Part shown: positions 1 to 64,000 of the stretch, piece by piece
How the letters are laid out: the number at the start of each line of letters is the position of its first letter
How positions within the stretch are numbered: the stretch's first letter is position 1
Assembly: GCF_022814725.1 (NCBI RefSeq)
Contig: NZ_CP093442.1
Location: 3,410,001-3,474,000, forward strand
Direction of reading: 5' to 3'
Length of the DNA: 64,000 bases
Origin: Bdellovibrio reynosensis
GTDB lineage: Bacteria > Bdellovibrionota > Bdellovibrionia > Bdellovibrionales > Bdellovibrionaceae
Notes under the pieces: model-generated
Database searches by the model: none
What the model was told of the DNA's origin: nothing
What the model saw: the letters and a program-made list of their open reading frames with translations, nothing else
Program-made: the position numbers and the translations under genes

Positions 1-1389
1 CTCATCACCAAGATGAATGATATCTCAACAGCCTACGATGAATTCCGCGACATCAATCCGCTCGAGTATCCGTTAAAGTCGATTTATCTTTATATTCTGG
101 TTTTGATGACTTTCGTGATCTTGTTAGCAGCGACGTGGTTTGGATTCTATCTAGCTAAACAGCTTTCAATTCCCATCGTGCAGTTAGGTCGCGCCACCAG
201 ACGGGTCGCAGGCGGGGATTATACTCCATTGCAGATTCAAGCGGGTTCTGAAGAAATCAATGATTTGATTACAAGTTTTAACTCCATGACCGTCACCTTG
301 GAAAAAACATTGCAAGAGCTGGATCAACACGCCCGCTATACTGACACTGTTCTTCGTAACGTCAGTGCTGGCGTTATTTCGGTCGATGAACACGGGATTG
401 TCACCACTATTAATCGTCACGCGGCTCAGTTATTAAAAATTGACCCTGAAAAATTCATCGGTAAGTCCGTGCGTGAACTTCTGACCTTGGAATACTTCAG
501 AACTTTTGCAGAGTTGCAAAAGACCATGGTTGATCACAAGATCGAAAGTATTCAAAAAGAAATGCGCCTAAACGTTCAAGGTGAGGCCGTGCCTTTAATG
601 ATGAATCTTTCTTTGCTGAAGGATGAAAAAGGCCAAGAGATCGGTAAGATCTTGGTGTTCGACGATATGACTCCGATCGTGAATGCCCAACGTGCGGCAG
701 CTTGGACTGAGGTGGCTCGTCGTATTGCCCATGAAATTAAAAATCCTTTAACACCCATTAAACTTTCTGCAGAACGGCTGCAAAGAAAGTTCGGTACAAG
801 CATCACGGATCCGGCATTCAGTGAATGTACGACGATGATAGTAAAACAAGTGGATGGATTAAAAAATCTAGTGAACGAGTTCAGCAACTTTGCGCGCTTA
901 CCGCAAGCTCGCCCGGTGGTTGCAAATCTTAACGGTGTGGTTGATGAATCATTACGTCTTTATCGCCAAGCCCACCCGAACATCCGCTTTGATTTTGCCA
1001 AAGATGAAGAGCTTCCTGATTTCAAATTTGACCCCGAACAAATCCAACGGGTTTTAGTAAATCTTGTGGATAACTCGGTGTCTGCTGTGGCTAAAGAGCA
1101 ACAACCGGCCGTGAAAATCATGACTCAGTACGACAGAGACATCAAAACCGTGCGCCTGACGGTGGCTGATAATGGGGAAGGTATCCCTGCGGCGGATAGA
1201 AGTCGTATTTTTGAGCCATACTACTCTACAAAAGATGGCGGAACTGGGCTAGGCTTAGCGATCGTTAAACGGATCATTGAAGATCACAGTGGTTTTATCC
1301 GCGCCACCGCCAACGAACCTAGAGGCGTAAAAATGGTCATCGAAATGCCAGTGAACGAAGTCGATGCGTGGAAACCCGCAGGTGAATAG
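1..1389 (+). CDS. ntrY: NtrY-like sensor histidine kinase, 5' end outside window
   Basis: C-terminal part of a membrane sensor kinase of the NtrY type. The frame is open to the first base, so the true start lies upstream. Visible in order: a transmembrane helix (about codons 25-50), a HAMP linker, a PAS domain (about 110-215), a HisKA dimerisation domain with the phospho-acceptor His in RIAHEIKNPLTP, and a HATPase_c domain with N box (NLVDNS), G1 box (DNGEGIP) and G2 box (GTGLGLAI). All catalytic boxes look intact. It lies 12 bp upstream of an NtrX-like regulator, its presumed partner. NtrY/NtrX systems are linked to nitrogen, redox or envelope signals in other proteobacteria; the signal here is not evident. 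Confidence 0.9.
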   Translation, partial: LITKMNDISTAYDEFRDINPLEYPLKSIYLYILVLMTFVILLAATWFGFYLAKQLSIPIVQLGRATRRVAGGDYTPLQIQAGSEEINDLITSFNSMTVTLEKTLQELDQHARYTDTVLRNVSAGVISVDEHGIVTTINRHAAQLLKIDPEKFIGKSVRELLTLEYFRTFAELQKTMVDHKIESIQKEMRLNVQGEAVPLMMNLSLLKDEKGQEIGKILVFDDMTPIVNAQRAAAWTEVARRIAHEIKNPLTPIKLSAERLQRKFGTSITDPAFSECTTMIVKQVDGLKNLVNEFSNFARLPQARPVVANLNGVVDESLRLYRQAHPNIRFDFAKDEELPDFKFDPEQIQRVLVNLVDNSVSAVAKEQQPAVKIMTQYDRDIKTVRLTVADNGEGIPAADRSRIFEPYYSTKDGGTGLGLAIVKRIIEDHSGFIRATANEPRGVKMVIEMPVNEVDAWKPAGE

Positions 1390-1401
1390 AAAGAGGTCAT
1401 C

Positions 1402-2775
1402 ATGACTCACGAAACTAAAATTCTAATTATTGATGATGAAGCTCCCATCCGTGATGTGATGTCTGCGGCTTTAAAGGACGAAGGCTATCAAGTTTCATTA
1501 GCTCATGACGGAGAGTCAGGTTTAGCAGCTGTTCGCGATGTGCAACCGGATGTTGTGTTTTTAGATATCTGGATGCCAGGTAAGTACGACGGTATCGAAG
1601 TTCTTACTCGCGCAAGACAAGAGTTTCCCCACGTGGAATTTGTGATGATTTCTGGTCACGGGACTATTGAAACTGCGGTGAAGGCGACAAAACTTGGCGC
1701 TTGGGACTTTATTGAAAAGCCGCTTTCAATGGATAAGATCCTGATTGTGATTTCAAACATCATCAGCTACCAACAACAAAAAGAAGAAAAAGTTTTGTTG
1801 TTAAATAAACTTAGAAAATCCATCGCCCTTATCGGTGAAGCGTCTTCGATTGTGCAAACAAAACAAATCATCGCGCGTGTGGCACCAACCAATTCTTGGA
1901 TTTTAATCCAAGGTGAAGCGGGCACTGGAAAAGAGCTCGTAGCCCAAAACATTCACTATATGAGCGCTAGGGCCAGCCGTCCGTTCGTTGAAATCAACTG
2001 CGGCGGTATTCCTGAAGATTTGCTTGATAGCGAAGTATTCGGAATCGAAAAGGGCGCTATGCCAGGTGTGGACCGCACGAAAAAAGGGAAGCTTGATTTA
2101 GCCCAAGGCGGAACTTTATATATCGCAGAAATCGCGGATATGAATATGGCGACGCAAACAAAGCTTCTAAGTTTCCTTGACGACAAAAAATACACTCGCG
2201 TCGGTGGTGCAGAGTTCATTGAAAACGACGTGCGCGTGATTGCAGCCTCTTCTAAAGACTTAGAAAAAGAAGTTAAAGAAGGCCGCTTCCGCGAAGATCT
2301 TTACTATCGCTTGAACGTGATTCCTTTCCGCATTCCTGCCTTACGTGAACACCCAGAAGACATTCCAGTATTGGTGTCTTTCTTCTCGGACAACGTATCC
2401 CGTGAAAGCGGTTATCCGAAAAAGGCCTTCTCTGAACAAGCCATTGAAAAGTTGCTCGCGTATCAGTGGACAGGCAATGTGCGCGAACTTAAAAACTTTA
2501 TTGAGCGTGTATACATTCTAACTCCTGGCGAGTTTGTAGATGTGCACGATGTGCGCTTTGCGGGTCTTATCGATAAGGAAGATGAAAAGGCCGTAGAAAT
2601 GCAGGATCTTTCCACTTTCCGCGAAGCTCGTGCGCAATTTGAAAAAGATTATTTATTACGTAAAATTTCCGAAAATAGCGGCAACATCAGTAAAACAGCT
2701 GAAGTGATTGGTTTAGAAAGAAGTTATCTTCATAGAAAAATCAAAGCCTACGGAATTGATACAAAAGACAACTAA
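1402..2775 (+). CDS. ntrX: NtrX-like AAA+ response regulator with degenerate GAFTGA loop
   Basis: Response regulator of 457 aa. It has a receiver domain with acidic pocket D11-D12 and phospho-acceptor D55 (VVFLDIWMPG), a sigma-54-activator AAA+ domain with Walker A GEAGTGKE at about residue 171, and a C-terminal Fis-type helix-turn-helix (NISKTAEVIGLERSYLHRKI). Two expected motifs are altered. The sigma-54 contact loop GAFTGA reads GAMPGV, and the Walker B region reads LYIAEI instead of the usual LFLDEI, so the first acidic residue is Ala. It may therefore act without sigma-54 remodelling, as described for some alphaproteobacterial NtrX proteins. The RBS AGAGG lies upstream of the ATG. It is co-transcribed with the kinase and only 20 bp precede proS. 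Confidence 0.9.
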   Translation: MTHETKILIIDDEAPIRDVMSAALKDEGYQVSLAHDGESGLAAVRDVQPDVVFLDIWMPGKYDGIEVLTRARQEFPHVEFVMISGHGTIETAVKATKLGAWDFIEKPLSMDKILIVISNIISYQQQKEEKVLLLNKLRKSIALIGEASSIVQTKQIIARVAPTNSWILIQGEAGTGKELVAQNIHYMSARASRPFVEINCGGIPEDLLDSEVFGIEKGAMPGVDRTKKGKLDLAQGGTLYIAEIADMNMATQTKLLSFLDDKKYTRVGGAEFIENDVRVIAASSKDLEKEVKEGRFREDLYYRLNVIPFRIPALREHPEDIPVLVSFFSDNVSRESGYPKKAFSEQAIEKLLAYQWTGNVRELKNFIERVYILTPGEFVDVHDVRFAGLIDKEDEKAVEMQDLSTFREARAQFEKDYLLRKISENSGNISKTAEVIGLERSYLHRKIKAYGIDTKDN

Positions 2776-2795
2776 AAGAACGGAAATAGACAGCT

Positions 2796-4535
2796 ATGAA
2801 ATGGTCCAAATCCCATATCTATACTATGAAAGAAGCTCCTTCTGATGCTGAAATCATCAGCCACAAATTATTGATCCGTGGCGGATTCATGAAGAAGCTA
2901 GCGCCCGGTATTTTTACCTATGGCAACTTGGGTTTGCGTGCGATTCGTAAATTTGAAAACATCATCCGTGATGAGCTTAATAAAAGAAACTGCCTGGAAG
3001 TTCTAATGCCTATGGTTCACCCGCGCGAATTGTGGGAAGAAACCGGCCGTTGGAATGAAATGGGCGATGGTCTTTTGAAATTCCAAAACCGCAATAAACA
3101 TTGGTTCTGCTTGGGTGCAACCCACGAAGAAGCAATCACAGATTATGTTCGTAACGATCTAAAATCTTACCGTGATTTGCCAAAAAATATTTATCAAATC
3201 CAAACGAAGTACCGCGATGAAATCCGTCCACGTTTTGGTTTGATGCGCGGTCGTGAGTTCATCATGAAAGACGCTTACAGCTTCGATGCTGACCAAGCCG
3301 GCGCTCTGAAGGCTTACGATTCAATGTATGATGCTTACAAGGCGATTTTTGATCGTTTGAACTTAAATTATCGCATCGTACAAGCGGATGCGGGTAATAT
3401 CGGTGGATCACAAACCCATGAATTCCAGTTGTTGGCGGACGCGGGCGAGGATGCGCTTTTAGTATCTGATACGACAGACTTTGCGGCCAACGTGGAAGTG
3501 TGCCCAGCGATCGATGCTGAGCCACACGTTAGCAAAGAGACTGAATTAAAACCGCTAGAAAAGTTTGCAACTCCGGGCGCAAAAACAATTGCGGATCTAG
3601 AAAAGCTAACAGGCATTGCAGCGAAAGAGCTGGTTAAAACTTTATACTTCAGCGGCAACGAAGGTTTTGATCCTAAAGACAAATCCCTCAAAGCCTTTGC
3701 AGTCTTGTTGCGCGGTTCTGATGAAGTAAATCCAGTTAAAGTTAAAAACATGCTGGGTATGACAAATCCTCCGCTGATGTTGACTGACGATGAAGTTAAA
3801 GAAGTAACGGGGGCTTCACCGGGCTCCTGTGGACCTGTGGGCTTGCATATTCCTGTTTACATGGATAACGGGGTTGAAGGTCTTAAGAATTTCATCGTGG
3901 GTGCCAATGAAGACGGTTTCCACTTAAAGAACGTAAACCATGGACGTGATTTCAATATCACAAAAATTGGCGATCTTAGAATGGCTAAAGCTGGGGACAA
4001 AGACCCTCAATCCGGCGGTCGTTTGAAATCTTACCGCGGTATCGAAGTGGGTCACGTCTTCTATTTGGGTAAAAAGTATTCACAGAAAATGGGTGCTACC
4101 TTCCTTGATCAACAAGGTAAAGTTCAACCCTTTGAAATGGGTTGCTACGGTATCGGTGTGACTCGTACGGTTCAAGCGGCTATCGAACAGTCCCATGATG
4201 CAGATGGAATCATCTGGCCAAAATCGATTGCTCCATTCCATGTGCACATGTGTGTGCTTGATCCAAAAGATGCCCAGATCATGGCGAAAGCTGACGAATT
4301 CTATAATCAGTTAAACGCCCAAGGTATCGAAGTATTGATGGATGACAGAGACGAGCGTCCGGGTGTGAAGTTTAAAGACGCTGATTTGTTAGGTATGCCT
4401 GTTCGTATGGTTCTTGGTAAGCGCGGTCTTGATAATAACGAGATCGAAGTCGTAGAAAGAAAAACCAAAGAAATGAAGAAGGTTCATCCTGATAACTTGA
4501 TGTCAGAATTAAAATCACTTCTTGGTGTTAAGTAG
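2796..4535 (+). CDS. proS: Prolyl-tRNA synthetase, bacterial type
   Basis: Class II aminoacyl-tRNA synthetase that charges tRNA-Pro in the cytoplasm. The 579 aa match the long bacterial form (about 570 aa) with an inserted editing (INS/YbaK-like) domain between motifs 2 and 3. Seen: the N-terminal SDAEIISHKLLIRGGF segment, motif 2 around YRDEIRPRFGLMRGREF (about residues 140-155), an editing-domain stretch including KELVKTLYF and TGASPGSCGPVG, motif 3 (MGCYGIGVTR) and a C-terminal anticodon-binding domain with DDRDERPGVKFKDADLLG. It follows the ntrX-like gene by 20 bp and ends at an intrinsic terminator. Confidence 0.98.
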   Translation: MKWSKSHIYTMKEAPSDAEIISHKLLIRGGFMKKLAPGIFTYGNLGLRAIRKFENIIRDELNKRNCLEVLMPMVHPRELWEETGRWNEMGDGLLKFQNRNKHWFCLGATHEEAITDYVRNDLKSYRDLPKNIYQIQTKYRDEIRPRFGLMRGREFIMKDAYSFDADQAGALKAYDSMYDAYKAIFDRLNLNYRIVQADAGNIGGSQTHEFQLLADAGEDALLVSDTTDFAANVEVCPAIDAEPHVSKETELKPLEKFATPGAKTIADLEKLTGIAAKELVKTLYFSGNEGFDPKDKSLKAFAVLLRGSDEVNPVKVKNMLGMTNPPLMLTDDEVKEVTGASPGSCGPVGLHIPVYMDNGVEGLKNFIVGANEDGFHLKNVNHGRDFNITKIGDLRMAKAGDKDPQSGGRLKSYRGIEVGHVFYLGKKYSQKMGATFLDQQGKVQPFEMGCYGIGVTRTVQAAIEQSHDADGIIWPKSIAPFHVHMCVLDPKDAQIMAKADEFYNQLNAQGIEVLMDDRDERPGVKFKDADLLGMPVRMVLGKRGLDNNEIEVVERKTKEMKKVHPDNLMSELKSLLGVK

Positions 4536-4563
4536 TAAGAAACTGTTAATTGAAATTTAAAAA

Positions 4564-4589
4564 GGGGAGTCATCGACTCTCCTTTTTTT
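4564..4589 (+). terminator. Intrinsic terminator after proS
   Basis: A GGGGAGTC/GACTCTCC stem with a 3-nt loop is followed by seven T residues. It closes the ntrY-ntrX-proS unit. Confidence 0.85.
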
Positions 4590-4818
4590 ATTAAGATCCT
4601 TTGTGCTTGCGCCTACTTTTAATTCACAAAATAAAACTGAAAAGATACAGACTAAACACCGTTGTCTTTGTGATCCCTTTCATATGAAACTCCTTTTTCA
4701 CAACGATGGTTTGGAAAATTCCTGAATTGGTAATCTATTTTCCGTCATGAAGTTCTAGGCTGGTGTTGGTTAACGTCGATCGTAAGAAGTGATTTGTCTT
4801 CTGTGCAGTCAAGCCCAG

Positions 4819-4846
4819 TTGACCACAATTACGACAGGTCTACGAT
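4819..4846 (+). promoter_or_regulatory. Putative sigma-70 promoter for the L,D-transpeptidase gene
   Basis: TTGACC and TACGAT are separated by 16 bp, about 30 bp upstream of the strong RBS GGAGGAGG. The rest of the 290-bp gap (4590-4879) shows no gene. Confidence 0.4.
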
Positions 4847-4879
4847 TATAAATAGCTACCTTTCACGGAGGAGGGTCCA

Positions 4880-5575
4880 ATGAAAAAGTTCTTCTTGTTA
4901 TCTTTACTGCTGGTTTCAACATTGGGTGCAAATGCTGAGGAGTTGTCTTCGCAGCCACAACTTGACGATTTAATCTCACCTGATGAAATCGCAGAAGAGT
5001 TAGGTTTCCCGCGTACAGAGATGGGCGTTGATGTCCTGTCATATGACGATTTCTATAAATCAGAGGCCGCTGACTTTATTTCTGAATACCCGCTGGTTGT
5101 GATTATTAATAAATCAAACCGTGGGCCAACGGCGCAAACTTTGGTTATGTATGAAAATGGTTTCCAAACTAGTGTATGGCAGGTTTCAACCGGCCGCGAA
5201 AGATGGGAACTGGCTAAGAGTGGCAGAAGATACTTTAGTGCAACTCCAGTGGGTTATTTCTATCCTTACCAATTAGTGCGTAATCACTATTCCCACACCT
5301 GGAAAGCCAATATGGAATTTTCTGTATTCTTTAATGGTGGGGTGGCAGTGCATGCGACAACTCCTGATCACTATAAAGAATTAGGCACCCGAGCTTCTGG
5401 CGGCTGCGTAAGACTATTGAAGGAAAATGCAGAATACTTCTATAGACAAATTGAAGCCCACGGGAAGGGTCTCATGCCTGTGATTAAAAGAGACGGCACT
5501 GTTTCAAAAGATCGTTGGGGCAATCCAGTTCGTGCGATTAAGTGGAAAACCCTTATCGTAGTTATTAACGAATAA
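4880..5575 (+). CDS. Secreted L,D-transpeptidase (YkuD domain)
   Basis: Envelope enzyme of 231 aa expected to cross-link peptidoglycan or attach proteins to it via meso-diaminopimelate. The N-terminus MKKFFLLSLLLVSTLGANA is a classic Sec signal peptide. The YkuD catalytic core is visible: His158 (AVHATTP) and the nucleophile Cys176 in SGGCVRL. The residue two before the Cys is Gly, where many members have His (SHGC); E. coli YbiS-type enzymes also lack that His, so activity is plausible. The start is supported by GGAGGAGG 6 nt upstream. It has its own promoter candidate and a weak terminator, so it is probably monocistronic. Bdellovibrio uses several such enzymes to remodel its own and prey walls; the role of this copy is inferred only. 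Confidence 0.9.
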   Translation: MKKFFLLSLLLVSTLGANAEELSSQPQLDDLISPDEIAEELGFPRTEMGVDVLSYDDFYKSEAADFISEYPLVVIINKSNRGPTAQTLVMYENGFQTSVWQVSTGRERWELAKSGRRYFSATPVGYFYPYQLVRNHYSHTWKANMEFSVFFNGGVAVHATTPDHYKELGTRASGGCVRLLKENAEYFYRQIEAHGKGLMPVIKRDGTVSKDRWGNPVRAIKWKTLIVVINE

Positions 5576-5584
5576 ATCTTTAAA

Positions 5585-5611
5585 GCAGGGCCTTTTAATT
5601 ATAGGGCCTGC
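5585..5611 (+). terminator. Possible weak terminator after the L,D-transpeptidase gene
   Basis: GCAGG and CCTGC arms with a G-G mismatch and two further pairs enclose an AT-rich loop. The downstream T-tract (ATCTTTCT) is poor, so this is tentative. Confidence 0.35.
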
Positions 5612-5659
5612 ATCTTTCTACTTCTTGTTTGTCCACCTGATCTGTAATAAAAAGGGAAC

Positions 5660-6178
5660 ATGTCAAAGTCCCTTGCTGCTGAATTTCAATCCCATCAACA
5701 GTTATCCGCTGAAGGTCAGGATTTTCTAAAGCATTTAGAAAAATCCATTGCCCAGGATCTTTGGGAAAGTGCCGGAGGGCACTGGAGTTCTCAGTCCATC
5801 GAATTTTTCCGTAAAACAGCCATGGCGAAACTTTCTATGGGGGTCAGTGAAAGTGCTGGCCAAAGCTTTCCAGAGGCGTGGCAATCCGTTGTGCGCGATT
5901 TTCACAGTCAACAGTGCTGGGGTGAAAAACGACTTATAAAAAAGGAAATAAAACCCAAGACCGAAGAACAAAAAATTTTTTGGGAGCTGTTTTCCTACAT
6001 CTGGATTTTGATTCAAGCGATGCTCATCACCAAGACTGCTGTTTTTTATTTGGGAATTAAAGCCGCTGAAGAAGGAACCAGCGAAGGTCAGATCTATGTG
6101 ACTTTAGCACTGATATTTTCAGTGGTATCACTAAGTTGGTTCGGCTATCGAAAATACCGGAAAAATCACAAGGACTAA
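5660..6178 (+). CDS. Hypothetical protein with two C-terminal transmembrane helices
   Basis: Protein of 172 aa that I do not recognise. The first 110 residues are hydrophilic and mixed-charge with no evident motif. Two hydrophobic helices follow (about 112-133 and 145-162), ending in a basic tail (YRKYRKNHKD), so the N-terminal part probably lies in the cytoplasm. The start ATG is preceded by AAAAAGGGAAC. It ends 3 bp before the antiporter gene, so the two are very likely co-transcribed. It may be an accessory or regulatory partner of the transporter; this is inference from adjacency alone. Confidence 0.7.
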   Translation: MSKSLAAEFQSHQQLSAEGQDFLKHLEKSIAQDLWESAGGHWSSQSIEFFRKTAMAKLSMGVSESAGQSFPEAWQSVVRDFHSQQCWGEKRLIKKEIKPKTEEQKIFWELFSYIWILIQAMLITKTAVFYLGIKAAEEGTSEGQIYVTLALIFSVVSLSWFGYRKYRKNHKD

Positions 6179-6181
6179 AGA

Positions 6182-7024
6182 ATGCAATTGGTGTTGTGGC
6201 TAGTGGTGGGTTTGGTATTAGGTCCCTCGCTGCTTGGTATAACCATGCCTGCCTTCTTTAAGCCCTTATCATCCTTAGCCGGTGCATTGTTCTTAGCATT
6301 GGCTGGTTGGGAACTGCGGTTTCTAGATTTCAAGAACAACAAAAACTTCTATGCAAAGGTTTTCGTTGGCACTTTTATTTTTCCTTTCTTTTTTTCTTAT
6401 TTTTGTTTTCAGCAAAATTATTTCATTGGCCTTGCTTTAGCGATTTCGGCCCTACCTATAACGATTCAAATTCTTAAAGAAAAAGATCTGTATGAAACTG
6501 ACCTTGCAAGAAAAACCGTCACACTAGCAAGCCTCGTTGATATTTGTGCCTGGGCCGGGATGGCTTTTTTAATCCCCGCAAGCGACCTTCGTTCTTGGAT
6601 ATTATCTCACTGGGTGGTTTTGGCATTTTTCGCCGGGATCATCCTAGGGCATTTCTTTAATCGCGCAAAAAATATGCGAGCAATCTCATTGCAGAAATGG
6701 CTTCTCGCACCCTTGTTTTTTGCGGCCTTAGGATGGCAAATAGATCTTAAATCTTCATTTTCCTTTAAAGAATTTGCGAGTCTATTTTTGGTAGCCATTT
6801 TTGTAAAATTAGTTGGAACTTATGTCACTGCAAGATGGAGCGGTGAAAGCCACCGAGAGGCCCTTAACTTAGCATCTCTTTTAAATGCCCGCGGAGCCAT
6901 GGAAATTATTGCTGCAAACTTTGCCTATAATGCAGGTTTAATCAACGCTACCACTCTTTCAAGTTTGGTTTTAATCGGTATAACCACTTCATTTATCGCA
7001 GTAATTCTGGTCAAAAAAACATAG
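6182..7024 (+). CDS. Short CPA2/Kef-type cation:proton antiporter
   Basis: Integral membrane protein of 280 aa, hydrophobic throughout, with about 8-9 predicted helices. The signature near the C-terminus (LLNARGAMEIIAANFAYNAG) resembles the NTRG(L/M)xEL region of CPA2 (KefB/NhaP-like) antiporters, and LVDICAWAGMA resembles the conserved acidic helix of the family. At 280 aa it is shorter than usual (about 380 or more for the membrane domain) and has no cytoplasmic TrkA-N domain. The ORF starts with what looks like the second or third helix of longer homologues, so the upstream 172-aa gene could supply the missing part. Ion specificity cannot be read from the sequence. Confidence 0.75.
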   Translation: MQLVLWLVVGLVLGPSLLGITMPAFFKPLSSLAGALFLALAGWELRFLDFKNNKNFYAKVFVGTFIFPFFFSYFCFQQNYFIGLALAISALPITIQILKEKDLYETDLARKTVTLASLVDICAWAGMAFLIPASDLRSWILSHWVVLAFFAGIILGHFFNRAKNMRAISLQKWLLAPLFFAALGWQIDLKSSFSFKEFASLFLVAIFVKLVGTYVTARWSGESHREALNLASLLNARGAMEIIAANFAYNAGLINATTLSSLVLIGITTSFIAVILVKKT

Positions 7025-7072
7025 TTGTGGCTTGCTGTGTTGAACAGATTTGTCAGGATTCTGTTAGGGGTA

Positions 7073-7100
7073 TTGACCAAACTCTGTACGTCTCGATAAT
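7073..7100 (+). promoter_or_regulatory. Putative promoter of the pur operon
   Basis: TTGACC and GATAAT are separated by 16 bp. It gives a predicted start near 7107 and a leader of about 190-200 nt before purF. It is the best sigma-70-like match in the 284-bp gap. Confidence 0.5.
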
Positions 7101-7106
7101 TTCTGG

Positions 7107-7300
7107 ACTCACCAAACATTTTTTTAAAAGAGTATCCATGACTCAACGACTGTTACACAGATTGTTTGATAACGATAAGCCGGTCCATTGGCCCTCGAAA
7201 GGGCGTGCCAAGAGAAATGCGCTCGGATACCCGAAGTGTCAGCAAAATTTGAATATTATTTTTGAAAACGGAGTCTATATGACTCCGTTTTTTTTTGGAG
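7107..7300 (+). promoter_or_regulatory. Structured purF leader, candidate attenuator or riboswitch
   Basis: Region with no convincing gene between the antiporter and purF. It holds a hairpin TTGGC...GCCAA (7188-7211) capping GCCCT-CGAA-AGGGC, a small TCGG-ATAC-CCGA hairpin (7223-7234), and the terminator 7265-7296, whose T-run runs directly into the purF RBS GGAG (7297-7300). Because no promoter fits between the terminator and purF, purF must be transcribed through it. That implies regulated termination, perhaps by a purine-related ligand or a protein. I could not match it by eye to the purine, ZTP, PRPP/ykkC or THF riboswitch classes. Confidence 0.55.
7265..7296 (+). terminator. Intrinsic terminator abutting the purF ribosome binding site
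   Basis: CGGAGTC-TATAT-GACTCCG stem preceded by AAAA and followed by nine T. The RBS GGAG starts at the next base. The sequence GACTC, able to pair with the 5' arm, recurs upstream at 7106-7110 and 7140-7144, which are possible anti-terminator strands. Confidence 0.85.
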
Positions 7301-7308
7301 AATAGCCC

Positions 7309-8766
7309 ATGTGTGGAGTTGTTGGCCTTATCGGAGAAGACAGTGCCGGAGAAAAACTTTATCCCGCGCTATTCGCGTTACAACATCGTGGGCAGGATGC
7401 CGCGGGAATCTTAAGTTACGACTTTGATCGCTCGCAGTTTCATTTAGAAAAAGATTTGGGACTGGTCGAAGACGTGTTCAGTACGGAACGCCGTCTAAGA
7501 CTGAAGGGTTCTATGGCGTTGGGACACACCCGCTATTCAACCATCGGTACTGTCGACAAAGAAGACCTTCAGCCCTTGTTTCTAAGTTATCCCTACGGGA
7601 TGGGAATGATCCATAACGGGAACGTTACTAATTATGACGAAGTTGTCGACTACCTTCGCAACCGCAAATTGCGTTGGACATTCTCCCGCAATGATTTAGA
7701 AATTCTTTTGCACATGACGGCTGTGGGTTTGGCTTCACGCAAAGACACGGCTTCGTTATCTGAAAATCTAGCAGCTTCGATTAAAGAATTGTTAGAACAA
7801 GTTCATGGCGCTTACAGCGCTATCGCTATGTTGGCCGATCAAGGCATGTTTGCTTTCTGTGATAAAAACGGAATCAGACCTTTGCTTGTAGGCCGCAGAA
7901 AAAACGGAAACAAATACAGTTACTGCTTTGCCTCTGAAAAACAGGTTTTCTTTGGTTTAGGTTATGAATACTGGCGTGATCTAAAACCGGGGGAGCTAGT
8001 ATTCGTCGATAAAGATTTAAATTTGCATTCTTTCCTCCTCAGCGAAAAAAAGGCCCGTCCGTGCATGTTTGAATGGGTTTATTTTGCTGGCTCAGAAACA
8101 GAATGGCACGGTCGCCCTGTTTATGAGGTGCGATTAAATTTAGGGCGCATCTTGGCTGAAGAGTGCATGAAAAAAGGCTTGGATATAGATGTGGTGGCTC
8201 CGGTGCCTGACACTTCAAGAGCGGCTGCTTGCAGACTTGCCGAAGTCTTAGAAAAACCATACCGCGAAGTTTTAATTAAAAATCGCTACGTGCAACGCAG
8301 TTTCATCGTCAATCAGCCAGAGCTGCGCAAGATGATGGTGAATTTAAAACTTTCCCCGGTTGAAAGTGAAATTCGCGGTAAAAAAATTCTTCTAGTAGAC
8401 GACAGTATCGTGCGCGGAACTACATCAGCTCGCATTATTAGGTTACTTCGCGAAGCGGGTGCTGAAAAAGTTTATCTTGCCAGCACCTGTCCGCCCATTC
8501 GTCATCCTTGTTTTTATGGCATCGATTTCCCTGAAGGGGAATCTTTAGTGGCCTTTCAAAAAACAGAAGAAGAAGTGGCTAAAGTCCTCGAGGTCGACGG
8601 CCTCGTATTCTTACCTTTGAACAGATTAAAAGAAGGATTGGGTTTAGAAAGTCTTTGCAGTGCTTGCTTAGACGGTGATTACCCAGTTCCTGTTTCAACC
8701 GAAAACTTTCTTAAAACTCGCCAGGTCAATATCGGCGGAGATGGAAAAAAGGAGAACGCACTATGA
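7309..8766 (+). CDS. purF: Amidophosphoribosyltransferase
   Basis: First enzyme of purine synthesis: transfers glutamine amide nitrogen to PRPP to give phosphoribosylamine. 485 aa. The glutaminase nucleophile Cys2 follows the initiator Met directly (MCGVVGLIG), so there is no propeptide. ALQHRGQDAAGI and the NTN-hydrolase core follow, then the PRPP-binding loop ILLVDDSIVRGTTS at about residue 360. Cysteines in CPPIRHPC and LCSACLDGDYP match the Fe-S type seen in Bacillus-like enzymes, so a 4Fe-4S cluster is likely. It is the first gene of a nine-gene operon and overlaps purE by 4 bp (ATGA). Expression probably depends on the upstream leader terminator. Confidence 0.98.
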   Translation: MCGVVGLIGEDSAGEKLYPALFALQHRGQDAAGILSYDFDRSQFHLEKDLGLVEDVFSTERRLRLKGSMALGHTRYSTIGTVDKEDLQPLFLSYPYGMGMIHNGNVTNYDEVVDYLRNRKLRWTFSRNDLEILLHMTAVGLASRKDTASLSENLAASIKELLEQVHGAYSAIAMLADQGMFAFCDKNGIRPLLVGRRKNGNKYSYCFASEKQVFFGLGYEYWRDLKPGELVFVDKDLNLHSFLLSEKKARPCMFEWVYFAGSETEWHGRPVYEVRLNLGRILAEECMKKGLDIDVVAPVPDTSRAAACRLAEVLEKPYREVLIKNRYVQRSFIVNQPELRKMMVNLKLSPVESEIRGKKILLVDDSIVRGTTSARIIRLLREAGAEKVYLASTCPPIRHPCFYGIDFPEGESLVAFQKTEEEVAKVLEVDGLVFLPLNRLKEGLGLESLCSACLDGDYPVPVSTENFLKTRQVNIGGDGKKENAL

Positions 8767-9482
8767 AAATCCAAGTTCTTTTTGGCAGCGCCAGTGATGA
8801 AAGAGTTTACGGCCCCCTATGTCGCTCATTAGAAAAATCCGGCGATGTGAAAATGGAAGTGGCCTCAGCTCATCGCAATCCAGACCGTGTTCGTGAAATC
8901 GTAACAACCGGTGGGGCCGACGTGTTTGTCGCGGGCGCAGGCCTGGCAGCTCACTTACCAGGAGTTGTTGCTTCCTTAACGCAAAAACCTGTGTTCGGTG
9001 TTGCAGTGAATGGCGCTTTCTCAGGACTTGATGCTTTCTTAGCTATCGTGCAAATGCCAAAAGGTGTTCCGGTGATGTGCGTAACAGAAGAAAACGCACA
9101 TAAAATCTCTGACTATCTTTTGCGTTGGAAAAACATGCCAACAGATAAAATCCTTATGCACTGGAATAAAGATCTAGAGTCTTATTCACCAATTCAAAAG
9201 GCACTTGAAGATATCCGTACGCAAAGTGGTGTAGATGTTCAATGGGCTGAAAGCTCAAACCCTCAATGCGTCGGTGAAATCGTAAGCCCTTTTGAAATTC
9301 CAAAGGTTACGGGGTTGAACCTATTCCTTTGCGAAAAAGAACAACTGGCAAGCACCCAAATGGCACTGGACTTCTTCAATAAAGCAAGACAAGGCGGCAT
9401 GTGGGTGGGCGCGAACAATATCGGTAACTTCGTACTTCAATGGAAAAAACTGACTGAAATGGGAGCTTCTGCATGGAACTAA
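8763..9482 (+). CDS. purE: PurE-type carboxyaminoimidazole ribonucleotide enzyme with C-terminal extension
   Basis: Makes CAIR in step 6 of purine synthesis. The N-terminal 130 residues carry the PurE core: FGSASDERV, SAHRNPDR (substrate-binding SAHR), and GAGLAAHLPGVVAS, then IVQMPKGVPV. At 239 aa it is about 70 aa longer than usual PurE (160-170 aa). The extra C-terminal part (GLNLFLCEKEQLASTQMALDF... and MWVGANNIGNFVLQW) may be a rearranged or duplicated C-terminal segment of the PurE fold. No purK lies in the operon, so whether it acts as the N5-CAIR mutase (class I) or direct carboxylase (class II) is open. It overlaps purF by 4 bp and purC by 10 bp. Confidence 0.9.
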   Translation: MKIQVLFGSASDERVYGPLCRSLEKSGDVKMEVASAHRNPDRVREIVTTGGADVFVAGAGLAAHLPGVVASLTQKPVFGVAVNGAFSGLDAFLAIVQMPKGVPVMCVTEENAHKISDYLLRWKNMPTDKILMHWNKDLESYSPIQKALEDIRTQSGVDVQWAESSNPQCVGEIVSPFEIPKVTGLNLFLCEKEQLASTQMALDFFNKARQGGMWVGANNIGNFVLQWKKLTEMGASAWN

Positions 9483-10510
9483 TTTACAAAGGTTCAGTCA
9501 AAGATCTTTATAAGAAAAACTCTGACAATCTAGTTTTTGAATACAGCAACCGATATTCCATTTTTGATTGGGGTGAAATGCCCAATGAAATCCCGCAAAA
9601 AGGGGAGGCGTTAGCTTCCATGGCGGCTTCGTTTTTCGAATATTTAGCTAAGAAGGGTTACTCTTCTCACTACGTAGCTGCGGCAAGCCCGACCTCAATT
9701 GAAGTTCAATCTGTGAACGTGTTAAGACCTGAATGGGTCGAAGGTCAGTACGACTATACGATTTATCAAGACAACCCAACTCATTGTCTGGTTCCTTTGG
9801 AAGTCATCTTCCGTAAACACTTGGGGCAAGGAAACTCTTTAGAGGGCCGTTTAAAAAAGAATCCGGCGTATCTTAAAGACTTAGGTTTAAACGAAGTGCC
9901 AAATGGTGAAACAACTTTCACTCCGGCTCTTGTTGAGTTTTCTACAAAGCTTGAAACTTCTGATCGCTACTTAAGTCGCCAAGAAATTTCAGAAATGAAC
10001 ATTCTTTCTGAAACTGAATTGCAAGCTCTTAGGGAGCAAACGCAAATCATCAGTTCTGAACTTGAAAAGCTATTTGCTTCTTTCGGTGTGAAGCTTTGGG
10101 ACGGCAAACTAGAATTTGCTTTCGGGGCTAGAAAAGCTAACGGCGACCGCGAGCTTTTATTAGTCGATTCTATCGGACCAGATGAACTTCGTTTAACTTA
10201 CGAAGGTTTGCCTTTATCAAAAGAATTCCTTCGCCAACTTTATGCGAATACTCCGTGGAACGATGCCGTTAAAAAATCAAAGGAACTTGCGCAAGAACGT
10301 AAGTCCCAGGATTGGAAAGCCATCTGCAAAGATGAGCTTGGACAGCACCCGCAAACGCTTTCTACTGAACATATTGAAGTTAGTTCTTTGCTTTATAAAG
10401 CCTTAGCAAATGAAGTTGCAGGCGTTGTTGGCAGAACAAAACCATTTGCCTCTGAATTGAATTTAAAACTGTGGCATCAAAAAGCTCAGAAAGCTTTGGA
10501 GTTAGTTTAA
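9473..10510 (+). CDS. purC: SAICAR synthase
   Basis: Joins CAIR with aspartate using ATP (step 7). 345 aa, longer than the 240-aa enterobacterial form. Recognised by the N-terminal YKGSVKDLY (family: Y-x-G-K-x-K-x-L-Y), YSIFDWGEMPNEIPQKG, the VPLEVIFR strand, and KLEFAFG...LLVDSIGPDELRL, the family's metal and nucleotide site. The extra length lies in insertions after VIFRKHLGQG and in the C-terminal helical part. The ATG lies inside the end of purE with a 10-bp overlap, suggesting translational coupling, and its stop TAA overlaps the purD start by one base. Confidence 0.93.
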   Translation: MELIYKGSVKDLYKKNSDNLVFEYSNRYSIFDWGEMPNEIPQKGEALASMAASFFEYLAKKGYSSHYVAAASPTSIEVQSVNVLRPEWVEGQYDYTIYQDNPTHCLVPLEVIFRKHLGQGNSLEGRLKKNPAYLKDLGLNEVPNGETTFTPALVEFSTKLETSDRYLSRQEISEMNILSETELQALREQTQIISSELEKLFASFGVKLWDGKLEFAFGARKANGDRELLLVDSIGPDELRLTYEGLPLSKEFLRQLYANTPWNDAVKKSKELAQERKSQDWKAICKDELGQHPQTLSTEHIEVSSLLYKALANEVAGVVGRTKPFASELNLKLWHQKAQKALELV

Positions 10511-11742
10511 TGAGAGTCGTTGTTGTCGGTAAGGGCGGACGCGAACACGCGTTAGCCCAGAAAATCAAGGAATCAAACCTGCTATCGGAATTGTGGGTTT
10601 GTCCCGGTAACCCGGGCATGGCCAAAGCTGGTATCAACTGCGCGCCAGTGGAAACTGCTGAAGCTATAGAAGCTTTCTGTCTAGAAAATAATGTATCTTT
10701 AGTCGTCATCGGACCAGAGGCCTTAATTCTTTCAGACTTAAAAGCTCGCCTAGAAATGCAGGGCATTCCTTGTTTTGCTCCGACAAAAAATGTAGCCCAA
10801 TTAGAATCTTCAAAACTTTTCTGTAAAAATATTCTTCATGATGCCGATGTTCCCACGGCAAAAGTGCTTGTCACCCATGCCATCGATGAAGCAATGGCCG
10901 CAATTGAAGCCCATAATTTCGCAAGTCCTTTGGTTCTAAAGGCCGACGGACTCGCGGCAGGCAAGGGTGTCTGGGTTTGTGAAAACAAAGCACAGGCTCT
11001 AGAGGGTCTAACAAATTTGACCACTCAGTTTGGCTTTCCGCTGTTAATTGAAGAATGCCTGATCGGCAAAGAACTCTCTGCTTTCGCTCTTTGCGATGGC
11101 AAAGACTTTGTGATCTTGGGTACTGCTTGTGATTATAAGCGCATTACACCAGATCTTTTCAGTGCCAATACCGGGGGCATGGGTGCCTTCAGTCCTTGTG
11201 ATTTTATTACCCAGGAAGATACAGAAACCATCCATCAGATTTTTGTTAAAACTTTAAACTGTCTGCACGAAAAAAATCTTTCTTACCAAGGCTTCTTATT
11301 TGCGGGATTAATGAAAACCGCAAAAGGGCTTTATGTTCTTGAATACAATGTGCGCATGGGGGACCCAGAGACCCAAGCGTTGGTGCCAAGAATCCAAAGT
11401 GATTTGTTAGAGCTGATTTCGGCAGCGACAAAGCATGAGTTGGCTGGCAAACAATGCAAACTTTCAGAAGAAGTGTCTGTTCATGTAGTTGCAGTCAGTA
11501 AGGGTTATCCAGAAGCAAAAATGCTTTTAGGCGCGGAGTTGAATCTTCCTCAAACCCTTAATACTCAATTGTACTTTGCAGGCGTCAGCGAGAAAGATCA
11601 GAAGCTTGTGAATTCGGGCGGCCGCGTCCTAGGGGTCACAGCCCTTGCTTCATCTAAAGAAACCGCGCGCACTCAAGCCTATGATGATATCCAAAAAATT
11701 GCCTATGAAGGCATGTACTTCAGAAAGGACATCGGTCAATGA
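10510..11742 (+). CDS. purD: Phosphoribosylamine-glycine ligase
   Basis: ATP-grasp enzyme making GAR from phosphoribosylamine and glycine (step 2). 410 aa from the ATG at 10510, which overlaps the purC stop as TAATG; this start gives the family N-terminus MRVVVVGKGGREHALA. An upstream in-frame ATG would add 13 unrelated residues and is not used here. Motifs: VLKADGLAAGKGVWV, LIEECLIGKELSAF, NTGGMGAFSP and the metal-binding YVLEYNVRMGDPETQ. It overlaps purN by 4 bp. Confidence 0.97.
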   Translation: MRVVVVGKGGREHALAQKIKESNLLSELWVCPGNPGMAKAGINCAPVETAEAIEAFCLENNVSLVVIGPEALILSDLKARLEMQGIPCFAPTKNVAQLESSKLFCKNILHDADVPTAKVLVTHAIDEAMAAIEAHNFASPLVLKADGLAAGKGVWVCENKAQALEGLTNLTTQFGFPLLIEECLIGKELSAFALCDGKDFVILGTACDYKRITPDLFSANTGGMGAFSPCDFITQEDTETIHQIFVKTLNCLHEKNLSYQGFLFAGLMKTAKGLYVLEYNVRMGDPETQALVPRIQSDLLELISAATKHELAGKQCKLSEEVSVHVVAVSKGYPEAKMLLGAELNLPQTLNTQLYFAGVSEKDQKLVNSGGRVLGVTALASSKETARTQAYDDIQKIAYEGMYFRKDIGQ

Positions 11743-12359
11743 ATCCAGTTCGTGTAGCTATCTTTGCTTCGGGTACTGGTTCCAATGCCATGGCCTTAAT
11801 TAATAAAGCAAAAGAGCTTCCGAATTCGTCTTTGACGATCGAGTTCGTCCTTTCCGATAAATTAAATGCTCCTGTTTTGGAAAAAGCTAAAAATGCGGGT
11901 GTAAGAACCTATCTGATCGAAAAAAAGCAAACCCGCGAACAACATGAAGCAGAAATTCTTGGCGTTCTTCGCGAACACCATGTTGATTGGGTTTTGTTAG
12001 CGGGATATATGCGCCTGGTTTCTGGCTCTTTTTTAAAGCAACTTAGCCAGTGGCATGACGGTCATTCGCAAGTTGTGAACATTCATCCCTCTTTGCTTCC
12101 AGAGTATCCAGGCAAAGACTCCATAGCCCGTGCCCACACAGATAAAGCAGAAAAAACAGGCGTAACCATTCATCTCGTTGATGAAGGCATGGATACCGGA
12201 AGCATTCTTTTACAAGAAGCCCTATTTTTAAATCCACACCATCCACTGCAAACATGGGCTGAAGAAATTCATCGTCTAGAACATAAAATGTACACCAGGT
12301 TTTTACAGGATCTTGCCTTTAAAAAACATCCGACAAATCATTTTCAGGAGACTTATTAA
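11739..12359 (+). CDS. purN: Phosphoribosylglycinamide formyltransferase
   Basis: Transfers a formyl group from 10-formyl-THF to GAR (step 3). 206 aa, the usual length. N-terminal phosphate loop FASGTGSNAMALI. Catalytic Asn-His in VVNIHPSLLPEYPG and the catalytic Asp in VDEGMDTGSILLQ are present. LLAGYMRLVS is the usual folate-pocket strand. ATGA overlap with purD; the stop codon is directly followed by the purL ATG. No formate-dependent PurT is seen here. Confidence 0.97.
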   Translation: MNPVRVAIFASGTGSNAMALINKAKELPNSSLTIEFVLSDKLNAPVLEKAKNAGVRTYLIEKKQTREQHEAEILGVLREHHVDWVLLAGYMRLVSGSFLKQLSQWHDGHSQVVNIHPSLLPEYPGKDSIARAHTDKAEKTGVTIHLVDEGMDTGSILLQEALFLNPHHPLQTWAEEIHRLEHKMYTRFLQDLAFKKHPTNHFQETY

Positions 12360-15300
12360 ATGAAAAGAATCTCAGTCCGAAGTCTTTACGACCACAGCAC
12401 TGAAAACGCCCTTAAAAAGGCTTTCGAAAAAGAAGCTCCACTAAGTGATTTACGCCTTAGACGCGTATACTGGCTCGTAGAAAAAAATCCTGGGTTTGCT
12501 AAAGAACTAAAACTTGAAACGTTAATGGATAAAATTTTCTTTGATCCGGTTGCTGAAGAAATCGAACACGGTTTTCAAGAATTCAACCCAGCAGCTACAT
12601 ATGTAGAAATTCGCTTCTTAGCCGGGGTCACTGACAACCTGGCTCGCTCTGCCACAGAAGCCTTAATGCTGTTTGCGCCCAATACTGCAAACTCATGGCA
12701 AGAGTTTGGAATTGAAGCCCATAGCGGCTGGCAAGTGGAAATCCAGGGGGATTACTCGAAAGCTCAAATTGAAAAGATCATGTTTCAATCCCTGGCAAAT
12801 CCCTTATTAAATAAACTTGAAATCGCCCGAGGTGGTGACCTTCAAAAAAACAATCCTTGGCAAAACTTCACTAATTTCTGGAACTCGCCAAAGATCGAAA
12901 ACCGTAAGTTAGAGCTTTTTGATCTAACTGAAGAGGTTTTAAACAAAATCAATTCAGAGCGCGGCCTAGCCCTTAGCGATGAAGAAATTCAAACCATCAT
13001 CGCTCATTTCACTAATCCAGAATTAACCAAGTCACGCCAAGCCCTAGGCTGGGCCAATAAAGTTACCGAAGTGGAATTAGAGTGCCTGGCGCAAACCTGG
13101 AGCGAACACTGTAAACACAAAATTTTTGCTGCAGAAGTGGACTACACAGAAGAAAAGGGGGACTTCCCAGCCCTAGGAGCCAAAAAGATCACGAGTCTTT
13201 ATAAAAGCTATATTCAAAAAGCGACTAAGGACCTTGAAAGCTGCGGTTATCTAGTTTCTGTTTTTAAAGACAATGCCGGCATCGTAGATTTCGACAAAAA
13301 CCTTAACGTATGTGTGAAAGTCGAAACCCACAACAGTCCTTCGGCCCTTGATCCTTTCGGTGGGGCACTTACCGGAATCTTAGGCGTCAACCGCGACATT
13401 CTTGGTTGCGGCCTTGGTGCAAAACCCATCGCTAACACCGACGTGTTCTGTCTTTCTAAAAAAGATTTATTCCCAGGAACGGAGGCCTCACAACGTCCTG
13501 AACTTCTAAAAGATCCAGGCGTTATTTTCCGCGGTGTCCATCAAGGTGTTGAAGAAGGCGGAAATCAAAGCGGTATTCCGACTGTCAACGGCAGCTTCTA
13601 TTTCGCCTCTGAATTCGCGGCAAAACCCTTAATCTTCGTGGGCTCTTTAGGAATCATGCCGAAGAAAGTGGACAACCGTCCTTCAGAAGAAAAAAGAATT
13701 GAAGCTGGTGATCTTATCGTCGTAGCTGGTGGTCGTCTTGGCAAAGACGGCGTTCATGGTGCAACCTTCAGTTCCCTTGCACTTCACGATCAAGTTTCAT
13801 CAAACGTCGTACAAATCGGCGATAGCATCACTCAAAAGCGTCTTTTAGATTTCACACTACAGGCTCGTGATAAAGGTTATATCCAAGCCATCACAGACAA
13901 CGGCGCTGGTGGCGTAAGTTCCTCTATCGGTGAAATGGCCCAATTCTCTGGCGGGGCAAAATTAGATCTTAGTCAGCATCCCCTAAAATATAACGGTCTA
14001 GAATACTGGGAAATGCTAGTGAGCGAATCCCAAGAGCGAATGTCCTACGCTATCAAACCCACTGATCTAAAAGCCTTCATGCAGCTTGCCCATGACATGG
14101 GTGTGGAAGCCAGCGTTTTAGGTGAATTTACAAACTCTGGCAGCTTCGAAGTTCATCACGGGTCAACCATGCTAGCTTCCTTAGACTTACACTTCTTGCA
14201 TGAAGGTTTAAGTCGCATGAAAGTACCAGCGCACTTCGAGGGTGCGAAAGAATATAAAGAGTACTTTAGAGCGACCCCGAAAAAAGAAATTCCAGCACAG
14301 GATAGTGAAGGACTTGTCACAGCTTTAAAAACAGTTCTAGCTTCACCAAACGTAGCTTCCCGCGAACCATTGGTCAGATACTACGATCACGAAGTTCAAG
14401 GTGCTACAAGATTAAAACCCTACGGCGGCTTGACCCAACAAGGTGCCAACGATGCGGGTGTTATTGATCTAGGTGTACACGGCGGTGAAGAAAATAATGC
14501 CGTAGCAGTTTCAAATGGTCTTTGCCCTCAGTTTTCCTATTACGACACTTATCTTATGGCGCAAAAAGCTGTGGATGAGTCAGTAAGAAATCTTGTGGCG
14601 ACTGGAGTAAATCCAGAAAAAATGGCCTTGGTGGATAATTTCTGCTGGCCAGATCCCATTGGCAAAGCAAGCAATCCCGATGCCCAACACAAAATGGCGC
14701 AGTTAGTGCGCGCGTGCGCCGGACTTTACGATGCGGCTCAGTCTTTCAAAGCTCCATTTGTCAGCGGCAAAGACAGTATGAAAAACGATTTCATTGGTAA
14801 AACCAAAGACGGCAACACTGTCAAAATTTCGGTGCCACCGACGTTATTAGTAACAGCCATCGGTCAAATTCCTGACGCTAAAAAAGTAACTCCCGGATTT
14901 TTCCAAGAGGCAGGCGATGAAATCTACCTTGTCGGAAAATTGACACAAAGTTTGTACGCTTCTGCGCTGGCTCAGGAATATAAAACTCAAGAAACCAATC
15001 CTGAGTATCCTGATCTGAACGCAAATCAAGAACTCTACAAAAAGATATTCCAAGCAAATTCAAAAACTCTAATTAAATCCTGCCACGACATCTCTGAAGG
15101 CGGATTGATGACAGCAATAGCTGAATCCTGCTTCGGAAATAATCTAGGCGCAAAGTTGAACCTGCAAAACTTAAAATGGAATCATTTATGGTCTGAAACA
15201 GGTTCATTGTTTGTTATGAGCGTTGCACCTGAAAACAAAGCGGCCTTTGAACAGCATTTCGCAGGGATTTGTCTAAAACTGGGTGAAGTCACAAACACGG

Positions 15301-15401
15301 CAAACCTTGAATGGAATTTCGCAAATACATCAGCACAAGTATCGATTTCCGAATTAAGAAATATTTGGTCTAAGGGGGTAGAAAATGTCTATGAAGCCTA
15401 A
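12360..15401 (+). CDS. purL: FGAM synthase, large-type synthetase subunit lacking the glutaminase domain
   Basis: ATP-dependent amidation of FGAR (step 4). 1013 aa: longer than the small PurL of Gram-positives (about 740) but shorter than the fused enzyme (about 1300). The first 200 residues resemble the PurS-like N-terminal domain of large PurL. The linker and AIRS-like halves follow, with catalytic His in TWSEHCKHKIF, KVETHNSPSALDPFGG, and later ISEGGLMTAIAESCFG. The C-terminal glutaminase domain is missing and is supplied by purQ, which overlaps the end by 17 bp. This explains the absence of purS. Start: ATG immediately after the purN stop, with AGGAG upstream. Confidence 0.96.
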   Translation: MKRISVRSLYDHSTENALKKAFEKEAPLSDLRLRRVYWLVEKNPGFAKELKLETLMDKIFFDPVAEEIEHGFQEFNPAATYVEIRFLAGVTDNLARSATEALMLFAPNTANSWQEFGIEAHSGWQVEIQGDYSKAQIEKIMFQSLANPLLNKLEIARGGDLQKNNPWQNFTNFWNSPKIENRKLELFDLTEEVLNKINSERGLALSDEEIQTIIAHFTNPELTKSRQALGWANKVTEVELECLAQTWSEHCKHKIFAAEVDYTEEKGDFPALGAKKITSLYKSYIQKATKDLESCGYLVSVFKDNAGIVDFDKNLNVCVKVETHNSPSALDPFGGALTGILGVNRDILGCGLGAKPIANTDVFCLSKKDLFPGTEASQRPELLKDPGVIFRGVHQGVEEGGNQSGIPTVNGSFYFASEFAAKPLIFVGSLGIMPKKVDNRPSEEKRIEAGDLIVVAGGRLGKDGVHGATFSSLALHDQVSSNVVQIGDSITQKRLLDFTLQARDKGYIQAITDNGAGGVSSSIGEMAQFSGGAKLDLSQHPLKYNGLEYWEMLVSESQERMSYAIKPTDLKAFMQLAHDMGVEASVLGEFTNSGSFEVHHGSTMLASLDLHFLHEGLSRMKVPAHFEGAKEYKEYFRATPKKEIPAQDSEGLVTALKTVLASPNVASREPLVRYYDHEVQGATRLKPYGGLTQQGANDAGVIDLGVHGGEENNAVAVSNGLCPQFSYYDTYLMAQKAVDESVRNLVATGVNPEKMALVDNFCWPDPIGKASNPDAQHKMAQLVRACAGLYDAAQSFKAPFVSGKDSMKNDFIGKTKDGNTVKISVPPTLLVTAIGQIPDAKKVTPGFFQEAGDEIYLVGKLTQSLYASALAQEYKTQETNPEYPDLNANQELYKKIFQANSKTLIKSCHDISEGGLMTAIAESCFGNNLGAKLNLQNLKWNHLWSETGSLFVMSVAPENKAAFEQHFAGICLKLGEVTNTANLEWNFANTSAQVSISELRNIWSKGVENVYEA

Positions 15402-16116
15402 GTTTTTAGTCCTTTGGGGTGATGGAATTAATTGTGAAAATGAAACTGCGCGCGCTATCGATCTAGCGGGTGGGGAAGCTTGCAAGGTTCACGTCAATGA
15501 ACTTCTGAAAAATCCAAAAAGTCTGCACGACTATCAAGCGATGGTTTTCCCCGGGGGATTTTCCTTCGGAGATCACCTAGGCAGCGGACAAATTTTATCT
15601 TTAAAACTAGAAAACACTTTAAAAGAAGAATTGCAAAAGTTCGTAAAAACGCAACCCGTTCTAGGAATCTGCAACGGCTTTCAAACTTTGATTCGTCTTG
15701 GCCTTTTGCCTGATGCTGACTTTCAAAGAACCTGCGCGCTGGTAAAAAACGAACAAGGTCATTTTATCGATCGTTGGGTGGAAATGGAAAGGGATGAAAA
15801 GTCCTCGTGTGTATGGACGAAGTCTTTACCTAAAAATTTCGTTTTGCCAATTCGCCACGGTGAAGGCCGCTTTATCTGCAAAGAAGAAAGCACTTTAAAG
15901 CGCCTTCTAGAAAAACATCAAGCCGTTTTGAAATACACCGAAAACGTAAACGGAGCCCAAGCCCAAATTGCCGGCGTCTGCGATAGTTCAGGTCTTGTCT
16001 TCGCTTTGATGCCTCACCCGGAAGCGGCCCTTCACGACTGGCACCTGCCCTTCGCAGGTAAAGCTTGGGGCTTAGAATTTTTTAAAAGTGCTGTTGAATT
16101 TTTAAGGAGTAAATAA
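15385..16116 (+). CDS. purQ: FGAM synthase glutaminase subunit
   Basis: Class I glutamine amidotransferase feeding ammonia to PurL. 243 aa. Nucleophile Cys in VLGICNGFQTLI, and catalytic His and Glu in MPHPEAAL; FPGGFSFGDHLGSG is the oxyanion region. The start ATG at 15385 has GGGGG 7 nt upstream; a second in-frame ATG at 15391 is possible. The stop overlaps the purH start (TAATG). Separate PurQ next to a large-type PurL is the notable arrangement. Confidence 0.96.
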   Translation: MSMKPKFLVLWGDGINCENETARAIDLAGGEACKVHVNELLKNPKSLHDYQAMVFPGGFSFGDHLGSGQILSLKLENTLKEELQKFVKTQPVLGICNGFQTLIRLGLLPDADFQRTCALVKNEQGHFIDRWVEMERDEKSSCVWTKSLPKNFVLPIRHGEGRFICKEESTLKRLLEKHQAVLKYTENVNGAQAQIAGVCDSSGLVFALMPHPEAALHDWHLPFAGKAWGLEFFKSAVEFLRSK

Positions 16117-17639
16117 TGGCTCAAATCCGTCGCGCCCTTTTAAGCGTCTCTGATAAAACAGGCTTACTAGATTTAGCAAAAGCCTTAGCTGCACAAAACG
16201 TAGAGCTTATCGCCAGTGGAGGAACTGCCAAAACTTTGCAAGAAGCTGGTTACCAAGTTACTCCCGTAGAAAATCTAAGCGGCAAAGGCGAAGCCTTCCA
16301 AGGCCGCATGAAAACCATCAGCTTTGAAATCGCTTCTTCCTTACTTTTCAGAAGAGAAGACCCCCAAGACATCGCCCAAGCAAAAGATTTAAATATCGAG
16401 CCGATTGATTTGTTGGTGGTAAATCTTTATCCATTCCATGAAACCTTGGCAAAACAAGGCGGCTTCCAAGAATGCATTGAAAACATCGATATCGGCGGAC
16501 CAACATTGCTTAGAGCCGGGGCGAAAAACTTCCGCTCTGTCACAGTACTTTGCGAACCCGCTCAGTATCCTCAATTTATTAGTGAGTTCACTGAAAGCAA
16601 AGGCGCAACAACTTTTGAATTCCGCCAAAAATGCGCTGCTCAAGTTTACACAATGACGGCATTCTATGATCTAGCTATCGCCGGATACTTAAACCAGCAA
16701 GCGGGAGCCGGGCTTCGCTATGGCGAAAATCCTCACCAAAAAGCTTTTGTTCTAAAAGATCCATTCCAAGAGGGCCTTGCCCACAGTCGCTCGTTACAAG
16801 GTAAGGAAATGTCTTACAATAATTACCTTGATGCCGACTTTGCTTTAAAGACTTTGCAAGACGTGCATAGCTGGCAAGGTGGAAAGGCTTTACCAACTGC
16901 GGTCGTGGTGAAACATAATACGCCTTGCGGATTGGCTTTAGCTGAAACTCCGTTGCGCGCTTTAGAAAAAGCCTGGAAAGGTGACGAGAAAAGCTCGTTC
17001 GGTGGTATCATAGCTTTAAATTTCCCAGTGACTGACGAACTGGCAGCATTCTTCTCCGAAAAATTCGTGGAAGTGATCCTAGCTCCGTCATTCACCGACA
17101 GCGCCCGCGAAAAACTTAAAAAGAACTGCCGAATCATGGAAGTCGGCACCCAAGCTAAGAATTCATGGCAAGTAAGAAGCATCGAAGGCGGACTTTTAGT
17201 TCAACAGCAAGACACCTTCGATCTTTCAAATATGAAAGTCGTTACTGCGAAAACGTTCGCTGACGATAAAAAGCGCCTGGCTTCTTTCGCGATGCTTGCA
17301 GTGAAAAACCTTAAAAGCAATGCCATCGCAATTTGCAGCCAAGACGGACCAGAGTTCGAATTAACCACCATGGGTTCAGGCCAAACCAATCGTATCGATT
17401 GCATCGAAAAGCTAATCACTTCGCGCTTAGAAGATAAAAAGATCACAGACGTTTCAGAGGTGGTTCTAGCCTCTGACGCTTTTTTCCCTTTTGCTGACTC
17501 GGTCCAAGTAGCAGCAAAACTGGGGGTAAAATACATCATTCAACCAGGTGGTTCCGTGAAGGATTCAGAAGTCATAGCCGAAGCAGACCGCTTAGGTATC
17601 GCCATGATGTTCACAGGTCGCCGTCACTTTTTACACTAA
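16116..17639 (+). CDS. purH: Bifunctional AICAR transformylase / IMP cyclohydrolase
   Basis: Catalyses the last two steps to IMP. 507 aa, as expected. The N-terminal MGS-like cyclohydrolase domain shows RALLSVSDKTGLLDLAKAL, ELIASGGTAKTL and NLYPF. The transformylase domain has RYGENPHQKAF, the Lys-His pair in VVKHNTPCGLA, and FGGIIALNFPV, then AIQPGGSVKD-like IIQPGGSVKDSEVI near the end. The start overlaps the purQ stop and 12 bp separate it from purM. Confidence 0.98.
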   Translation: MAQIRRALLSVSDKTGLLDLAKALAAQNVELIASGGTAKTLQEAGYQVTPVENLSGKGEAFQGRMKTISFEIASSLLFRREDPQDIAQAKDLNIEPIDLLVVNLYPFHETLAKQGGFQECIENIDIGGPTLLRAGAKNFRSVTVLCEPAQYPQFISEFTESKGATTFEFRQKCAAQVYTMTAFYDLAIAGYLNQQAGAGLRYGENPHQKAFVLKDPFQEGLAHSRSLQGKEMSYNNYLDADFALKTLQDVHSWQGGKALPTAVVVKHNTPCGLALAETPLRALEKAWKGDEKSSFGGIIALNFPVTDELAAFFSEKFVEVILAPSFTDSAREKLKKNCRIMEVGTQAKNSWQVRSIEGGLLVQQQDTFDLSNMKVVTAKTFADDKKRLASFAMLAVKNLKSNAIAICSQDGPEFELTTMGSGQTNRIDCIEKLITSRLEDKKITDVSEVVLASDAFFPFADSVQVAAKLGVKYIIQPGGSVKDSEVIAEADRLGIAMMFTGRRHFLH

Positions 17640-17651
17640 AGGAAAATGCCT

Positions 17652-18659
17652 ATGAAATCCGTAGACTATAAAGAAGCTGGCGTCGATATCACAAAAGCGG
17701 ACGCCTTCGTTGAAAGAATTAAAAACCTAGTGCCAACAACCTTCAATGACCAAGTCCTACAAGGCATCGGTGGCTTTGCTGCAGTTTACAAACTAAGCGA
17801 AGACAGATACTTGGCTTCATGTACTGATGGCGTAGGAACCAAGCTTAAACTAGCGCAGAAATTAAACAAACATCACGGCATCGGTATTGATCTAGTCGCG
17901 ATGTGCGTGAATGACCTTTTATGTGTAGGCGCAAAGCCTTTGTTCTTTTTAGATTACATGGCCTTCGGAAAACTCGACACCAAAGTCAGTGAAGAACTGA
18001 TTGCGGGCATGGTCGATGGTTGCCGTCAGTCGGGTATGGCCTTGATCGGTGGCGAAACTGCAGAAATGCCAGGGGTTTACCAAGACGGCGAATACGACTT
18101 AGCTGGATTCAGCGTTGGCGACTTAACTCCACAAGAAATGTTCAATGATAAAAATATGTCGGAAGGTGACGTTCTAATCGGTATCGCCTCTAGCGGCTTC
18201 CACTCGAACGGCTATTCACTATTAAGAACGCTCGTCGACGACAGCGAAACAGAACTGCAAGAACAGCTCTTAGTCCCAACAAAGATTTACGTAGAAACCT
18301 ACAGCCAGCTTCGCAAAAAATTCCCCCAGGGCTTTTTAGGCGCAGCCCACATGACCGGCGGAGGGGTTGAAAACATCCCACGCATGAGCGAAAACTTCGA
18401 TTTCAACGTGAACTTCTGGCCCGCAGTCACAGAGCTTGCTCCGGTATTTAAGCCTATTTTGCAAAGAGTAGATTTAAGTCAGGAAGAGTTATTTAGAACT
18501 TTCAACATGGGAATCGGTTTAACAATCCTAGTGAAAAAAGAAGTAGCGACAGAAGTTTTAAATCACCTCCACGAAAACAGAATCAAAGCGTGGACTCTGG
18601 GTGACATCAAATCGGGGAGTGGCCAACTAAACATGAACGTGGAATGGAAACTAAATTAA
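17652..18659 (+). CDS. purM: AIR synthetase
   Basis: Cyclises FGAM to AIR with ATP (step 5). 335 aa from the ATG at 17652, which has AAGGA 8 nt upstream; the ATG at 17646 is only 2 nt from the RBS and is less likely. Motifs: YKEAGVDITKADAFVERIK, GIGGFAAVYKL, LASCTDGVGTKLKLA, MCVNDLLCVGAKPLFFLDY, IGGETAEMPG and SSGFHSNGYSLLR. Last gene of the pur operon, followed by a strong terminator. Confidence 0.97.
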   Translation: MKSVDYKEAGVDITKADAFVERIKNLVPTTFNDQVLQGIGGFAAVYKLSEDRYLASCTDGVGTKLKLAQKLNKHHGIGIDLVAMCVNDLLCVGAKPLFFLDYMAFGKLDTKVSEELIAGMVDGCRQSGMALIGGETAEMPGVYQDGEYDLAGFSVGDLTPQEMFNDKNMSEGDVLIGIASSGFHSNGYSLLRTLVDDSETELQEQLLVPTKIYVETYSQLRKKFPQGFLGAAHMTGGGVENIPRMSENFDFNVNFWPAVTELAPVFKPILQRVDLSQEELFRTFNMGIGLTILVKKEVATEVLNHLHENRIKAWTLGDIKSGSGQLNMNVEWKLN

Positions 18660-18664
18660 GTTCA

Positions 18665-18698
18665 AAAGAAGGAAGGGGAATCACCTTCCTTCTTTTTT
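18665..18698. terminator. Bidirectional terminator between purM and the convergent ASH gene
   Basis: AAGAAGGAAGG/CCTTCCTTCTT stem with a 7-nt loop, A-rich before and T-rich after, so it can work on both strands. Confidence 0.85.
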
Positions 18699-18711
18699 AT
18701 GTATTTAATTT

Positions 18712-19167
18712 TTAGAATCCCCAGACACCTCGGCCTCGTAAGTAAATGACTACGTCTTCGGCTCCGGTAAGCCAGATGTTTAGACGGCCGTTGTGAATGC
18801 CGATATGGTTAGGTCGGAAAGTCACCCGAATAGAACATCGAAAGCCGGGCCAAAGCAGACTAGGACAGTTTTCATTTGCCCAAAAACCGCTGCCATTGAC
18901 GTCGATGTCGTTGATATATACAGGTAATCGCCCCGTATTCCTGATATAGAATCTTTGAGATTCTGAATCATAAAGTTGAACCCGCCCGAAGTTGTAGAAA
19001 AGGTATCGGACTTGCGCCGAAACATCATCTTCTTCTTCAATGCCATTAATTTCTAACGTTTGATTAGCACTCAGGGGCGACGGGCCTGACGCTTCAGTAG
19101 GGGATTCATTCCCCAGTGCCGGCGCCGACAGCGAAAGAGTTAGTAGAGCTAAAAGGAAATATTTCAT
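18712..19167 (-). CDS. Small secreted protein with ASH/DUF1573-like beta domain
   Basis: 151 aa from the ATG at 19167 (GGAGG 8 nt upstream); the longer open frame would bury the signal peptide inside the protein. The N-terminus MKYFLLALLTLSLSAPALG is a Sec signal peptide, followed by an acidic, proline- and serine-containing linker. The rest (FYIRNTGRLPVYINDIDV, CSIRVTFRPNHIGIHNGRLNIW) has the pattern of immunoglobulin-like ASH/choice-of-anchor domains, with a Cys pair in NENCPSLLWPGFRCS that could form a disulphide. Probably a periplasmic or surface adhesion or scaffold module; no specific function can be assigned. Convergent with purM. Confidence 0.75.
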   Translation of the reverse strand: MKYFLLALLTLSLSAPALGNESPTEASGPSPLSANQTLEINGIEEEDDVSAQVRYLFYNFGRVQLYDSESQRFYIRNTGRLPVYINDIDVNGSGFWANENCPSLLWPGFRCSIRVTFRPNHIGIHNGRLNIWLTGAEDVVIYLRGRGVWGF

Positions 19168-19454
19168 GAGCACCTCCTTGTTGTCTTCATTTTTTAGGAA
19201 TGCAAAATGAGTATCAAAATATTTTTCCAAGCATTCAAAGGTTGCAATAGAAAGTAAGGTCCGGAACGCTGTCAAACGTGATCTCATCTAGATGCAAGCC
19301 TTGGTATTTGTGAAGCTCTGTCTTTTTAGAATTGTTTTTGATTAAGCTTGATGGCTTTTAAGTCATACTGAAAATTCCGTTTTGCACAGTGAGGTGCCTT
19401 GCCACTTTCCAAAGTCAATGAGAAGCTGGCGAACATAATCGCTCGGAGTGCCCT

Positions 19455-20174
19455 ATGAATAAAAACCACCGCGCCAGCCCCATGAAAAATCCGATCATTC
19501 TAGCTCTTGATGTCGACACTCGTGATCAGGCATTAAAAATTGCCGACGACCTCAGAGAGATTGTAGGCGGATTTAAATTAGGGCCACGTCTGTGCCTGCG
19601 CTACGGAATGGAATTTGTAAAAGAGGTCGCCCAGCGAGGGCCCATTTTTCTAGACAATAAACACTTTGATATCCCTTCAACAATGGAAGCTGCCGTTCGC
19701 GCAAGCTTCGATGCAGGCGCCTCCCTTGTAACGGTTCATGCTTTGAGTGGCCTTGAAGCCCTAAAAAGAATGGCCGCCGTAGAAAAAGAGCTGAACCAAA
19801 TTCGCCCCTTTAAAATTCTTGCGGTGACTATTCTGACTTCTTGGGATCAAAACTCTTTACCTGGGAATATGAAGACTCAACCGATCGCACAGCACGTAAC
19901 TGAACTAGTAAGTTTAGTAAAGTCAGCGGGACTAACCAGCGTGGTTTGTTCCCCTCATGAATTAGACCTTTTACAAAACCAGGATCTTTACCTTGTCACT
20001 CCGGGAATTCGCTTTAGTATGCAGGATTCTGGCGATCAAAAACGCATTATGGATCCTAAAGAAGCTCTAAGAAAAGGGGCTTCAGCGTTAGTAGTAGGTC
20101 GCCCTATCCTTGAAGCAAAAGACATCAAGGAAACAGCAACTGATTTTGTGATGGCAGTATATGAAGAAAAATAA
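19455..20174 (+). CDS. pyrF: Orotidine 5'-phosphate decarboxylase
   Basis: Last step of UMP synthesis. 239 aa. Barrel start ILALDVDTRDQAL, the catalytic Asp-Lys-Asp cluster in FLDNKHFDIPSTM (family D-x-K-x-x-D-I-P), and the phosphate-binding end TPGIRF...ALVVGRPIL. RBS GGAG 6 nt before the ATG. The 3' end overlaps the rlmB-like gene by 14 bp, so the two are coupled. The upstream gap (19168-19454) holds divergent regulatory DNA without a clear promoter match. Confidence 0.95.
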   Translation: MNKNHRASPMKNPIILALDVDTRDQALKIADDLREIVGGFKLGPRLCLRYGMEFVKEVAQRGPIFLDNKHFDIPSTMEAAVRASFDAGASLVTVHALSGLEALKRMAAVEKELNQIRPFKILAVTILTSWDQNSLPGNMKTQPIAQHVTELVSLVKSAGLTSVVCSPHELDLLQNQDLYLVTPGIRFSMQDSGDQKRIMDPKEALRKGASALVVGRPILEAKDIKETATDFVMAVYEEK

Positions 20175-21039
20175 TTCTCGTCCTTCTGGTAAATCTCAAT
20201 CGCAACAACGTCCTTCACAAGGTCGCCAACAACGACCTCAGGCGGGTGGTCGTCCTCAGCAAAATCAGGTTTCCCGCTCTGAAAATCATATACCTCGTGA
20301 ATGGCGCATCGTTATCGGCACTCACGCTATCAATGAAGTTTTAAAAGTACGTCCCCGCGAAGTAAAAGGCATGTGGTTGCGCCAAGGTTGGGAAAATTCC
20401 AATGACTTGCGCGATATGCAGGCCCTAGCCGAAAAGGCTCGCATTAAAATCGACATTAAAGCAGACCAGGTGATCGAAAAATTCGGTCCCTCTCAGCAAG
20501 GTGCTGCCGTGTTTGTCGATGGAGCTCCTGATTTAGATATCGCCTCGCTAGAAAAATTCGAGAAATCCGTCGTATTGATGTTAGACGGTATCGAAGACCC
20601 TCATAACCTAGGTGCGATCCTAAGAACTTCTTGGTTGATTGGCGCCCACGGGGTCCTAATTCCAGAAGACCGCGCGGTGGGTCTAACTCCGACAGTTCAC
20701 AAAGTTGCTTGCGGGGGCGTTGAACATGTCCCGGTTGAGGAAACTACAAATTTTGGTAAGTACGCAGAAGAACTAAAGAAACAGGGTTACTGGATCTTCG
20801 GATTAAGTCCGCGAGGCACCAAATCCATCTTTGAATTAGACCTTCCCGAAAAAGTTGTTTGGGCGGTGGGTTCAGAAGATAAAGGATTAAGAGTGACAAC
20901 AGAAAGACTCTGTGATGAATTAGTTTTCATTCCGCAGGCAAGTTCAAGCGCTAGTTACAATGCGTCCGTTGCAACAGCGATGGCGTTAACTGAAACTTTG
21001 AGGCAGCACGCGGCGCGCGGAAATCGTAAAAAATCGTAA
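20161..21039 (+). CDS. rlmB: SpoU/TrmH family 23S rRNA 2'-O-methyltransferase (RlmB-like)
   Basis: SAM-dependent RNA ribose methyltransferase of 292 aa. The first 45 residues are a disordered, Gln/Arg/Pro-rich tail not usual in RlmB. A substrate-binding domain follows (IGTHAINEVLK), then the knotted SPOUT domain with motif 1 LDGIEDPHNLGAILRTS, motif 2 WAVGSEDKGLR and motif 3 IPQASSSASYNASVATAMAL. The family assignment is firm. RlmB (Gm2251) versus another SpoU target is less sure, since motif 3 has Tyr-Asn-Ala where Leu-Asn-Val is usual. Ends about 70 bp before a tRNA cluster. Confidence 0.85.
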   Translation: MKKNNSRPSGKSQSQQRPSQGRQQRPQAGGRPQQNQVSRSENHIPREWRIVIGTHAINEVLKVRPREVKGMWLRQGWENSNDLRDMQALAEKARIKIDIKADQVIEKFGPSQQGAAVFVDGAPDLDIASLEKFEKSVVLMLDGIEDPHNLGAILRTSWLIGAHGVLIPEDRAVGLTPTVHKVACGGVEHVPVEETTNFGKYAEELKKQGYWIFGLSPRGTKSIFELDLPEKVVWAVGSEDKGLRVTTERLCDELVFIPQASSSASYNASVATAMALTETLRQHAARGNRKKS

Positions 21040-21057
21040 TCTGTCGAATAATTGTCT

Positions 21058-21086
21058 TTGACCGATCAAGATTTTCTCCGTAAAAC
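21058..21086 (+). promoter_or_regulatory. Putative promoter of the tRNA-tuf transcript
   Basis: TTGACC, 17-bp spacer, TAAAAC; the predicted start near 21093 lies just before tRNA-Thr at 21107. Confidence 0.5.
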
Positions 21087-21106
21087 ATTCCGGTTATCTC
21101 AGTAAG

Positions 21107-21182
21107 GCTGGTTTAGCTCAATTGGTAGAGCAGCTGATTTGTAATCAGCAGGTTGCGGGTTCGAGTCCCATAACCAGCTCCA
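21107..21182 (+). tRNA. tRNA-Thr (anticodon TGT)
   Basis: 76 nt with acceptor GCTGGTT/AACCAGC, anticodon loop TTTGTAA giving TGT, GGTTCGAGTCC-type T arm, and encoded CCA. Confidence 0.97.
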
Positions 21183-21209
21183 AATTTTCTGAGTAGACAT
21201 TTAAGTAAT

Positions 21210-21295
21210 GGGTAGGTGCCCGAGTGGCTAAAGGGGACGGACTGTAAATCCGTTGGCTTATGTCTACGAAGGTTCGAATCCTTCCCTACCCACCA
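21210..21295 (+). tRNA. tRNA-Tyr (anticodon GTA)
   Basis: 86 nt with long variable arm. Acceptor GGGTAGG/CCTACCC, anticodon GTA in ACTGTAAAT, encoded CCA. Confidence 0.97.
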
Positions 21296-21376
21296 TTTAA
21301 ATTTCTACTCTGAGAATTTGGGAAAAAAGCTTTGTTTTGGTTTTTCCAGAATAACTTTTTTCGGGCGTTCTGATGG

Positions 21377-21453
21377 GCGGGAGTAGCTCAATTGGCTAGA
21401 GTATCTGCCTTCCAAGCAGAGGGTTGCGGGTTCGAGACCCGTCTCCCGCTCCA
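21377..21453 (+). tRNA. tRNA-Gly (anticodon TCC)
   Basis: 77 nt. Acceptor GCGGGAG/CTCCCGC, anticodon TCC in CTTCCAA, encoded CCA. Confidence 0.97.
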
Positions 21454-21469
21454 AATAATCAGAACTTCG

Positions 21470-21570
21470 CATGGGGCACGAGATAAAGCCTATCAAGGAG
21501 CGATGGAGGAAAGCGTATATTATACGCCGACGACTGAGCGACGCAGAGAGGGTTTATCTGGTGCCCCATG
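21470..21570 (+). ncRNA. Long stem-loop element, copy A, directly 5' of tRNA-Thr(GGT)
   Basis: Inverted repeat closing a 65-nt core. Arms 21470-21479 and 21561-21570 pair over 10 bp, a single G-G mismatch follows (21480/21560), then 7 more bp (21481-21487/21553-21559). The core holds a purine-rich stretch (GGAGCGATGGAGGAAA), a small hairpin GCGTAT-ATT-ATACGC, and CGCCGACGAC. It ends one base before the tRNA. Copy B at 23021-23129 shares the core and the mismatch but not the arm sequence. It may be a pre-tRNA processing element or a repeat of unknown role. Confidence 0.6.
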
Positions 21571-21571
21571 G

Positions 21572-21646
21572 GCCCATGTAGCTCAGTGGTAGAGCACACC
21601 CTTGGTAAGGGTGAGGTCGTCGGTTCGGCTCCGATCATGGGCTCCA
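21572..21646 (+). tRNA. tRNA-Thr (anticodon GGT)
   Basis: 75 nt. Acceptor GCCCATG/CATGGGC, anticodon GGT in TTGGTAA, encoded CCA. Directly precedes tuf, the common thrT-tuf arrangement. Confidence 0.97.
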
Positions 21647-21725
21647 CTTATTTAGTTATATTTTTGATTTGAATTTTGAAAACGAGTTTTAAGACTTTAA
21701 ATAAAAAATCTCTGCAGGAGGAATA

Positions 21726-22916
21726 ATGTCTAAAGAGAAATTTAACCGTAATAAGCCGCATGTGAACATCGGCACAATCGGTCACGTTGACCATGGTAAA
21801 ACAACTTTGACTGCTGCGATCACTACAACTCTTGCAGCGGCTGGTAAAGCTCAGGCGATGTCTTACGATCAAATCGATAAGTCTCCTGAAGAAAGAGAAC
21901 GTGGTATCACGATCTCTACAACTCACGTTGAGTACGAAACTGACAATCGTCACTACGCTCACGTTGACTGCCCAGGCCATGCTGACTACGTAAAAAACAT
22001 GATCACTGGTGCTGCTCAAATGGACGGAGCTATTCTAGTAGTTTCTTCTGCTGACGGTCCAATGCCACAAACTCGTGAACACATCCTTCTTGCTCGTCAA
22101 GTAGGTGTACCTGCTCTAGTTGTTTTCATGAACAAAGTAGACATGGTTGACGATAAAGAACTTCTTGAGCTTGTTGAGCTTGAAGTTCGCGAACTTCTTT
22201 CTAAATACGAATTCCCTGGTGACGAGATTCCAATAGTTAAGGGTTCTGCTCTTAAAGCTTTGGAAGGTGACCAATCTGAAATCGGTCGTCCTTCAATCAT
22301 GCGTTTGATGGAAGCTTGCGACACTTACATTCCAGAACCAGTTCGTGCAACTGACAAAACTTTCTTGATGCCTGTAGAGGACGTATTCTCTATCTCTGGT
22401 CGTGGTACAGTTGTTACTGGCCGTGTTGAGCGTGGTATCGTTAAAGTTGGTGACGAGATCGAAATCATCGGTATCCGTCCAACTCAAAAAACGACTGTTA
22501 CTGGTATCGAAATGTTCCGTAAACTTCTTGATGAAGGTCGCGCTGGAGATAACTGCGGTGTTCTTCTTCGTGGTACTAAAAAAGAAGAAGTTGAACGTGG
22601 TCAAGTTTTGGCTAAACCAGGTTCAGTTAAACCTCACAAAAAATTCAAAGCTGAGGCTTACATCCTTACTAAAGAAGAAGGTGGACGTCATACTCCATTC
22701 TTTAACGGTTACCGTCCTCAATTCTACTTCCGTACAACTGACGTAACAGGCGTTTGTACTTTGAAAGCTGGAACTGAGATGGTTATGCCTGGCGACCGCG
22801 TAGAAGTTTCTGTTGAACTTATCGCGCCAATCGCTATGGAAAAAGAGCTTCGCTTTGCGATCCGTGAAGGCGGTCGTACAGTTGGAGCGGGTGTTGTTAC
22901 TGAAATCCTTGAGTAG
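21726..22916 (+). CDS. tuf: Elongation factor Tu
   Basis: GTPase that delivers aminoacyl-tRNA to the ribosome. 396 aa. P-loop [10 protein letters not shown], switch [19 protein letters not shown] for guanine, and conserved domains 2 and 3 ending AGVVTEILE. Strong RBS CAGGAGGAA. Sits downstream of four tRNAs, probably in one transcript, and ends at a GC-rich hairpin. No second tuf copy lies in the str operon (fusA is followed directly by the S10 operon). Confidence 0.99.
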
Positions 22917-22943
22917 TAACGCAGCGTAACTGCTAAGTATAAT

Positions 22944-22986
22944 CACCCGGGGGACTCCTTGACAAAAGGGTCCCCCTCGGTGTTTC
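22944..22986 (+). terminator. Terminator after tuf
   Basis: CACC-GGGGGAC and GTCCCCC-CGGTG arms with a small bulge, then TGTTTCTT. The T-tract is short but the stem is strong. Confidence 0.6.
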
Positions 22987-23015
22987 TTGACATGTCCAAA
23001 ACCAAAGTGAATAAC
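22987..23015 (+). promoter_or_regulatory. Putative promoter of tRNA-Trp-secE-nusG
   Basis: Consensus TTGACA, 17-bp spacer, AATAAC. The predicted start near 23021-23023 coincides with the 5' arm of stem-loop copy B. Confidence 0.6.
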
Positions 23016-23020
23016 ACGGT

Positions 23021-23129
23021 TTTTTCATGATGAGAATTGGTCAAATGCGAGGAGCAAGGAGAAGGCCCTACTATTGTAGGCCGCCGACGCAGCCGACGAA
23101 GTCAGTTGGCCAATTGTCATCATGAAAAA
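23021..23129 (+). ncRNA. Long stem-loop element, copy B, directly 5' of tRNA-Trp
   Basis: Arms 23021-23033 and 23117-23129 pair over 13 bp. One G-G mismatch follows (23034/23116), then 6 bp (23035-23040/23110-23115). The 69-nt core has GGAGCAAGGAGAAGG, a CCTAC-TATT-GTAGG hairpin and CGCCGACG, matching copy A (21470-21570) in order and partly in sequence. It starts at the predicted transcription start and ends 4 nt before tRNA-Trp. Confidence 0.6.
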
Positions 23130-23133
23130 GTGC

Positions 23134-23209
23134 AGGGGTGTAGCTCCAGTGGTAGAGCGAACGACTCCAAATCGTTAGGTCGTGGGTTCGAATCCCTCCG
23201 CCCCTGCCA
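23134..23209 (+). tRNA. tRNA-Trp (anticodon CCA)
   Basis: 76 nt. Acceptor AGGGGTG/CGCCCCT, anticodon CCA in CTCCAAA, encoded CCA end. Precedes secE, a common bacterial arrangement. Confidence 0.97.
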
Positions 23210-23236
23210 ATTTTGATCTTCATTAGACGGGGAACT

Positions 23237-23614
23237 ATGGAAAAAACCAACTCTAAGATCTTGACTATCAGCTTTGCAGTAGCAGCTTTCTTGGCCGGTT
23301 TGACGATCTCTCTTCTTATCAAAGCATTTGCGGGTGCATTTGGTATCGTTGCGAGATTTGCTGACTCCGACATCGTAAGACACGGATTACCAGTGGCAGT
23401 AGGCTTCGTGGTATTTGCGGTTCTTCAATTCAATCCAAAAGTTTTGGCTTGGGGTGAAGATGTAGTAACTGAAGTGCGTAAAGTAGTATGGCCTTCTCGT
23501 AAGGACACAACTGCTATGACTATCGCTTGCGTAGTTATGGTTCTTATCTCTAGCGTGATCATCAGCTCTTTTGATTTGATCTCAGGCTTTTTCATCAACT
23601 TTCTAATGAAGTAA
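23237..23614 (+). CDS. secE: Preprotein translocase subunit SecE
   Basis: Essential small subunit of the SecYEG channel in the inner membrane. 125 aa from the ATG at 23237 preceded by GGGGA; an upstream TTG in frame falls against the tRNA and is not used. Three predicted helices as in gammaproteobacterial SecE (about 8-30, 47-62, 92-115). The amphipathic conserved segment VVTEVRKVVWPSRKDT lies before the last helix. Followed by nusG after 11 bp. Confidence 0.95.
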   Translation: MEKTNSKILTISFAVAAFLAGLTISLLIKAFAGAFGIVARFADSDIVRHGLPVAVGFVVFAVLQFNPKVLAWGEDVVTEVRKVVWPSRKDTTAMTIACVVMVLISSVIISSFDLISGFFINFLMK

Positions 23615-23625
23615 GGACGTAAAAC

Positions 23626-24159
23626 ATGGATAAAAAATGGTACATCGTTAACGTTCAAACTAGCTGTGAAAACACGGCGAAAAAAGCTATCGAAGAAAAA
23701 ATCAAATCCAATAAAATGGAGGAGTTCTTCGGTGAGATCCTAATCCCTGCGGAAAGCGTAGTGGAGCTAGTAAAGGGTCAAAAACAGACCAAATCACGTA
23801 AATTTTTCCCGGGCTATATCTTCGTTCAAATGTTTTTGAATGATGAGACTTGGCATTTAGTACGTAACTCGTCTAAGGTGACGGGCTTCGTAGGTGGAAC
23901 AAAAACACGTCCTCCGGAAGTTCCTGAAGCCGAAGTTCTTCGTGTAACTCAGCAAATGGCTGGCGTTGCAGAAAAACCGAAGCCTAAGGTTAAATTCGCA
24001 GTTGGCGAAAATGTGACTGTTATTGACGGTCCATTCAGCAACTTCCAAGGGAACGTAGAAGAAGTGAACGAGGACAAAGGTAAACTTAAAGTTCTTGTTA
24101 GCATCTTCGGTAGACCAACTCCTGTGGAATTGGACTACATTCAGGTTGAAAAAAATTAA
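23626..24159 (+). CDS. nusG: Transcription termination/antitermination factor NusG
   Basis: Binds RNA polymerase and links it to Rho or to ribosomes. 177 aa. NGN domain [20 protein letters not shown] with [10 protein letters not shown], then a C-terminal KOW domain ([22 protein letters not shown]). Usual length. In an operon with secE; a hairpin with weak T-run lies between it and rplK. Confidence 0.98.
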
Positions 24160-24192
24160 TTTTAGCGCTACATAAGTGGCACTTTAAACATA

Positions 24193-24220
24193 AACGGGAC
24201 CCGAGGGGTTCCGTTTCTTA
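24193..24220 (+). terminator. Hairpin terminator or attenuator between nusG and rplK
   Basis: AACGGGACCC-GAG-GGGTTCCGTT with one G-T wobble, followed by TTCTTATT. It may reduce read-through from secE-nusG into the L11 operon. Confidence 0.5.
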
Positions 24221-24247
24221 TTAACAAACCTCTTGCAGGAGTGGGTC

Positions 24248-24670
24248 ATGGCAAAAAAAGTTACAGGAATGATCAAGCTGCAAATACCGGCAGGGAAAGC
24301 TAATCCAGCTCCTCCCGTTGGACCGGCACTTGGACAGCACGGGGTAAACATCATGGAATTCTGTAAGCAGTTCAACGCTCGTACACAAGCGTTGGGTGAT
24401 AGCATCATCCCTATCATCATCACTGTTTATCAGGACAGATCGTTTACTTTCATTACGAAAACACCTCCGGTGTCTTCTTTGATCAAAAAAGCGTTGAAAT
24501 TGGACTCTGGTTCAAAACAACCGCAAAAAGACAAAGTAGGCAAAATCAATAACGATCAAATCAAAGCAATCGCTACAACGAAATTGCCTGATTTGAACTG
24601 CTTGAAAGTTGAATCCGCAATGTCACAAGTTGCTGGTACAGCTAAGAGCATGGGCATCGATATCGCATAG
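24248..24670 (+). CDS. rplK: Ribosomal protein L11
   Basis: 140 aa. The start ATG at 24248 ([18 protein letters not shown]) has AGGAG upstream; an earlier in-frame start would add five residues. Hallmarks [25 protein letters not shown] and [17 protein letters not shown]. Binds 23S rRNA in the GTPase centre, and is the usual partner of L1 in this operon. Confidence 0.98.
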
Positions 24671-24679
24671 GGGTGATGT

Positions 24680-25384
24680 ATGGCAGGTAAAAAATTTGAA
24701 GCAGCCTCTAAGAAGGTTGATTCTACAAAAAAATACTCTGTTGAAGAAGCATTCAAACTTGTGGTGGACGCTGCTCCAGCTAAATTTGATGAATCTATCG
24801 ACGTAGCATTGCGCTTGGGTATCGATCCAAAACAATCTGATCAACAAGTACGTGGAGCTATCGCTCTTCCGCACGGTCTTGGTAAAGAAGTGAAAGTTGT
24901 TGTTTTCGCAAAAGGTCCGAAAGAGGCTGAAGCGAAAGCTGCTGGTGCTGACTTTGTTGGCGCTGACGACCTAGTAGCTAAAATCCAAGGTGGCTGGTTA
25001 GATTTCGATAAATGTATCGCAACTCCAGATATGATGGCGACTGTTTCTAAAGTTGCTAAGATCTTGGGGCCTCGTGGTTTAATGCCGAATCCAAAAATCG
25101 GTACTGTAACTATGAACGTTGGTGAAGCTGTAACTGCCGAGAAAAAAGGTAAGTTGGATTTCCGCGTTGATAAAGCAGGTATCGTTCACGCTGGTATCGG
25201 TAAGAAATCTATGGGAGACGCTAAACTTCGTGATAACTTCATGACCCTTTTGGGCGCGATCGTTAAAGCGAAACCAGCTTCTTCTAAAGGTATCTATCTT
25301 AAAACTATCGCCGTAGCTTCAACTATGGGTCCTGGTATTAAGATCGAGCCAAACGCAGCAGCTTCTGCAGCTGGTTTGAACTAG
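24680..25384 (+). CDS. rplA: Ribosomal protein L1
   Basis: 234 aa, usual length. [45 protein letters not shown]-type core, and [14 protein letters not shown] are recognisable. Forms the L1 stalk and, in other bacteria, represses its own rplK-rplA mRNA. 9 bp after rplK and followed by a terminator. Confidence 0.98.
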
Positions 25385-25393
25385 ATTTTTTAT

Positions 25394-25428
25394 AGCTCTG
25401 GTCTTAATTGATCAGAGCTTTTGTTTTT
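25394..25428 (+). terminator. Terminator after rplA
   Basis: AGCTCTGGTC-TTAATT-GATCAGAGCT stem with one G-T pair, followed by TTTGTTTTT. Confidence 0.85.
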
Positions 25429-25445
25429 AAATTATTTTTCTTGCG

Positions 25446-25580
25446 ATCAGAGACAGTAGGTTTTCTTTTGTGGATCTAATCCTGCATATGAGCAGGGCCT
25501 ACCGAGATAAGGCAAAAAGTTTTTTCTCTTCGGAGATGACTCCAAACCAACCTGATTCGCACTTATTCTAACGAAAGGAG
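25446..25580 (+). promoter_or_regulatory. Ribosomal protein L10 leader
   Basis: The segment upstream of rplJ contains GACAGTAGG paired at a distance with CCTACCGAGA, as in the known L10 leader. There the L10-(L12) complex binds its own mRNA and represses rplJL. A TAATCCTGC...GCAGGGC hairpin lies between the arms. The assignment rests on these conserved strings and the position. Confidence 0.75.
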
Positions 25581-25588
25581 GCTCACTT

Positions 25589-26116
25589 ATGATCACTCGC
25601 GCAGATAAAGAGCAAGAGATTAAGCTAATCACGGAGAAATTCGGAAAAGCTAAAGGAGCTTTCATCGTTGACTTCAAAGGTATCAAAGTTGAGCAAGTTA
25701 CTAACTTGCGTAAAAAACTTAATACTGCTGAATCAGAGATGAAGGTTGTCCGCAACACTCTTGCAAAAAGAGCGTTCAAAGATCACCCAGCTATTGAAAA
25801 GGCATTTGCTAATTCAATGAAAGGTACTAACGCCATCGTATTCTCATACGGTGAAGTGAACGCGACTGCTAAAACATTGGCTGATTTTGCTAAGGACGTT
25901 GAAGTTCTGCAAATTAAGTCTGGTGTTATGGATGGCGAAGCTTTGGACGATGCTAAAATCAAGTTCCTAGCTACACTTCCGGGCAAAGATCAGTTACGCG
26001 CTATGTTCCTTGGTACGCTATTGGCTTCAGGATCTGCACTTGCAAGATGCTTGAACGCTTACGCCGAGAAACTTGGTGGCGGTGCTGCTAGTACTGAAGA
26101 AGCTCCACAAGCGTAG
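25589..26116 (+). CDS. rplJ: Ribosomal protein L10
   Basis: 175 aa. [31 protein letters not shown] and [13 protein letters not shown] identify L10, which anchors the L7/L12 stalk. RBS GAAAGGAGG before the ATG. Preceded by an L10 leader, so probably autoregulated together with rplL. Confidence 0.98.
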
Positions 26117-26201
26117 TAGTTACGTTTTTGGTGCCGTCTACTTAACGTAGACACAAATGAATTATTAAATAAATTTTTTTTATCCTTTGGAGGATTTCAA
26201 A

Positions 26202-26570
26202 ATGTCTCTAACAAACGATCAATTAGTTGATGCGTTGTCTCAAAAAACTGTTCTTGAGATCGCTGAACTTGTAAAAATGCTTGAAGAAAAATGGGGCGTT
26301 TCTGCTGCTGCTCCTGTAGCTGCTGCTGGCGCTGGCCCTGCTGCTGCTGTTGAAGAAAAAACTGCTTTCGACGTTATCCTTGTTGACGCTGGTGCGAACA
26401 AAATCAACGTTATTAAAGAAGTACGTGGCTTGACTGGTCTTGGTCTTGCTGAAGCAAAAGCCCTTGTTGAAGCTGGTAACAAAGCTGTTAAAGAAGGCGC
26501 TACTAAAGAAGACGCTGAAAAAATCAAAAAAGCTCTTGAAGCAGCAGGCGCGAAAGTTACTGTTAAGTAG
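26202..26570 (+). CDS. rplL: Ribosomal protein L7/L12
   Basis: 122 aa from the ATG at 26202 with GGAGG upstream ([16 protein letters not shown]); an earlier in-frame start would include the RBS. N-terminal dimerisation domain, Ala/Gly-rich hinge (about 38-53), C-terminal domain with [20 protein letters not shown] and [12 protein letters not shown]. Binds translation factors at the stalk. Confidence 0.98.
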
Positions 26571-26602
26571 TTTTCCCCTAACTCTTACGAGTTCTTGCCG
26601 AA

Positions 26603-26636
26603 AGCCTCTGGTTTATTCCAGGGGCTTTTTGCTTTT
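26603..26636 (+). terminator. Terminator or attenuator after rplL
   Basis: AGCCTCTGG-TTTATT-CCAGGGGCT followed by TTTTTGCTTTT. It separates rplJL from rpoBC, although partial read-through is usual in this operon. Confidence 0.8.
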
Positions 26637-26661
26637 CTGGGCCCTGTTTCTAAACCGGGCC

Positions 26662-26849
26662 GCCTTGAAGGCAGAAGTGGGGGTGGGCTCCTTGCCTGTG
26701 TTGCTTCGGACAGTCCTCGCTCTCTTTTGTTTTTGTTGGTTAAGATGGTTTTTGGTTCGATGTTTTTCTTTTGCTTTCTTCTTGATTAGCAATAGCTGCG
26801 GAACTTGCAACATAGGCAAGGAGCCCACCCCCACTTCTGCCTTCAAGGC
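26662..26849. repeat. Long inverted repeat (43-bp arms) in the rplL-rpoB gap
   Basis: Arms 26662-26704 and 26807-26849 are complementary over 43 bp with a single G-T position. The similarity continues imperfectly outward into the rplL terminator region (about 26612) and to about 26890, where GCAAAAAGCCTGGGA mirrors CCAGGGGCTTTTTGC. The 102-bp centre is T-rich with no protein. It looks like a MITE-type insertion or a duplicated and inverted terminator region; no transposase is present. Confidence 0.8.
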
Positions 26850-26966
26850 TCCTGTTTATAAACTTGCTCAGAAATGCAAAAAGCCTGGGAATCTACTCGC
26901 TTTGGGAATCTTAGAGACTCCAACTACTAAACCTTTTTCTAAGGACTGGCGCCTCCGGCGCTTAAA

Positions 26967-27118
26967 GGTGCCTGCTTCTTTTTGCGGTTTCACCGCGTCA
27001 AAGGGCCGCCGGGCGCTCGTCAGCTTCGCTGCCTCGTTTGGGGGTGCCTGCTTCTTTTTGCGGTTTCACCGCGTCAAAGGCCGCAGGCTGCTCGTCAGCT
27101 TTGCTGACTCGGTCGGGG
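26967..27118. repeat. Two direct repeats of 76 bp
   Basis: Units start at 26967 and 27043 and share GGTGCCTGCTTCTTTTTGCG, then TTTCACCGCGTCAAAGG, with differences later. Each unit contains two small hairpins (GCGG-TTTCA-CCGC and CAGC-TTY-GCTG). A related small palindrome GCGCC-TCC-GGCGC lies just upstream. REP-like in character; the rest of the gap up to rpoB (27119-27615) is AT-rich and shows no gene. Confidence 0.8.
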
Positions 27119-27491
27119 AGTTGGTATTTTTTCTGAGTATGAATGGAACCTTTATTCTCCGTGTCAGATGTTAAAGGCGTAGTTTTGTTGTTTTTTAGTC
27201 ACGATTTTCCTGGATTCGAAGAATATTTTTGGATTTTTATTTTTTGTTCCGGTATTGCGAACAAAAATTTTTGCCTTGGTCCCCAAAGTCTTCGCAAAAT
27301 TTAAACTGAATTTTTGAACTATTCGGTTTCATATTTTTATTTTCCCAAAATTTTTTCGAACAATCCTTTCCGCTATTTCTTCGCATCATCCTCCATCGTG
27401 GGTCATTCGTTCAAAATTCCTGCTTAATTCGAAGGCATTTCGCGAAAAAACTCCAAGTGGAACTCACAGTAGAAACCCATACAAAAACCCT

Positions 27492-27497
27492 TATAAT
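27492..27497 (+). promoter_or_regulatory. Possible -10 box upstream of rpoB
   Basis: A perfect TATAAT about 120 bp before rpoB, but no good -35 at 16-18 bp. A 9-bp inverted repeat TTTTTGTTC/GAACAAAAA lies further upstream (27241-27267). Confidence 0.25.
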
Positions 27498-27615
27498 CAC
27501 TTGCTTTTCCCAAAACATAGGGTAGGTTAAACTGCTTACCCTTTTATTTAATGTGGGCCTTGGAAATTTCCCCCCGAAGTGAAGTTCCGATTTTCTTATT
27601 ACGGAGATATGTACA

Positions 27616-30600
27616 TTGGAAAAAACTCCAGTTACGGCTTCTAACATTCGAGTTAGAAAGTCTTTCGCTAAAAATAAGCAAGTCATTGATATTCCAAACT
27701 TGATTGAATTGCAGAAATCTTCTTACGAAGCTTTCATTCAAAAAGATATGGATCCAGATCGCCGTGGCGAAGCTGGTCTCAATGGCGTTTTCAAATCTGT
27801 TTTCCCAATCACAGATTTCAACAACACAGCAAGCTTAGAGTTCGTATCATACACTCTTGAGCCAGCAAAATACGACGTAGATGAGTGCCGTCAGCGTGGT
27901 ATGACTTTCGCTGCGCCAATCAAAGTTACTCTTCGTTTGATCGTGTTTGATGTTGATGAAGAAACTGAAGCACGTTCTATCCGTGACGTAAAAGAACAAG
28001 AAGTTTATTTGGGCGAAATCCCATTGATGACTGCAAACGGTTCTTTCATCATCAACGGTACTGAGCGCGTTGTCGTATCTCAGTTGCATCGTTCTCCGGG
28101 CGTGTTCTTCGATCACGACGGTGGTAAAAACAATGCTTCTGGTAAATTAATTTACTCTGCACGTGTGATTCCTTACCGTGGTTCTTGGTTGGATGCTGAG
28201 TTTGACCAAAAAGATCTAATCCACGTACGTATCGATCGTCGCCGTAAGTTCCCTGTAACTATTCTTTTGAAAGCTCTTGGTTACAATGCGGAACAACTTC
28301 TTGAGTACTTCTACGATCTTGATGAAGTTTATGCTCGCGATGGAAAGCTTTACCGTAAGCTTGATATCGAAAGAATGTCTGGTCAAAGAGCATTGGCTGA
28401 CATCGTTGATCCAAAGTCTGGTGAGGCGCTAGTTAAAGCTGGCCGTCGTATCACTCGCGCGATCGTTAAGAAAATCAAAGACCTTGATATCACTGAACTT
28501 GAAGTTGAGCCAAAAGACCTTGAAGGTAAAGTTTTGGCGAAACCTCTTATCGATGAATCTACTGGTGAAATCATCGCGGATGCGAATGCTGAGTTGAACT
28601 CTGCAATCATCAAACGCGCTGTTGAATCTGGTATCGATCGTTTCTTCATGATCTTCTTCGACGGTTTGACTGTAGGTCCTTACCTTCGCAACACATTGTT
28701 GGTTGATAAAGTAACTAACAAAGAAGAATCACTCATCGAAATCTACAAACGTCTTCGTCCTGGTGAGCCTCCAACTTTGGAAGCTGCTACGACATTCTTC
28801 GGTCGTTTGTTCTTTGATCCAGAGACTTATGATCTTTCTGAAGTTGGTCGTATTAAGATCAACCACAGATTCGGTATTTCTATGGATGAGTGTCCTCCAT
28901 CGCACAGAACACTTACTCACAAAGATATCTTAAGCACTATTAAAACTTTGATCGACCTTAAAAACGGTCGTGGAATCATCGATGACATCGATCACTTGGG
29001 TAACCGTCGTGTTCGTTCCGTTGGTGAGTTGCTTGAGAACCAATACCGTATCGGTCTAGTTCGTATGGAACGCGCGATCCGTGAACGTATGTCTCTACAA
29101 GACGTAGAAACAATGATGCCTCACGATCTAGTAAACGCGAAACCAGTGAACGCGGTTGTTAAAGAATTCTTCGGATCTTCTCAATTGTCACAGTTCATGG
29201 ATCAAACAAATCCACTTTCTGAGATCACGCACAAACGTCGTTTGTCTGCTCTTGGACCTGGTGGTTTGACTCGTGACCGTGCAGGTTTCGAAGTACGTGA
29301 CGTACATCCTACGCACTACGGTCGTATCTGCCCAATTGAAACTCCAGAGGGACCAAACATCGGTTTGATCGCCTCATTAGCTACTTACGCTCGCATTAAC
29401 AACTATGGTTTCATTGAGACTCCATACCGTAAAGTTGAAGCTGGTTCTATTTCCAAAGACATCAACTACTTGTCTGCTTTGGAAGAGGCTGGTCACTACA
29501 TCGCTCCTGCGGCACGTGACGAAGCTGGTAACAAAGAAATCCAAACTGCGACTACAATCACTCGTCGTGATGGTGAGTACGAAATCGTAGATAAAGAAAA
29601 AGTAGCATTGATGGACGTTTCTCCATCTCAGCTAGTTTCTATCGCAGCTTCATTGATTCCATTCCTAGAGCACGATGACGCCAACCGTGCCTTGATGGGA
29701 TCGAACATGCAACGTCAAGCAGTACCGCTTCTTCGTTCACGCGCTCCACTAGTTGGAACAGGCGTTGAGCGTTTGGTTGCGCGCGACTCTGGTACGTCAA
29801 TCGTTGCGCAAAACGATGGTATCGTTGAAGAAGTTGATGCTTCTCGTATCGTTATCCGTCGTTTCGCAAAAGGTGGCGAACTTGGTGCAAACGTAGACAT
29901 CTACAATTTGACTAAGTACCAACGTACAAATCAAAACACTTGCTTCAATCAAAAACCAATCGTCACTGTAGGTGATAAGGTTTCTAAGTCGGATATCATT
30001 GCTGACGGACCTTCTACAGAACTTGGTGAGTTAGCTCTTGGACAAAACATCCTGGTAGCGTTCACTCCTTGGCAAGGTTACAACTTCGAGGACTCGATCC
30101 TTATTTCTGAGCGTTTGTTGAAAGACGACGTTTACACTTCTATCCACATCGAAGAGTTCGAGTGTGTAGCGCGTGACACGAAATTAGGTAAAGAAGAGAT
30201 CACTCGCGATATCGCTAACGTAGGTGAAGAGGCTCTTAAAGACCTTGATAGCTCTGGTATCATCCGCATCGGTGCGGAAGTTCGCCCTGGCTTCATCCTA
30301 GTTGGTAAAGTAACTCCAAAAGGTGAAACTCAACTTTCTCCTGAAGAAAAGCTTTTAAGAGCGATCTTCGGTGAAAAAGCTGGTGACGTTCGTGATACTT
30401 CACTTCGTGCGCCGTCTGGCGTTTACGGAACAGTTATCGATGCTCAAGTTTACTCTCGTGAAGGCGCAGACCGCGATGAGCGTTTGTCTTCAATCATCGA
30501 AGAGAAAAAACGCAAGCTTGAAAAAGACTTGGCAGTTGAGCAAAACGTTATCCGCAACAACGCGATCACAAAACTTCGCGACATCTTGGTTGGTAAAACA

Positions 30601-31830
30601 ACTACTGGCGTTCTATTGAACGAAGATGGTAGCCAAAAACTATTGAACAAAGGTCAAATCATCACTGAGGCGGATCTAGAAACAATTCCATTTGAATTGT
30701 TGAACTATATCCCTCTTGAACAAGACCTTGAGTTCCAAGTGAACAAAATCATCGACAACGCTCGTAACCAACTTGACGCAGTTAAATTGGTATTCAACGA
30801 GAAGATCGATCGCCTTCGTAAAGGTGACGAGCTTCCTCCAGGCGTTATCAAAATGGTTAAAGTTTACGTTGCTATCAAACGTAAAATGCAAGTCGGTGAC
30901 AAGTTCGCCGGCCGCCACGGAAATAAAGGTGTCGTTTCTAAAGTATTGCCTGCTGAAGATATGCCGTACCTAGCGGACGGTTCTCCAGTAGACATGGTTC
31001 TGAATCCACTGGGCGTTCCTTCTCGTATGAACATCGGGCAGATCCTCGAGGTGCATTTGGGTTGGGCTGCGCACAATCTTGGTAAGCAATTAGGTGCGTA
31101 CCTTGATAAGTGGAATGCTGAAAATGCTCGTAAAGACATGAAAGACATTTTCAATGACGCTGACATCTCTGCGAAACTTGATAAAGCAGACGATGGTTCA
31201 TTGAAACAAATGGTAACTCGTATGAAGAACGGTATCCACGTGGGTACTCCGGTATTCGACGGTGCTCGTGAATCTGACGTGAAGGGCTTGCTTGAAAAAG
31301 CTCAAGTTCCTACATCTGGTAAGTCGATCCTATTCGACGGCCGTACAGGTGAACCGTTCACGAACCCAGTTACTGTCGGTATCATGTACATGCTGAAGCT
31401 TCACCATCTAGTGGAAGAAAAGATCCACGCTCGTTCTATCGGACCTTACTCTCTCGTTTCGCAACAACCTTTGGGCGGTAAAGCTCAATTCGGTGGTCAG
31501 CGTCTAGGGGAGATGGAAGTTTGGGCGATCGAGGCTTACGGTGCTGCTTACTCACTACAAGAGTTCTTAACTGTTAAGTCAGATGACGTAGCAGGTAGAA
31601 CACGTATGTATGAGAGCATCGTGAAAGGTGAGAACATCCTTGAACCAGGTCTTCCAGAATCATTCAACGTTCTAGTGAAAGAGCTTCAGTCTCTAGCACT
31701 TAACGTAGAGTTGATGGAATCTGACATCCTACGTGACCAAGATGAAGATCTTGGCGACGAAGGTTTCGAGGTTGAAGAAGCAATTGTTCCGACTCCGTCA
31801 GCTTCAACTGACGAATCTGGACAACACTAA
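27616..31830 (+). CDS. rpoB: RNA polymerase beta subunit
   Basis: 1404 aa, slightly longer than the 1342 aa of E. coli. Starts at TTG 27616 with GGAG 9 nt upstream; a nearby ATG is out of frame. Recognisable regions: the rifampicin region around [50 protein letters not shown], and [15 protein letters not shown]. The C-terminus ends in an acidic tail. A 26-bp gap leads to rpoC. Confidence 0.99.
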
Positions 31831-31856
31831 TTAATTTTTAACAACAGGGGTGTTCT

Positions 31857-34800
31857 TTGAGAGACTTGTTGAATTTTTTCGATAAACCAAAAGATCCACT
31901 TTCGTTTGACGCCGTACGAGTATCGTTGGCGTCACCTGAAATGATTCGTGATTGGTCATTTGGTGAGGTTAAGAAGCCTGAAACTATCAACTATCGTACA
32001 TTCAAGCCTGAGCGTGATGGCTTGTTCTGTGCGAAAATCTTCGGTCCTATTAAGGATTACGAGTGCTTGTGCGGTAAGTATAAACGTATGAAGTACCGTG
32101 GCGTCGTGTGTGAAAAGTGCGGCGTTGAAGTGACACAAACTAAGGTTCGCCGTGAGCGCCTTGGTCATATCGAATTGGCAACGCCAGTAGCGCACATTTG
32201 GTTCTTGCGCTCATTGCCTTCTCGTATCGGTAACCTTTTGAATCTTTCTTTGAAAGACGTTGAAAAGGTCCTTTACTGTGAAGCGCACGTTGTAATCGAT
32301 CCAATGGAAACTACATTGGAAGAAGGTCAAATTTTGACTGAAGAAGCTTACCAAGCCGCTCTTAATGAGTTCGGCCCAAGTTTCAAAGCCGGTATGGGCG
32401 GTGAAGCGGTTCGCGATCTACTTCGCAAAATTGACCCTGAATATTTGTCTCGTAAACTTCGTCTAGAAGTTAAAGACACAAAATCAGAAGCAGGGATCAA
32501 AAAATTAACTAAACGCCTTCGCGTTGTTGAAGCTTTCAAAGGCTCTATCAACAAACCTGAATGGATGATGTTGGAAGCACTACCTGTATTGCCTCCTGAT
32601 CTTCGTCCGTTGGTTCCACTTGATGGCGGTCGTTTCGCGACTTCAGATCTAAATGATCTATACCGTCGTGTTATCAACCGTAACAACCGTTTGAAACGTC
32701 TTCAGGAGCTTAATGCTCCAGACATCATCATCCGCAACGAAAAACGTATGTTGCAAGAAGCGGTTGATGCATTGTTGGACAACGGTCGTCGTGGTAAGAC
32801 CTTCACTGGTCCTAACAAACGTCCTCTACGTTCTCTTTCTGACATGCTTAAAGGTAAGCAAGGTCGTTTCCGTCAAAACCTTCTTGGTAAACGTGTAGAC
32901 TACTCTGGCCGTTCGGTTATCGTAGTTGGTCCTACATTGAAACTTCACCAGTGCGGTCTTCCTAAGAAGATGGCTTTGGAACTTTTCAAACCATTCGTTT
33001 ACAACAAACTTGAAGAAAAAGGTTTGGCGACGACGATTAAGCAAGCTAAGCGCTTAGTCGATCAAGAGACAGTAGAAGTTTGGGATATCTTGGCTGACGT
33101 AGTAAAAGAACATCCAGTTCTTCTAAACCGTGCGCCAACTCTTCACAGACTTGGTATCCAAGCTTTCGAACCGGTACTTCACGAAGGTAAAGCAATCCAA
33201 TTGCATCCTCTAGTGTGTACGGCGTTCAATGCCGACTTCGACGGTGACCAAATGGCGGTTCACGTTCCACTTTCTGTGGAATCACAAGTTGAAGCTCGCG
33301 TATTGATGATGTCTACGAACAACATCCTTTCTCCAGCGAACGGTAAGCCAATCATCAATCCATCACAAGATATCGTGTTGGGTCTGTACTGGTTGACTCG
33401 TATCCGTCCTGGCGCAAAAGGATCTGGCAAGGCATTCTCTACTGTTGCAGAAGCGAACTACGCTTATGAAACAGGCCTAGTAGACCTTCAAGCAGCTTGT
33501 AAAGTACGTATCAACGGTAAGCTTCAAGAGACTTCAGTAGGTCGTGCGATTCTTTCAGACATCGTACCTAAAGAAGTTCCTTTCAATGAAGTGAACGTGA
33601 ACATGAATAAGAAACAAATCGCAGCGTTGATCGATAAGACTTTCCGTCTTGCGGGCGCTAAAGCGACTTGTATCTTGGCTGACAAGATCATGGAATTTGG
33701 TTTCAAATATTCTACAGCAGCGGGTATGTCGATCGGTATCGACGACATGGTAATCCCTGCAGCGAAAGCGACAATGATCGCAGACGCAGAGAAACAAGTT
33801 ACAGAGATCCAATCTCAGTACGATGAAGGTTTGATCACAGATGGTGAGCGATACAATAAAGTGGTGGATATCTGGGCTCAGACGGGTGACAAGATCGCAA
33901 AAGAAGGTATGAACGCGATCGAAAAACAAAAATTCGTAGTTGATGGCAAAGAGACGGTTGGACCTTCATTCAATCCGATCTTCATCATGGCTGACTCCGG
34001 AGCCCGTGGTTCCGCAGCTCAGATCCGTCAGCTTGGTGGTATGCGTGGTTTGATGGCGAAACCTTCTGGTGAAATCATCGAAACACCGATCACTGCGAAC
34101 TTCCGTGAAGGTTTGACAGTCATCCAGTACTTCATTTCTACGCATGGTGCGCGTAAAGGTTTGGCCGATACCGCATTGAAAACAGCGAACTCTGGTTACT
34201 TGACTCGTCGTTTGGTTGACGTTGCTCAAGACGTGGTTGTTTCAGAAGTAGATTGCGGAACTGACGACGGTTTGGAAATCACTCCAGTTTACGAAGCTGG
34301 TGAAATCATCCAAAACATCGGTGACCGTATCCTGGGCCGTACAACTCTTAAAGAAGTTGTTGATCCAATGACAAACACTGTGATCCTAAAAGCGGGTCAC
34401 GAAATCACTGAAAACGACGTTAAGCGCGTTGAAGAATTGGGTATCGACAAAGTTGAAATCCGTTCTGCGCTTGTGTGTGAATCTGACCGTGGCGTTTGCG
34501 TAAAATGTTATGGCCGTGATCTTTCTCGTGGCGCGACTGTGAACCTTGGTGAAACCGTAGGTATTATCGCAGCTCAATCCATCGGTGAGCCGGGTACTCA
34601 GTTGACGATGAGAACGTTCCACTTGGGTGGTGCGGCTTCTCGTGCGGTTGAGCAATCAGTTCATACAACTCGTTATGATGGTACAATTAAACTACAAAAC
34701 GTTCATGCAGTGACAAACCGTAACGGTAAGTTAACTGTGATGAATCGTAACGGTAATGCCCTTGTTATCGACGAAACTGGTCGTGAAAGAGAAAATTTCA

Positions 34801-35987
34801 AACTAGTTTACGGTGCTGTTTTGAACTTCAAAGAAGGTGACAAAGTAGCTAAAGGACAAACAGTAGCTGAGTGGGATCCATATTCGAATCCGATCATTGC
34901 AGAGGTTTCTGCGAAGATCCAATACCACGATATCGAAGAAGGTTCGACAATGCAGGAACAAGTCGACGCGGTAACTGGTTTCGCGACCAAAGTTATCATG
35001 GAGTCTAAGTCTTCTGACATTAAGCCAACTGTGTTCCTAGTCGATGCCAATGGTAAAACATTGAATCTTCCTGGCCGTGACATCCCTGCGAGATATTTGA
35101 TCCCAGTGGGTGCGCAACTTCTAGTTGCTGACCAGCAGGAAGTTCATGCCGGTGACGTTATCGCGAAAATGCATCGTGAAGCCTCTAAAACAAGAGACAT
35201 CACGGGCGGTCTTCCGCGCGTTGCCGAATTATTTGAAGCTCGTAAACCGAAAGAAGCAGCTATCATCTCTGAGATCGATGGTTATGTGACATTCGGTAAA
35301 GACGTAAAAGGTAAACAACGTGTGATCGTTACTCCTGAAGTGGGTGAGCAAAAAGAATACCTCATCCCTAAAGGTAAGCACGTTGCTGTAAGAGAAGGTG
35401 AGTACGTAAGAGCCGGTGAGGCGTTGATGGATGGTCCAACAAATCCTCATGACATTCTGGCGGTTCTAGGTGCTAAAGCCCTTTCTGCATACCTTGTAAA
35501 CGAAATCCAAGAAGTTTATAGACTTCAAGGTGTTGGTATCAACGATAAGCACATCGAAGTGATCGTTCGCCAAATGCTACGTAAAGTAGAAATCAAGGAC
35601 GCTGGCGACAGCCGTTTCTTGGCGGGTGAACAAGTTGAAAGATATGCTTTCGATCAAGAAAACGAACGTATCAACCGTGAAGGTGGACAACCTGCTACAT
35701 GCAACCCACTTCTTCTAGGTATTACGAAAGTTTCTTTGAGCACTGACAGCTGGATTTCTGCAGCGTCATTCCAAGAGACTACTAAAGTTCTTACGGAAGC
35801 AGCGATCAATTCTCGCACAGACCATTTACGTGGCCTGAAAGAGAACATCATCATGGGTCGCTTGATTCCTGCCGGAACAGGTTTGACTTCGTACAAACGC
35901 TGGAAAGTGTCTGTAGCTGAAGACGATGATACTTCATTCGTGGCATTGCCAGGAATGGGTGCTTCAGCTCAACCTCACCAGGGCTAA
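31857..35987 (+). CDS. rpoC: RNA polymerase beta' subunit
   Basis: 1376 aa, starting at TTG 31857 (AGGGG upstream). N-terminal zinc site CLCG...CEKCG, the catalytic [12 protein letters not shown] that binds the active-site magnesium, the second zinc site [11 protein letters not shown], and [18 protein letters not shown] in the trigger-loop region are all intact. Follows rpoB in the usual operon. Confidence 0.99.
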
Positions 35988-35995
35988 AACGAACT

Positions 35996-36058
35996 CTGCC
36001 CCGCTAACCCGGGGCGGAAAACTGTAAAAAGAACATAAAGGGGAGCTCACACCCCTTT
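35996..36058 (+). other. Two hairpins between rpoC and rpsL
   Basis: CTGCCCCG/CGGGGCGG (35996-36017, one G-T pair) and AAAGGGG/CCCCTTT (36037-36058). Neither has a proper T-tract, so they may be weak or Rho-assisted terminators of rpoBC. Confidence 0.45.
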
Positions 36059-36085
36059 ATGAAATGAAAAATTAACAACAAAGTC

Positions 36086-36114
36086 TTGACCAGGGCGGTT
36101 TTGGTAAGTAATTT
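36086..36114 (+). promoter_or_regulatory. Putative promoter of the str operon
   Basis: TTGACC, 17-bp spacer, TAATTT, about 45 bp before the rpsL start. Confidence 0.5.
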
Positions 36115-36157
36115 CCATCGTCCTTGGATTCGAAAATATTGTTTAAGGGGTTTTAAA

Positions 36158-36532
36158 GTGCCTACAATTAACCAGCTCATCAAAAGTGAGCGTAAAGTTC
36201 AAAAGAACCAAACAAAGTCACCAGCTTTGGCATCTTGCCCTCAGCGCCGTGGTGTTTGTACTCGTGTTTATACGACAACTCCAAAGAAACCGAACTCAGC
36301 TCTTCGTAAAGTAGCAAAAGTACGTCTTTCTAACGGTTTTGAAGTTATCTCTTACATCCCAGGTATCGGTCACAATCTTCAAGAGCATAGCGTTGTCTTG
36401 ATCCGTGGCGGTCGTGTTAAGGACTTGCCGGGTGTTCGTTACCATATCGTTCGTGGTGTATTGGATCTTCAAGGTGTGAATGGCCGTCTACGCGCTCGTT
36501 CTAAGTACGGTACTAAGAGACCTAAGAAATAA
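36158..36532 (+). CDS. rpsL: Ribosomal protein S12
   Basis: 124 aa from GTG 36158 with AAGGGG upstream, giving the family start (M)[12 protein letters not shown]; the longer in-frame ORF covers the promoter. [21 protein letters not shown] and the conserved [10 protein letters not shown] loop are present. Lys residues linked to streptomycin resistance look wild type (TPKKPNS). Confidence 0.98.
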
Positions 36533-36542
36533 GGATTGAGAG

Positions 36543-37016
36543 ATGTCACGTCGTAAAAAGACCTTTAAAAGAGAAATTATTCCAGATCCAGTTTTCAAGG
36601 ATCTAGTAATTGCTAAATTCGTTAATAAAATGATGATCCAAGGTAAAAAAGCTACTGCACAGAAGCTTTTCTACGGAGCATTGAAAGAGCTTGAAGGCAA
36701 AATCCAAGGTGAAGAACCAATGGCTGTTTTCAAAAAAGCTCTTGAGAATGTTAAGCCTTCTATCGAAGTTCGCTCTCGCCGCGTAGGTGGAGCTACTTAC
36801 CAAGTTCCTGTAGATGTTCGTCCTTCTCGTCGTCTAGCTCTAGCTATGCGTTGGTTGGTTGAGTACTCTCGCGAGCGCGGTGAAAAAGATATGGCTAAGC
36901 GTTTGGCTGGTGAATTCATCGATGCTTACAACAATAGAGGTAACTCTATTAAGAAGAAAGACGATGTTCACAGAATGGCTGAATCGAACAAGGCTTTCTC
37001 TCACTACAATTGGTAA
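36543..37016 (+). CDS. rpsG: Ribosomal protein S7
   Basis: 157 aa. [17 protein letters not shown] start, [22 protein letters not shown], and ALRWL-like [17 protein letters not shown] identify S7, which organises the 3' domain of 16S rRNA. 10 bp after rpsL and 9 bp before fusA. Confidence 0.98.
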
Positions 37017-37025
37017 TCTAGTTAC

Positions 37026-39131
37026 ATGTCAGCTAAAGATCCTAAAACAATAGCTGATCTTAAGTTCACTCGTAATATCGGCATCATGGCTCACATCGAT
37101 GCCGGTAAGACGACCACCACCGAACGCATTCTTTACTACACAGGTAAAAGTCATAAAATCGGAGAAGTCCATGATGGCGATGCCACCATGGATTGGATGG
37201 TTCAAGAGCAAGAACGTGGTATCACAATCACTTCTGCCGCGACCATGGCGTTCTGGAAAGATCACAGAATTAACATCATCGATACTCCAGGACACGTTGA
37301 CTTCACAATCGAAGTTGAACGTTCATTGCGCGTTCTTGACGGCGCAATCGCTGTATTTGACGGTGTAAACGGTGTAGAGCCTCAGTCTGAAACCGTTTGG
37401 AAACAAGCTGATAAATATAAAGTTCCAAGAATCTGTTTCGTTAACAAAATGGACCGCGTGGGTGCTGACTTTGTGATGTCTTACGGGACAATCAAAGACA
37501 AACTCAATGCAAACCCAATCCCTGTTCAAGTTCCAATTGGTATGGAAGATACCTTCCGCGGCGTTGTCGATTTAATCGAAAACCGCGCTTACTATTGGGA
37601 TCAATCAGGAATGGGTGACCATTTCGAAGTTGCCGATGTTCCCAATGACATGAAGGAAGAAGTAAATCGCTTCCGCATCGAAGTCATTGAGAAGATCGTT
37701 GAGTTTGAAGACGAACTTATGGAGAAGTACCTTAACGGCGAAGAAGTAACTGTTGCCGAATTAAAGCGTGCTCTTCGTAAAGGAACTCTTGAACTAAAAG
37801 CATTCCCAGTTTTCTGCGGAGCTGCTTTCAAAAACAAAGGTGTTCAACCGCTACTTGATGGTGTGATTGACTACCTTCCTTCTCCAATCGAAGTTCCTGC
37901 TATCGTGGGACATGATCCTGCAAAACCAGAAAAAGAGATCGTTTGTAAAACAGATTTCGAAGGCCACGTCGCATCTTTGGCGTTCAAAATTGCCAATGAT
38001 CCATTCGCAGGTACTTTGACTTACATCCGTGTTTATTCGGGTGAAGTAAAGGTTGGTGATCAATTATTAAATCCTCGCACAGAGAAAAAAGAACGCATCC
38101 AAAAGCTAGTGAAAATGCATGCGAACTCTCGTGAAGAAATCACTTCCCTTAAAGCAGGTGATATCGGAGCGGTGGTTGGGCTTAAGTTCACAGCGACGGG
38201 CGATACTCTTTGTGAAACTTCTCATCCTGTAGTTCTAGAATCTATTACTTTCCCTGAGCCGGTTATCTCGGTGGCTATCGAAGCGAAGTCTTCAGCTGAC
38301 CAAGAAAAGATGCTTCAAGGGTTAGATAAGCTGGGTAAAGAAGATCCTTCATGCCGTCTAAGAAATGACCCTGAGACTGGGCAAATCTTATTGTCGGGTA
38401 TGGGGGAGCTGCATTTGGAAATCCTTGTGGATCGCCTTTTACGCGAACACAAAGTGCAAGCTAACGTGGGTAACCCTCAGGTTTCTTACCGTGAAGCGAT
38501 TTCTGCTCCAGCGACTGTTGAATATGTTTATGAGCGTGAAGTTGGTGGAGAAGCTCAATACGCCAAAGTTAATTTGACGATTGACCCAATCTCTCAACAT
38601 GACGGAATCCAATTCCAATCCAAAGTGTCAGTGACGAAGGAGTTCCCTGCAAGCTTCCTAAAGGCCATCGAAAATGGCTTTAAAGAAGCGTCTGAAGTGG
38701 GTCCTCTAGCTAGTTACTCCATGATCGGAATCCGCGGTACTCTAAACTCGGTAGAAACCCGCCCGGATGCCTCTAGTGAAATGGCATTTAAAGCGGCTAC
38801 TTCGTTAGCTTTCCGTGAGGCTGTAAAAAATGCTTCCGTAAATCTGATGGAGCCGATGTTTAAGGTCGAAGTGAGCTGCCCTGACGAATTCGTAGGAAAC
38901 GTCGTCGGGGACTTAAATGCTCGCCGTGGAAAAATCCTTACTATGAACGCGAAGGTCGGCGGCGGCCAGGTTATTTCTGCCGAAGCCCCTCTAGCGAGCC
39001 TGTTTGGTTATGCCACAAACGTCCGCAGCCTTAGCCAAGGCCGTGCAAGTTTTAGCATGGAATTTTTAGAATATGCGGTGGTGCCTGCGAAGGTAAAAAC
39101 CGAAATTCTCCATAAAATGGGAAGATATTAA
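37026..39131 (+). CDS. fusA: Elongation factor G
   Basis: Translocation GTPase of 701 aa. P-loop [51 protein letters not shown] and NKMDR are all present, followed by domains II-V ending [11 protein letters not shown]. Third gene of the str operon; no tuf copy follows. Confidence 0.99.
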
Positions 39132-39149
39132 AAAAATAATAATTTCCCT

Positions 39150-39178
39150 TTGACAAAGAGTTTACCCGTGCGCATACT
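39150..39178 (+). promoter_or_regulatory. Putative promoter of the S10 operon
   Basis: Consensus TTGACA, 17-bp spacer, CATACT, about 165 bp before rpsJ. Well placed to drive rpsJ and all downstream ribosomal genes. Confidence 0.7.
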
Positions 39179-39206
39179 CGCGCACTCGTAGCAACTAAAT
39201 TTACAA

Positions 39207-39262
39207 AAAACTCTCCGCGTAGAAGCGACATCGCAGCCGCAAGGGCTATTTCGGAGTAAGTT
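39207..39262 (+). promoter_or_regulatory. Putative structured S10 leader
   Basis: AAAACTCTCCG pairs with CGGAG-TA-AGTTTT (11 bp with a 2-nt bulge) and encloses a smaller AGCC...GGCT hairpin. In enterobacteria ribosomal protein L4 represses this operon through the S10 leader; whether that applies here is unknown. Confidence 0.45.
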
Positions 39263-39341
39263 TTCGATGGGATGAAGTTGCAGTTTTTAACAAATTTGCT
39301 AGTAATTACGATACTTTACAAAAAAGAAGAAGAGTGTCCAT

Positions 39342-39659
39342 ATGCAAAGTCAGAAGATTAGAATCAGATTGAAGGCATTCGATCATAAATTGCTTGATCA
39401 GTCGACGAAAGAAATCGTTGAGACTGCTCGTCGTACAGGCGCAAAAGTTGCGGGTCCAATTCCCTTGCCTACTCGCATCAATCGCTACACGGTATTGCGT
39501 TCTCCACACGTAGATAAAAAATCTCGTGAACAATTCGAAGTGAGAACACATAAGCGTATGCTCGATATTTTAGAACCCACTCAACAGACTGTCGATCAGC
39601 TCATGAAACTCGACCTCTCTGCTGGTGTTGATGTTGAAATCAAGCTTTCAGCTATCTAG
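39342..39659 (+). CDS. rpsJ: Ribosomal protein S10
   Basis: 105 aa. [18 protein letters not shown] start, [29 protein letters not shown] core; usual length. First gene of the S10 operon and also the NusE antitermination partner in other bacteria. The start ATG follows AAGAAGAAGAG. Confidence 0.98.
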
Positions 39660-39668
39660 GAGTAACAA

Positions 39669-40337
39669 GTGAGCGAAACTACACAAACTACAAATACTAC
39701 AGAGCAGGGCCTTAAGCTGAACGGCCTGTTCGCGTTCAAAGAAGGCATGGCTACAATCTATAATGAGCAGGGCGAAGCCATTCCTGTAACAGTTCTTCGT
39801 TATGAGCCTTGGTTTGTATCACAAATCAAGACAAACGAAGCTGACGGATACGAAGCAGTTCAAGTTGCTTGTCATCCTAAAAAAGCTAAAAACTCAAATA
39901 AAGCTGAAAAAGGTCACCTTGAAAAAGCTGGCTTTGAAAATGGCGCTCAGTTCGTAAAAGAACTTCGTCAAGCTATCCCAGAAGGCGTTGCAGTTGGCGC
40001 GCAAGTATCTATCGACTCTTTGGCTAAAGGTGATGTTGTAAAAATCACTTCTAAATCAAAAGGTAAAGGTTTTGCGGGTTCAATGAAGCGTTGGAATTTC
40101 GCGGGAGGCCCTGCTTCTCACGGATCTAAATTCCACCGTCGCCCTGGTTCTTCTGGTAACAGAACTTGGCCAGGTCGCGTAATGCCAGGTAAGAAATTCC
40201 CAGGTCACTTAGGCGCTGAGAATGTAACAGTTCGTAACGTTGAGATCGTTCAAGTCCTTGCTGACGAAAACGTTCTTATGGTTAAGGGACCAGTTCCAGG
40301 TGCAAGAAACACTTTGGTTAAGTTGGTGAGAGAATAG
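39669..40337 (+). CDS. rplC: Ribosomal protein L3
   Basis: 222 aa from GTG 39669 (AGGAG upstream). A short Thr/Gln-rich leader (SETTQTTNTTEQ) precedes the usual GLFAFKEGM start. KGKGFAGSMKRWNFAGGPASHGSKFHRRPGS-type loop and GRVMPGKKFPGHLGAE are typical of L3. Confidence 0.98.
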   Translation: MSETTQTTNTTEQGLKLNGLFAFKEGMATIYNEQGEAIPVTVLRYEPWFVSQIKTNEADGYEAVQVACHPKKAKNSNKAEKGHLEKAGFENGAQFVKELRQAIPEGVAVGAQVSIDSLAKGDVVKITSKSKGKGFAGSMKRWNFAGGPASHGSKFHRRPGSSGNRTWPGRVMPGKKFPGHLGAENVTVRNVEIVQVLADENVLMVKGPVPGARNTLVKLVRE

Positions 40338-40338
40338 T

Positions 40339-40968
40339 ATGGCAACTGTAAACGTATTAAACTGGAAAAAAGAAAAAGTTGGATCAGTTGAGTTGGCTGC
40401 TGACGTGTTTGAAACTGCCGTTAAAAAGGAAGTTCTTCACACTGTAGTTCAATGGCAATTGGCGGCTCGTCGTCAAGGTACACACATGACTAAAACAAAA
40501 GGTCTTGTGTCTGGTGGCGGTAAAAAGCCATTCAAACAAAAAGGAACTGGTGGAGCTCGTCAAGGTTCTTCTCGTTCTCCTCTTATGCCTGGCGGTGGTA
40601 CTATGTTTGGTCCACAACCTCGCAGCTACGCTTTCGTTCTACCTAAAAAAGTTCGTCGTTTAGGTTTGAGCATGGCTCTTTCTCACCTTCAAGCTGAAGG
40701 CAAGTTGTTCATCGTAGACAGCATGCAATCTGAAGGTAAAACTGCTGAGCTTAACAAACGCTTGAAAGCTTTCGGTCTAACTAAGGCTGTTTTGGTTGAT
40801 TCAACTGTTAATGACAAATTCAACCAAGCTTCTAAAAACTTAGCATCATTCAAATACTTCCCAGTAGAAGGTTTGAATGTGTTCGATCTATTGAAATACG
40901 ACGCAGCTGTAATCACTAAAGATTCAGTAGCAAAAATCGTAGATCGTTGCTCATTGGAGAAAGCGTAA
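40339..40968 (+). CDS. rplD: Ribosomal protein L4
   Basis: 209 aa. TKTKGLVSGGGKKPFKQKGTGGARQGSSRSPLMPGGG-type extended loop and FGPQPRSYAF identify L4, which lines the exit tunnel. Stop codon overlaps the rplW start (TAATG). Possible autogenous regulator of the operon by analogy. Confidence 0.98.
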   Translation: MATVNVLNWKKEKVGSVELAADVFETAVKKEVLHTVVQWQLAARRQGTHMTKTKGLVSGGGKKPFKQKGTGGARQGSSRSPLMPGGGTMFGPQPRSYAFVLPKKVRRLGLSMALSHLQAEGKLFIVDSMQSEGKTAELNKRLKAFGLTKAVLVDSTVNDKFNQASKNLASFKYFPVEGLNVFDLLKYDAAVITKDSVAKIVDRCSLEKA

Positions 40969-41246
40969 TGAAACAAGTAATTAAAGCTCCTCTTATTACA
41001 GAGAAAAATACTTATCATAACGCTGCTGGCGTATATGTGTTCGAAGTAGATCTTAAGTCTACAAAAACAGATATCAAAGCTGCGGTAGAGAAGAACTTTA
41101 AAGTGAAAGTAGACAACGTTAGAACTAGCGTTTGCCGCGGTCACTCTAAGTACACTAAATTCGGATTAACAAAGATCCCTTACTGGAAAAAAGCTTACGT
41201 TAAGCTTGTTGAAGGTGAGAAGATCGCTCTTTTTGAGGGAGTATAA
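40968..41246 (+). CDS. rplW: Ribosomal protein L23
   Basis: 92 aa from ATG 40968. [32 protein letters not shown] and [12 protein letters not shown] are typical. Sits at the tunnel exit. The longer in-frame ORF would start inside rplD and is not used. Confidence 0.97.
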
Positions 41247-41248
41247 AG

Positions 41249-42067
41249 ATGGGTATTAAAACATTTGCCCCACGCTCTCATGGTCGTAGAGGAATGACTG
41301 GTTTCGATTTCAAAGAAATCACAAAGACATCTCCAGAGAAGTCTTTACTTGCTCCTCTTAAAAAACAAGCAGCTCGTAACAATCACGGTCAAATCACTAT
41401 CCGTCACCAAGGTGGCGGTCATAAGAGAAAATACCGTTTGGTTGATTTCAAAAGAACTAAAGTTGACGTTACAGCAAAAGTTATTGCGATCGAATACGAT
41501 CCAAACAGAACTTGCCGTATCGCTCTAATCTCTTACGTTGATGGCGCTAAGGCTTATATCCTTGCTCCTGTTGGTTTAAACGTTGGTGATACAGTTGTTT
41601 CTTCTGATAAAGCCGATATCAAACCAGGTAACTGCTTATCTCTAGCAGCGATCCCGGTTGGGACAGTAATTCACAATATCGAAATGCGTCCTGGTAAAGG
41701 TGGTCAAGTATGCCGTGGAGCTGGTGCTTCCGCTACTTTGGCTGGTAAAGATGAACAGTACTGCCAAGTACGTATGCCATCTGGCGAATTGAAACAAATC
41801 TTGTCTGTGTGCAAGGCTTCAATTGGTCAAGTTGGTAACACTGACAACGAAAACATCAAACTTGGTAAAGCAGGTCGTTCTCGCTGGAGAGGTATTCGCC
41901 CTTCAGTTCGCGGTATGCACATGAATCCAGTTGACCATCCATTGGGTGGTGGTGAAGGCGTTGGTAAGGGTCATCATCCTGTAACTCCATGGGGTCAACC
42001 ATGTAAAGGTTACAAAACTAGAAACAATAAGAGAACCAACTCTTCAATCATCAAGAGACGTAAGTAG
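41249..42067 (+). CDS. rplB: Ribosomal protein L2
   Basis: 272 aa. [36 protein letters not shown] and [28 protein letters not shown]-type C-terminal region. The conserved His essential for peptidyl transfer region is retained (HPLGGGEG). Confidence 0.98.
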
Positions 42068-42076
42068 GAGTATAAG

Positions 42077-42367
42077 GTGGCACGCTCGATTAAAAAGGGT
42101 CCATTCGTCGATTTACATGTTCAAAAGAAAATCGATAATGCGATCGAAAAAAATGATAAAAAAGTTATTAAAACTTGGTCTCGCCGCTCAACAATTCTTC
42201 CAGAGGCTATCGGACTAACGTTCGCGGTTCACAACGGAAGAAAGTTCGTTCCAGTTTACATTACTGAGAACATGATTGGTCACAAACTCGGTGAGTTTGC
42301 TCCAACAAGAACTTTCCACGGTCACGCCGAGAAGAAAGCAGCTGCTCCTGCTGCTGCTAAGAAGTAA
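42077..42367 (+). CDS. rpsS: Ribosomal protein S19
   Basis: 96 aa from GTG 42077. [30 protein letters not shown] and [15 protein letters not shown] are diagnostic. Ends with a short Ala/Lys tail ([12 protein letters not shown]). Confidence 0.98.
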
Positions 42368-42379
42368 TAGAGGTTGATT

Positions 42380-42712
42380 ATGGAAGTTAAAGCAAGCTTG
42401 AAATATGCAAGAGTAGGCGCACAGAAAGCTAGATTGGTAGTTGACCTAGTTCGCGGTAAAGACGTGAACGAGGCAGTTAAAACTCTTACTTTCCTGAACA
42501 AAAAAACTGCAGGAATGGTAAAAAAGTTAATCGAATCAGCTGTTGCTAACGCAGAGTACAAAAAGGTTATGGATGTAGATAATCTTTATGTTAAATCTAT
42601 CTGGGTTGATCAAGGTCCTGTTCTTAAAAGATTCCGTCCACGTGCTCAAGGTCGCGCGTTCGGCGTTCGTAAAAAGACCAGCCACATTAACGTAGTACTC
42701 GAGGAGAAATAG
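42380..42712 (+). CDS. rplV: Ribosomal protein L22
   Basis: 110 aa from ATG 42380, with GAGG 6 nt upstream; a TTG two codons earlier is less likely. [20 protein letters not shown] and [25 protein letters not shown] are typical of L22. Confidence 0.97.
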
Positions 42713-42714
42713 TC

Positions 42715-43380
42715 GTGGGACAAAAGGTTAATCCAATTGGTCTTAGAGTAGGTGTGATCAGAACGTGGGATTCTCGCTGGTATGCGAAAGGTCAAAACTA
42801 TTTTGACAATCTTCACGAAGACATCCGTTTAAGAAAGTATTTAAAAACTAAGCTTAAACATGCTGGTGTCGCAAAAATCGAAATGGAACGTGCAGCGAAG
42901 AAGATTAAAATCATCATCTCTACTGCGCGCCCAGGTGTTGTTATTGGTAAAAAAGGTACTGGTATTGATTCACTTAAAGCGGAAGTTCAAAAACTTACAC
43001 CCAACGAAGTTTTCTTGAGCATCCAAGAAGTGCGCAAACCAGACCTCGATGCTCAGCTCGTTGCTGAGAGCATTGCTCAACAACTTGAGAAACGTATCTC
43101 TTGGAGAAGAGCTCTTAAAAAATCTATTGCAGCTGCGATCAAAGGCGGCGTGAGAGGTATCAAGATCCGTGTTTCAGGGCGTCTTGATGGTGCAGAGATT
43201 GCTCGTTCAGAGTGGTACAATGAGAAGAGCGTTCCTCTTCATACATTGCGTGCAGATATCGACTACGGTACTGCTGAAGCTCTAACTGCATACGGTATCA
43301 TCGGTCTAAAAGTATGGATCTATAAAGGCGATATCTTATCTGCTCGCGAAGTTGAGGAGGCAGGTCGTGTTAAGTCCTAA
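42715..43380 (+). CDS. rpsC: Ribosomal protein S3
   Basis: 221 aa from GTG 42715. [25 protein letters not shown] domain with [15 protein letters not shown], and [31 protein letters not shown]-type C-terminal domain. Overlaps rplP by 14 bp. Confidence 0.98.
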
Positions 43381-43774
43381 AAGAGTAAAATGGCGTAAAC
43401 AATTTGTAGGCCGCGCTACTGGTTTTGCAGTAAGAGGCGCTAACCTTGATTTCGGAGACTACGGTCTTCAAGCAATCGAGGAAGGTCGTCTGACTGCTCG
43501 TCAGTTAGAAGCTGGTCGTATTGCTATCTCTCGTTCTGTTAAGCGTGGTGGTAAAATTTGGTGCCGTGTGTTTCCAAATGTACCTGTAACTAAAAAGCCA
43601 GCTGAAACACGTATGGGTAGCGGTAAAGGTAACCCTGAATTATGGGTTGCTCGTGTTCTTCCTGGAAAAGTACTTTTCGAAATGAACGGTGTGACACGTG
43701 AACAAGCTAAAGAAGCTTTCGAACGTGCAGCTCACAAACTTCCTTTCAAAACTCGTTTCTTGGTAAGGGAGTAG
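43367..43774 (+). CDS. rplP: Ribosomal protein L16
   Basis: 135 aa from GTG 43367 with GAGGAGG upstream, giving the family start (M)[15 protein letters not shown]; the longer in-frame ORF adds five residues and is not used. [25 protein letters not shown], and [21 protein letters not shown] are diagnostic. Confidence 0.98.
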
Positions 43775-43778
43775 TTAT

Positions 43779-43970
43779 ATGAAATTTAATGAAGTTAAAG
43801 ATCTTTCTGTAACTGAATTGAAAAAGAAAAGAGCAACTCTTTCTGAAGAGTTGTTCCAAGCACGTATCAAGAATTCAATTGGTCAACTTTCGAACCCACT
43901 TGAAATTCGTGATCTTCGTCGCAGCATCGCTAAAATCAACACAGCGATTGTTAAAAAAGTGGCGAGATAG
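43779..43970 (+). CDS. rpmC: Ribosomal protein L29
   Basis: 63 aa. VKDLSVTELKKKRATLSEELFQARIKNSIGQLSNPLEIRDLRRSIAKI-type coiled structure, normal length. Located between L16 and S17 as usual. Confidence 0.96.
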   Translation: MKFNEVKDLSVTELKKKRATLSEELFQARIKNSIGQLSNPLEIRDLRRSIAKINTAIVKKVAR

Positions 43971-43979
43971 AGGTAGGAA

Positions 43980-44252
43980 ATGAGTACTGAAACTAATACT
44001 AGAGGACGTAAAATTGAAGTCGTAGGTGAAGTTATCAGTGACAAGATGGATAAAACCATCTCTGTCCTAATCTACCGCATGGTTAAACACGCTAAATACG
44101 GCAAGTATGTTAAGAAGACATCTGTATTCAAGGCTCACGACGAAAAGAACCAAGCAAAAGTTGGTGACATCGTTAAGATCCGTGAAACACGCCCTCTTAG
44201 CAAAACTAAGCGCTGGACTTTAGAAGCTGTTGTTGAAACGGCGAAGGCGTAG
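43980..44252 (+). CDS. rpsQ: Ribosomal protein S17
   Basis: 90 aa. [46 protein letters not shown] and [21 protein letters not shown] identify S17. 9 bp from both neighbours. Confidence 0.97.
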
Positions 44253-44261
44253 GGGATTGTC

Positions 44262-44630
44262 ATGATTCAAATGCAAACTAGACTAAATGTAGCTGACAAC
44301 TCTGGCGCTAAAGAAGTTATGTGCGTAAAAGTTCTTGGTGGTTCTAAACGTCGTGTAGCATCTATCGGTGATGTTATCGTTGTTTCTATCAAAGAAGCTT
44401 TGCCAAACGCTAAAGTTAAAAAAGGTGATGTTGCTAAAGCAGTAGTTGTTAGAACTGTAGCTAAACTTCGTCGTCCTGATGGATCTTACATCCGTTTCGA
44501 TGACAATTCTGCTGTTCTTATCAATGCTTCTAAGGAACCAATTGGAACACGTATCTTTGGCCCAGTTGCCAGAGAATTGAGAGCAAAGTCGTTCGTTAAG
44601 ATCGTATCTTTGGCTCCGGAAGTTCTATAA
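44262..44630 (+). CDS. rplN: Ribosomal protein L14
   Basis: 122 aa. [26 protein letters not shown], and [18 protein letters not shown] at the end. Normally followed by rplX (L24), but here the next gene is rplE after only 11 bp. Confidence 0.98.
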
Positions 44631-44641
44631 GGGGTTATGAG

Positions 44642-45181
44642 ATGAATCGCTTACATGAAAAATACAAAAAAGAGATCGCTCCCGCTCTTCAAAAAGAATT
44701 GGGCGCAAAAAACGTGATGCAAGTTCCTCGCTTAGAGAAAATCACTCTTAGCGTGTGCTTGAGCGAAGCAGTTCAAAATCCAAAAATTTTGAACACTGTT
44801 GTTGACGAGATCACTTCGATCACTGGTCAAAAAGCTGTTATCACTAAAGCTAAAAAAGCTATTTCTAACTTCAAATTGCGTGCTGGCATCCCATTGGGTG
44901 TTCGCGTGACTTTGAGAAGAGAAAAAATGTGGTCATTCATGGATCGTTTGAACACTTTGGCATTACCTCGCGTAAGAGACTTCCGTGGTTTGCCAAATAA
45001 AGGTTTCGACGGCCGTGGTAACTACAACATGGGCTTGAAAGAGCAGATCGTGTTCCCGGAAATTAACTACGATAAAGTAGATAAAGTTCGTGGTATGAAC
45101 ATCACTATCTGTACAACTGCTACTAACGACGCTGCGGGCAGAGCGCTTCTTGAAGCACTTGGCATGCCCTTCAGAAAGTAA
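44642..45181 (+). CDS. rplE: Ribosomal protein L5
   Basis: 179 aa. [43 protein letters not shown], and [30 protein letters not shown]-type core. Binds 5S rRNA. Immediately follows L14, with no L24 gene between them. Confidence 0.98.
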
Positions 45182-45193
45182 GAGGGGTGTAAA

Positions 45194-45499
45194 TTGGCTC
45201 GTAAAGCAAGTATTGAAAAAAATAATAAACGTAAAGCTAAATCTGCAAAGTATGTTGCATACAGAGCGGAACTTAGAGCTAAAGCTGTCGACATGAAGCT
45301 TTCTGATGAAGCAAGATTTGAAGCTCGTAAAAAGCTTCAAGCTCTTCCTAAAGATACAAATCCAAACCGCGTGATCACTCGTTGTGAAATCACTGGTCGC
45401 CCTCGTGGTAACTACAGAAAGTTTGGACTATCTCGTATCGCCTTCAGACAACTTGCGCTTGACGGTAAATTGCCAGGCGTAACGAAAGCTAGCTGGTAG
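45194..45499 (+). CDS. rpsN: Ribosomal protein S14, zinc-free form
   Basis: 101 aa from TTG 45194 (GAGGGG upstream). [19 protein letters not shown] start and [39 protein letters not shown] end. It is the long form without the CxxC zinc pairs. Confidence 0.97.
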
Positions 45500-45507
45500 A
45501 GGACACA

Positions 45508-45897
45508 ATGGATACAATTTCTCAGTTCCTTACAATGATTAGAAATGCTGGAGCAGCGAAACACGAAAAAGTGGATCTTCCTGCTTCAAAAGTAAGAGCG
45601 GGTATTGCTCAAATCCTTGCAAACGAGGGTTTGATCAGAAGCTTTAAAGTCGCTAAAGATAGCAAACAAGGCATCATGCGTGTTTACTTGAAATACGACG
45701 AAGCTGGAAACCATGTAATCAGCTCTATCGACCGTGTATCTCGTCCAGGTCGCAGAGTTTATGTTAAATCTGATAAGATTCCGACTGTTCGTTCTGGAAT
45801 GGGTATGACCCTTCTTAGCACTAGCAAAGGTATCATGAGCGGCAAGCAAGCAGCTGACCAAAAACTTGGTGGCGAATTGCTAGCTACACTTTGGTAG
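45508..45897 (+). CDS. rpsH: Ribosomal protein S8
   Basis: 129 aa. DTISQFLTMIRNAGAAKHEKVDLPASKVRAGIAQIL and STSKGIMSGKQA are diagnostic. In enterobacteria S8 represses the spc operon by binding near rplE. Confidence 0.97.
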   Translation: MDTISQFLTMIRNAGAAKHEKVDLPASKVRAGIAQILANEGLIRSFKVAKDSKQGIMRVYLKYDEAGNHVISSIDRVSRPGRRVYVKSDKIPTVRSGMGMTLLSTSKGIMSGKQAADQKLGGELLATLW

Positions 45898-45904
45898 GTG
45901 AAAA

Positions 45905-46447
45905 ATGTCACGTATTGGAAAAGCACCCGTTGTTTTTGATAACACAGTACAAGTAAGCGTTTCACCTGCTAACGAAGTTGTCGTTAAAGGTGCAAAGTCT
46001 TCTTTGAAAATCGGTATGCAACCAGCTATTTCTGCGAAAGTAGAAGGCGGCAAAGTTGTTTTGACTCGCAAAGATGACTCTAAAGAAAGCCGTGCGTTGC
46101 ATGGTCTTTACAGAGCGCTTATTCAAAATGCCGTAACTGGCGTAACAAAAGGTTTCACTAAGGGCCTTGAACTTCATGGGGTTGGTTACCGTGCAAACGT
46201 AACTGGCAAGAAGCTAGAGCTTTCTCTAGGTTTCTCTCACCCAGTGATCTTCGATATCCCTGAAGGAATCGAAATCAAAGTTGACAAGCAAACTAACATT
46301 TCGGTCACTGGCGCAAGCAGAGAGCTAGTTGGACAAGTTGCAGCGAAAATTCGCTCATTCCGTCCACCAGAGCCTTATCTTGCTAAAGGTGTTCGCTACG
46401 CAGGTGAGCATATCAGACGTAAAGCTGGTAAGTCGGCTGGTAAATAA
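45905..46447 (+). CDS. rplF: Ribosomal protein L6
   Basis: 180 aa. SRIGKAPVVF start, GVTKGFTKGLELHGVGYRA, SHPVIFDIPEGIEI, and PPEPYLAKGVRYAGEHIRRKAGKSAGK at the end. Usual length. Confidence 0.98.
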   Translation: MSRIGKAPVVFDNTVQVSVSPANEVVVKGAKSSLKIGMQPAISAKVEGGKVVLTRKDDSKESRALHGLYRALIQNAVTGVTKGFTKGLELHGVGYRANVTGKKLELSLGFSHPVIFDIPEGIEIKVDKQTNISVTGASRELVGQVAAKIRSFRPPEPYLAKGVRYAGEHIRRKAGKSAGK

Positions 46448-46459
46448 TTGAGGTAAGAT

Positions 46460-46825
46460 ATGAAATTAAAGTTTAGTAAACATACAAGCGATAGAAAAGT
46501 AAATCGCCTCAAAAAGAAAATCAGAATCCGCAAAACCGTAAATGGTACTGCGGAAAGACCTCGTCTTTGCGTATTCCGTAGCGGTAAGCACATGTACGCG
46601 CAAATCATCAATGACGTAGAAGGCACGACACTAGTTGCAGTTTCTTCTATTGGTAAAGACGACAAATCTGGTATCGAAATGGCGAAACTTGTTGGTATTG
46701 AAGCAGCTAAAGCAGCTACTTCTAAGAACATCACTAACGTGGTTTTCGATAGAAACGGATATCTATACCATGGCCGTGTTAAATCTCTAGCTGAAGGCGC
46801 TCGTGAGGGCGGCCTCAATTTCTAA
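46460..46825 (+). CDS. rplR: Ribosomal protein L18
   Basis: 121 aa. RKTVNGTAERPRLCVFRSGKHMYAQIINDVEGTTL, and FDRNGYLYHGRVKSLAEGAREGGLNF are diagnostic. Binds 5S rRNA. Confidence 0.98.
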   Translation: MKLKFSKHTSDRKVNRLKKKIRIRKTVNGTAERPRLCVFRSGKHMYAQIINDVEGTTLVAVSSIGKDDKSGIEMAKLVGIEAAKAATSKNITNVVFDRNGYLYHGRVKSLAEGAREGGLNF

Positions 46826-46835
46826 GGAGTGATCT

Positions 46836-47294
46836 GTGGAGAAAGTTCAAGCTCAAGCAGCTGAATTAGAAGAGCGTGTAGTTGCGATCAACCGCGTAAC
46901 GAAAGTTGTTAAGGGTGGTCGTCGCTTTTCTTTCGCAGCTCTAGTAGTTGTTGGAAATAAGGCTGGTGACGTAGGTTTTGGCTCTGGTAAAGCAGGCGAA
47001 GTTCCTGAGGCTATCGGTAAAGCTAGCAGATCTGCAAAGAAATCTGCTAAATCCGTAGCTCTTAAAGACGGTCGCACTATTCCTCACGAAGTAATCGGTA
47101 AATTTGGCGCTGCAAAAGTCATCATGAGACCTGCTGCTCCTGGTACTGGTGTTATCGCCGGTGGTGCGGTTCGTGCGGTTCTAGAGTCTGTTGGCGTAAA
47201 AGACATTCTTACTAAATGTGTTGGTACTCGTAACCCTCACAATGCTGTAAGAGCAACAATCGACGGCTTAAAGCAGTTGAAACAACAGCTTTAA
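46836..47294 (+). CDS. rpsE: Ribosomal protein S5
   Basis: 152 aa from GTG 46836. [32 protein letters not shown], and [35 protein letters not shown]-type C-terminal domain. Slightly shorter than the E. coli protein at both ends. Confidence 0.98.
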
Positions 47295-47311
47295 TCGGAA
47301 CGGTGGCAAAA

Positions 47312-47497
47312 ATGGCTAAAACATTTGTACTTACATTAAAAAGATCAACTAACAAATGCACCCAAGACCAAAAGGATGCAGTTAGATGCCTAGGGCTAAG
47401 AAAGATTCGTAGCACTGCTGAAGTGAAAGATTCTCCAGCAGCCCGTGGCAATATTATGAAAGTTCAACATCTTATTGATGTTGAAGTTAAGGGGTAA
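47312..47497 (+). CDS. rpmD: Ribosomal protein L30
   Basis: 61 aa from ATG 47312 (MAKTFVLTLKRSTNKCTQDQ); a GTG at 47303 is an alternative start that would add three residues. LRKIRSTAEVKDSPAARGNIMKVQHLIDV is the typical second half. Confidence 0.95.
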   Translation: MAKTFVLTLKRSTNKCTQDQKDAVRCLGLRKIRSTAEVKDSPAARGNIMKVQHLIDVEVKG

Positions 47498-47500
47498 TCC

Positions 47501-47938
47501 ATGAGCTTGCTTAAAACTCTAGCTCCAAAAGCGGGATCTAAGCACAGCCCAAAAAGAATCGGTCGTGGTATCGGTTCTGGTATGGGTGGCACTTCTACCA
47601 AAGGTCACAAGGGTCAATTGGCTCGTACCGGTGGTACTGTGCGTAGAGGCTTCGAGGGTGGTCAAACACCTATGCACCGTCGTCTTCCTAAGTTTGGTTT
47701 TAGCAACGTCGCGTTTGCTAACAAATTTGAGATTGTTAATCTTGAACAACTTGCTAAATTTTCTGGAGAAGTAACTCCTGAAACTCTACACGCTGCTGGA
47801 CTTGTATCCAAAGGCGCTGTTAAGATTTTGGGAAAAGGTGAGCTAAAAGCAGCTTTGACTGTAAAAGCTCATAAATTTTCAGAAAGCGCTAAGAAAGCTA
47901 TTGAAGCTGCTGGCGGCAAAGTCGAGGTAATCAAGTAG
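47501..47938 (+). CDS. rplO: Ribosomal protein L15
   Basis: 145 aa. [27 protein letters not shown]-type Gly-rich start, [19 protein letters not shown], and a C-terminal domain ending [11 protein letters not shown]. The stop overlaps the secY GTG (TAGTG). Confidence 0.98.
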
Positions 47939-49266
47939 TGTCTGCAATTGAGAGTATCGCAAAGAATTCCGATCTTCGTAAACGTATTCTAATCACTCTA
48001 GCCTTGTTAGCAGTGTACAGAATTGGGGTGCATGTTCCGACTCCTGGGGTTGACGGTTCTGCGGTCCTCTCATTTTTCCAAGCACAAAGCCAAGGCATCT
48101 TCGGTCTATTTAATACATTTACCGGTGGTGCTTTGTCTCAGTTCTCTATCTTTGCATTGGGAATCATGCCCTACATCTCTGCATCGATCATTTTCCAACT
48201 TCTAACTTCAGCGATTCCTTACTTGGAATCTTTGAAAAAAGAAGGTGAACAAGGTCGTCGCAAAATCAACCAATACACTCGTTATGCGACTGTGGCTTTG
48301 GCAGTTATCCAAGGGTACGGTATCAGCACATGGTTGATGAATTCGACAAGCCCAGATGGCCGTGCTCTTGTTACGGCTCCGACTGTGGCATTCCTCCCAT
48401 TCCAAATCATGACGATCATCACTTTGACTGCAGGTACTTGCTTTATCATGTGGTTGGGTGAACAAATCACTGAAAGAGGCATCGGTAACGGTTCTTCTTT
48501 GATCATCTTCACTGGTATCGCAGCGGCGATTCCTGGTGGCGCACAACAACTTTTCGAACTAGTGCGCACGGGTGAGATGAAATTTGCGTTGGTTCTTCTT
48601 CTAGTTGCATTCATGGTTGCGATCATCGCGGCTGTTATCTACATGGAAGTGGCACAACGTCGTATCACTGTTCAGTATTCACAAAGACAAGGCGGCGGCG
48701 GAATGCAATCTATGCAAACTCCTTCTAGCCACTTGCCAATCAAGATCAATTTTTCTGGCGTTATCCCGCCAATCTTTGCGAGCTCTTTGCTTATGTTCCC
48801 AGCGACCATGGCTCAGTTCGTAAACGTTCCTTGGTTGAAAGCCCTTCAGGACTCTTTGAATCCTTCAGGCACAATCTTCAACATCTTGTTTGTTGCTTTG
48901 ATTGTATTCTTCTCTTTCTTCTATACAGAAATCGTTTTCAACCCGAACGATGTTGCTGAAAACCTTAAAAAGTACGGTGGTTTCATTCCTGGCGTTCGTG
49001 CTGGTAAAACAACTGCTGATTACATCCAAAAGGTTCTTGAGCGCGTAAACGTACTTGGTTGTATCTATCTTTCTACGATCTGTATCCTTCCAGGTATTCT
49101 TTCTAGCCAATTCAACCTTCCGTTCTTCTTCGGTGGAACAAGCTTGTTGATCTTGGTTGGGGTTGCTTTAGACACAGCACAGCAAATTCAATCTCATATG
49201 ATCACCCAAAAATATGAGGGCTTCCTAAAAGGAGCTAAGATCCGTAGCAGAAGGGTTCAGTTCTAA
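47938..49266 (+). CDS. secY: Preprotein translocase subunit SecY
   Basis: Protein-conducting channel of 442 aa with ten predicted helices. Recognisable: the plug region [35 protein letters not shown], the cytoplasmic loop [12 protein letters not shown], and [32 protein letters not shown] start overlapping rplO. Followed by adk with a TAATG overlap. Confidence 0.98.
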
Positions 49267-49901
49267 TGAATTTGATCCTCTTTGGTGCCCCAGGGGCCGG
49301 TAAAGGTACTCAGTCTGAATTGCTTATTAAACGCCAGAACATGACACAAATCAGCACTGGTGATTTATTTAGAGCGGCGATTAAAGGTCAGACTGCCCTA
49401 GGAAAAGAAGCCCAAGGATATATGGATAAAGGACAACTTGTGCCGGATAGCGTTGTTATCCGCATGGTAGAAGAGGTTCTTGCTAAGGGTGTTAAAGATA
49501 TTATTTTAGATGGTTTCCCTAGAACAGTAGCGCAAGCTGAGGCTTTAGAGGAATTGCTTAAAAAAATGAACCTATCAATTGGAAAAGCTATCTTTTTAGA
49601 AGTTCCAATGCAGGTTTTGATGGATCGATTGACGGGCAGACGGGTCTGTAAAAATTGCGGAGCCGTTTACCATATCGTCGGAAAGCCTACCAAGAAGGAA
49701 GGCGAATGTGATGTTTGCGGTTCGGAAGTCATTCAACGAAATGACGATAAGGAAGAGGTTATTGGAACCCGCCTTAAAACGTACCAAGAATTCACAAGCC
49801 CTTTAAAAGAGTATTATAAAAAAGCAGGCAAGTTCATTGAAGTGGACGGCAATAGAGGCACCGAAGAAGTCTATACAGAGATCGAAAAAATAATAAAATA
49901 A
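49266..49901 (+). CDS. adk: Adenylate kinase, zinc-type LID
   Basis: 211 aa. P-loop [32 protein letters not shown]. The LID (about residues 128-151) has CKNC...CDVC, so it binds zinc, unlike the E. coli enzyme. Balances adenine nucleotides. Last gene of this part of the spc cluster; map and infA do not follow. The 127-bp gap to rpmJ shows no further gene. Confidence 0.98.
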
Positions 49902-50028
49902 GACGGCTGTATTATTTTTATCTCTAGACTTTAATGTTTATCGGTGTTAGCGTGCCGAACCGCGTTCGTGTTTTTGCTGAATTTTCATCCCTTTTTTGGG
50001 GGTGAAACTAAGCGTATGGGAAGACATT

Positions 50029-50142
50029 ATGAAAGTAAGACCATCAGTTAAGAAAATTTGTAACAAATGCAAAGTTATTAAAAGAAAAGGCGTTATTCGC
50101 GTAATCTGCGAAAACCCTAAACATAAGCAAAGGCAGGGTTAA
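50029..50142 (+). CDS. rpmJ: Ribosomal protein L36
   Basis: A 37-aa ORF. It reads [20 protein letters not shown], then [17 protein letters not shown]. It carries the zinc-ribbon ligands CNKC and CENPKH (the zinc-binding form). Located 2 bp before rpsM, its standard position. Confidence 0.97.
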
Positions 50143-50144
50143 TC

Positions 50145-50519
50145 ATGGCACGTATTCTTGGTGTCGACTTACCTAGAAATAAGAGAGTTGAAATCGCTTT
50201 GACTTACATCTATGGCATCGGACGCGCTCGCGCGGCGATGATCTGTAAGCAAGTTGGCATTTCTCATGAGCTAAGAACTGAAGGTCTTACTGATGAGCAT
50301 ATCGCTAAAATCCGTGGCATCGTCGAGCAAAGCTTCAAAGTTGAAGGTGATTTGCGTCGTGAAATCGGATTGTCGATCAAACGTCTTATGGATCTAAACT
50401 GCTTCCGCGGTATCCGTCATCGTAAAGGCTTGCCTGTACGTGGTCAGAACACTCGTTCTAACGCTCGTACTCGTAAAGGTCCTAAGAAGACGGTAGCTAA
50501 CAAGAAAAAAGCCGTTTAA
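50145..50519 (+). CDS. rpsM: Ribosomal protein S13
   Basis: 124 aa. [25 protein letters not shown], and [30 protein letters not shown] are diagnostic. First gene of the alpha operon after rpmJ. Confidence 0.98.
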
Positions 50520-50533
50520 TCGGTAGGTAGCAA

Positions 50534-50929
50534 ATGAACACTGATAATAAAAAAGTTGTTGCTAAGAAAAAAGTTAAAAGAAACGTTCCTCAAGGGAACT
50601 GCTACATCTCTGCTGGATTCGGTAACGTTATCGTTACTATGACTGATCCAAACGGAGCTACAGTCTCTTGGTCATCTGCGGGTCACCTTGGTTTCAAAGG
50701 AAGCCGTAAAGGTACTCCATTTGCAGCTCAAGTTGCGGCAGAAGACGCTGCAAAAAAAGCAATGGAAGCAGGAATGAAATCTGTGGACGTTTATCTTAAA
50801 GGTCCAGGCGCTGGTCGTGAACCTGCAATCCGTGCACTAGCTGCTACAGGTATGAGAATTTTGTCTCTTAAAGACATCACTCCAGTACCTCACAACGGTT
50901 GCCGTCCACCTAAGCGTAGAAGAATTTAA
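50534..50929 (+). CDS. rpsK: Ribosomal protein S11
   Basis: 131 aa. Starts with a basic leader, then [43 protein letters not shown]-type core and [17 protein letters not shown] end, which is typical. Confidence 0.98.
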
Positions 50930-50941
50930 TAGGAGTATATC

Positions 50942-51568
50942 GTGAGCTGCATTAACGAATCCGTTTGTAAGCTTTGCCGTCGCGAAAACGTAAAACTTTT
51001 CTTGAAGGGTGACCGTTGTTACACTGATAAGTGTTCTTTCGAAAGAAGACCTTATCCTCCAGGACAACATGGTCAATCTCGTTTGAAGTTCTCTGAATTT
51101 GCACTTCAATTGCGTGAAAAACAAAAAACTAAGAGATACTACGGTGTTTCTGAAAAACAATTTGTAAAATATGTATCTGAAGCCAACCGTTCAAAAGAAT
51201 TGACTGGTACTGCGCTTCTTAAGTTCCTCGAGACAAGACTTGATAACGTTGTCTACTCTTTGGGGTATGCTAACTCTCGTCGTGAAGCAAGGCAGCTTGT
51301 TAAACACAATCATTTCTTGTTGAATGGTAAGAGAGCTAACATTCCAAGCATCATTGTTAACAAAGGTGACGTTGTACAAGTTGCGGAAGCGAGCCGTGGA
51401 CTAGTTCAGATCCAAGCAGCAATTCAATCTGTTGCTAGACGCTCTGTTCCAGCATGGCTTGAAGCTGATCATGCGAAATTCTCTGGTACTGTTAAAGATC
51501 TTCCAGCACGTGAAGACGTAACTGTAGCAGTTGAAGAGAACATGATCGTTGAATACTACTCAAGATAA
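50942..51568 (+). CDS. rpsD: Ribosomal protein S4, zinc-binding form
   Basis: 208 aa from GTG 50942. The N-terminus has the cysteine set C-x5-CKLC...CYTDKC of the zinc form, then RRPYPPGQHG, the S4 RNA-binding domain (RLDNVVYSLGYANSRREARQLVKHNHFLLNG), and a usual end. Represses the alpha operon in E. coli. Confidence 0.98.
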   Translation: MSCINESVCKLCRRENVKLFLKGDRCYTDKCSFERRPYPPGQHGQSRLKFSEFALQLREKQKTKRYYGVSEKQFVKYVSEANRSKELTGTALLKFLETRLDNVVYSLGYANSRREARQLVKHNHFLLNGKRANIPSIIVNKGDVVQVAEASRGLVQIQAAIQSVARRSVPAWLEADHAKFSGTVKDLPAREDVTVAVEENMIVEYYSR

Positions 51569-51591
51569 TTTAACTTCTCGGGGGAGCCGCC

Positions 51592-52623
51592 ATGCAAGAG
51601 CATTATTATAAGTTTTGGAGAGAAATGATCAAACCAAAGGGATTTGAGGTTGATCGTGACACTCTTCGTGATGACTACGCTAAATTCATTATCCGTCCCC
51701 TCGAAAGAGGTTTCGGGGTTACTCTTGGTAACTCCCTAAGAAGAATTCTTCTTAGTTCAATGATGGGTTCTGCAATTACAGCTGTTAAATTCGAAGGCGT
51801 GTTGCATGAGTTCACAACTATCCCTGACGTTTTGGAAGATGTTACTGACATCATCTTGAACCTTAAAGAAGTTCGCTTTAAACAATACACTTCTGACGCT
51901 GTTACTTTGAAGATCAACAAAAAAGGTCCAGGTAAAGTAACTGCAGCAGATATTCAAACTACTGATAAGATCGAAGTTTTGAACCCAGATCTACATATCG
52001 CTACTTTGGGTGGTAACGCGAATTTTAACGCCGAAATCGTTGTAAGTTTCGGTCGTGGATATGTACCTGTTGAGAATAGAGAAACTGACCTTCCTGTTGG
52101 CTTTATCGGCGTTGACGCTCTTTATAGCCCAATCAGAAAAGTTAACTACAACGTTTCAAATGCACGCGTTGGTCAAAGAACTGACTACGATGCTTTGACT
52201 CTTGAAGTTTGGACAGATGGTTCTCTTAAGCCAGAAGAATCTGTAGCTCTTTCATCTAAAATCATGAAAGAACAACTACAAATCTTCTTAACTTTCGACG
52301 AAACAATGGAGCCTGCGGAAGAAGCACGCGAAATCGGATCTCCTTCTTTGAACGAGAACCTTTTCCGCTCTGTGGATGACCTTGAGCTTTCTGTTCGTTC
52401 AGCTAACTGCTTGAAAAACGCTAACATCCGTTACATCGGTGAATTAGTTGTTCGTTCTGAAGCAGAGATGCTTAAAACGAAAAACTTTGGTCGTAAGTCA
52501 CTTAACGAAATCAAAGAGATTTTGGGTGAGATGGGACTTGGCCTCGGTATGAAAATCGAAGGCTGGCCTCCAGCTGGTTGGGATCCAAGCCAACCACCTC
52601 AAAAAAGAGAGACCCAACAGTAA
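51592..52623 (+). CDS. rpoA: RNA polymerase alpha subunit
   Basis: 343 aa. N-terminal assembly domain ([28 protein letters not shown]), a flexible linker near residue 240, and the C-terminal domain ([36 protein letters not shown]) that contacts UP elements and activators. RBS GGGGGAG. Followed by two hairpins, the second a clear terminator. Confidence 0.99.
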
Positions 52624-52630
52624 TTGAATA

Positions 52631-52684
52631 GGGTCTTTCCAAAAGAAAGACCCGAAACAAAAAAAGCCCGAAAGGGCTTTTTAT
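52631..52684 (+). terminator. Tandem hairpins terminating the alpha operon after rpoA
   Basis: A 9-bp perfect stem GGGTCTTTC/GAAAGACCC (52631-52653) is followed by AAAAAGCCC-GAAA-GGGCTTTTT (52661-52683), a strong intrinsic terminator. rplQ therefore probably has its own promoter. Confidence 0.85.
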
Positions 52685-52744
52685 ACCAGAATGGTAGTTC
52701 ACGCGGCCCACAAGGGTTGCAGAGGCACGGAGCCTTTAAAATGT

Positions 52745-52790
52745 GACACTGATCATAGTGTCCTATGTACTGATACCTAATACGGTCAGT
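52745..52790 (+). promoter_or_regulatory. Two inverted repeats in the rplQ leader
   Basis: GACACT-GATCAT-AGTGTC (52745-52762) is followed by ACTGA-TACC...GG-TCAGT (about 52769-52790). They may be operators or a regulatory RNA in the rplQ leader. Confidence 0.45.
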
Positions 52791-52811
52791 GTGTAAAAAC
52801 CGGAGAACAAA

Positions 52812-53354
52812 ATGAGTTCACACAGAAGAAGAGTAAAACATTTCGATCGTAAATCTGGCCCTAGAAAAGCTCTTTTGAGAGGTTTAGTTACTTCTCTTAT
52901 CGAGCACGGCCGTATCACTACAACTGTTGACCGTGCGAAAGAAACTCGCCGTCACGTTGAAAAAGCTATCACTCTTGGTAAAAAAGGTGATTTGGCTACA
53001 ACTCGTTTGTTGCTTTCTCGTTACCCAAACAAAGAAGCAGTTCAAACTATCATGAAGGACCTTGCTCCACGTTTTGCTAACCGCCCAGGTGGTTACACTC
53101 GTATCATCAAAATCGGTCGTCGCCCAGGTGACACTGCTGAGATGGCATTCCTTGAGTTCGTAGACTATGATTTCGAAGCTAAAGGACAAGCTAAAGAAAC
53201 TGCTAAACCTGCTAAAGCAGCAAAAGGTAAAGCAGCTGACAAAGCTCCTAAAGCAGAAAAAACAGCTAAAAAAGCTTCTACTAAACTAGTAGCTGCTAAG
53301 AAAAAAGCTGTTAAGAAAATCCAAAAGAAAGATAGAGCTGCTTCACGCGCTTAA
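52812..53354 (+). CDS. rplQ: Ribosomal protein L17 with Lys/Ala-rich tail
   Basis: 180 aa against the usual 115-130. The core SSHRRRVKHFDRKSGPRKALLRGLVTSL-type start and GDTAEMAFLEFVDYD end at about residue 122. The last 55 residues are a low-complexity Lys/Ala tail (KAAKGKAADKAPKAEK, KKASTKLVAAKKKAVKK) resembling histone-H1-like tails, probably disordered and RNA-contacting. Separated from rpoA by a strong terminator. Confidence 0.97.
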   Translation: MSSHRRRVKHFDRKSGPRKALLRGLVTSLIEHGRITTTVDRAKETRRHVEKAITLGKKGDLATTRLLLSRYPNKEAVQTIMKDLAPRFANRPGGYTRIIKIGRRPGDTAEMAFLEFVDYDFEAKGQAKETAKPAKAAKGKAADKAPKAEKTAKKASTKLVAAKKKAVKKIQKKDRAASRA

Positions 53355-53390
53355 TCTTCCGGGTTTTTAAAATAGTAAAATTAAAAAAAA

Positions 53391-53425
53391 GGGCTCTGGG
53401 AAACCAGGGCCCTTTTTCTTTTTGT
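53391..53425 (+). terminator. Terminator after rplQ
   Basis: GGGCTCTGG-GAAA-CCAGGGCCC with one T-G pair, A-rich before and followed by TTTTTCTTTTT. Confidence 0.9.
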
Positions 53426-53485
53426 ATCTGGTAACTTTTATATGTTTCTTGAACCTTTACTTTATATTCTTAGTTTCTGTTTCTT

Positions 53486-53548
53486 ATGCTTGATGCTTGA
53501 TGCTTGATGCTTGATGCTTGATGCTTGATGCTTGATGCTTGATGCTTG
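53486..53548. repeat. Nine tandem copies of a 7-mer
   Basis: ATGCTTG repeated nine times without error, starting about 60 bp after the rplQ terminator. Likely prone to length change by slippage. Confidence 0.97.
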
Positions 53549-53550
53549 AT

Positions 53551-53615
53551 TCTTATTCTTATTCTTATTCTTATTCTTATTCTTATTCTTATTCTTATTC
53601 TTATTCTTATTCTTA
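53551..53615. repeat. Hexanucleotide microsatellite
   Basis: TCTTAT repeated ten times plus a partial unit, directly after the 7-mer array. Confidence 0.97.
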
Positions 53616-53626
53616 GCTGTCGGGTC

Positions 53627-53760
53627 TGAACTAAGAACTCTGAACTCAGAACTTTGAACTCTGAACTTTAAACTTTAAACTCTAAGTTCTAAACACCAAG
53701 TTCCAAGTTCTTGGCTCATAGCTCTAACTCTCCAGTCTTCTTTCTAACTTTCAATTCTAA
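53627..53760. repeat. Degenerate short repeats, AACTCTGAACT-like
   Basis: Low-complexity stretch of imperfect 9-11-mers (CTGAACT, AGAACTC, TTGAACTC, TTAAACTC, AAGTTC) between the microsatellites and the thioredoxin gene. No gene is seen in 53426-53863. Confidence 0.6.
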
Positions 53761-53863
53761 ATAAGGTTCCAGTGATCCATTTGTATCAGGATTTGACTAT
53801 GCTTCCATTGACATTAGCTAGTCTGAGTAGTCATTTTAGTACTCACGGACTGAAGAGGGTTTA

Positions 53864-54424
53864 ATGAAATTGCACGTAAAAGCTTTGATTATCGTTCTAG
53901 TAGTGGCTGTCATTTTGGTAGCTGGTTATAACGCTTTATTTGGTAAGAAGAGCACAAGTGCAAATTCAACAGTGGCTTCAGTCGCGGCTATGGAGACTGA
54001 AGGCGTCCCTTCGTTTGTTACTAAAGATCTTGATGGTAACGAAGTGGATTTCAAAGCGCTTACCGGCAAAGTGGTTATTCTTAATTTTTGGGCCTCTTGG
54101 TGCACACCTTGTATTGAAGAGGTTCCCTCTTTGATTAAGCTAGTAAAAGAATTTAAAGGTGACGTTCAACTCATTGCGATTTCTGGGGATAGCAGCAGGG
54201 AAGACATTGATGTGTTCTTAAAGTCTTTCCCAGAGCTTAAGACCGAAAACATCAAAATCGTGTACGATGAAGACCGCAGTCTGATGAAACGATTCGAGGT
54301 GGCGCGCCTGCCGGAATCTTTAGTGGTTGGAAAAGATCAGAAGCTCGTGAAAAAGATCGTGGGAACCATTGATTGGTACAATAAAGATTCTATCGATTAT
54401 ATGAAAGCTCTTATCGCCAAGTAA
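53864..54424 (+). CDS. Membrane-anchored TlpA/ResA-type thioredoxin
   Basis: 186 aa. An N-terminal helix (about 6-25) anchors or exports the protein, followed by a low-complexity linker and a thioredoxin fold with WASWCTPCIEEVPSL, active-site Cys80 and Cys83, and the cis-Pro segment RLPESLVV. Homologues reduce periplasmic disulphides, often for cytochrome c maturation. The CTPC motif is close to the CEPC of ResA. It stands alone between repeats, so its partner is unknown. Could also be a general periplasmic thiol reductase. Confidence 0.9.
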   Translation: MKLHVKALIIVLVVAVILVAGYNALFGKKSTSANSTVASVAAMETEGVPSFVTKDLDGNEVDFKALTGKVVILNFWASWCTPCIEEVPSLIKLVKEFKGDVQLIAISGDSSREDIDVFLKSFPELKTENIKIVYDEDRSLMKRFEVARLPESLVVGKDQKLVKKIVGTIDWYNKDSIDYMKALIAK

Positions 54425-54553
54425 GGTTCAGAGTCCATCGAACCACTATTGTGAAAGCCAGGGAAATATCCGCAGGCAGGCAATGTTCCGATCTAGCGGT
54501 AATATTAGATAATGATACGACCACGATATCTGCTGGTGAGTTCGTGGATTCTT

Positions 54554-54795
54554 CAATAGTTGCCACCGGGGTGGTGGTGAGTCTGTGAACTCTGCAATGG
54601 TTACCACCGGAGCGGTGTTGAGTCTGCGGAACCTGCAATGGTTACCACCGGAGCGGTGGTGAATCTGGGGATTCTGCAATGGTTACTACCGGAGCGGTAG
54701 TGAGTCTGTGAATTCTGCAATGGTTACCACCGGAGCGGTGGTAAATCCTGCTGAAACTACATTAGTCACCACCGATGCGGTAGCAACCGGGATTT
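54554..54795. repeat. Six-unit tandem array of 41 bp with a palindrome in every unit
   Basis: Units begin at 54554, 54595, 54636, 54677, 54718 and about 54760. Each has CAATGGTTACCACCGGAGCG and GTGGTGAGTCTG-like sequence. The hairpin ACCACC-GGAGC-GGTGGT recurs. In unit 4 it is ACTACC-GGAGC-GGTAGT, so both arms changed together. Spacers between palindromes are themselves repeated, so it is not a CRISPR array. A separate AGACGGC/GCCGTCT hairpin follows at 54819-54837. Confidence 0.9.
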
Positions 54796-54846
54796 TCATT
54801 AAATACTCAAGATTGTATAGACGGCATGTCGCCGTCTGCGGAAAGA

Positions 54847-55944
54847 CTAATCCTTACAGTCGTACATCAAGTCGATCTGCGTGCCTTCAACCAAAGCATA
54901 CGTGAACTTCAAAATTGCGCCGTCGACTTTGATACCAGGAACTGGGATTCCATCCACTTTGACTTTTAAAGTTTTCGGGTCTGGTTCACAGGCCAAGTTC
55001 AATGAAGATAGTGAATTTACGATTTTGTCTTTAAAAGTATTCAAGTTCCCGCTGTAATCAGCATCACAAATACTTCCAATGCCACCGTCAGACAAACGGG
55101 ACATTTCAGCATAAACGTTGCCGGCGTGGCTTGGTGATGGATCTTTATCTTGTTCAGCTTCACAGACTTTATCACCAGGTTTCACAATGATAGAGCTGAA
55201 AGTGAAACGCACATCTTCACCGAACGTCGACTTTGCCTTCGCGATCAGATTTGCTGGCTTATCTTCCTCTTCAAGGGGCTGAAAAGCTGAATCCGTATCA
55301 TTTGGTTTTTTGTTGCGAACATCTCCACCCAAAGATCTTTCGTCTTCGTCAGAAATAACAATGACAGAAATCGCAGCACCCGGGCGGTAACAGCTGTGGC
55401 TTGCAAGCTCACCAAAGTTTTCGTAAGTCGCCTTAATAGCGCGTTCGTCGCCCGAATTATTTCCACCGATAGCTAAAGTATCAACCGTTGAAGTAAAAAT
55501 CTGGTTTAAGTTCGCCGTACCTTTTTTAAGTAAATAAGACGGCGTCCCTGCCGCTGCGTTGTAGTTCTTCCATGGCTGAGGTTCTCCATAGATTAGAGAA
55601 CCGTTTGATGTGGAACCTCTGGTTGTCGTCAAACACATTTGCCAATCAATGTTGCTTGCATCTAAAGAGTTCACAAAGCTGGACATTCTAGCTGCGAGTT
55701 TTTTGAGTTCAGGTAGCATCGAGTTGGAATCATCTAAGACTAATAGGAAATCCACTTGCTTGTTCCCATAGGCAACAACCTCTGTCGAAGAAATTGTTTT
55801 CGACGGAGCCGGGGCGGGAGCAGGAACCACAGAAGCTGCTTCTTGCTCTGGAACGGGTGCGAATTCAATCTTCGCACAAGCCGTGGAAAGGGTGGCAATC
55901 ACACAGCTTAAAACTAATTTGGAATTTAGAATTAAAGCTTTCAT
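54847..55944 (-). CDS. VWA-domain lipoprotein
   Basis: 365 aa from the ATG at 55944 (GAGG 5 nt upstream; a GTG two codons earlier overlaps the RBS). Lipoprotein signal with lipobox LSTAC, Cys23, then a Pro/Ala linker. The VWA domain has MIDAS residues D71, S73 and S75 (LVLDDSNSM) and the strand ISVIVISDEDERS. Cys residues are numerous, suggesting disulphides in a periplasmic or surface location. Bacterial proteins of this type act in adhesion or envelope complexes; the specific role is unknown. The downstream 41-bp array lies next to its 3' end. Confidence 0.85.
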   Translation of the reverse strand: MKALILNSKLVLSCVIATLSTACAKIEFAPVPEQEAASVVPAPAPAPSKTISSTEVVAYGNKQVDFLLVLDDSNSMLPELKKLAARMSSFVNSLDASNIDWQMCLTTTRGSTSNGSLIYGEPQPWKNYNAAAGTPSYLLKKGTANLNQIFTSTVDTLAIGGNNSGDERAIKATYENFGELASHSCYRPGAAISVIVISDEDERSLGGDVRNKKPNDTDSAFQPLEEEDKPANLIAKAKSTFGEDVRFTFSSIIVKPGDKVCEAEQDKDPSPSHAGNVYAEMSRLSDGGIGSICDADYSGNLNTFKDKIVNSLSSLNLACEPDPKTLKVKVDGIPVPGIKVDGAILKFTYALVEGTQIDLMYDCKD

Positions 55945-56046
55945 ATACACCTCATCGTCAGGCTAACATGAAAACCTTTGCAAAAAAAAGAGGCAGGACC
56001 CAAAAAGCGACGAAAATTTTGAAGTGATAACAGTAAGTTAGATAAT

Positions 56047-56087
56047 ATGTCGAAGAATTAAGCAGGTCCTGCAAAGAGCTTCGACAT
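56047..56087. promoter_or_regulatory. Composite 41-bp dyad in the gap upstream of the VWA gene
   Basis: Outer arms ATGTCGAAG/CTTCGACAT (56047-56055 and 56079-56087) and an inner palindrome GCAGG-T-CCTGC share the same centre (56067). It could be an operator or RNA hairpin. The rest of 55945-56160 shows no gene. Confidence 0.5.
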
Positions 56088-56160
56088 TTCGTTTAGAACA
56101 AGTTTTACAGATTTTAAAAAACTAGAAGTAGACGTATTTTTAAAAAATGAAACGAGGAAA

Positions 56161-56188
56161 TAAAAAAGGCCTCTTACTCAGAGGCCTT
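56161..56188 (-). terminator. Terminator of the TIGR03545/03546-like unit
   Basis: AAGGCCTCT-GAGTA-AGAGGCCTT read on the minus strand, followed by a T-run. Confidence 0.85.
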
Positions 56189-56198
56189 CAGGCAATTT

Positions 56199-58154
56199 CT
56201 AGAAACCAAATTTTTTCTTTAACTCTTCAGCAGCTTTCTTCGCTTCGCCTTCAAGTTGTTTTTTGCCGCGGCTTTCAGCATCTTTCTTAGCTTGGTCTGC
56301 GCGGGCTTCAGCTTTTTTCTTTTCATCTTCTAGCTGCGCTTGAACTTTTTTAACTTCGCCATCTAGTTGGGTGCGCAGTTGAGCCATCTGCGCATCGATT
56401 TGTTTCTTTTGTTTGCCGATCTCTTCTTCAACCATCAGCTCGATTTTCTTACGAGCCTCGTCTATCTTGGCTTGTATCTGTTTTTCAAAGCCCTTTTGCA
56501 GTTCCAGTCCTAAATTAGAATTGATGGAAAGTGGAACATTAGGAATCACGCCTTCACCAGTAACTGTCAGATTCACTTCTGGGATTCCGGCAAAAACCGC
56601 TTTCAAAATTTGATCAGCAATTTCATTTTTAGAAGAAACCAAGTAATCAATCTTATTAAACGTGTTATTCATGCTAACGGAAACCTGTTTCAGGCCCACG
56701 ATTTTTCCTTCAACTCCTAGGCTTCCAGTCGCACGGTTAAACCCGATCTGTACGTCCGGAGAGTTAACAAGCTGTCTTGCTAAGATGGAATAAGAACCGA
56801 CTTTGAACACATAGTCGATTTCGCTTTCGGGCTTGATATTGTTCAAGGAAACTTTCACAAGGAAGCCAAAGATCTCTTTACCCGGGAAATCGCCCGATAA
56901 AGAAGCCACTGTCGGACGACCCGTGACCTTTTGATTAGAGGTGATATCCAGGATCTCACCTTTAATATTCCCAGCTTCAGGCGTCGTACCAGCTTGAGAG
57001 CTTACAGCCGTTCTTTTAATCCAGAATAATGGATAAGCATTTAAGCGACCAAACTCATAAGAAATACCTTTTTCGCGAGGATGAGGTTGAATAGGAATCG
57101 CATCATCCGCGGGATCTTTCTTTTTTAATCCAGGCGGGATGTAGCGATCCGCCATAGCTTTGTACCTGTAAAACTTCGCTTTATAGGGTCCAAGGTAATG
57201 ATTAAAAACACCCATAGTAATCGCCTTGGCATCAAACTTAGGAATGCGGAAGTGCTGTTCTAAGGCTTTGATGTCGGCCTTCACTTGCTTGTCGATCTCT
57301 TTATATTGCAGCTCGAAAGCTTTTAGATCGGCTTGCAGTTCGGTAGAAGTGGCCTGAACCTGTTTGACCATGGCGTCGCCATCGTTACGAACTTTGTCTA
57401 GGGCCTGTAAAGACGTTTGAAGCTCTTGCGGAGTTTTAAAGTCTTGATATTTAATTTTATTCAAACGTTCATTCAAAGCACGAACATCTTTTTCTTGCGG
57501 AAGCGCTTTAATCTTTTGGTCCCACACTTTTTGTTTTGCAGTAAGATCGACTTGGAATTTTTCGATCATCGCTTTTGAAGCAAGTTTCGCTTGCAACTTA
57601 TCAACTTGGGCTTGGGAATCACTTCCACCCAACATCGCAATAATATCGCCAAGAATATTTTCCCCGGTCTGTTGTTGGGCTTCTTTTAAGGCCTGTTCTT
57701 TTAATTGCTCTGCCATGCCGGGTTCGGAGGATGGAGGTTCCGGCGGTTTCACTTTGCCTGGATATTTTCTTTTTACGCCAAACGCGATTTGTTCCACGGC
57801 AGCTTCATTGATAACGGCTTTGGCGCGTAACAAGGCATCCCATAACATTGAAAAGCGAATGTCACCGATGTTGATCGAGTTGTGGGTAGGCTGTTCTGCA
57901 TTCGTTACTTCAATGCCTTGGATGCGCAAACTTGCATTAAAGAAACTGGTTTCTACTTTAGCGATGTTGACTTCAGCGCCAACGGCTTTGTAACCCACCC
58001 ATTCCATTCCTGCTTTTAAATGTGCATCAAAAAAGAAATGGAAATAAAGGCCAATGATCGCACAGATGATTGTAAATGGGATGATTGCTTCCCACCGGAT
58101 GATGCCTTTTTTCTTTTGCGGTTTGCTGCTGTTTTCTTGGTTGGTTGTCGTCAT
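56199..58154 (-). CDS. TIGR03545-like uncharacterised membrane-anchored protein
   Basis: 651 aa. A cytoplasmic basic stretch (KPQKKKGIIRWEAII) precedes one N-terminal helix (about 23-45). A large AsmA/DUF748-like beta region follows (VEVTNAEQ..., SMLWDALLRAKAVINEAAVEQIAFG). Residues about 190-310 and the last 120 are long coiled-coils (LQAQLEDEKKKAEARADQAKKDAESR-type). I recognise the pairing with a TIGR03546-like gene upstream. Role likely in lipid or envelope transport by analogy with AsmA-like proteins; not established. RBS GAGGA upstream of the ATG. Confidence 0.75.
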   Translation of the reverse strand: MTTTNQENSSKPQKKKGIIRWEAIIPFTIICAIIGLYFHFFFDAHLKAGMEWVGYKAVGAEVNIAKVETSFFNASLRIQGIEVTNAEQPTHNSINIGDIRFSMLWDALLRAKAVINEAAVEQIAFGVKRKYPGKVKPPEPPSSEPGMAEQLKEQALKEAQQQTGENILGDIIAMLGGSDSQAQVDKLQAKLASKAMIEKFQVDLTAKQKVWDQKIKALPQEKDVRALNERLNKIKYQDFKTPQELQTSLQALDKVRNDGDAMVKQVQATSTELQADLKAFELQYKEIDKQVKADIKALEQHFRIPKFDAKAITMGVFNHYLGPYKAKFYRYKAMADRYIPPGLKKKDPADDAIPIQPHPREKGISYEFGRLNAYPLFWIKRTAVSSQAGTTPEAGNIKGEILDITSNQKVTGRPTVASLSGDFPGKEIFGFLVKVSLNNIKPESEIDYVFKVGSYSILARQLVNSPDVQIGFNRATGSLGVEGKIVGLKQVSVSMNNTFNKIDYLVSSKNEIADQILKAVFAGIPEVNLTVTGEGVIPNVPLSINSNLGLELQKGFEKQIQAKIDEARKKIELMVEEEIGKQKKQIDAQMAQLRTQLDGEVKKVQAQLEDEKKKAEARADQAKKDAESRGKKQLEGEAKKAAEELKKKFGF

Positions 58155-58210
58155 GAAAGTTTCCTCGAAAAATTTTTATTCAAAGCTGCTAAGTCAAAGT
58201 CGGGCAAAAT

Positions 58211-58735
58211 CTAGCCGTAAAGTTTTTCGTAAGTAAGATACCAGTTATAAAATTTAGTAGCGGTGAAGGCTTTCCAGAATTTTGAACTTTTAAAGCGTGC
58301 AACAACAGTGGCGCGGTACTTAATGATCGCCACTTTGAAACCAAAGTAAGCAAAAGGAAGCAGGATTAAAGAAACAATCATTGAACCCATGGCGATCGAG
58401 TTATTAAAACGGGTCATAGGTACTAAAGGCATATTGTACATTGTCGTGAAAAGGGGGCGCAGGGATTCGTTTTCTAAAACGGACTTTCCCAGGTAGTGTG
58501 CCGGAGTATCGAATAAAAAAGCGACGAATTTAAAAAAGAAAGCAGCCAGAAAAGCTGCACCCAATTGCACCCTGAAAATGAAAATGATCGCAAACACTAA
58601 AAGGGTTTGGATCGAAAAGAACGGTGCAAAGCCTAAAATCAATCCAAGGGAAAGTCCCGCTGCCAATTGATTAGTTCCAGTATCGGAATTAAGAAGTCGA
58701 AAGAACGCGAAAATTTGCTTCAGCAAAAGGGTCAT
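58211..58735 (-). CDS. TIGR03546-like uncharacterised membrane protein
   Basis: 174 aa with three or four hydrophobic helices (about 25-50, 55-75, 110-130). NQLAAGLSLGLILGFAPFFSIQTLL resembles DUF2062-type proteins. Encoded 56 bp upstream of the TIGR03545-like gene on the same strand; families of this pair are usually adjacent, so they likely act together. GGAGG 6-7 nt before the ATG. Function unknown. Confidence 0.75.
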   Translation of the reverse strand: MTLLLKQIFAFFRLLNSDTGTNQLAAGLSLGLILGFAPFFSIQTLLVFAIIFIFRVQLGAAFLAAFFFKFVAFLFDTPAHYLGKSVLENESLRPLFTTMYNMPLVPMTRFNNSIAMGSMIVSLILLPFAYFGFKVAIIKYRATVVARFKSSKFWKAFTATKFYNWYLTYEKLYG

Positions 58736-58875
58736 GGGTTTCCTCCATCTACGAACAAAATTCTAATAAGTATAAATGCAAGGCGGCAAGTAGAAACCCG
58801 AGGACAGGTCAAGCAAGTTGACGTAAATTGAGGGCACTGGTTCTGGTTTATGACACTAGCTTTTAAGGAAGTAAG

Positions 58876-59853
58876 ATGATGCAGTGGGAAACATTAATTC
58901 TGCAAACCACACAAATCGGCGGCAGCCTGGTGTTTATTTCCGATAAGGCCCCTTCTTTTCAAGGCGGGTGGATTCAAGCGCTTACAGAAAATTGCCATGG
59001 AATGGTGCCCTTTGTGGTGCGTTCCAAAGAACAACTTTGCCGCCGTGCCTTTCAAACTAAATCCCAGGACCTTGTTATATTCTTTGAATCCCAACAAACT
59101 CTGATTGAAGAGCTGAATCCTTTCGTGCAAGGGCAGCGATGGGTGATTGCCCAGTCTGATAAGATGGATAAGGTCCTGCACACTGATTATATCTGGACGA
59201 GTGCAAGTCTGAATGAATGGAAGCATCTTGTAAGTAATCTGTCTGCGAAGTGGAACCAAGTCCAGCCACTGCAAGAGTTTGCAAGTTCATCCCAGGCTCC
59301 CTGTCTGTTCTTAGACCGAGATGATGTCGTGGTGAAGAACGTTCCTTATAATAAAGATCCTGAAAAGGTAGAGCTTTTTCCAGGCATAACAGAGTTGATT
59401 AACAAGGCCCATCAGTTGGGATATTGGGTAGCCGTTGTCACTAACCAATCAGGCCTTGGCAGGGGCTGGATTACCTGGCCTGAATATCAAGCGGTACACC
59501 AACGCATTCTTAAGTTGTTAGCAGAACAAGGGTGTTGGATTGATGAGTGGGTTTGGGCAGCCTTCTACGAGGGCGGAGTGCCAGCCGGGGAACGCATGGC
59601 AAGCCTTAGAAAGCCACGTAATGGCATGTTTCAACTGGTCGAAGAAAAACTAAGACCTAATCTTTCAAGATCAATTATGGTTGGGGACAGTGCTTCGGAT
59701 TTAATCGCGGCCTACGCCTCGGGCGTGAAAGGCTTGTATTTGTTGTCTTCAGCAAAACTTGATCAAGAAAAAGCAGAGCTAGCGAAATTTCAAAAACAAT
59801 TTGAAAAGTTTAAGTTTTCTGTCGCTGAAAAGTTCAGCGACGTTTCGCTTTAG
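58876..59853 (+). CDS. HAD phosphatase, GmhB-like C-terminal domain with unknown N-terminal domain
   Basis: 325 aa. Residues about 140-305 form a HAD-IIIA domain of the histidinol-phosphate/heptose-bisphosphate phosphatase type: motif I FLDRDDVVV (usual DRDGV), motif II VVTNQSGLGRG, motif III Lys in LRKPRNGM, motif IV MVGDSASDLIAA. The Cys/His zinc loop of GmhB is absent (FYEGGVPAGERMASL in its place). The first 135 residues do not match a family I recognise. A heptose or other sugar-phosphate substrate is plausible given the neighbouring LPS genes, but unproven. The 3' end overlaps the convergent flippase gene by 4 bp. Confidence 0.8.
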   Translation: MMQWETLILQTTQIGGSLVFISDKAPSFQGGWIQALTENCHGMVPFVVRSKEQLCRRAFQTKSQDLVIFFESQQTLIEELNPFVQGQRWVIAQSDKMDKVLHTDYIWTSASLNEWKHLVSNLSAKWNQVQPLQEFASSSQAPCLFLDRDDVVVKNVPYNKDPEKVELFPGITELINKAHQLGYWVAVVTNQSGLGRGWITWPEYQAVHQRILKLLAEQGCWIDEWVWAAFYEGGVPAGERMASLRKPRNGMFQLVEEKLRPNLSRSIMVGDSASDLIAAYASGVKGLYLLSSAKLDQEKAELAKFQKQFEKFKFSVAEKFSDVSL

Positions 59854-60845
59854 CCTGCTTCTTCAATCTTAGCGGGTTCAATTTTATCTTTTCGGCGCAG
59901 GTAAAAGAAAGCGCCCAAAAGACTGACTAGAAAAATTCCTACTTGGAAAGCCGTGATGACCGTGGGACCTAATTCACTTTCAGTACCCGTATAAAGATTA
60001 AATAGAAAATAAAAAGCAGCTTGTCCGACGCCAATGCCTGCAGGAGAAATCGGGATGGCCGTCGCCATGAATCCCAAAGGTGCGACAAGGAAATAAGTCT
60101 TTAAAGGAACCGCAGAAAAACCGGCCATGGTTCCTGCCAGATACAAAAACATAATAGAACATAGTTGGCCAAAAAAGCTTAAGAAGATGACTTGGGCGAA
60201 TCTTTTTCCATCGCGACCGTAAAGGTGCATGCTTTCATAAAGCTTTGAAAATTTATGCGATAGGGGAAGCTTGTTAATAATCTTAGTAAGCATTCCGTTT
60301 GCATAAATTTTTTGTGAAAAAATCAAAGAAAGCGCTATTAAAAAGCCAAAGCTAAGACCGGCGATAATGTAAAACAAAGTCAGAAGAACAGGAATATTAA
60401 GGATGTGCTTTATATCGTAAATCATCACAAGCAAAGCCATTAATAGCATTGCAAAAAGTCCCAGAACACGGTCCATCAAGACACTTGTCACTGCCACCAC
60501 TTTGCTGCCAGGATTTTCGCGTGTGAAGTAATACGCCTTAATCACGTCGCCACCCACGCCTCCGGGCATAGCGAAGTTAAAAAAAGCTCCGATAAGGCTT
60601 AGCTTGTAAACGGGCCAAGAATAAGCTGGTAATCCTTGTGAGCGAATAAGAATGCGCCAGCGTTCGCTAGCAAAGTACAAATTTAAAAAAACCAAGATCA
60701 AAGCAAGACAAGCCGGCCCCGGGGCCAGCAAGTTTTTTAAAGCTGCGAAATTAAGTTTACCAGATTGGATCAGCCAGAAGATGATGCCTGCTGAAACCAG
60801 CAGTTTTAAAGACTGAACCAGGAGCTTTTTTGAATGCTTAACCAT
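59850..60845 (-). CDS. UPF0104/LPG_synthase_TM family membrane protein, flippase-like
   Basis: 331 aa with about eight helices. The signature NFAMPGGVGGDVIKAYYF and ATAIPISPAGIGVGQAAFYFLF place it in the integral membrane family related to the flippase domain of MprF. Distal to kdsA and the aminotransferase on the same strand (35-bp gap), so probably one operon. May move a lipid-linked sugar or lipid across the inner membrane; substrate unknown. Confidence 0.85.
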   Translation of the reverse strand: MVKHSKKLLVQSLKLLVSAGIIFWLIQSGKLNFAALKNLLAPGPACLALILVFLNLYFASERWRILIRSQGLPAYSWPVYKLSLIGAFFNFAMPGGVGGDVIKAYYFTRENPGSKVVAVTSVLMDRVLGLFAMLLMALLVMIYDIKHILNIPVLLTLFYIIAGLSFGFLIALSLIFSQKIYANGMLTKIINKLPLSHKFSKLYESMHLYGRDGKRFAQVIFLSFFGQLCSIMFLYLAGTMAGFSAVPLKTYFLVAPLGFMATAIPISPAGIGVGQAAFYFLFNLYTGTESELGPTVITAFQVGIFLVSLLGAFFYLRRKDKIEPAKIEEAG

Positions 60846-60880
60846 GGTTCAGTCTTATATGAAATTGCGCGGGAACTCTA

Positions 60881-61732
60881 CTAGAAATGGGTTGTCCAAA
60901 TCTTTTTTAAGTTCGTTAAAACTGTTTCAAGATTTTTTAGTGGCAATGAAGTAGGACCATCACAAAGTGCCTTTTCAGGATTTGGATGAGTCTCTAAGAA
61001 AATACCATCAACACCCACAGCCATAGCAGCACGAGCCAACGGCCATACCATGTCACCACGACCACCACTGCTTTCGCCAGTGGCACCTGGAAGCTGTGTT
61101 GAGTGAGTGCAATCCATGATCACTGGGAAGCCCAGGCGACGCATTTCAACTAAACCCGTCATATCATTGATAAGGCGGTTGTAGCCGAATGTAGTTCCGC
61201 GTTCACAAAGCAAGATTTTGTCGTTGCCAGCGTTCACAGCTTTAGCGGCAATAGCTTTCATATCCCAAGGTGCAAGGAATTGACCTTTTTTAATGTGAAT
61301 CACTTTGCCAGTTTTAGCTGTCTCAACCAAAAGATCTGTTTGGCGTGAAAGGAAGGCTGGGATTTGCAAAACATCTGCAACTTCCGCAGTCTCTTTTACT
61401 TGGATTGTTTCGTGAACGTCTGTCAATAAAGCACAACCCAGCTCGCCTTTGATTTTTTCTAAACTTTTCAGCGCTGAATTTACACCAGGGCCGCGGAAGC
61501 TTGCGGCACTTTGGCGGTTGGCTTTATCGAAAGAACATTTCAAGATCCAAGGAATGCCCAAAGCTTTCGTGATGCGCTGGATTTCTTTACCAGTCTCAAG
61601 CACCATGCCTTCGTCTTCGATAATATCTGGTCCCGCAAAAAGAACGAAATTTTTGCCATCACCCCAGGTGATGGTTTCGTTGCCGTTTTTAAGAACGACG
61701 GGTTTTGCTAAAGGACCGAATCCTGTATTCAT
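60881..61732 (-). CDS. kdsA: 3-deoxy-8-phosphooctulonate synthase (KDO8P synthase)
   Basis: Condenses PEP with arabinose 5-phosphate, an early step in LPS core KDO synthesis. 283 aa. KCSFDKANRQS, FRGPG, and DCTHSTQLPGATGESSGGRG are typical. The residue that separates metal (Cys) from metal-free (Asn) enzymes is Asp36 here (FAGPDIIED). The other metal ligand regions (CTH, ETHP, ALCDG) are retained. Its start codon overlaps the stop of the aminotransferase gene by one base. Confidence 0.96.
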   Translation of the reverse strand: MNTGFGPLAKPVVLKNGNETITWGDGKNFVLFAGPDIIEDEGMVLETGKEIQRITKALGIPWILKCSFDKANRQSAASFRGPGVNSALKSLEKIKGELGCALLTDVHETIQVKETAEVADVLQIPAFLSRQTDLLVETAKTGKVIHIKKGQFLAPWDMKAIAAKAVNAGNDKILLCERGTTFGYNRLINDMTGLVEMRRLGFPVIMDCTHSTQLPGATGESSGGRGDMVWPLARAAMAVGVDGIFLETHPNPEKALCDGPTSLPLKNLETVLTNLKKIWTTHF

Positions 61733-62841
61733 TAAAATGCCCCTTTAACTGCAGCGATCACTTTATCTTGAGTTGCATCATCCATGTCAGGATAAATCGG
61801 CAAGCTGATAACATGTTCAGCAGCCCAACGAGCAACTGGAAGTTCTTGGTTTGGATCCGCTGTGTGAGTTTTGTACCAAGGTTGATCTGGCATGATGCGC
61901 GGGTAGTGGATCGATGTTGGAACACCAGCATCCGTCATTTTCTTTTGGAAGGCTGCGCGGTCTTTTACAGTCAATGTGTACTGAGCCCAAGCAGAATTGC
62001 AGTTAGTAGCAACAAACGGAGTCGAGAAGCCATCAGCTTTGATTGAAGAAAACGCGTCGTTGTAACGATCAGCAACGCGTTGACGTTGATCCAATTCCCA
62101 ATCGTATCTGTCCATTTTGGCAAGAAGGATCGCGCATTGGATAGTATCAAGACGACCGTTGATGCCTAGACGAGTGTGATAGTAACGAGATTCAGAACCG
62201 TGTTCACGAATTTCTTTGATTACTTTTACCAAGTTGTCGTCGTTTGTGAAGATCGCACCGCCGTCACCATAGCAACCAAGAGGCTTAGCAGGGAAGAAGC
62301 TTGTACCAGTTGCGATAGACATGCTGCCGCTGCGATTGTTGTTGTATTTAGCACCGAAGCTTTGTGCAGCATCTTCAATCACGTGAAGGTTGTGCTTTTT
62401 CGCGATAGCATTGATTTTATCCATGTCAGCCATTTGACCGTACAAAGACACCGGCATGATCGCTTTAGTTTTTGGAGTGATGGCTGCTTCAATTTTGTTA
62501 ACGTCGATGTTGAAAGTTTTAGGATCGATATCTACGTAAACTGGTTTTGCGCCAGCAAGCACGATCACTTCCGCAGTTGCGATGAAAGAAAAAGCAGTTG
62601 TGATAACTTCATCACCTTGGCCGATTCCCAAAGCCATCAACGGAACCCACAATGCATCTGTTCCATTGGCGATAGTTAAACAATGTTTTGTGCCGACATA
62701 AGCAGCAAGAGCTTTTTCTAATTCAACAACCTCAGGTCCATTGACGTAAACACCATGTTCAAGAACTTGATGAATGCGGGAATCGATTGAAGTTTTTAGG
62801 GCTTTGTATTGCGCTTTAAGATCGATAAAAGGAATGGACAT
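61732..62841 (-). CDS. DegT/DnrJ/EryC1-type sugar aminotransferase, WbpE-like
   Basis: 369 aa from the ATG at 62841 (GGAGG 8 nt upstream), giving the family start IPFIDLKAQYKAL. PLP Lys in FFPAKPLGCYGDGGAIFTND and the aspartate in VIEDAAQSFGA are present. The sequence follows WbpE/WlbC closely, enzymes that aminate a UDP-3-keto-GlcNAc-uronate in O-antigen synthesis, so that role is the best guess. First gene of an operon with kdsA and the flippase-like gene. Confidence 0.9.
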   Translation of the reverse strand: MSIPFIDLKAQYKALKTSIDSRIHQVLEHGVYVNGPEVVELEKALAAYVGTKHCLTIANGTDALWVPLMALGIGQGDEVITTAFSFIATAEVIVLAGAKPVYVDIDPKTFNIDVNKIEAAITPKTKAIMPVSLYGQMADMDKINAIAKKHNLHVIEDAAQSFGAKYNNNRSGSMSIATGTSFFPAKPLGCYGDGGAIFTNDDNLVKVIKEIREHGSESRYYHTRLGINGRLDTIQCAILLAKMDRYDWELDQRQRVADRYNDAFSSIKADGFSTPFVATNCNSAWAQYTLTVKDRAAFQKKMTDAGVPTSIHYPRIMPDQPWYKTHTADPNQELPVARWAAEHVISLPIYPDMDDATQDKVIAAVKGAF

Positions 62842-63083
62842 TGTGAAGGCCTCCAGTAGTTGATTACTAATGGGCAAAGTATGAACTTTTGCATATGAAA
62901 AGTCCATCTACACACGCTTTTACGGCTTTGGGTCGAAACCTTTTAGGGCCAGTGTGGTTAAAGTAACACGGAAGATGTTTACAAAAAGCCTCATTTTTTT
63001 TGACGACTCGAGCCATGCTGTGACATTAATTACACCCTCACAAGCGAAAGTGCTAGAGATACGAACTTCATTCGGAGGTTGTT

Positions 63084-64000
63084 TTGATACCAGTTATTTT
63101 ATCAGGTGGCAGCGGCACAAGACTATGGCCCGTTTCGCGCCAAAACATGCCTAAACAATTTTGCGATATTTTCGGTCAGCCCTTGCAAACATTGACCCTG
63201 CAACGCTCGCTAAAGCTGGGTCAACCGTGGATTGTGACATCGAAGGCGCTAGAAACGCTGACAGAGCTTAATTTAAAACAAAATCAAGCCCAACAAGTCA
63301 GAGTTGTTTATGAGCCTGTTGGTAAAAACACCGCGCCTGCCATTGCAGCTTTGTGTAAGCTTTTGCAGTCGCAAGGTCACAATGACGAGATCGTCGCTAT
63401 TTTTCCATCGGACCATCTTATCAAAGAAGAAGAAGCCTTTTTGAAGGTTGTTCACTTTGCGGCAGAAGTGGCAGCTGAAAATCGCGTTGTTACTTTGGGC
63501 ATCACGCCTTCTTACCCGGAAACTGGGTATGGCTATATCCAAACTCGTGCCGTGGGTCTAAAAGAAAACGGAACTTTAAAAGCGTACTCGGTGGTAAAGT
63601 TTCACGAAAAACCAGATTTACAAAAAGCCAAAGAGTTTATTTCTCAAGGCAGTTTCAGTTGGAATGCCGGAATTTTTGTTTTCAAAGTTTCACACATGAT
63701 CAGTCTGTTTGAAAAGCATCAGCCCGAAATGTGGAAGCAGATTTCTAATCTTAAAGAAGACTCTTCAAATTTGGGCGAAATCTATAGCAAAGTGCAAAGC
63801 ATTTCCATCGACTATGCGATCATGGAAAAATTAAATGGCGAAGAGCTAGCATGTATTCCTGCAGAATTCGGCTGGAGTGACGTAGGTTCCTGGGATGCAG
63901 TGTCTTCACTGCAGAAGGGAAAAGATGTTTTGAATGTTCTTGGCCAAGAAAACTTTGTGTTTGGGGAGCAGGGTAAACACTACTCTATGATCGGCATGGA
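63084..64000 (+). CDS. manC: Mannose-1-phosphate guanylyltransferase, 3' end outside window
   Basis: Makes GDP-mannose. Starts at TTG 63084 with GGAGG upstream; the frame stays open to the end of the window. ILSGGSGTRLWPVSRQNMPKQF is the nucleotide-binding signature, followed by FPSDHLI, VVKFHEKP and WNAGIFVFK. About 305 residues are visible, so a C-terminal isomerase domain cannot be judged. Divergent from the aminotransferase operon across a 242-bp gap that shows no gene. Confidence 0.93.
   Translation, partial: MIPVILSGGSGTRLWPVSRQNMPKQFCDIFGQPLQTLTLQRSLKLGQPWIVTSKALETLTELNLKQNQAQQVRVVYEPVGKNTAPAIAALCKLLQSQGHNDEIVAIFPSDHLIKEEEAFLKVVHFAAEVAAENRVVTLGITPSYPETGYGYIQTRAVGLKENGTLKAYSVVKFHEKPDLQKAKEFISQGSFSWNAGIFVFKVSHMISLFEKHQPEMWKQISNLKEDSSNLGEIYSKVQSISIDYAIMEKLNGEELACIPAEFGWSDVGSWDAVSSLQKGKDVLNVLGQENFVFGEQGKHYSMIGM

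Follow-up and report, generated by a model that had tools for sequence, protein, structure and literature searches.

Two long imperfect palindromes lie directly 5' of tRNA genes in the window analyzed here (the whole stretch of 64,000 nucleotides of Bdellovibrio reynosensis DNA), and the question is whether such hairpins belong to the neighboring tRNAs or represent something more widely dispersed. The first of them, copy A, occupies 21470..21570 on the plus strand and was recognized with 75 bits (E 7.9e-18) by R1, a covariance model of the short type of element. The initial annotation had described a 101-bp palindrome with a stem of 10 bp, a G-G mismatch and 7 bp, separated from tRNA-Thr by a single base, and this description proved exact at these positions. 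Its left arm (21470..21494, plus strand) consists of 10 bp, the G.G mismatch, 7 bp and the inner pairs next to them, and is followed on the same strand by the conserved core AAGGAGCGATGGAGGAAAG-hairpin-CCGACGACTGAGCGACGCA (21495..21545) and the right arm (21546..21570); the stem reads 21470 CATGGGGCAC-G-AGATAAA ... TTTATCT-G-GTGCCCCATG 21570, with a gap of 1 nt to tRNA-Thr(GGT) (21572..21646, plus strand). Copy B, also of the short type (about 23020..23130, plus strand; inverted repeat at 23021-23129; R1 83.5 bits), lies 1.5 kb from copy A, has its core GAGGAGCAAGGAG-hairpin-GCCGACGCAGCCGACGAAG at 23049..23101 (plus strand) and ends 3-4 nt before tRNA-Trp(CCA) (23134..23209, plus strand). As the initial annotation had noted, the two copies have the same architecture and core (GGAGCRA.GGAG ... 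hairpin ... CCGACG) and unrelated arms. Both folds beat their dinucleotide-preserving shuffles, none of 200 being as good in either case (-49.4 kcal/mol, z -7.1 for copy A; -45.8 kcal/mol, z -5.4 for copy B).

Comparison with other genomes of the genus revealed different histories for the two sites. In most congeners, the tRNA-Gly/tRNA-Thr spacer that forms site A is empty, being 9-20 nt long with neither arm present; it is filled in four genomes (G000, G021, G005 and G008), and at this position in G004 a hairpin lacking the core is present. Copy B is intact in 12 genomes (11 congeners besides B. reynosensis itself), the outer stem is retained and the core deleted in three loci (L040, L046 and L051), the core is scrambled in L048, and the site is empty in others. 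By this distribution, copy B is older than copy A. Core-less hairpins with their outer arms retained (L040, L046 and L051 at site B, L006 at site A) suggest frequent loss of the hairpin centre by deletion. Among the 12 orthologues of copy B, both sides have changed in 14 of the 31 pairs, 98% of cells are paired, and G.U cells outnumber A.C cells by 17 to 2, from which the structure of this copy would seem to have since been kept under constraint. It is possible that copy B acts locally on the tuf/tRNA-Trp transcript. It should also be noted that the tuf/tRNA cluster lies ∼1.7 Mb from dnaA in G012 (tuf locus 3618007) and 0.8-0.9 Mb from it in the other tabulated genomes, a position that reflects a large rearrangement.

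The two copies probably belong to a dispersed and apparently unnamed family of mobile hairpins in DNA, which are small (∼90-160 bp) and non-coding. The model R1 had matches in 37 of the 66 genomes of the family Bdellovibrionaceae, with a maximum of 28 per genome, and R2, a model of a longer type with an extra stem, had matches in at least 30 of the 66. In our own genome, the short type is represented by three strong copies (A, B and a third at 2,642,320) and the long type by at least 50 (at least 55 among the R2 matches listed). Some sites are orthologous between genomes, so that these counts pool inherited and independent insertions and, because of the common ancestry of copies, are not independent of each other. 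Exact core patterns matched copy B alone in this genome, since copy A departs from these patterns and most other copies are long-type elements; the rest required a structure model. Each element is a long imperfect hairpin, with a strongly conserved core whose internal loops are rich in purines and which is capped by a hairpin, and with a recurrent purine-purine mismatch ∼12-16 nt outward of the core; the arms are mostly unrelated between loci, apart from orthologous loci and some shared inner-arm bases. At L092, L214 and L293, two or three copies lie together in tandem, and C-rich short tandem repeats occur immediately to the left of the copies L085, L141 and L151. In two distant species, a long-type copy lies just upstream of the same thymidylate-synthase-like gene, whose start is ATGAAGCAGTATCA (L108, at 3211152 of our own genome, and L173 7094-7201, at 617094 of G015), and no long-type copy lies upstream of that gene in G017; the shared position reflects either an old insertion followed by loss or repeated insertion.

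Such a distribution changes the interpretation of the tRNA neighborhood. Where the neighborhood of a Bdellovibrio copy was read, tRNAs were nearby only for A and B, for the orthologues of these two and for the third short copy; A and B are atypical of the family in being reversed in orientation and placed beside tRNAs. The covariance-model scan with distances to tRNAs returned many copies, nearly all outside a tRNA context, which largely goes against the dedicated tRNA role (5' processing of the pre-tRNA or an effect on the tRNA-tuf transcript) proposed in the initial annotation; tens of copies per genome, and 125 in one acidobacterial genome, lie almost entirely away from tRNAs, and the spacer at site A (9-20 nt) is empty in most congeners. 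Thus, the tRNA reading of these hairpins is too narrow. The suggestion that pairing has been selected for holds for copy B, on the basis of the compensatory changes described above. The accompanying view, that this pointed away from recent copy-paste, was wrong, because A and B are copies of a mobile element, and the arms of that element diverge from copy to copy. On its own, compensatory change in a palindrome is not evidence of a local RNA function.

The structure also appears to be that of one particular strand. On the core strand, isolated G.U mispairs exceeded A.C mispairs by 59 to 27 in short copies, 51 to 4 in long copies and 36 to 17 in copies from other phyla, counting only mispairs flanked by Watson-Crick pairs; some of these are common by descent, and the direction is equal in each set. 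An excess of G.U over A.C on the core strand indicates that the relevant structure is that of a single strand. This strand is not the mRNA of the gene that the element touches, because most copies are antisense to that gene. The G.U bias could stem from an RNA function instead of from the form in which the element transposes. A class of cis-acting regulatory or structural RNA (a tRNA leader or 3' end element) would account for the 14 of 31 compensated pairs of copy B, for the excess of G.U over A.C on the strand transcribed together with tRNA-Thr and tRNA-Trp, and for one alphaproteobacterial metagenome-assembled genome (MAG) in which a copy (L256 2053-2208) lies directly 5' of tRNA-Val, as A and B do at their tRNAs. 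However, copies mostly run antisense to the genes that they touch at the stop codon, most sites have no tRNA, copy A is missing from most congeners and a T tract of the terminator kind was not found, and we consider such a class very unlikely. An intrinsic terminator was likewise rejected, because no T run follows the G+C stem.

Of 118 copies, 62 have a right arm that ends at a stop codon of the opposite strand, usually at a distance of 20-32 nt from the core (stops were counted reading outward, on the opposite strand and within 45 nt to the right of the core). Such stops were found in 27 of 46 short and 16 of 24 long Bdellovibrio copies and in 19 of 48 copies from other phyla; on the left side there were 6, 5 and 2, respectively (13 in total), and random points gave ∼5%. 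The right-arm stops were TAA (29), TAG (30) and TGA (3), and almost all of those in Acidobacteria were TAG. G+C-rich genomes usually favor TGA stops. From the sequences, the placement looks more like a preference for TAR as target than like an association with genes themselves. Orthologous sites with and without the element could be compared at site A, L143, L153, L245b and L233; the empty sites lack both arms, which shows that the whole hairpin arrives as one unit. At the 'empty' sites L159 and L245a short palindromes remain, which could be deletion scars. We rejected the idea that the arms arise by inverted duplication of the target, because empty sites have neither arm or only a short palindrome.

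Several of these features recall ERIC-like miniature inverted-repeat transposable elements (MITEs), which would be moved by a conventional DDE transposase with duplication of TA or YTAR and would overlap stops in one orientation. The elements are indeed small and intergenic, have long inverted repeats, overlap stop codons in one orientation and have empty orthologous sites, and CTAG flanks L159, L070, L082 and L153 on both sides. Nevertheless, MITEs keep their ends constant and vary in the interior, whereas in the elements the ends vary, the arms being unrelated between copies, and it is the centre that stays constant. YTAR showed no clear enrichment at arm ends in the whole set, its repetition was not a general feature, and the flanks gave proof neither of a general YTAR target duplication nor of a duplication of fixed length. 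Together with the strand bias described below, which is unexpected for double-strand cut-and-paste, this makes a MITE origin unlikely.

Orientation was analyzed with replichores assigned from the position of dnaA (2,534,975 in our own genome). With sites A and B set aside, 94% of the Bdellovibrio copies (184 of 195) lay on the strand that corresponds to their replichore, namely 106 of 111 long and 78 of 84 short copies, and only 60% of genes lay on the leading strand in the two of these genomes that were sampled. Copies A and B went against the rule in six of seven tabulated cases. From these positions, the core sequence falls on the template of the leading strand and its complement on that of the lagging strand.

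Replication-strand polarity is also a property of REP/REPIN-type repeats, which are moved by RAYT (TnpA-REP), an HUH Y1 transposase of the IS200/IS605 superfamily, and in this case the target would be TAG/TAA. Hairpins with conserved purine mismatches, intergenic sites and insertion 3' of a short target agree with this explanation; PF01797 genes are present in 59 of the 66 family genomes, and one short-type copy adjoins a RAYT gene (L195; 1 of 30 among the first RAYT loci). In contrast, the RAYT loci bear terminal repeats of their own (GGGGTATCGGTCA, AAGGTGCCTGGCAC) that are unlike the element arms, PF01797 is absent from three of six carriers tested in other groups (G068, G069 and G070), and G004 lacks PF01797 and yet has at least 44 long-type copies. 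No constant GTAG/GTGG foot was present either (GT[AG]G was sought at the inspected element feet), conservation being central and not at the feet. RAYT was rejected as the mobilizer on the basis of its differing terminal repeats and the carriers without PF01797, and this origin is improbable. As a separate observation, the RAYT loci L185-L208 and L211-L230 (in G003, G012, G015, G017 and others) carry distinct terminal-repeat families (GGGGTATCGGTCA, AAGGTGCCTGGCAC and AGGTACGGACACAC), that is, several separate TIRtron-like families unrelated to the element.

The core AAGGCGCnAGGAG-hairpin-CGACGnAGCAACG is present outside Bdellovibrio in several bacterial phyla. The exact pattern was found in 66 stretches, which include Bdellovibrio and come from Acidobacteria/Vicinamibacterales, Saprospiraceae, Euzebyales, Alphaproteobacteria including Sphingomonas, Nitrospirae, Chloroflexi, Myxococcales, Desulfobulbaceae and Patescibacteria; most of those outside Bdellovibrio are metagenome bins, and the isolates are Sphingomonas lacusdianchii and the Bdellovibrio strains. 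R3, a model built from the cross-phylum exact-core stretches, detected 125 copies in one Vicinamibacterales MAG (Acidobacteria), 23 in Euzebyales and 8-10 in four others. The element had no match in Rfam at either the gathering or a relaxed E-value threshold, and a search of open-licence literature yielded no published description of the core string or of these Bdellovibrio repeats. Collections of viruses, phages and plasmids gave one viral contig and no convincing phage or plasmid match, and a phage or plasmid origin was rejected on this basis. The 3' core GACGCAGCAACGCCG (for example, in L063 and L304) matches a stretch that is common in 16S rRNA genes, and one literature match is a 16S-based report; the likeness is probably coincidental.

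Taken together, the reading that we favor on balance is that these are trans-phylum mobile structured elements moving as a single-stranded hairpin, with insertion at replication forks on the 3' side of TAR. The conserved structured form would be a single strand, the core strand; the moving form would be a hairpin of single-stranded DNA or RNA present at replication forks, recognized through its core by a candidate enzyme acting there, and new copies would join the lagging-strand-template strand immediately to the 3' side of TAG or TAA. Entry at such positions implies landing after the stops of leading-strand genes, usually without harm and in one direction per replichore. The arm sequence drifts freely with pairing retained. 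No mobilizing enzyme was found for the elements, Y1/RAYT transposases being absent from several carriers. More tentatively, the elements may constitute an undescribed trans-phylum non-coding class, in which the recognition signal would lie in the internal loops of a single, rod-like strand of DNA or RNA, the arms would be free to vary, insertion would occur at forks 3' of TAG/TAA and the enzyme would belong neither to the Y1 HUH nor to the standard DDE transposases. In ordinary transposons the anatomy is the opposite of what is seen here, where the core is near-invariant across phyla and the arms change freely. Such elements offer a natural system for studying how hairpins, that is, single strands, enter chromosomes at replication forks; their placement just past TAG/TAA suggests a harmless way to insert, and their distribution makes the mobilizing enzyme a findable target.

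Several known systems share part of these properties. Integron attC sites, compared here by general description only, have arms conserved in structure and not in sequence and one active folded strand; in contrast with them, the elements have a highly conserved core sequence and are scattered at stop codons instead of forming cassette arrays. ERIC/IRU, known from enterobacteria and their relatives, is in Yersinia a MITE-like hairpin that overlaps stop codons in one orientation. The elements are like ERIC, as generally known, in these respects, whereas ERIC sequence is conserved throughout, and the elements have free arms and a core that extends across phyla. With REP/REPIN and RAYT they share small size, an imperfect-hairpin structure, intergenic location, copy numbers of tens to hundreds, strand specificity, likely non-autonomy and the lagging-strand polarity (184 of 195 copies), and they differ in lacking the GTAG/GTGG foot, in having a conserved centre with variable arms and in occurring in carriers without PF01797. 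CGTC-tagged REPs (Di Nocera 2013, PMC3733652) are similarly palindromic, occur in several phyla and have no dedicated transposase known; they are 20-40 bp long, with stems of 8-9 bp, first pairs of AT and tails of CCA, whereas the elements here are 90-160 bp long and have another conserved core. The elements thus resemble REP/REPIN and ERIC in the way they work, yet depart from them in some defining properties (the foot tag, the RAYT link and the conserved ends), and there is a fair chance that they form a class of their own.
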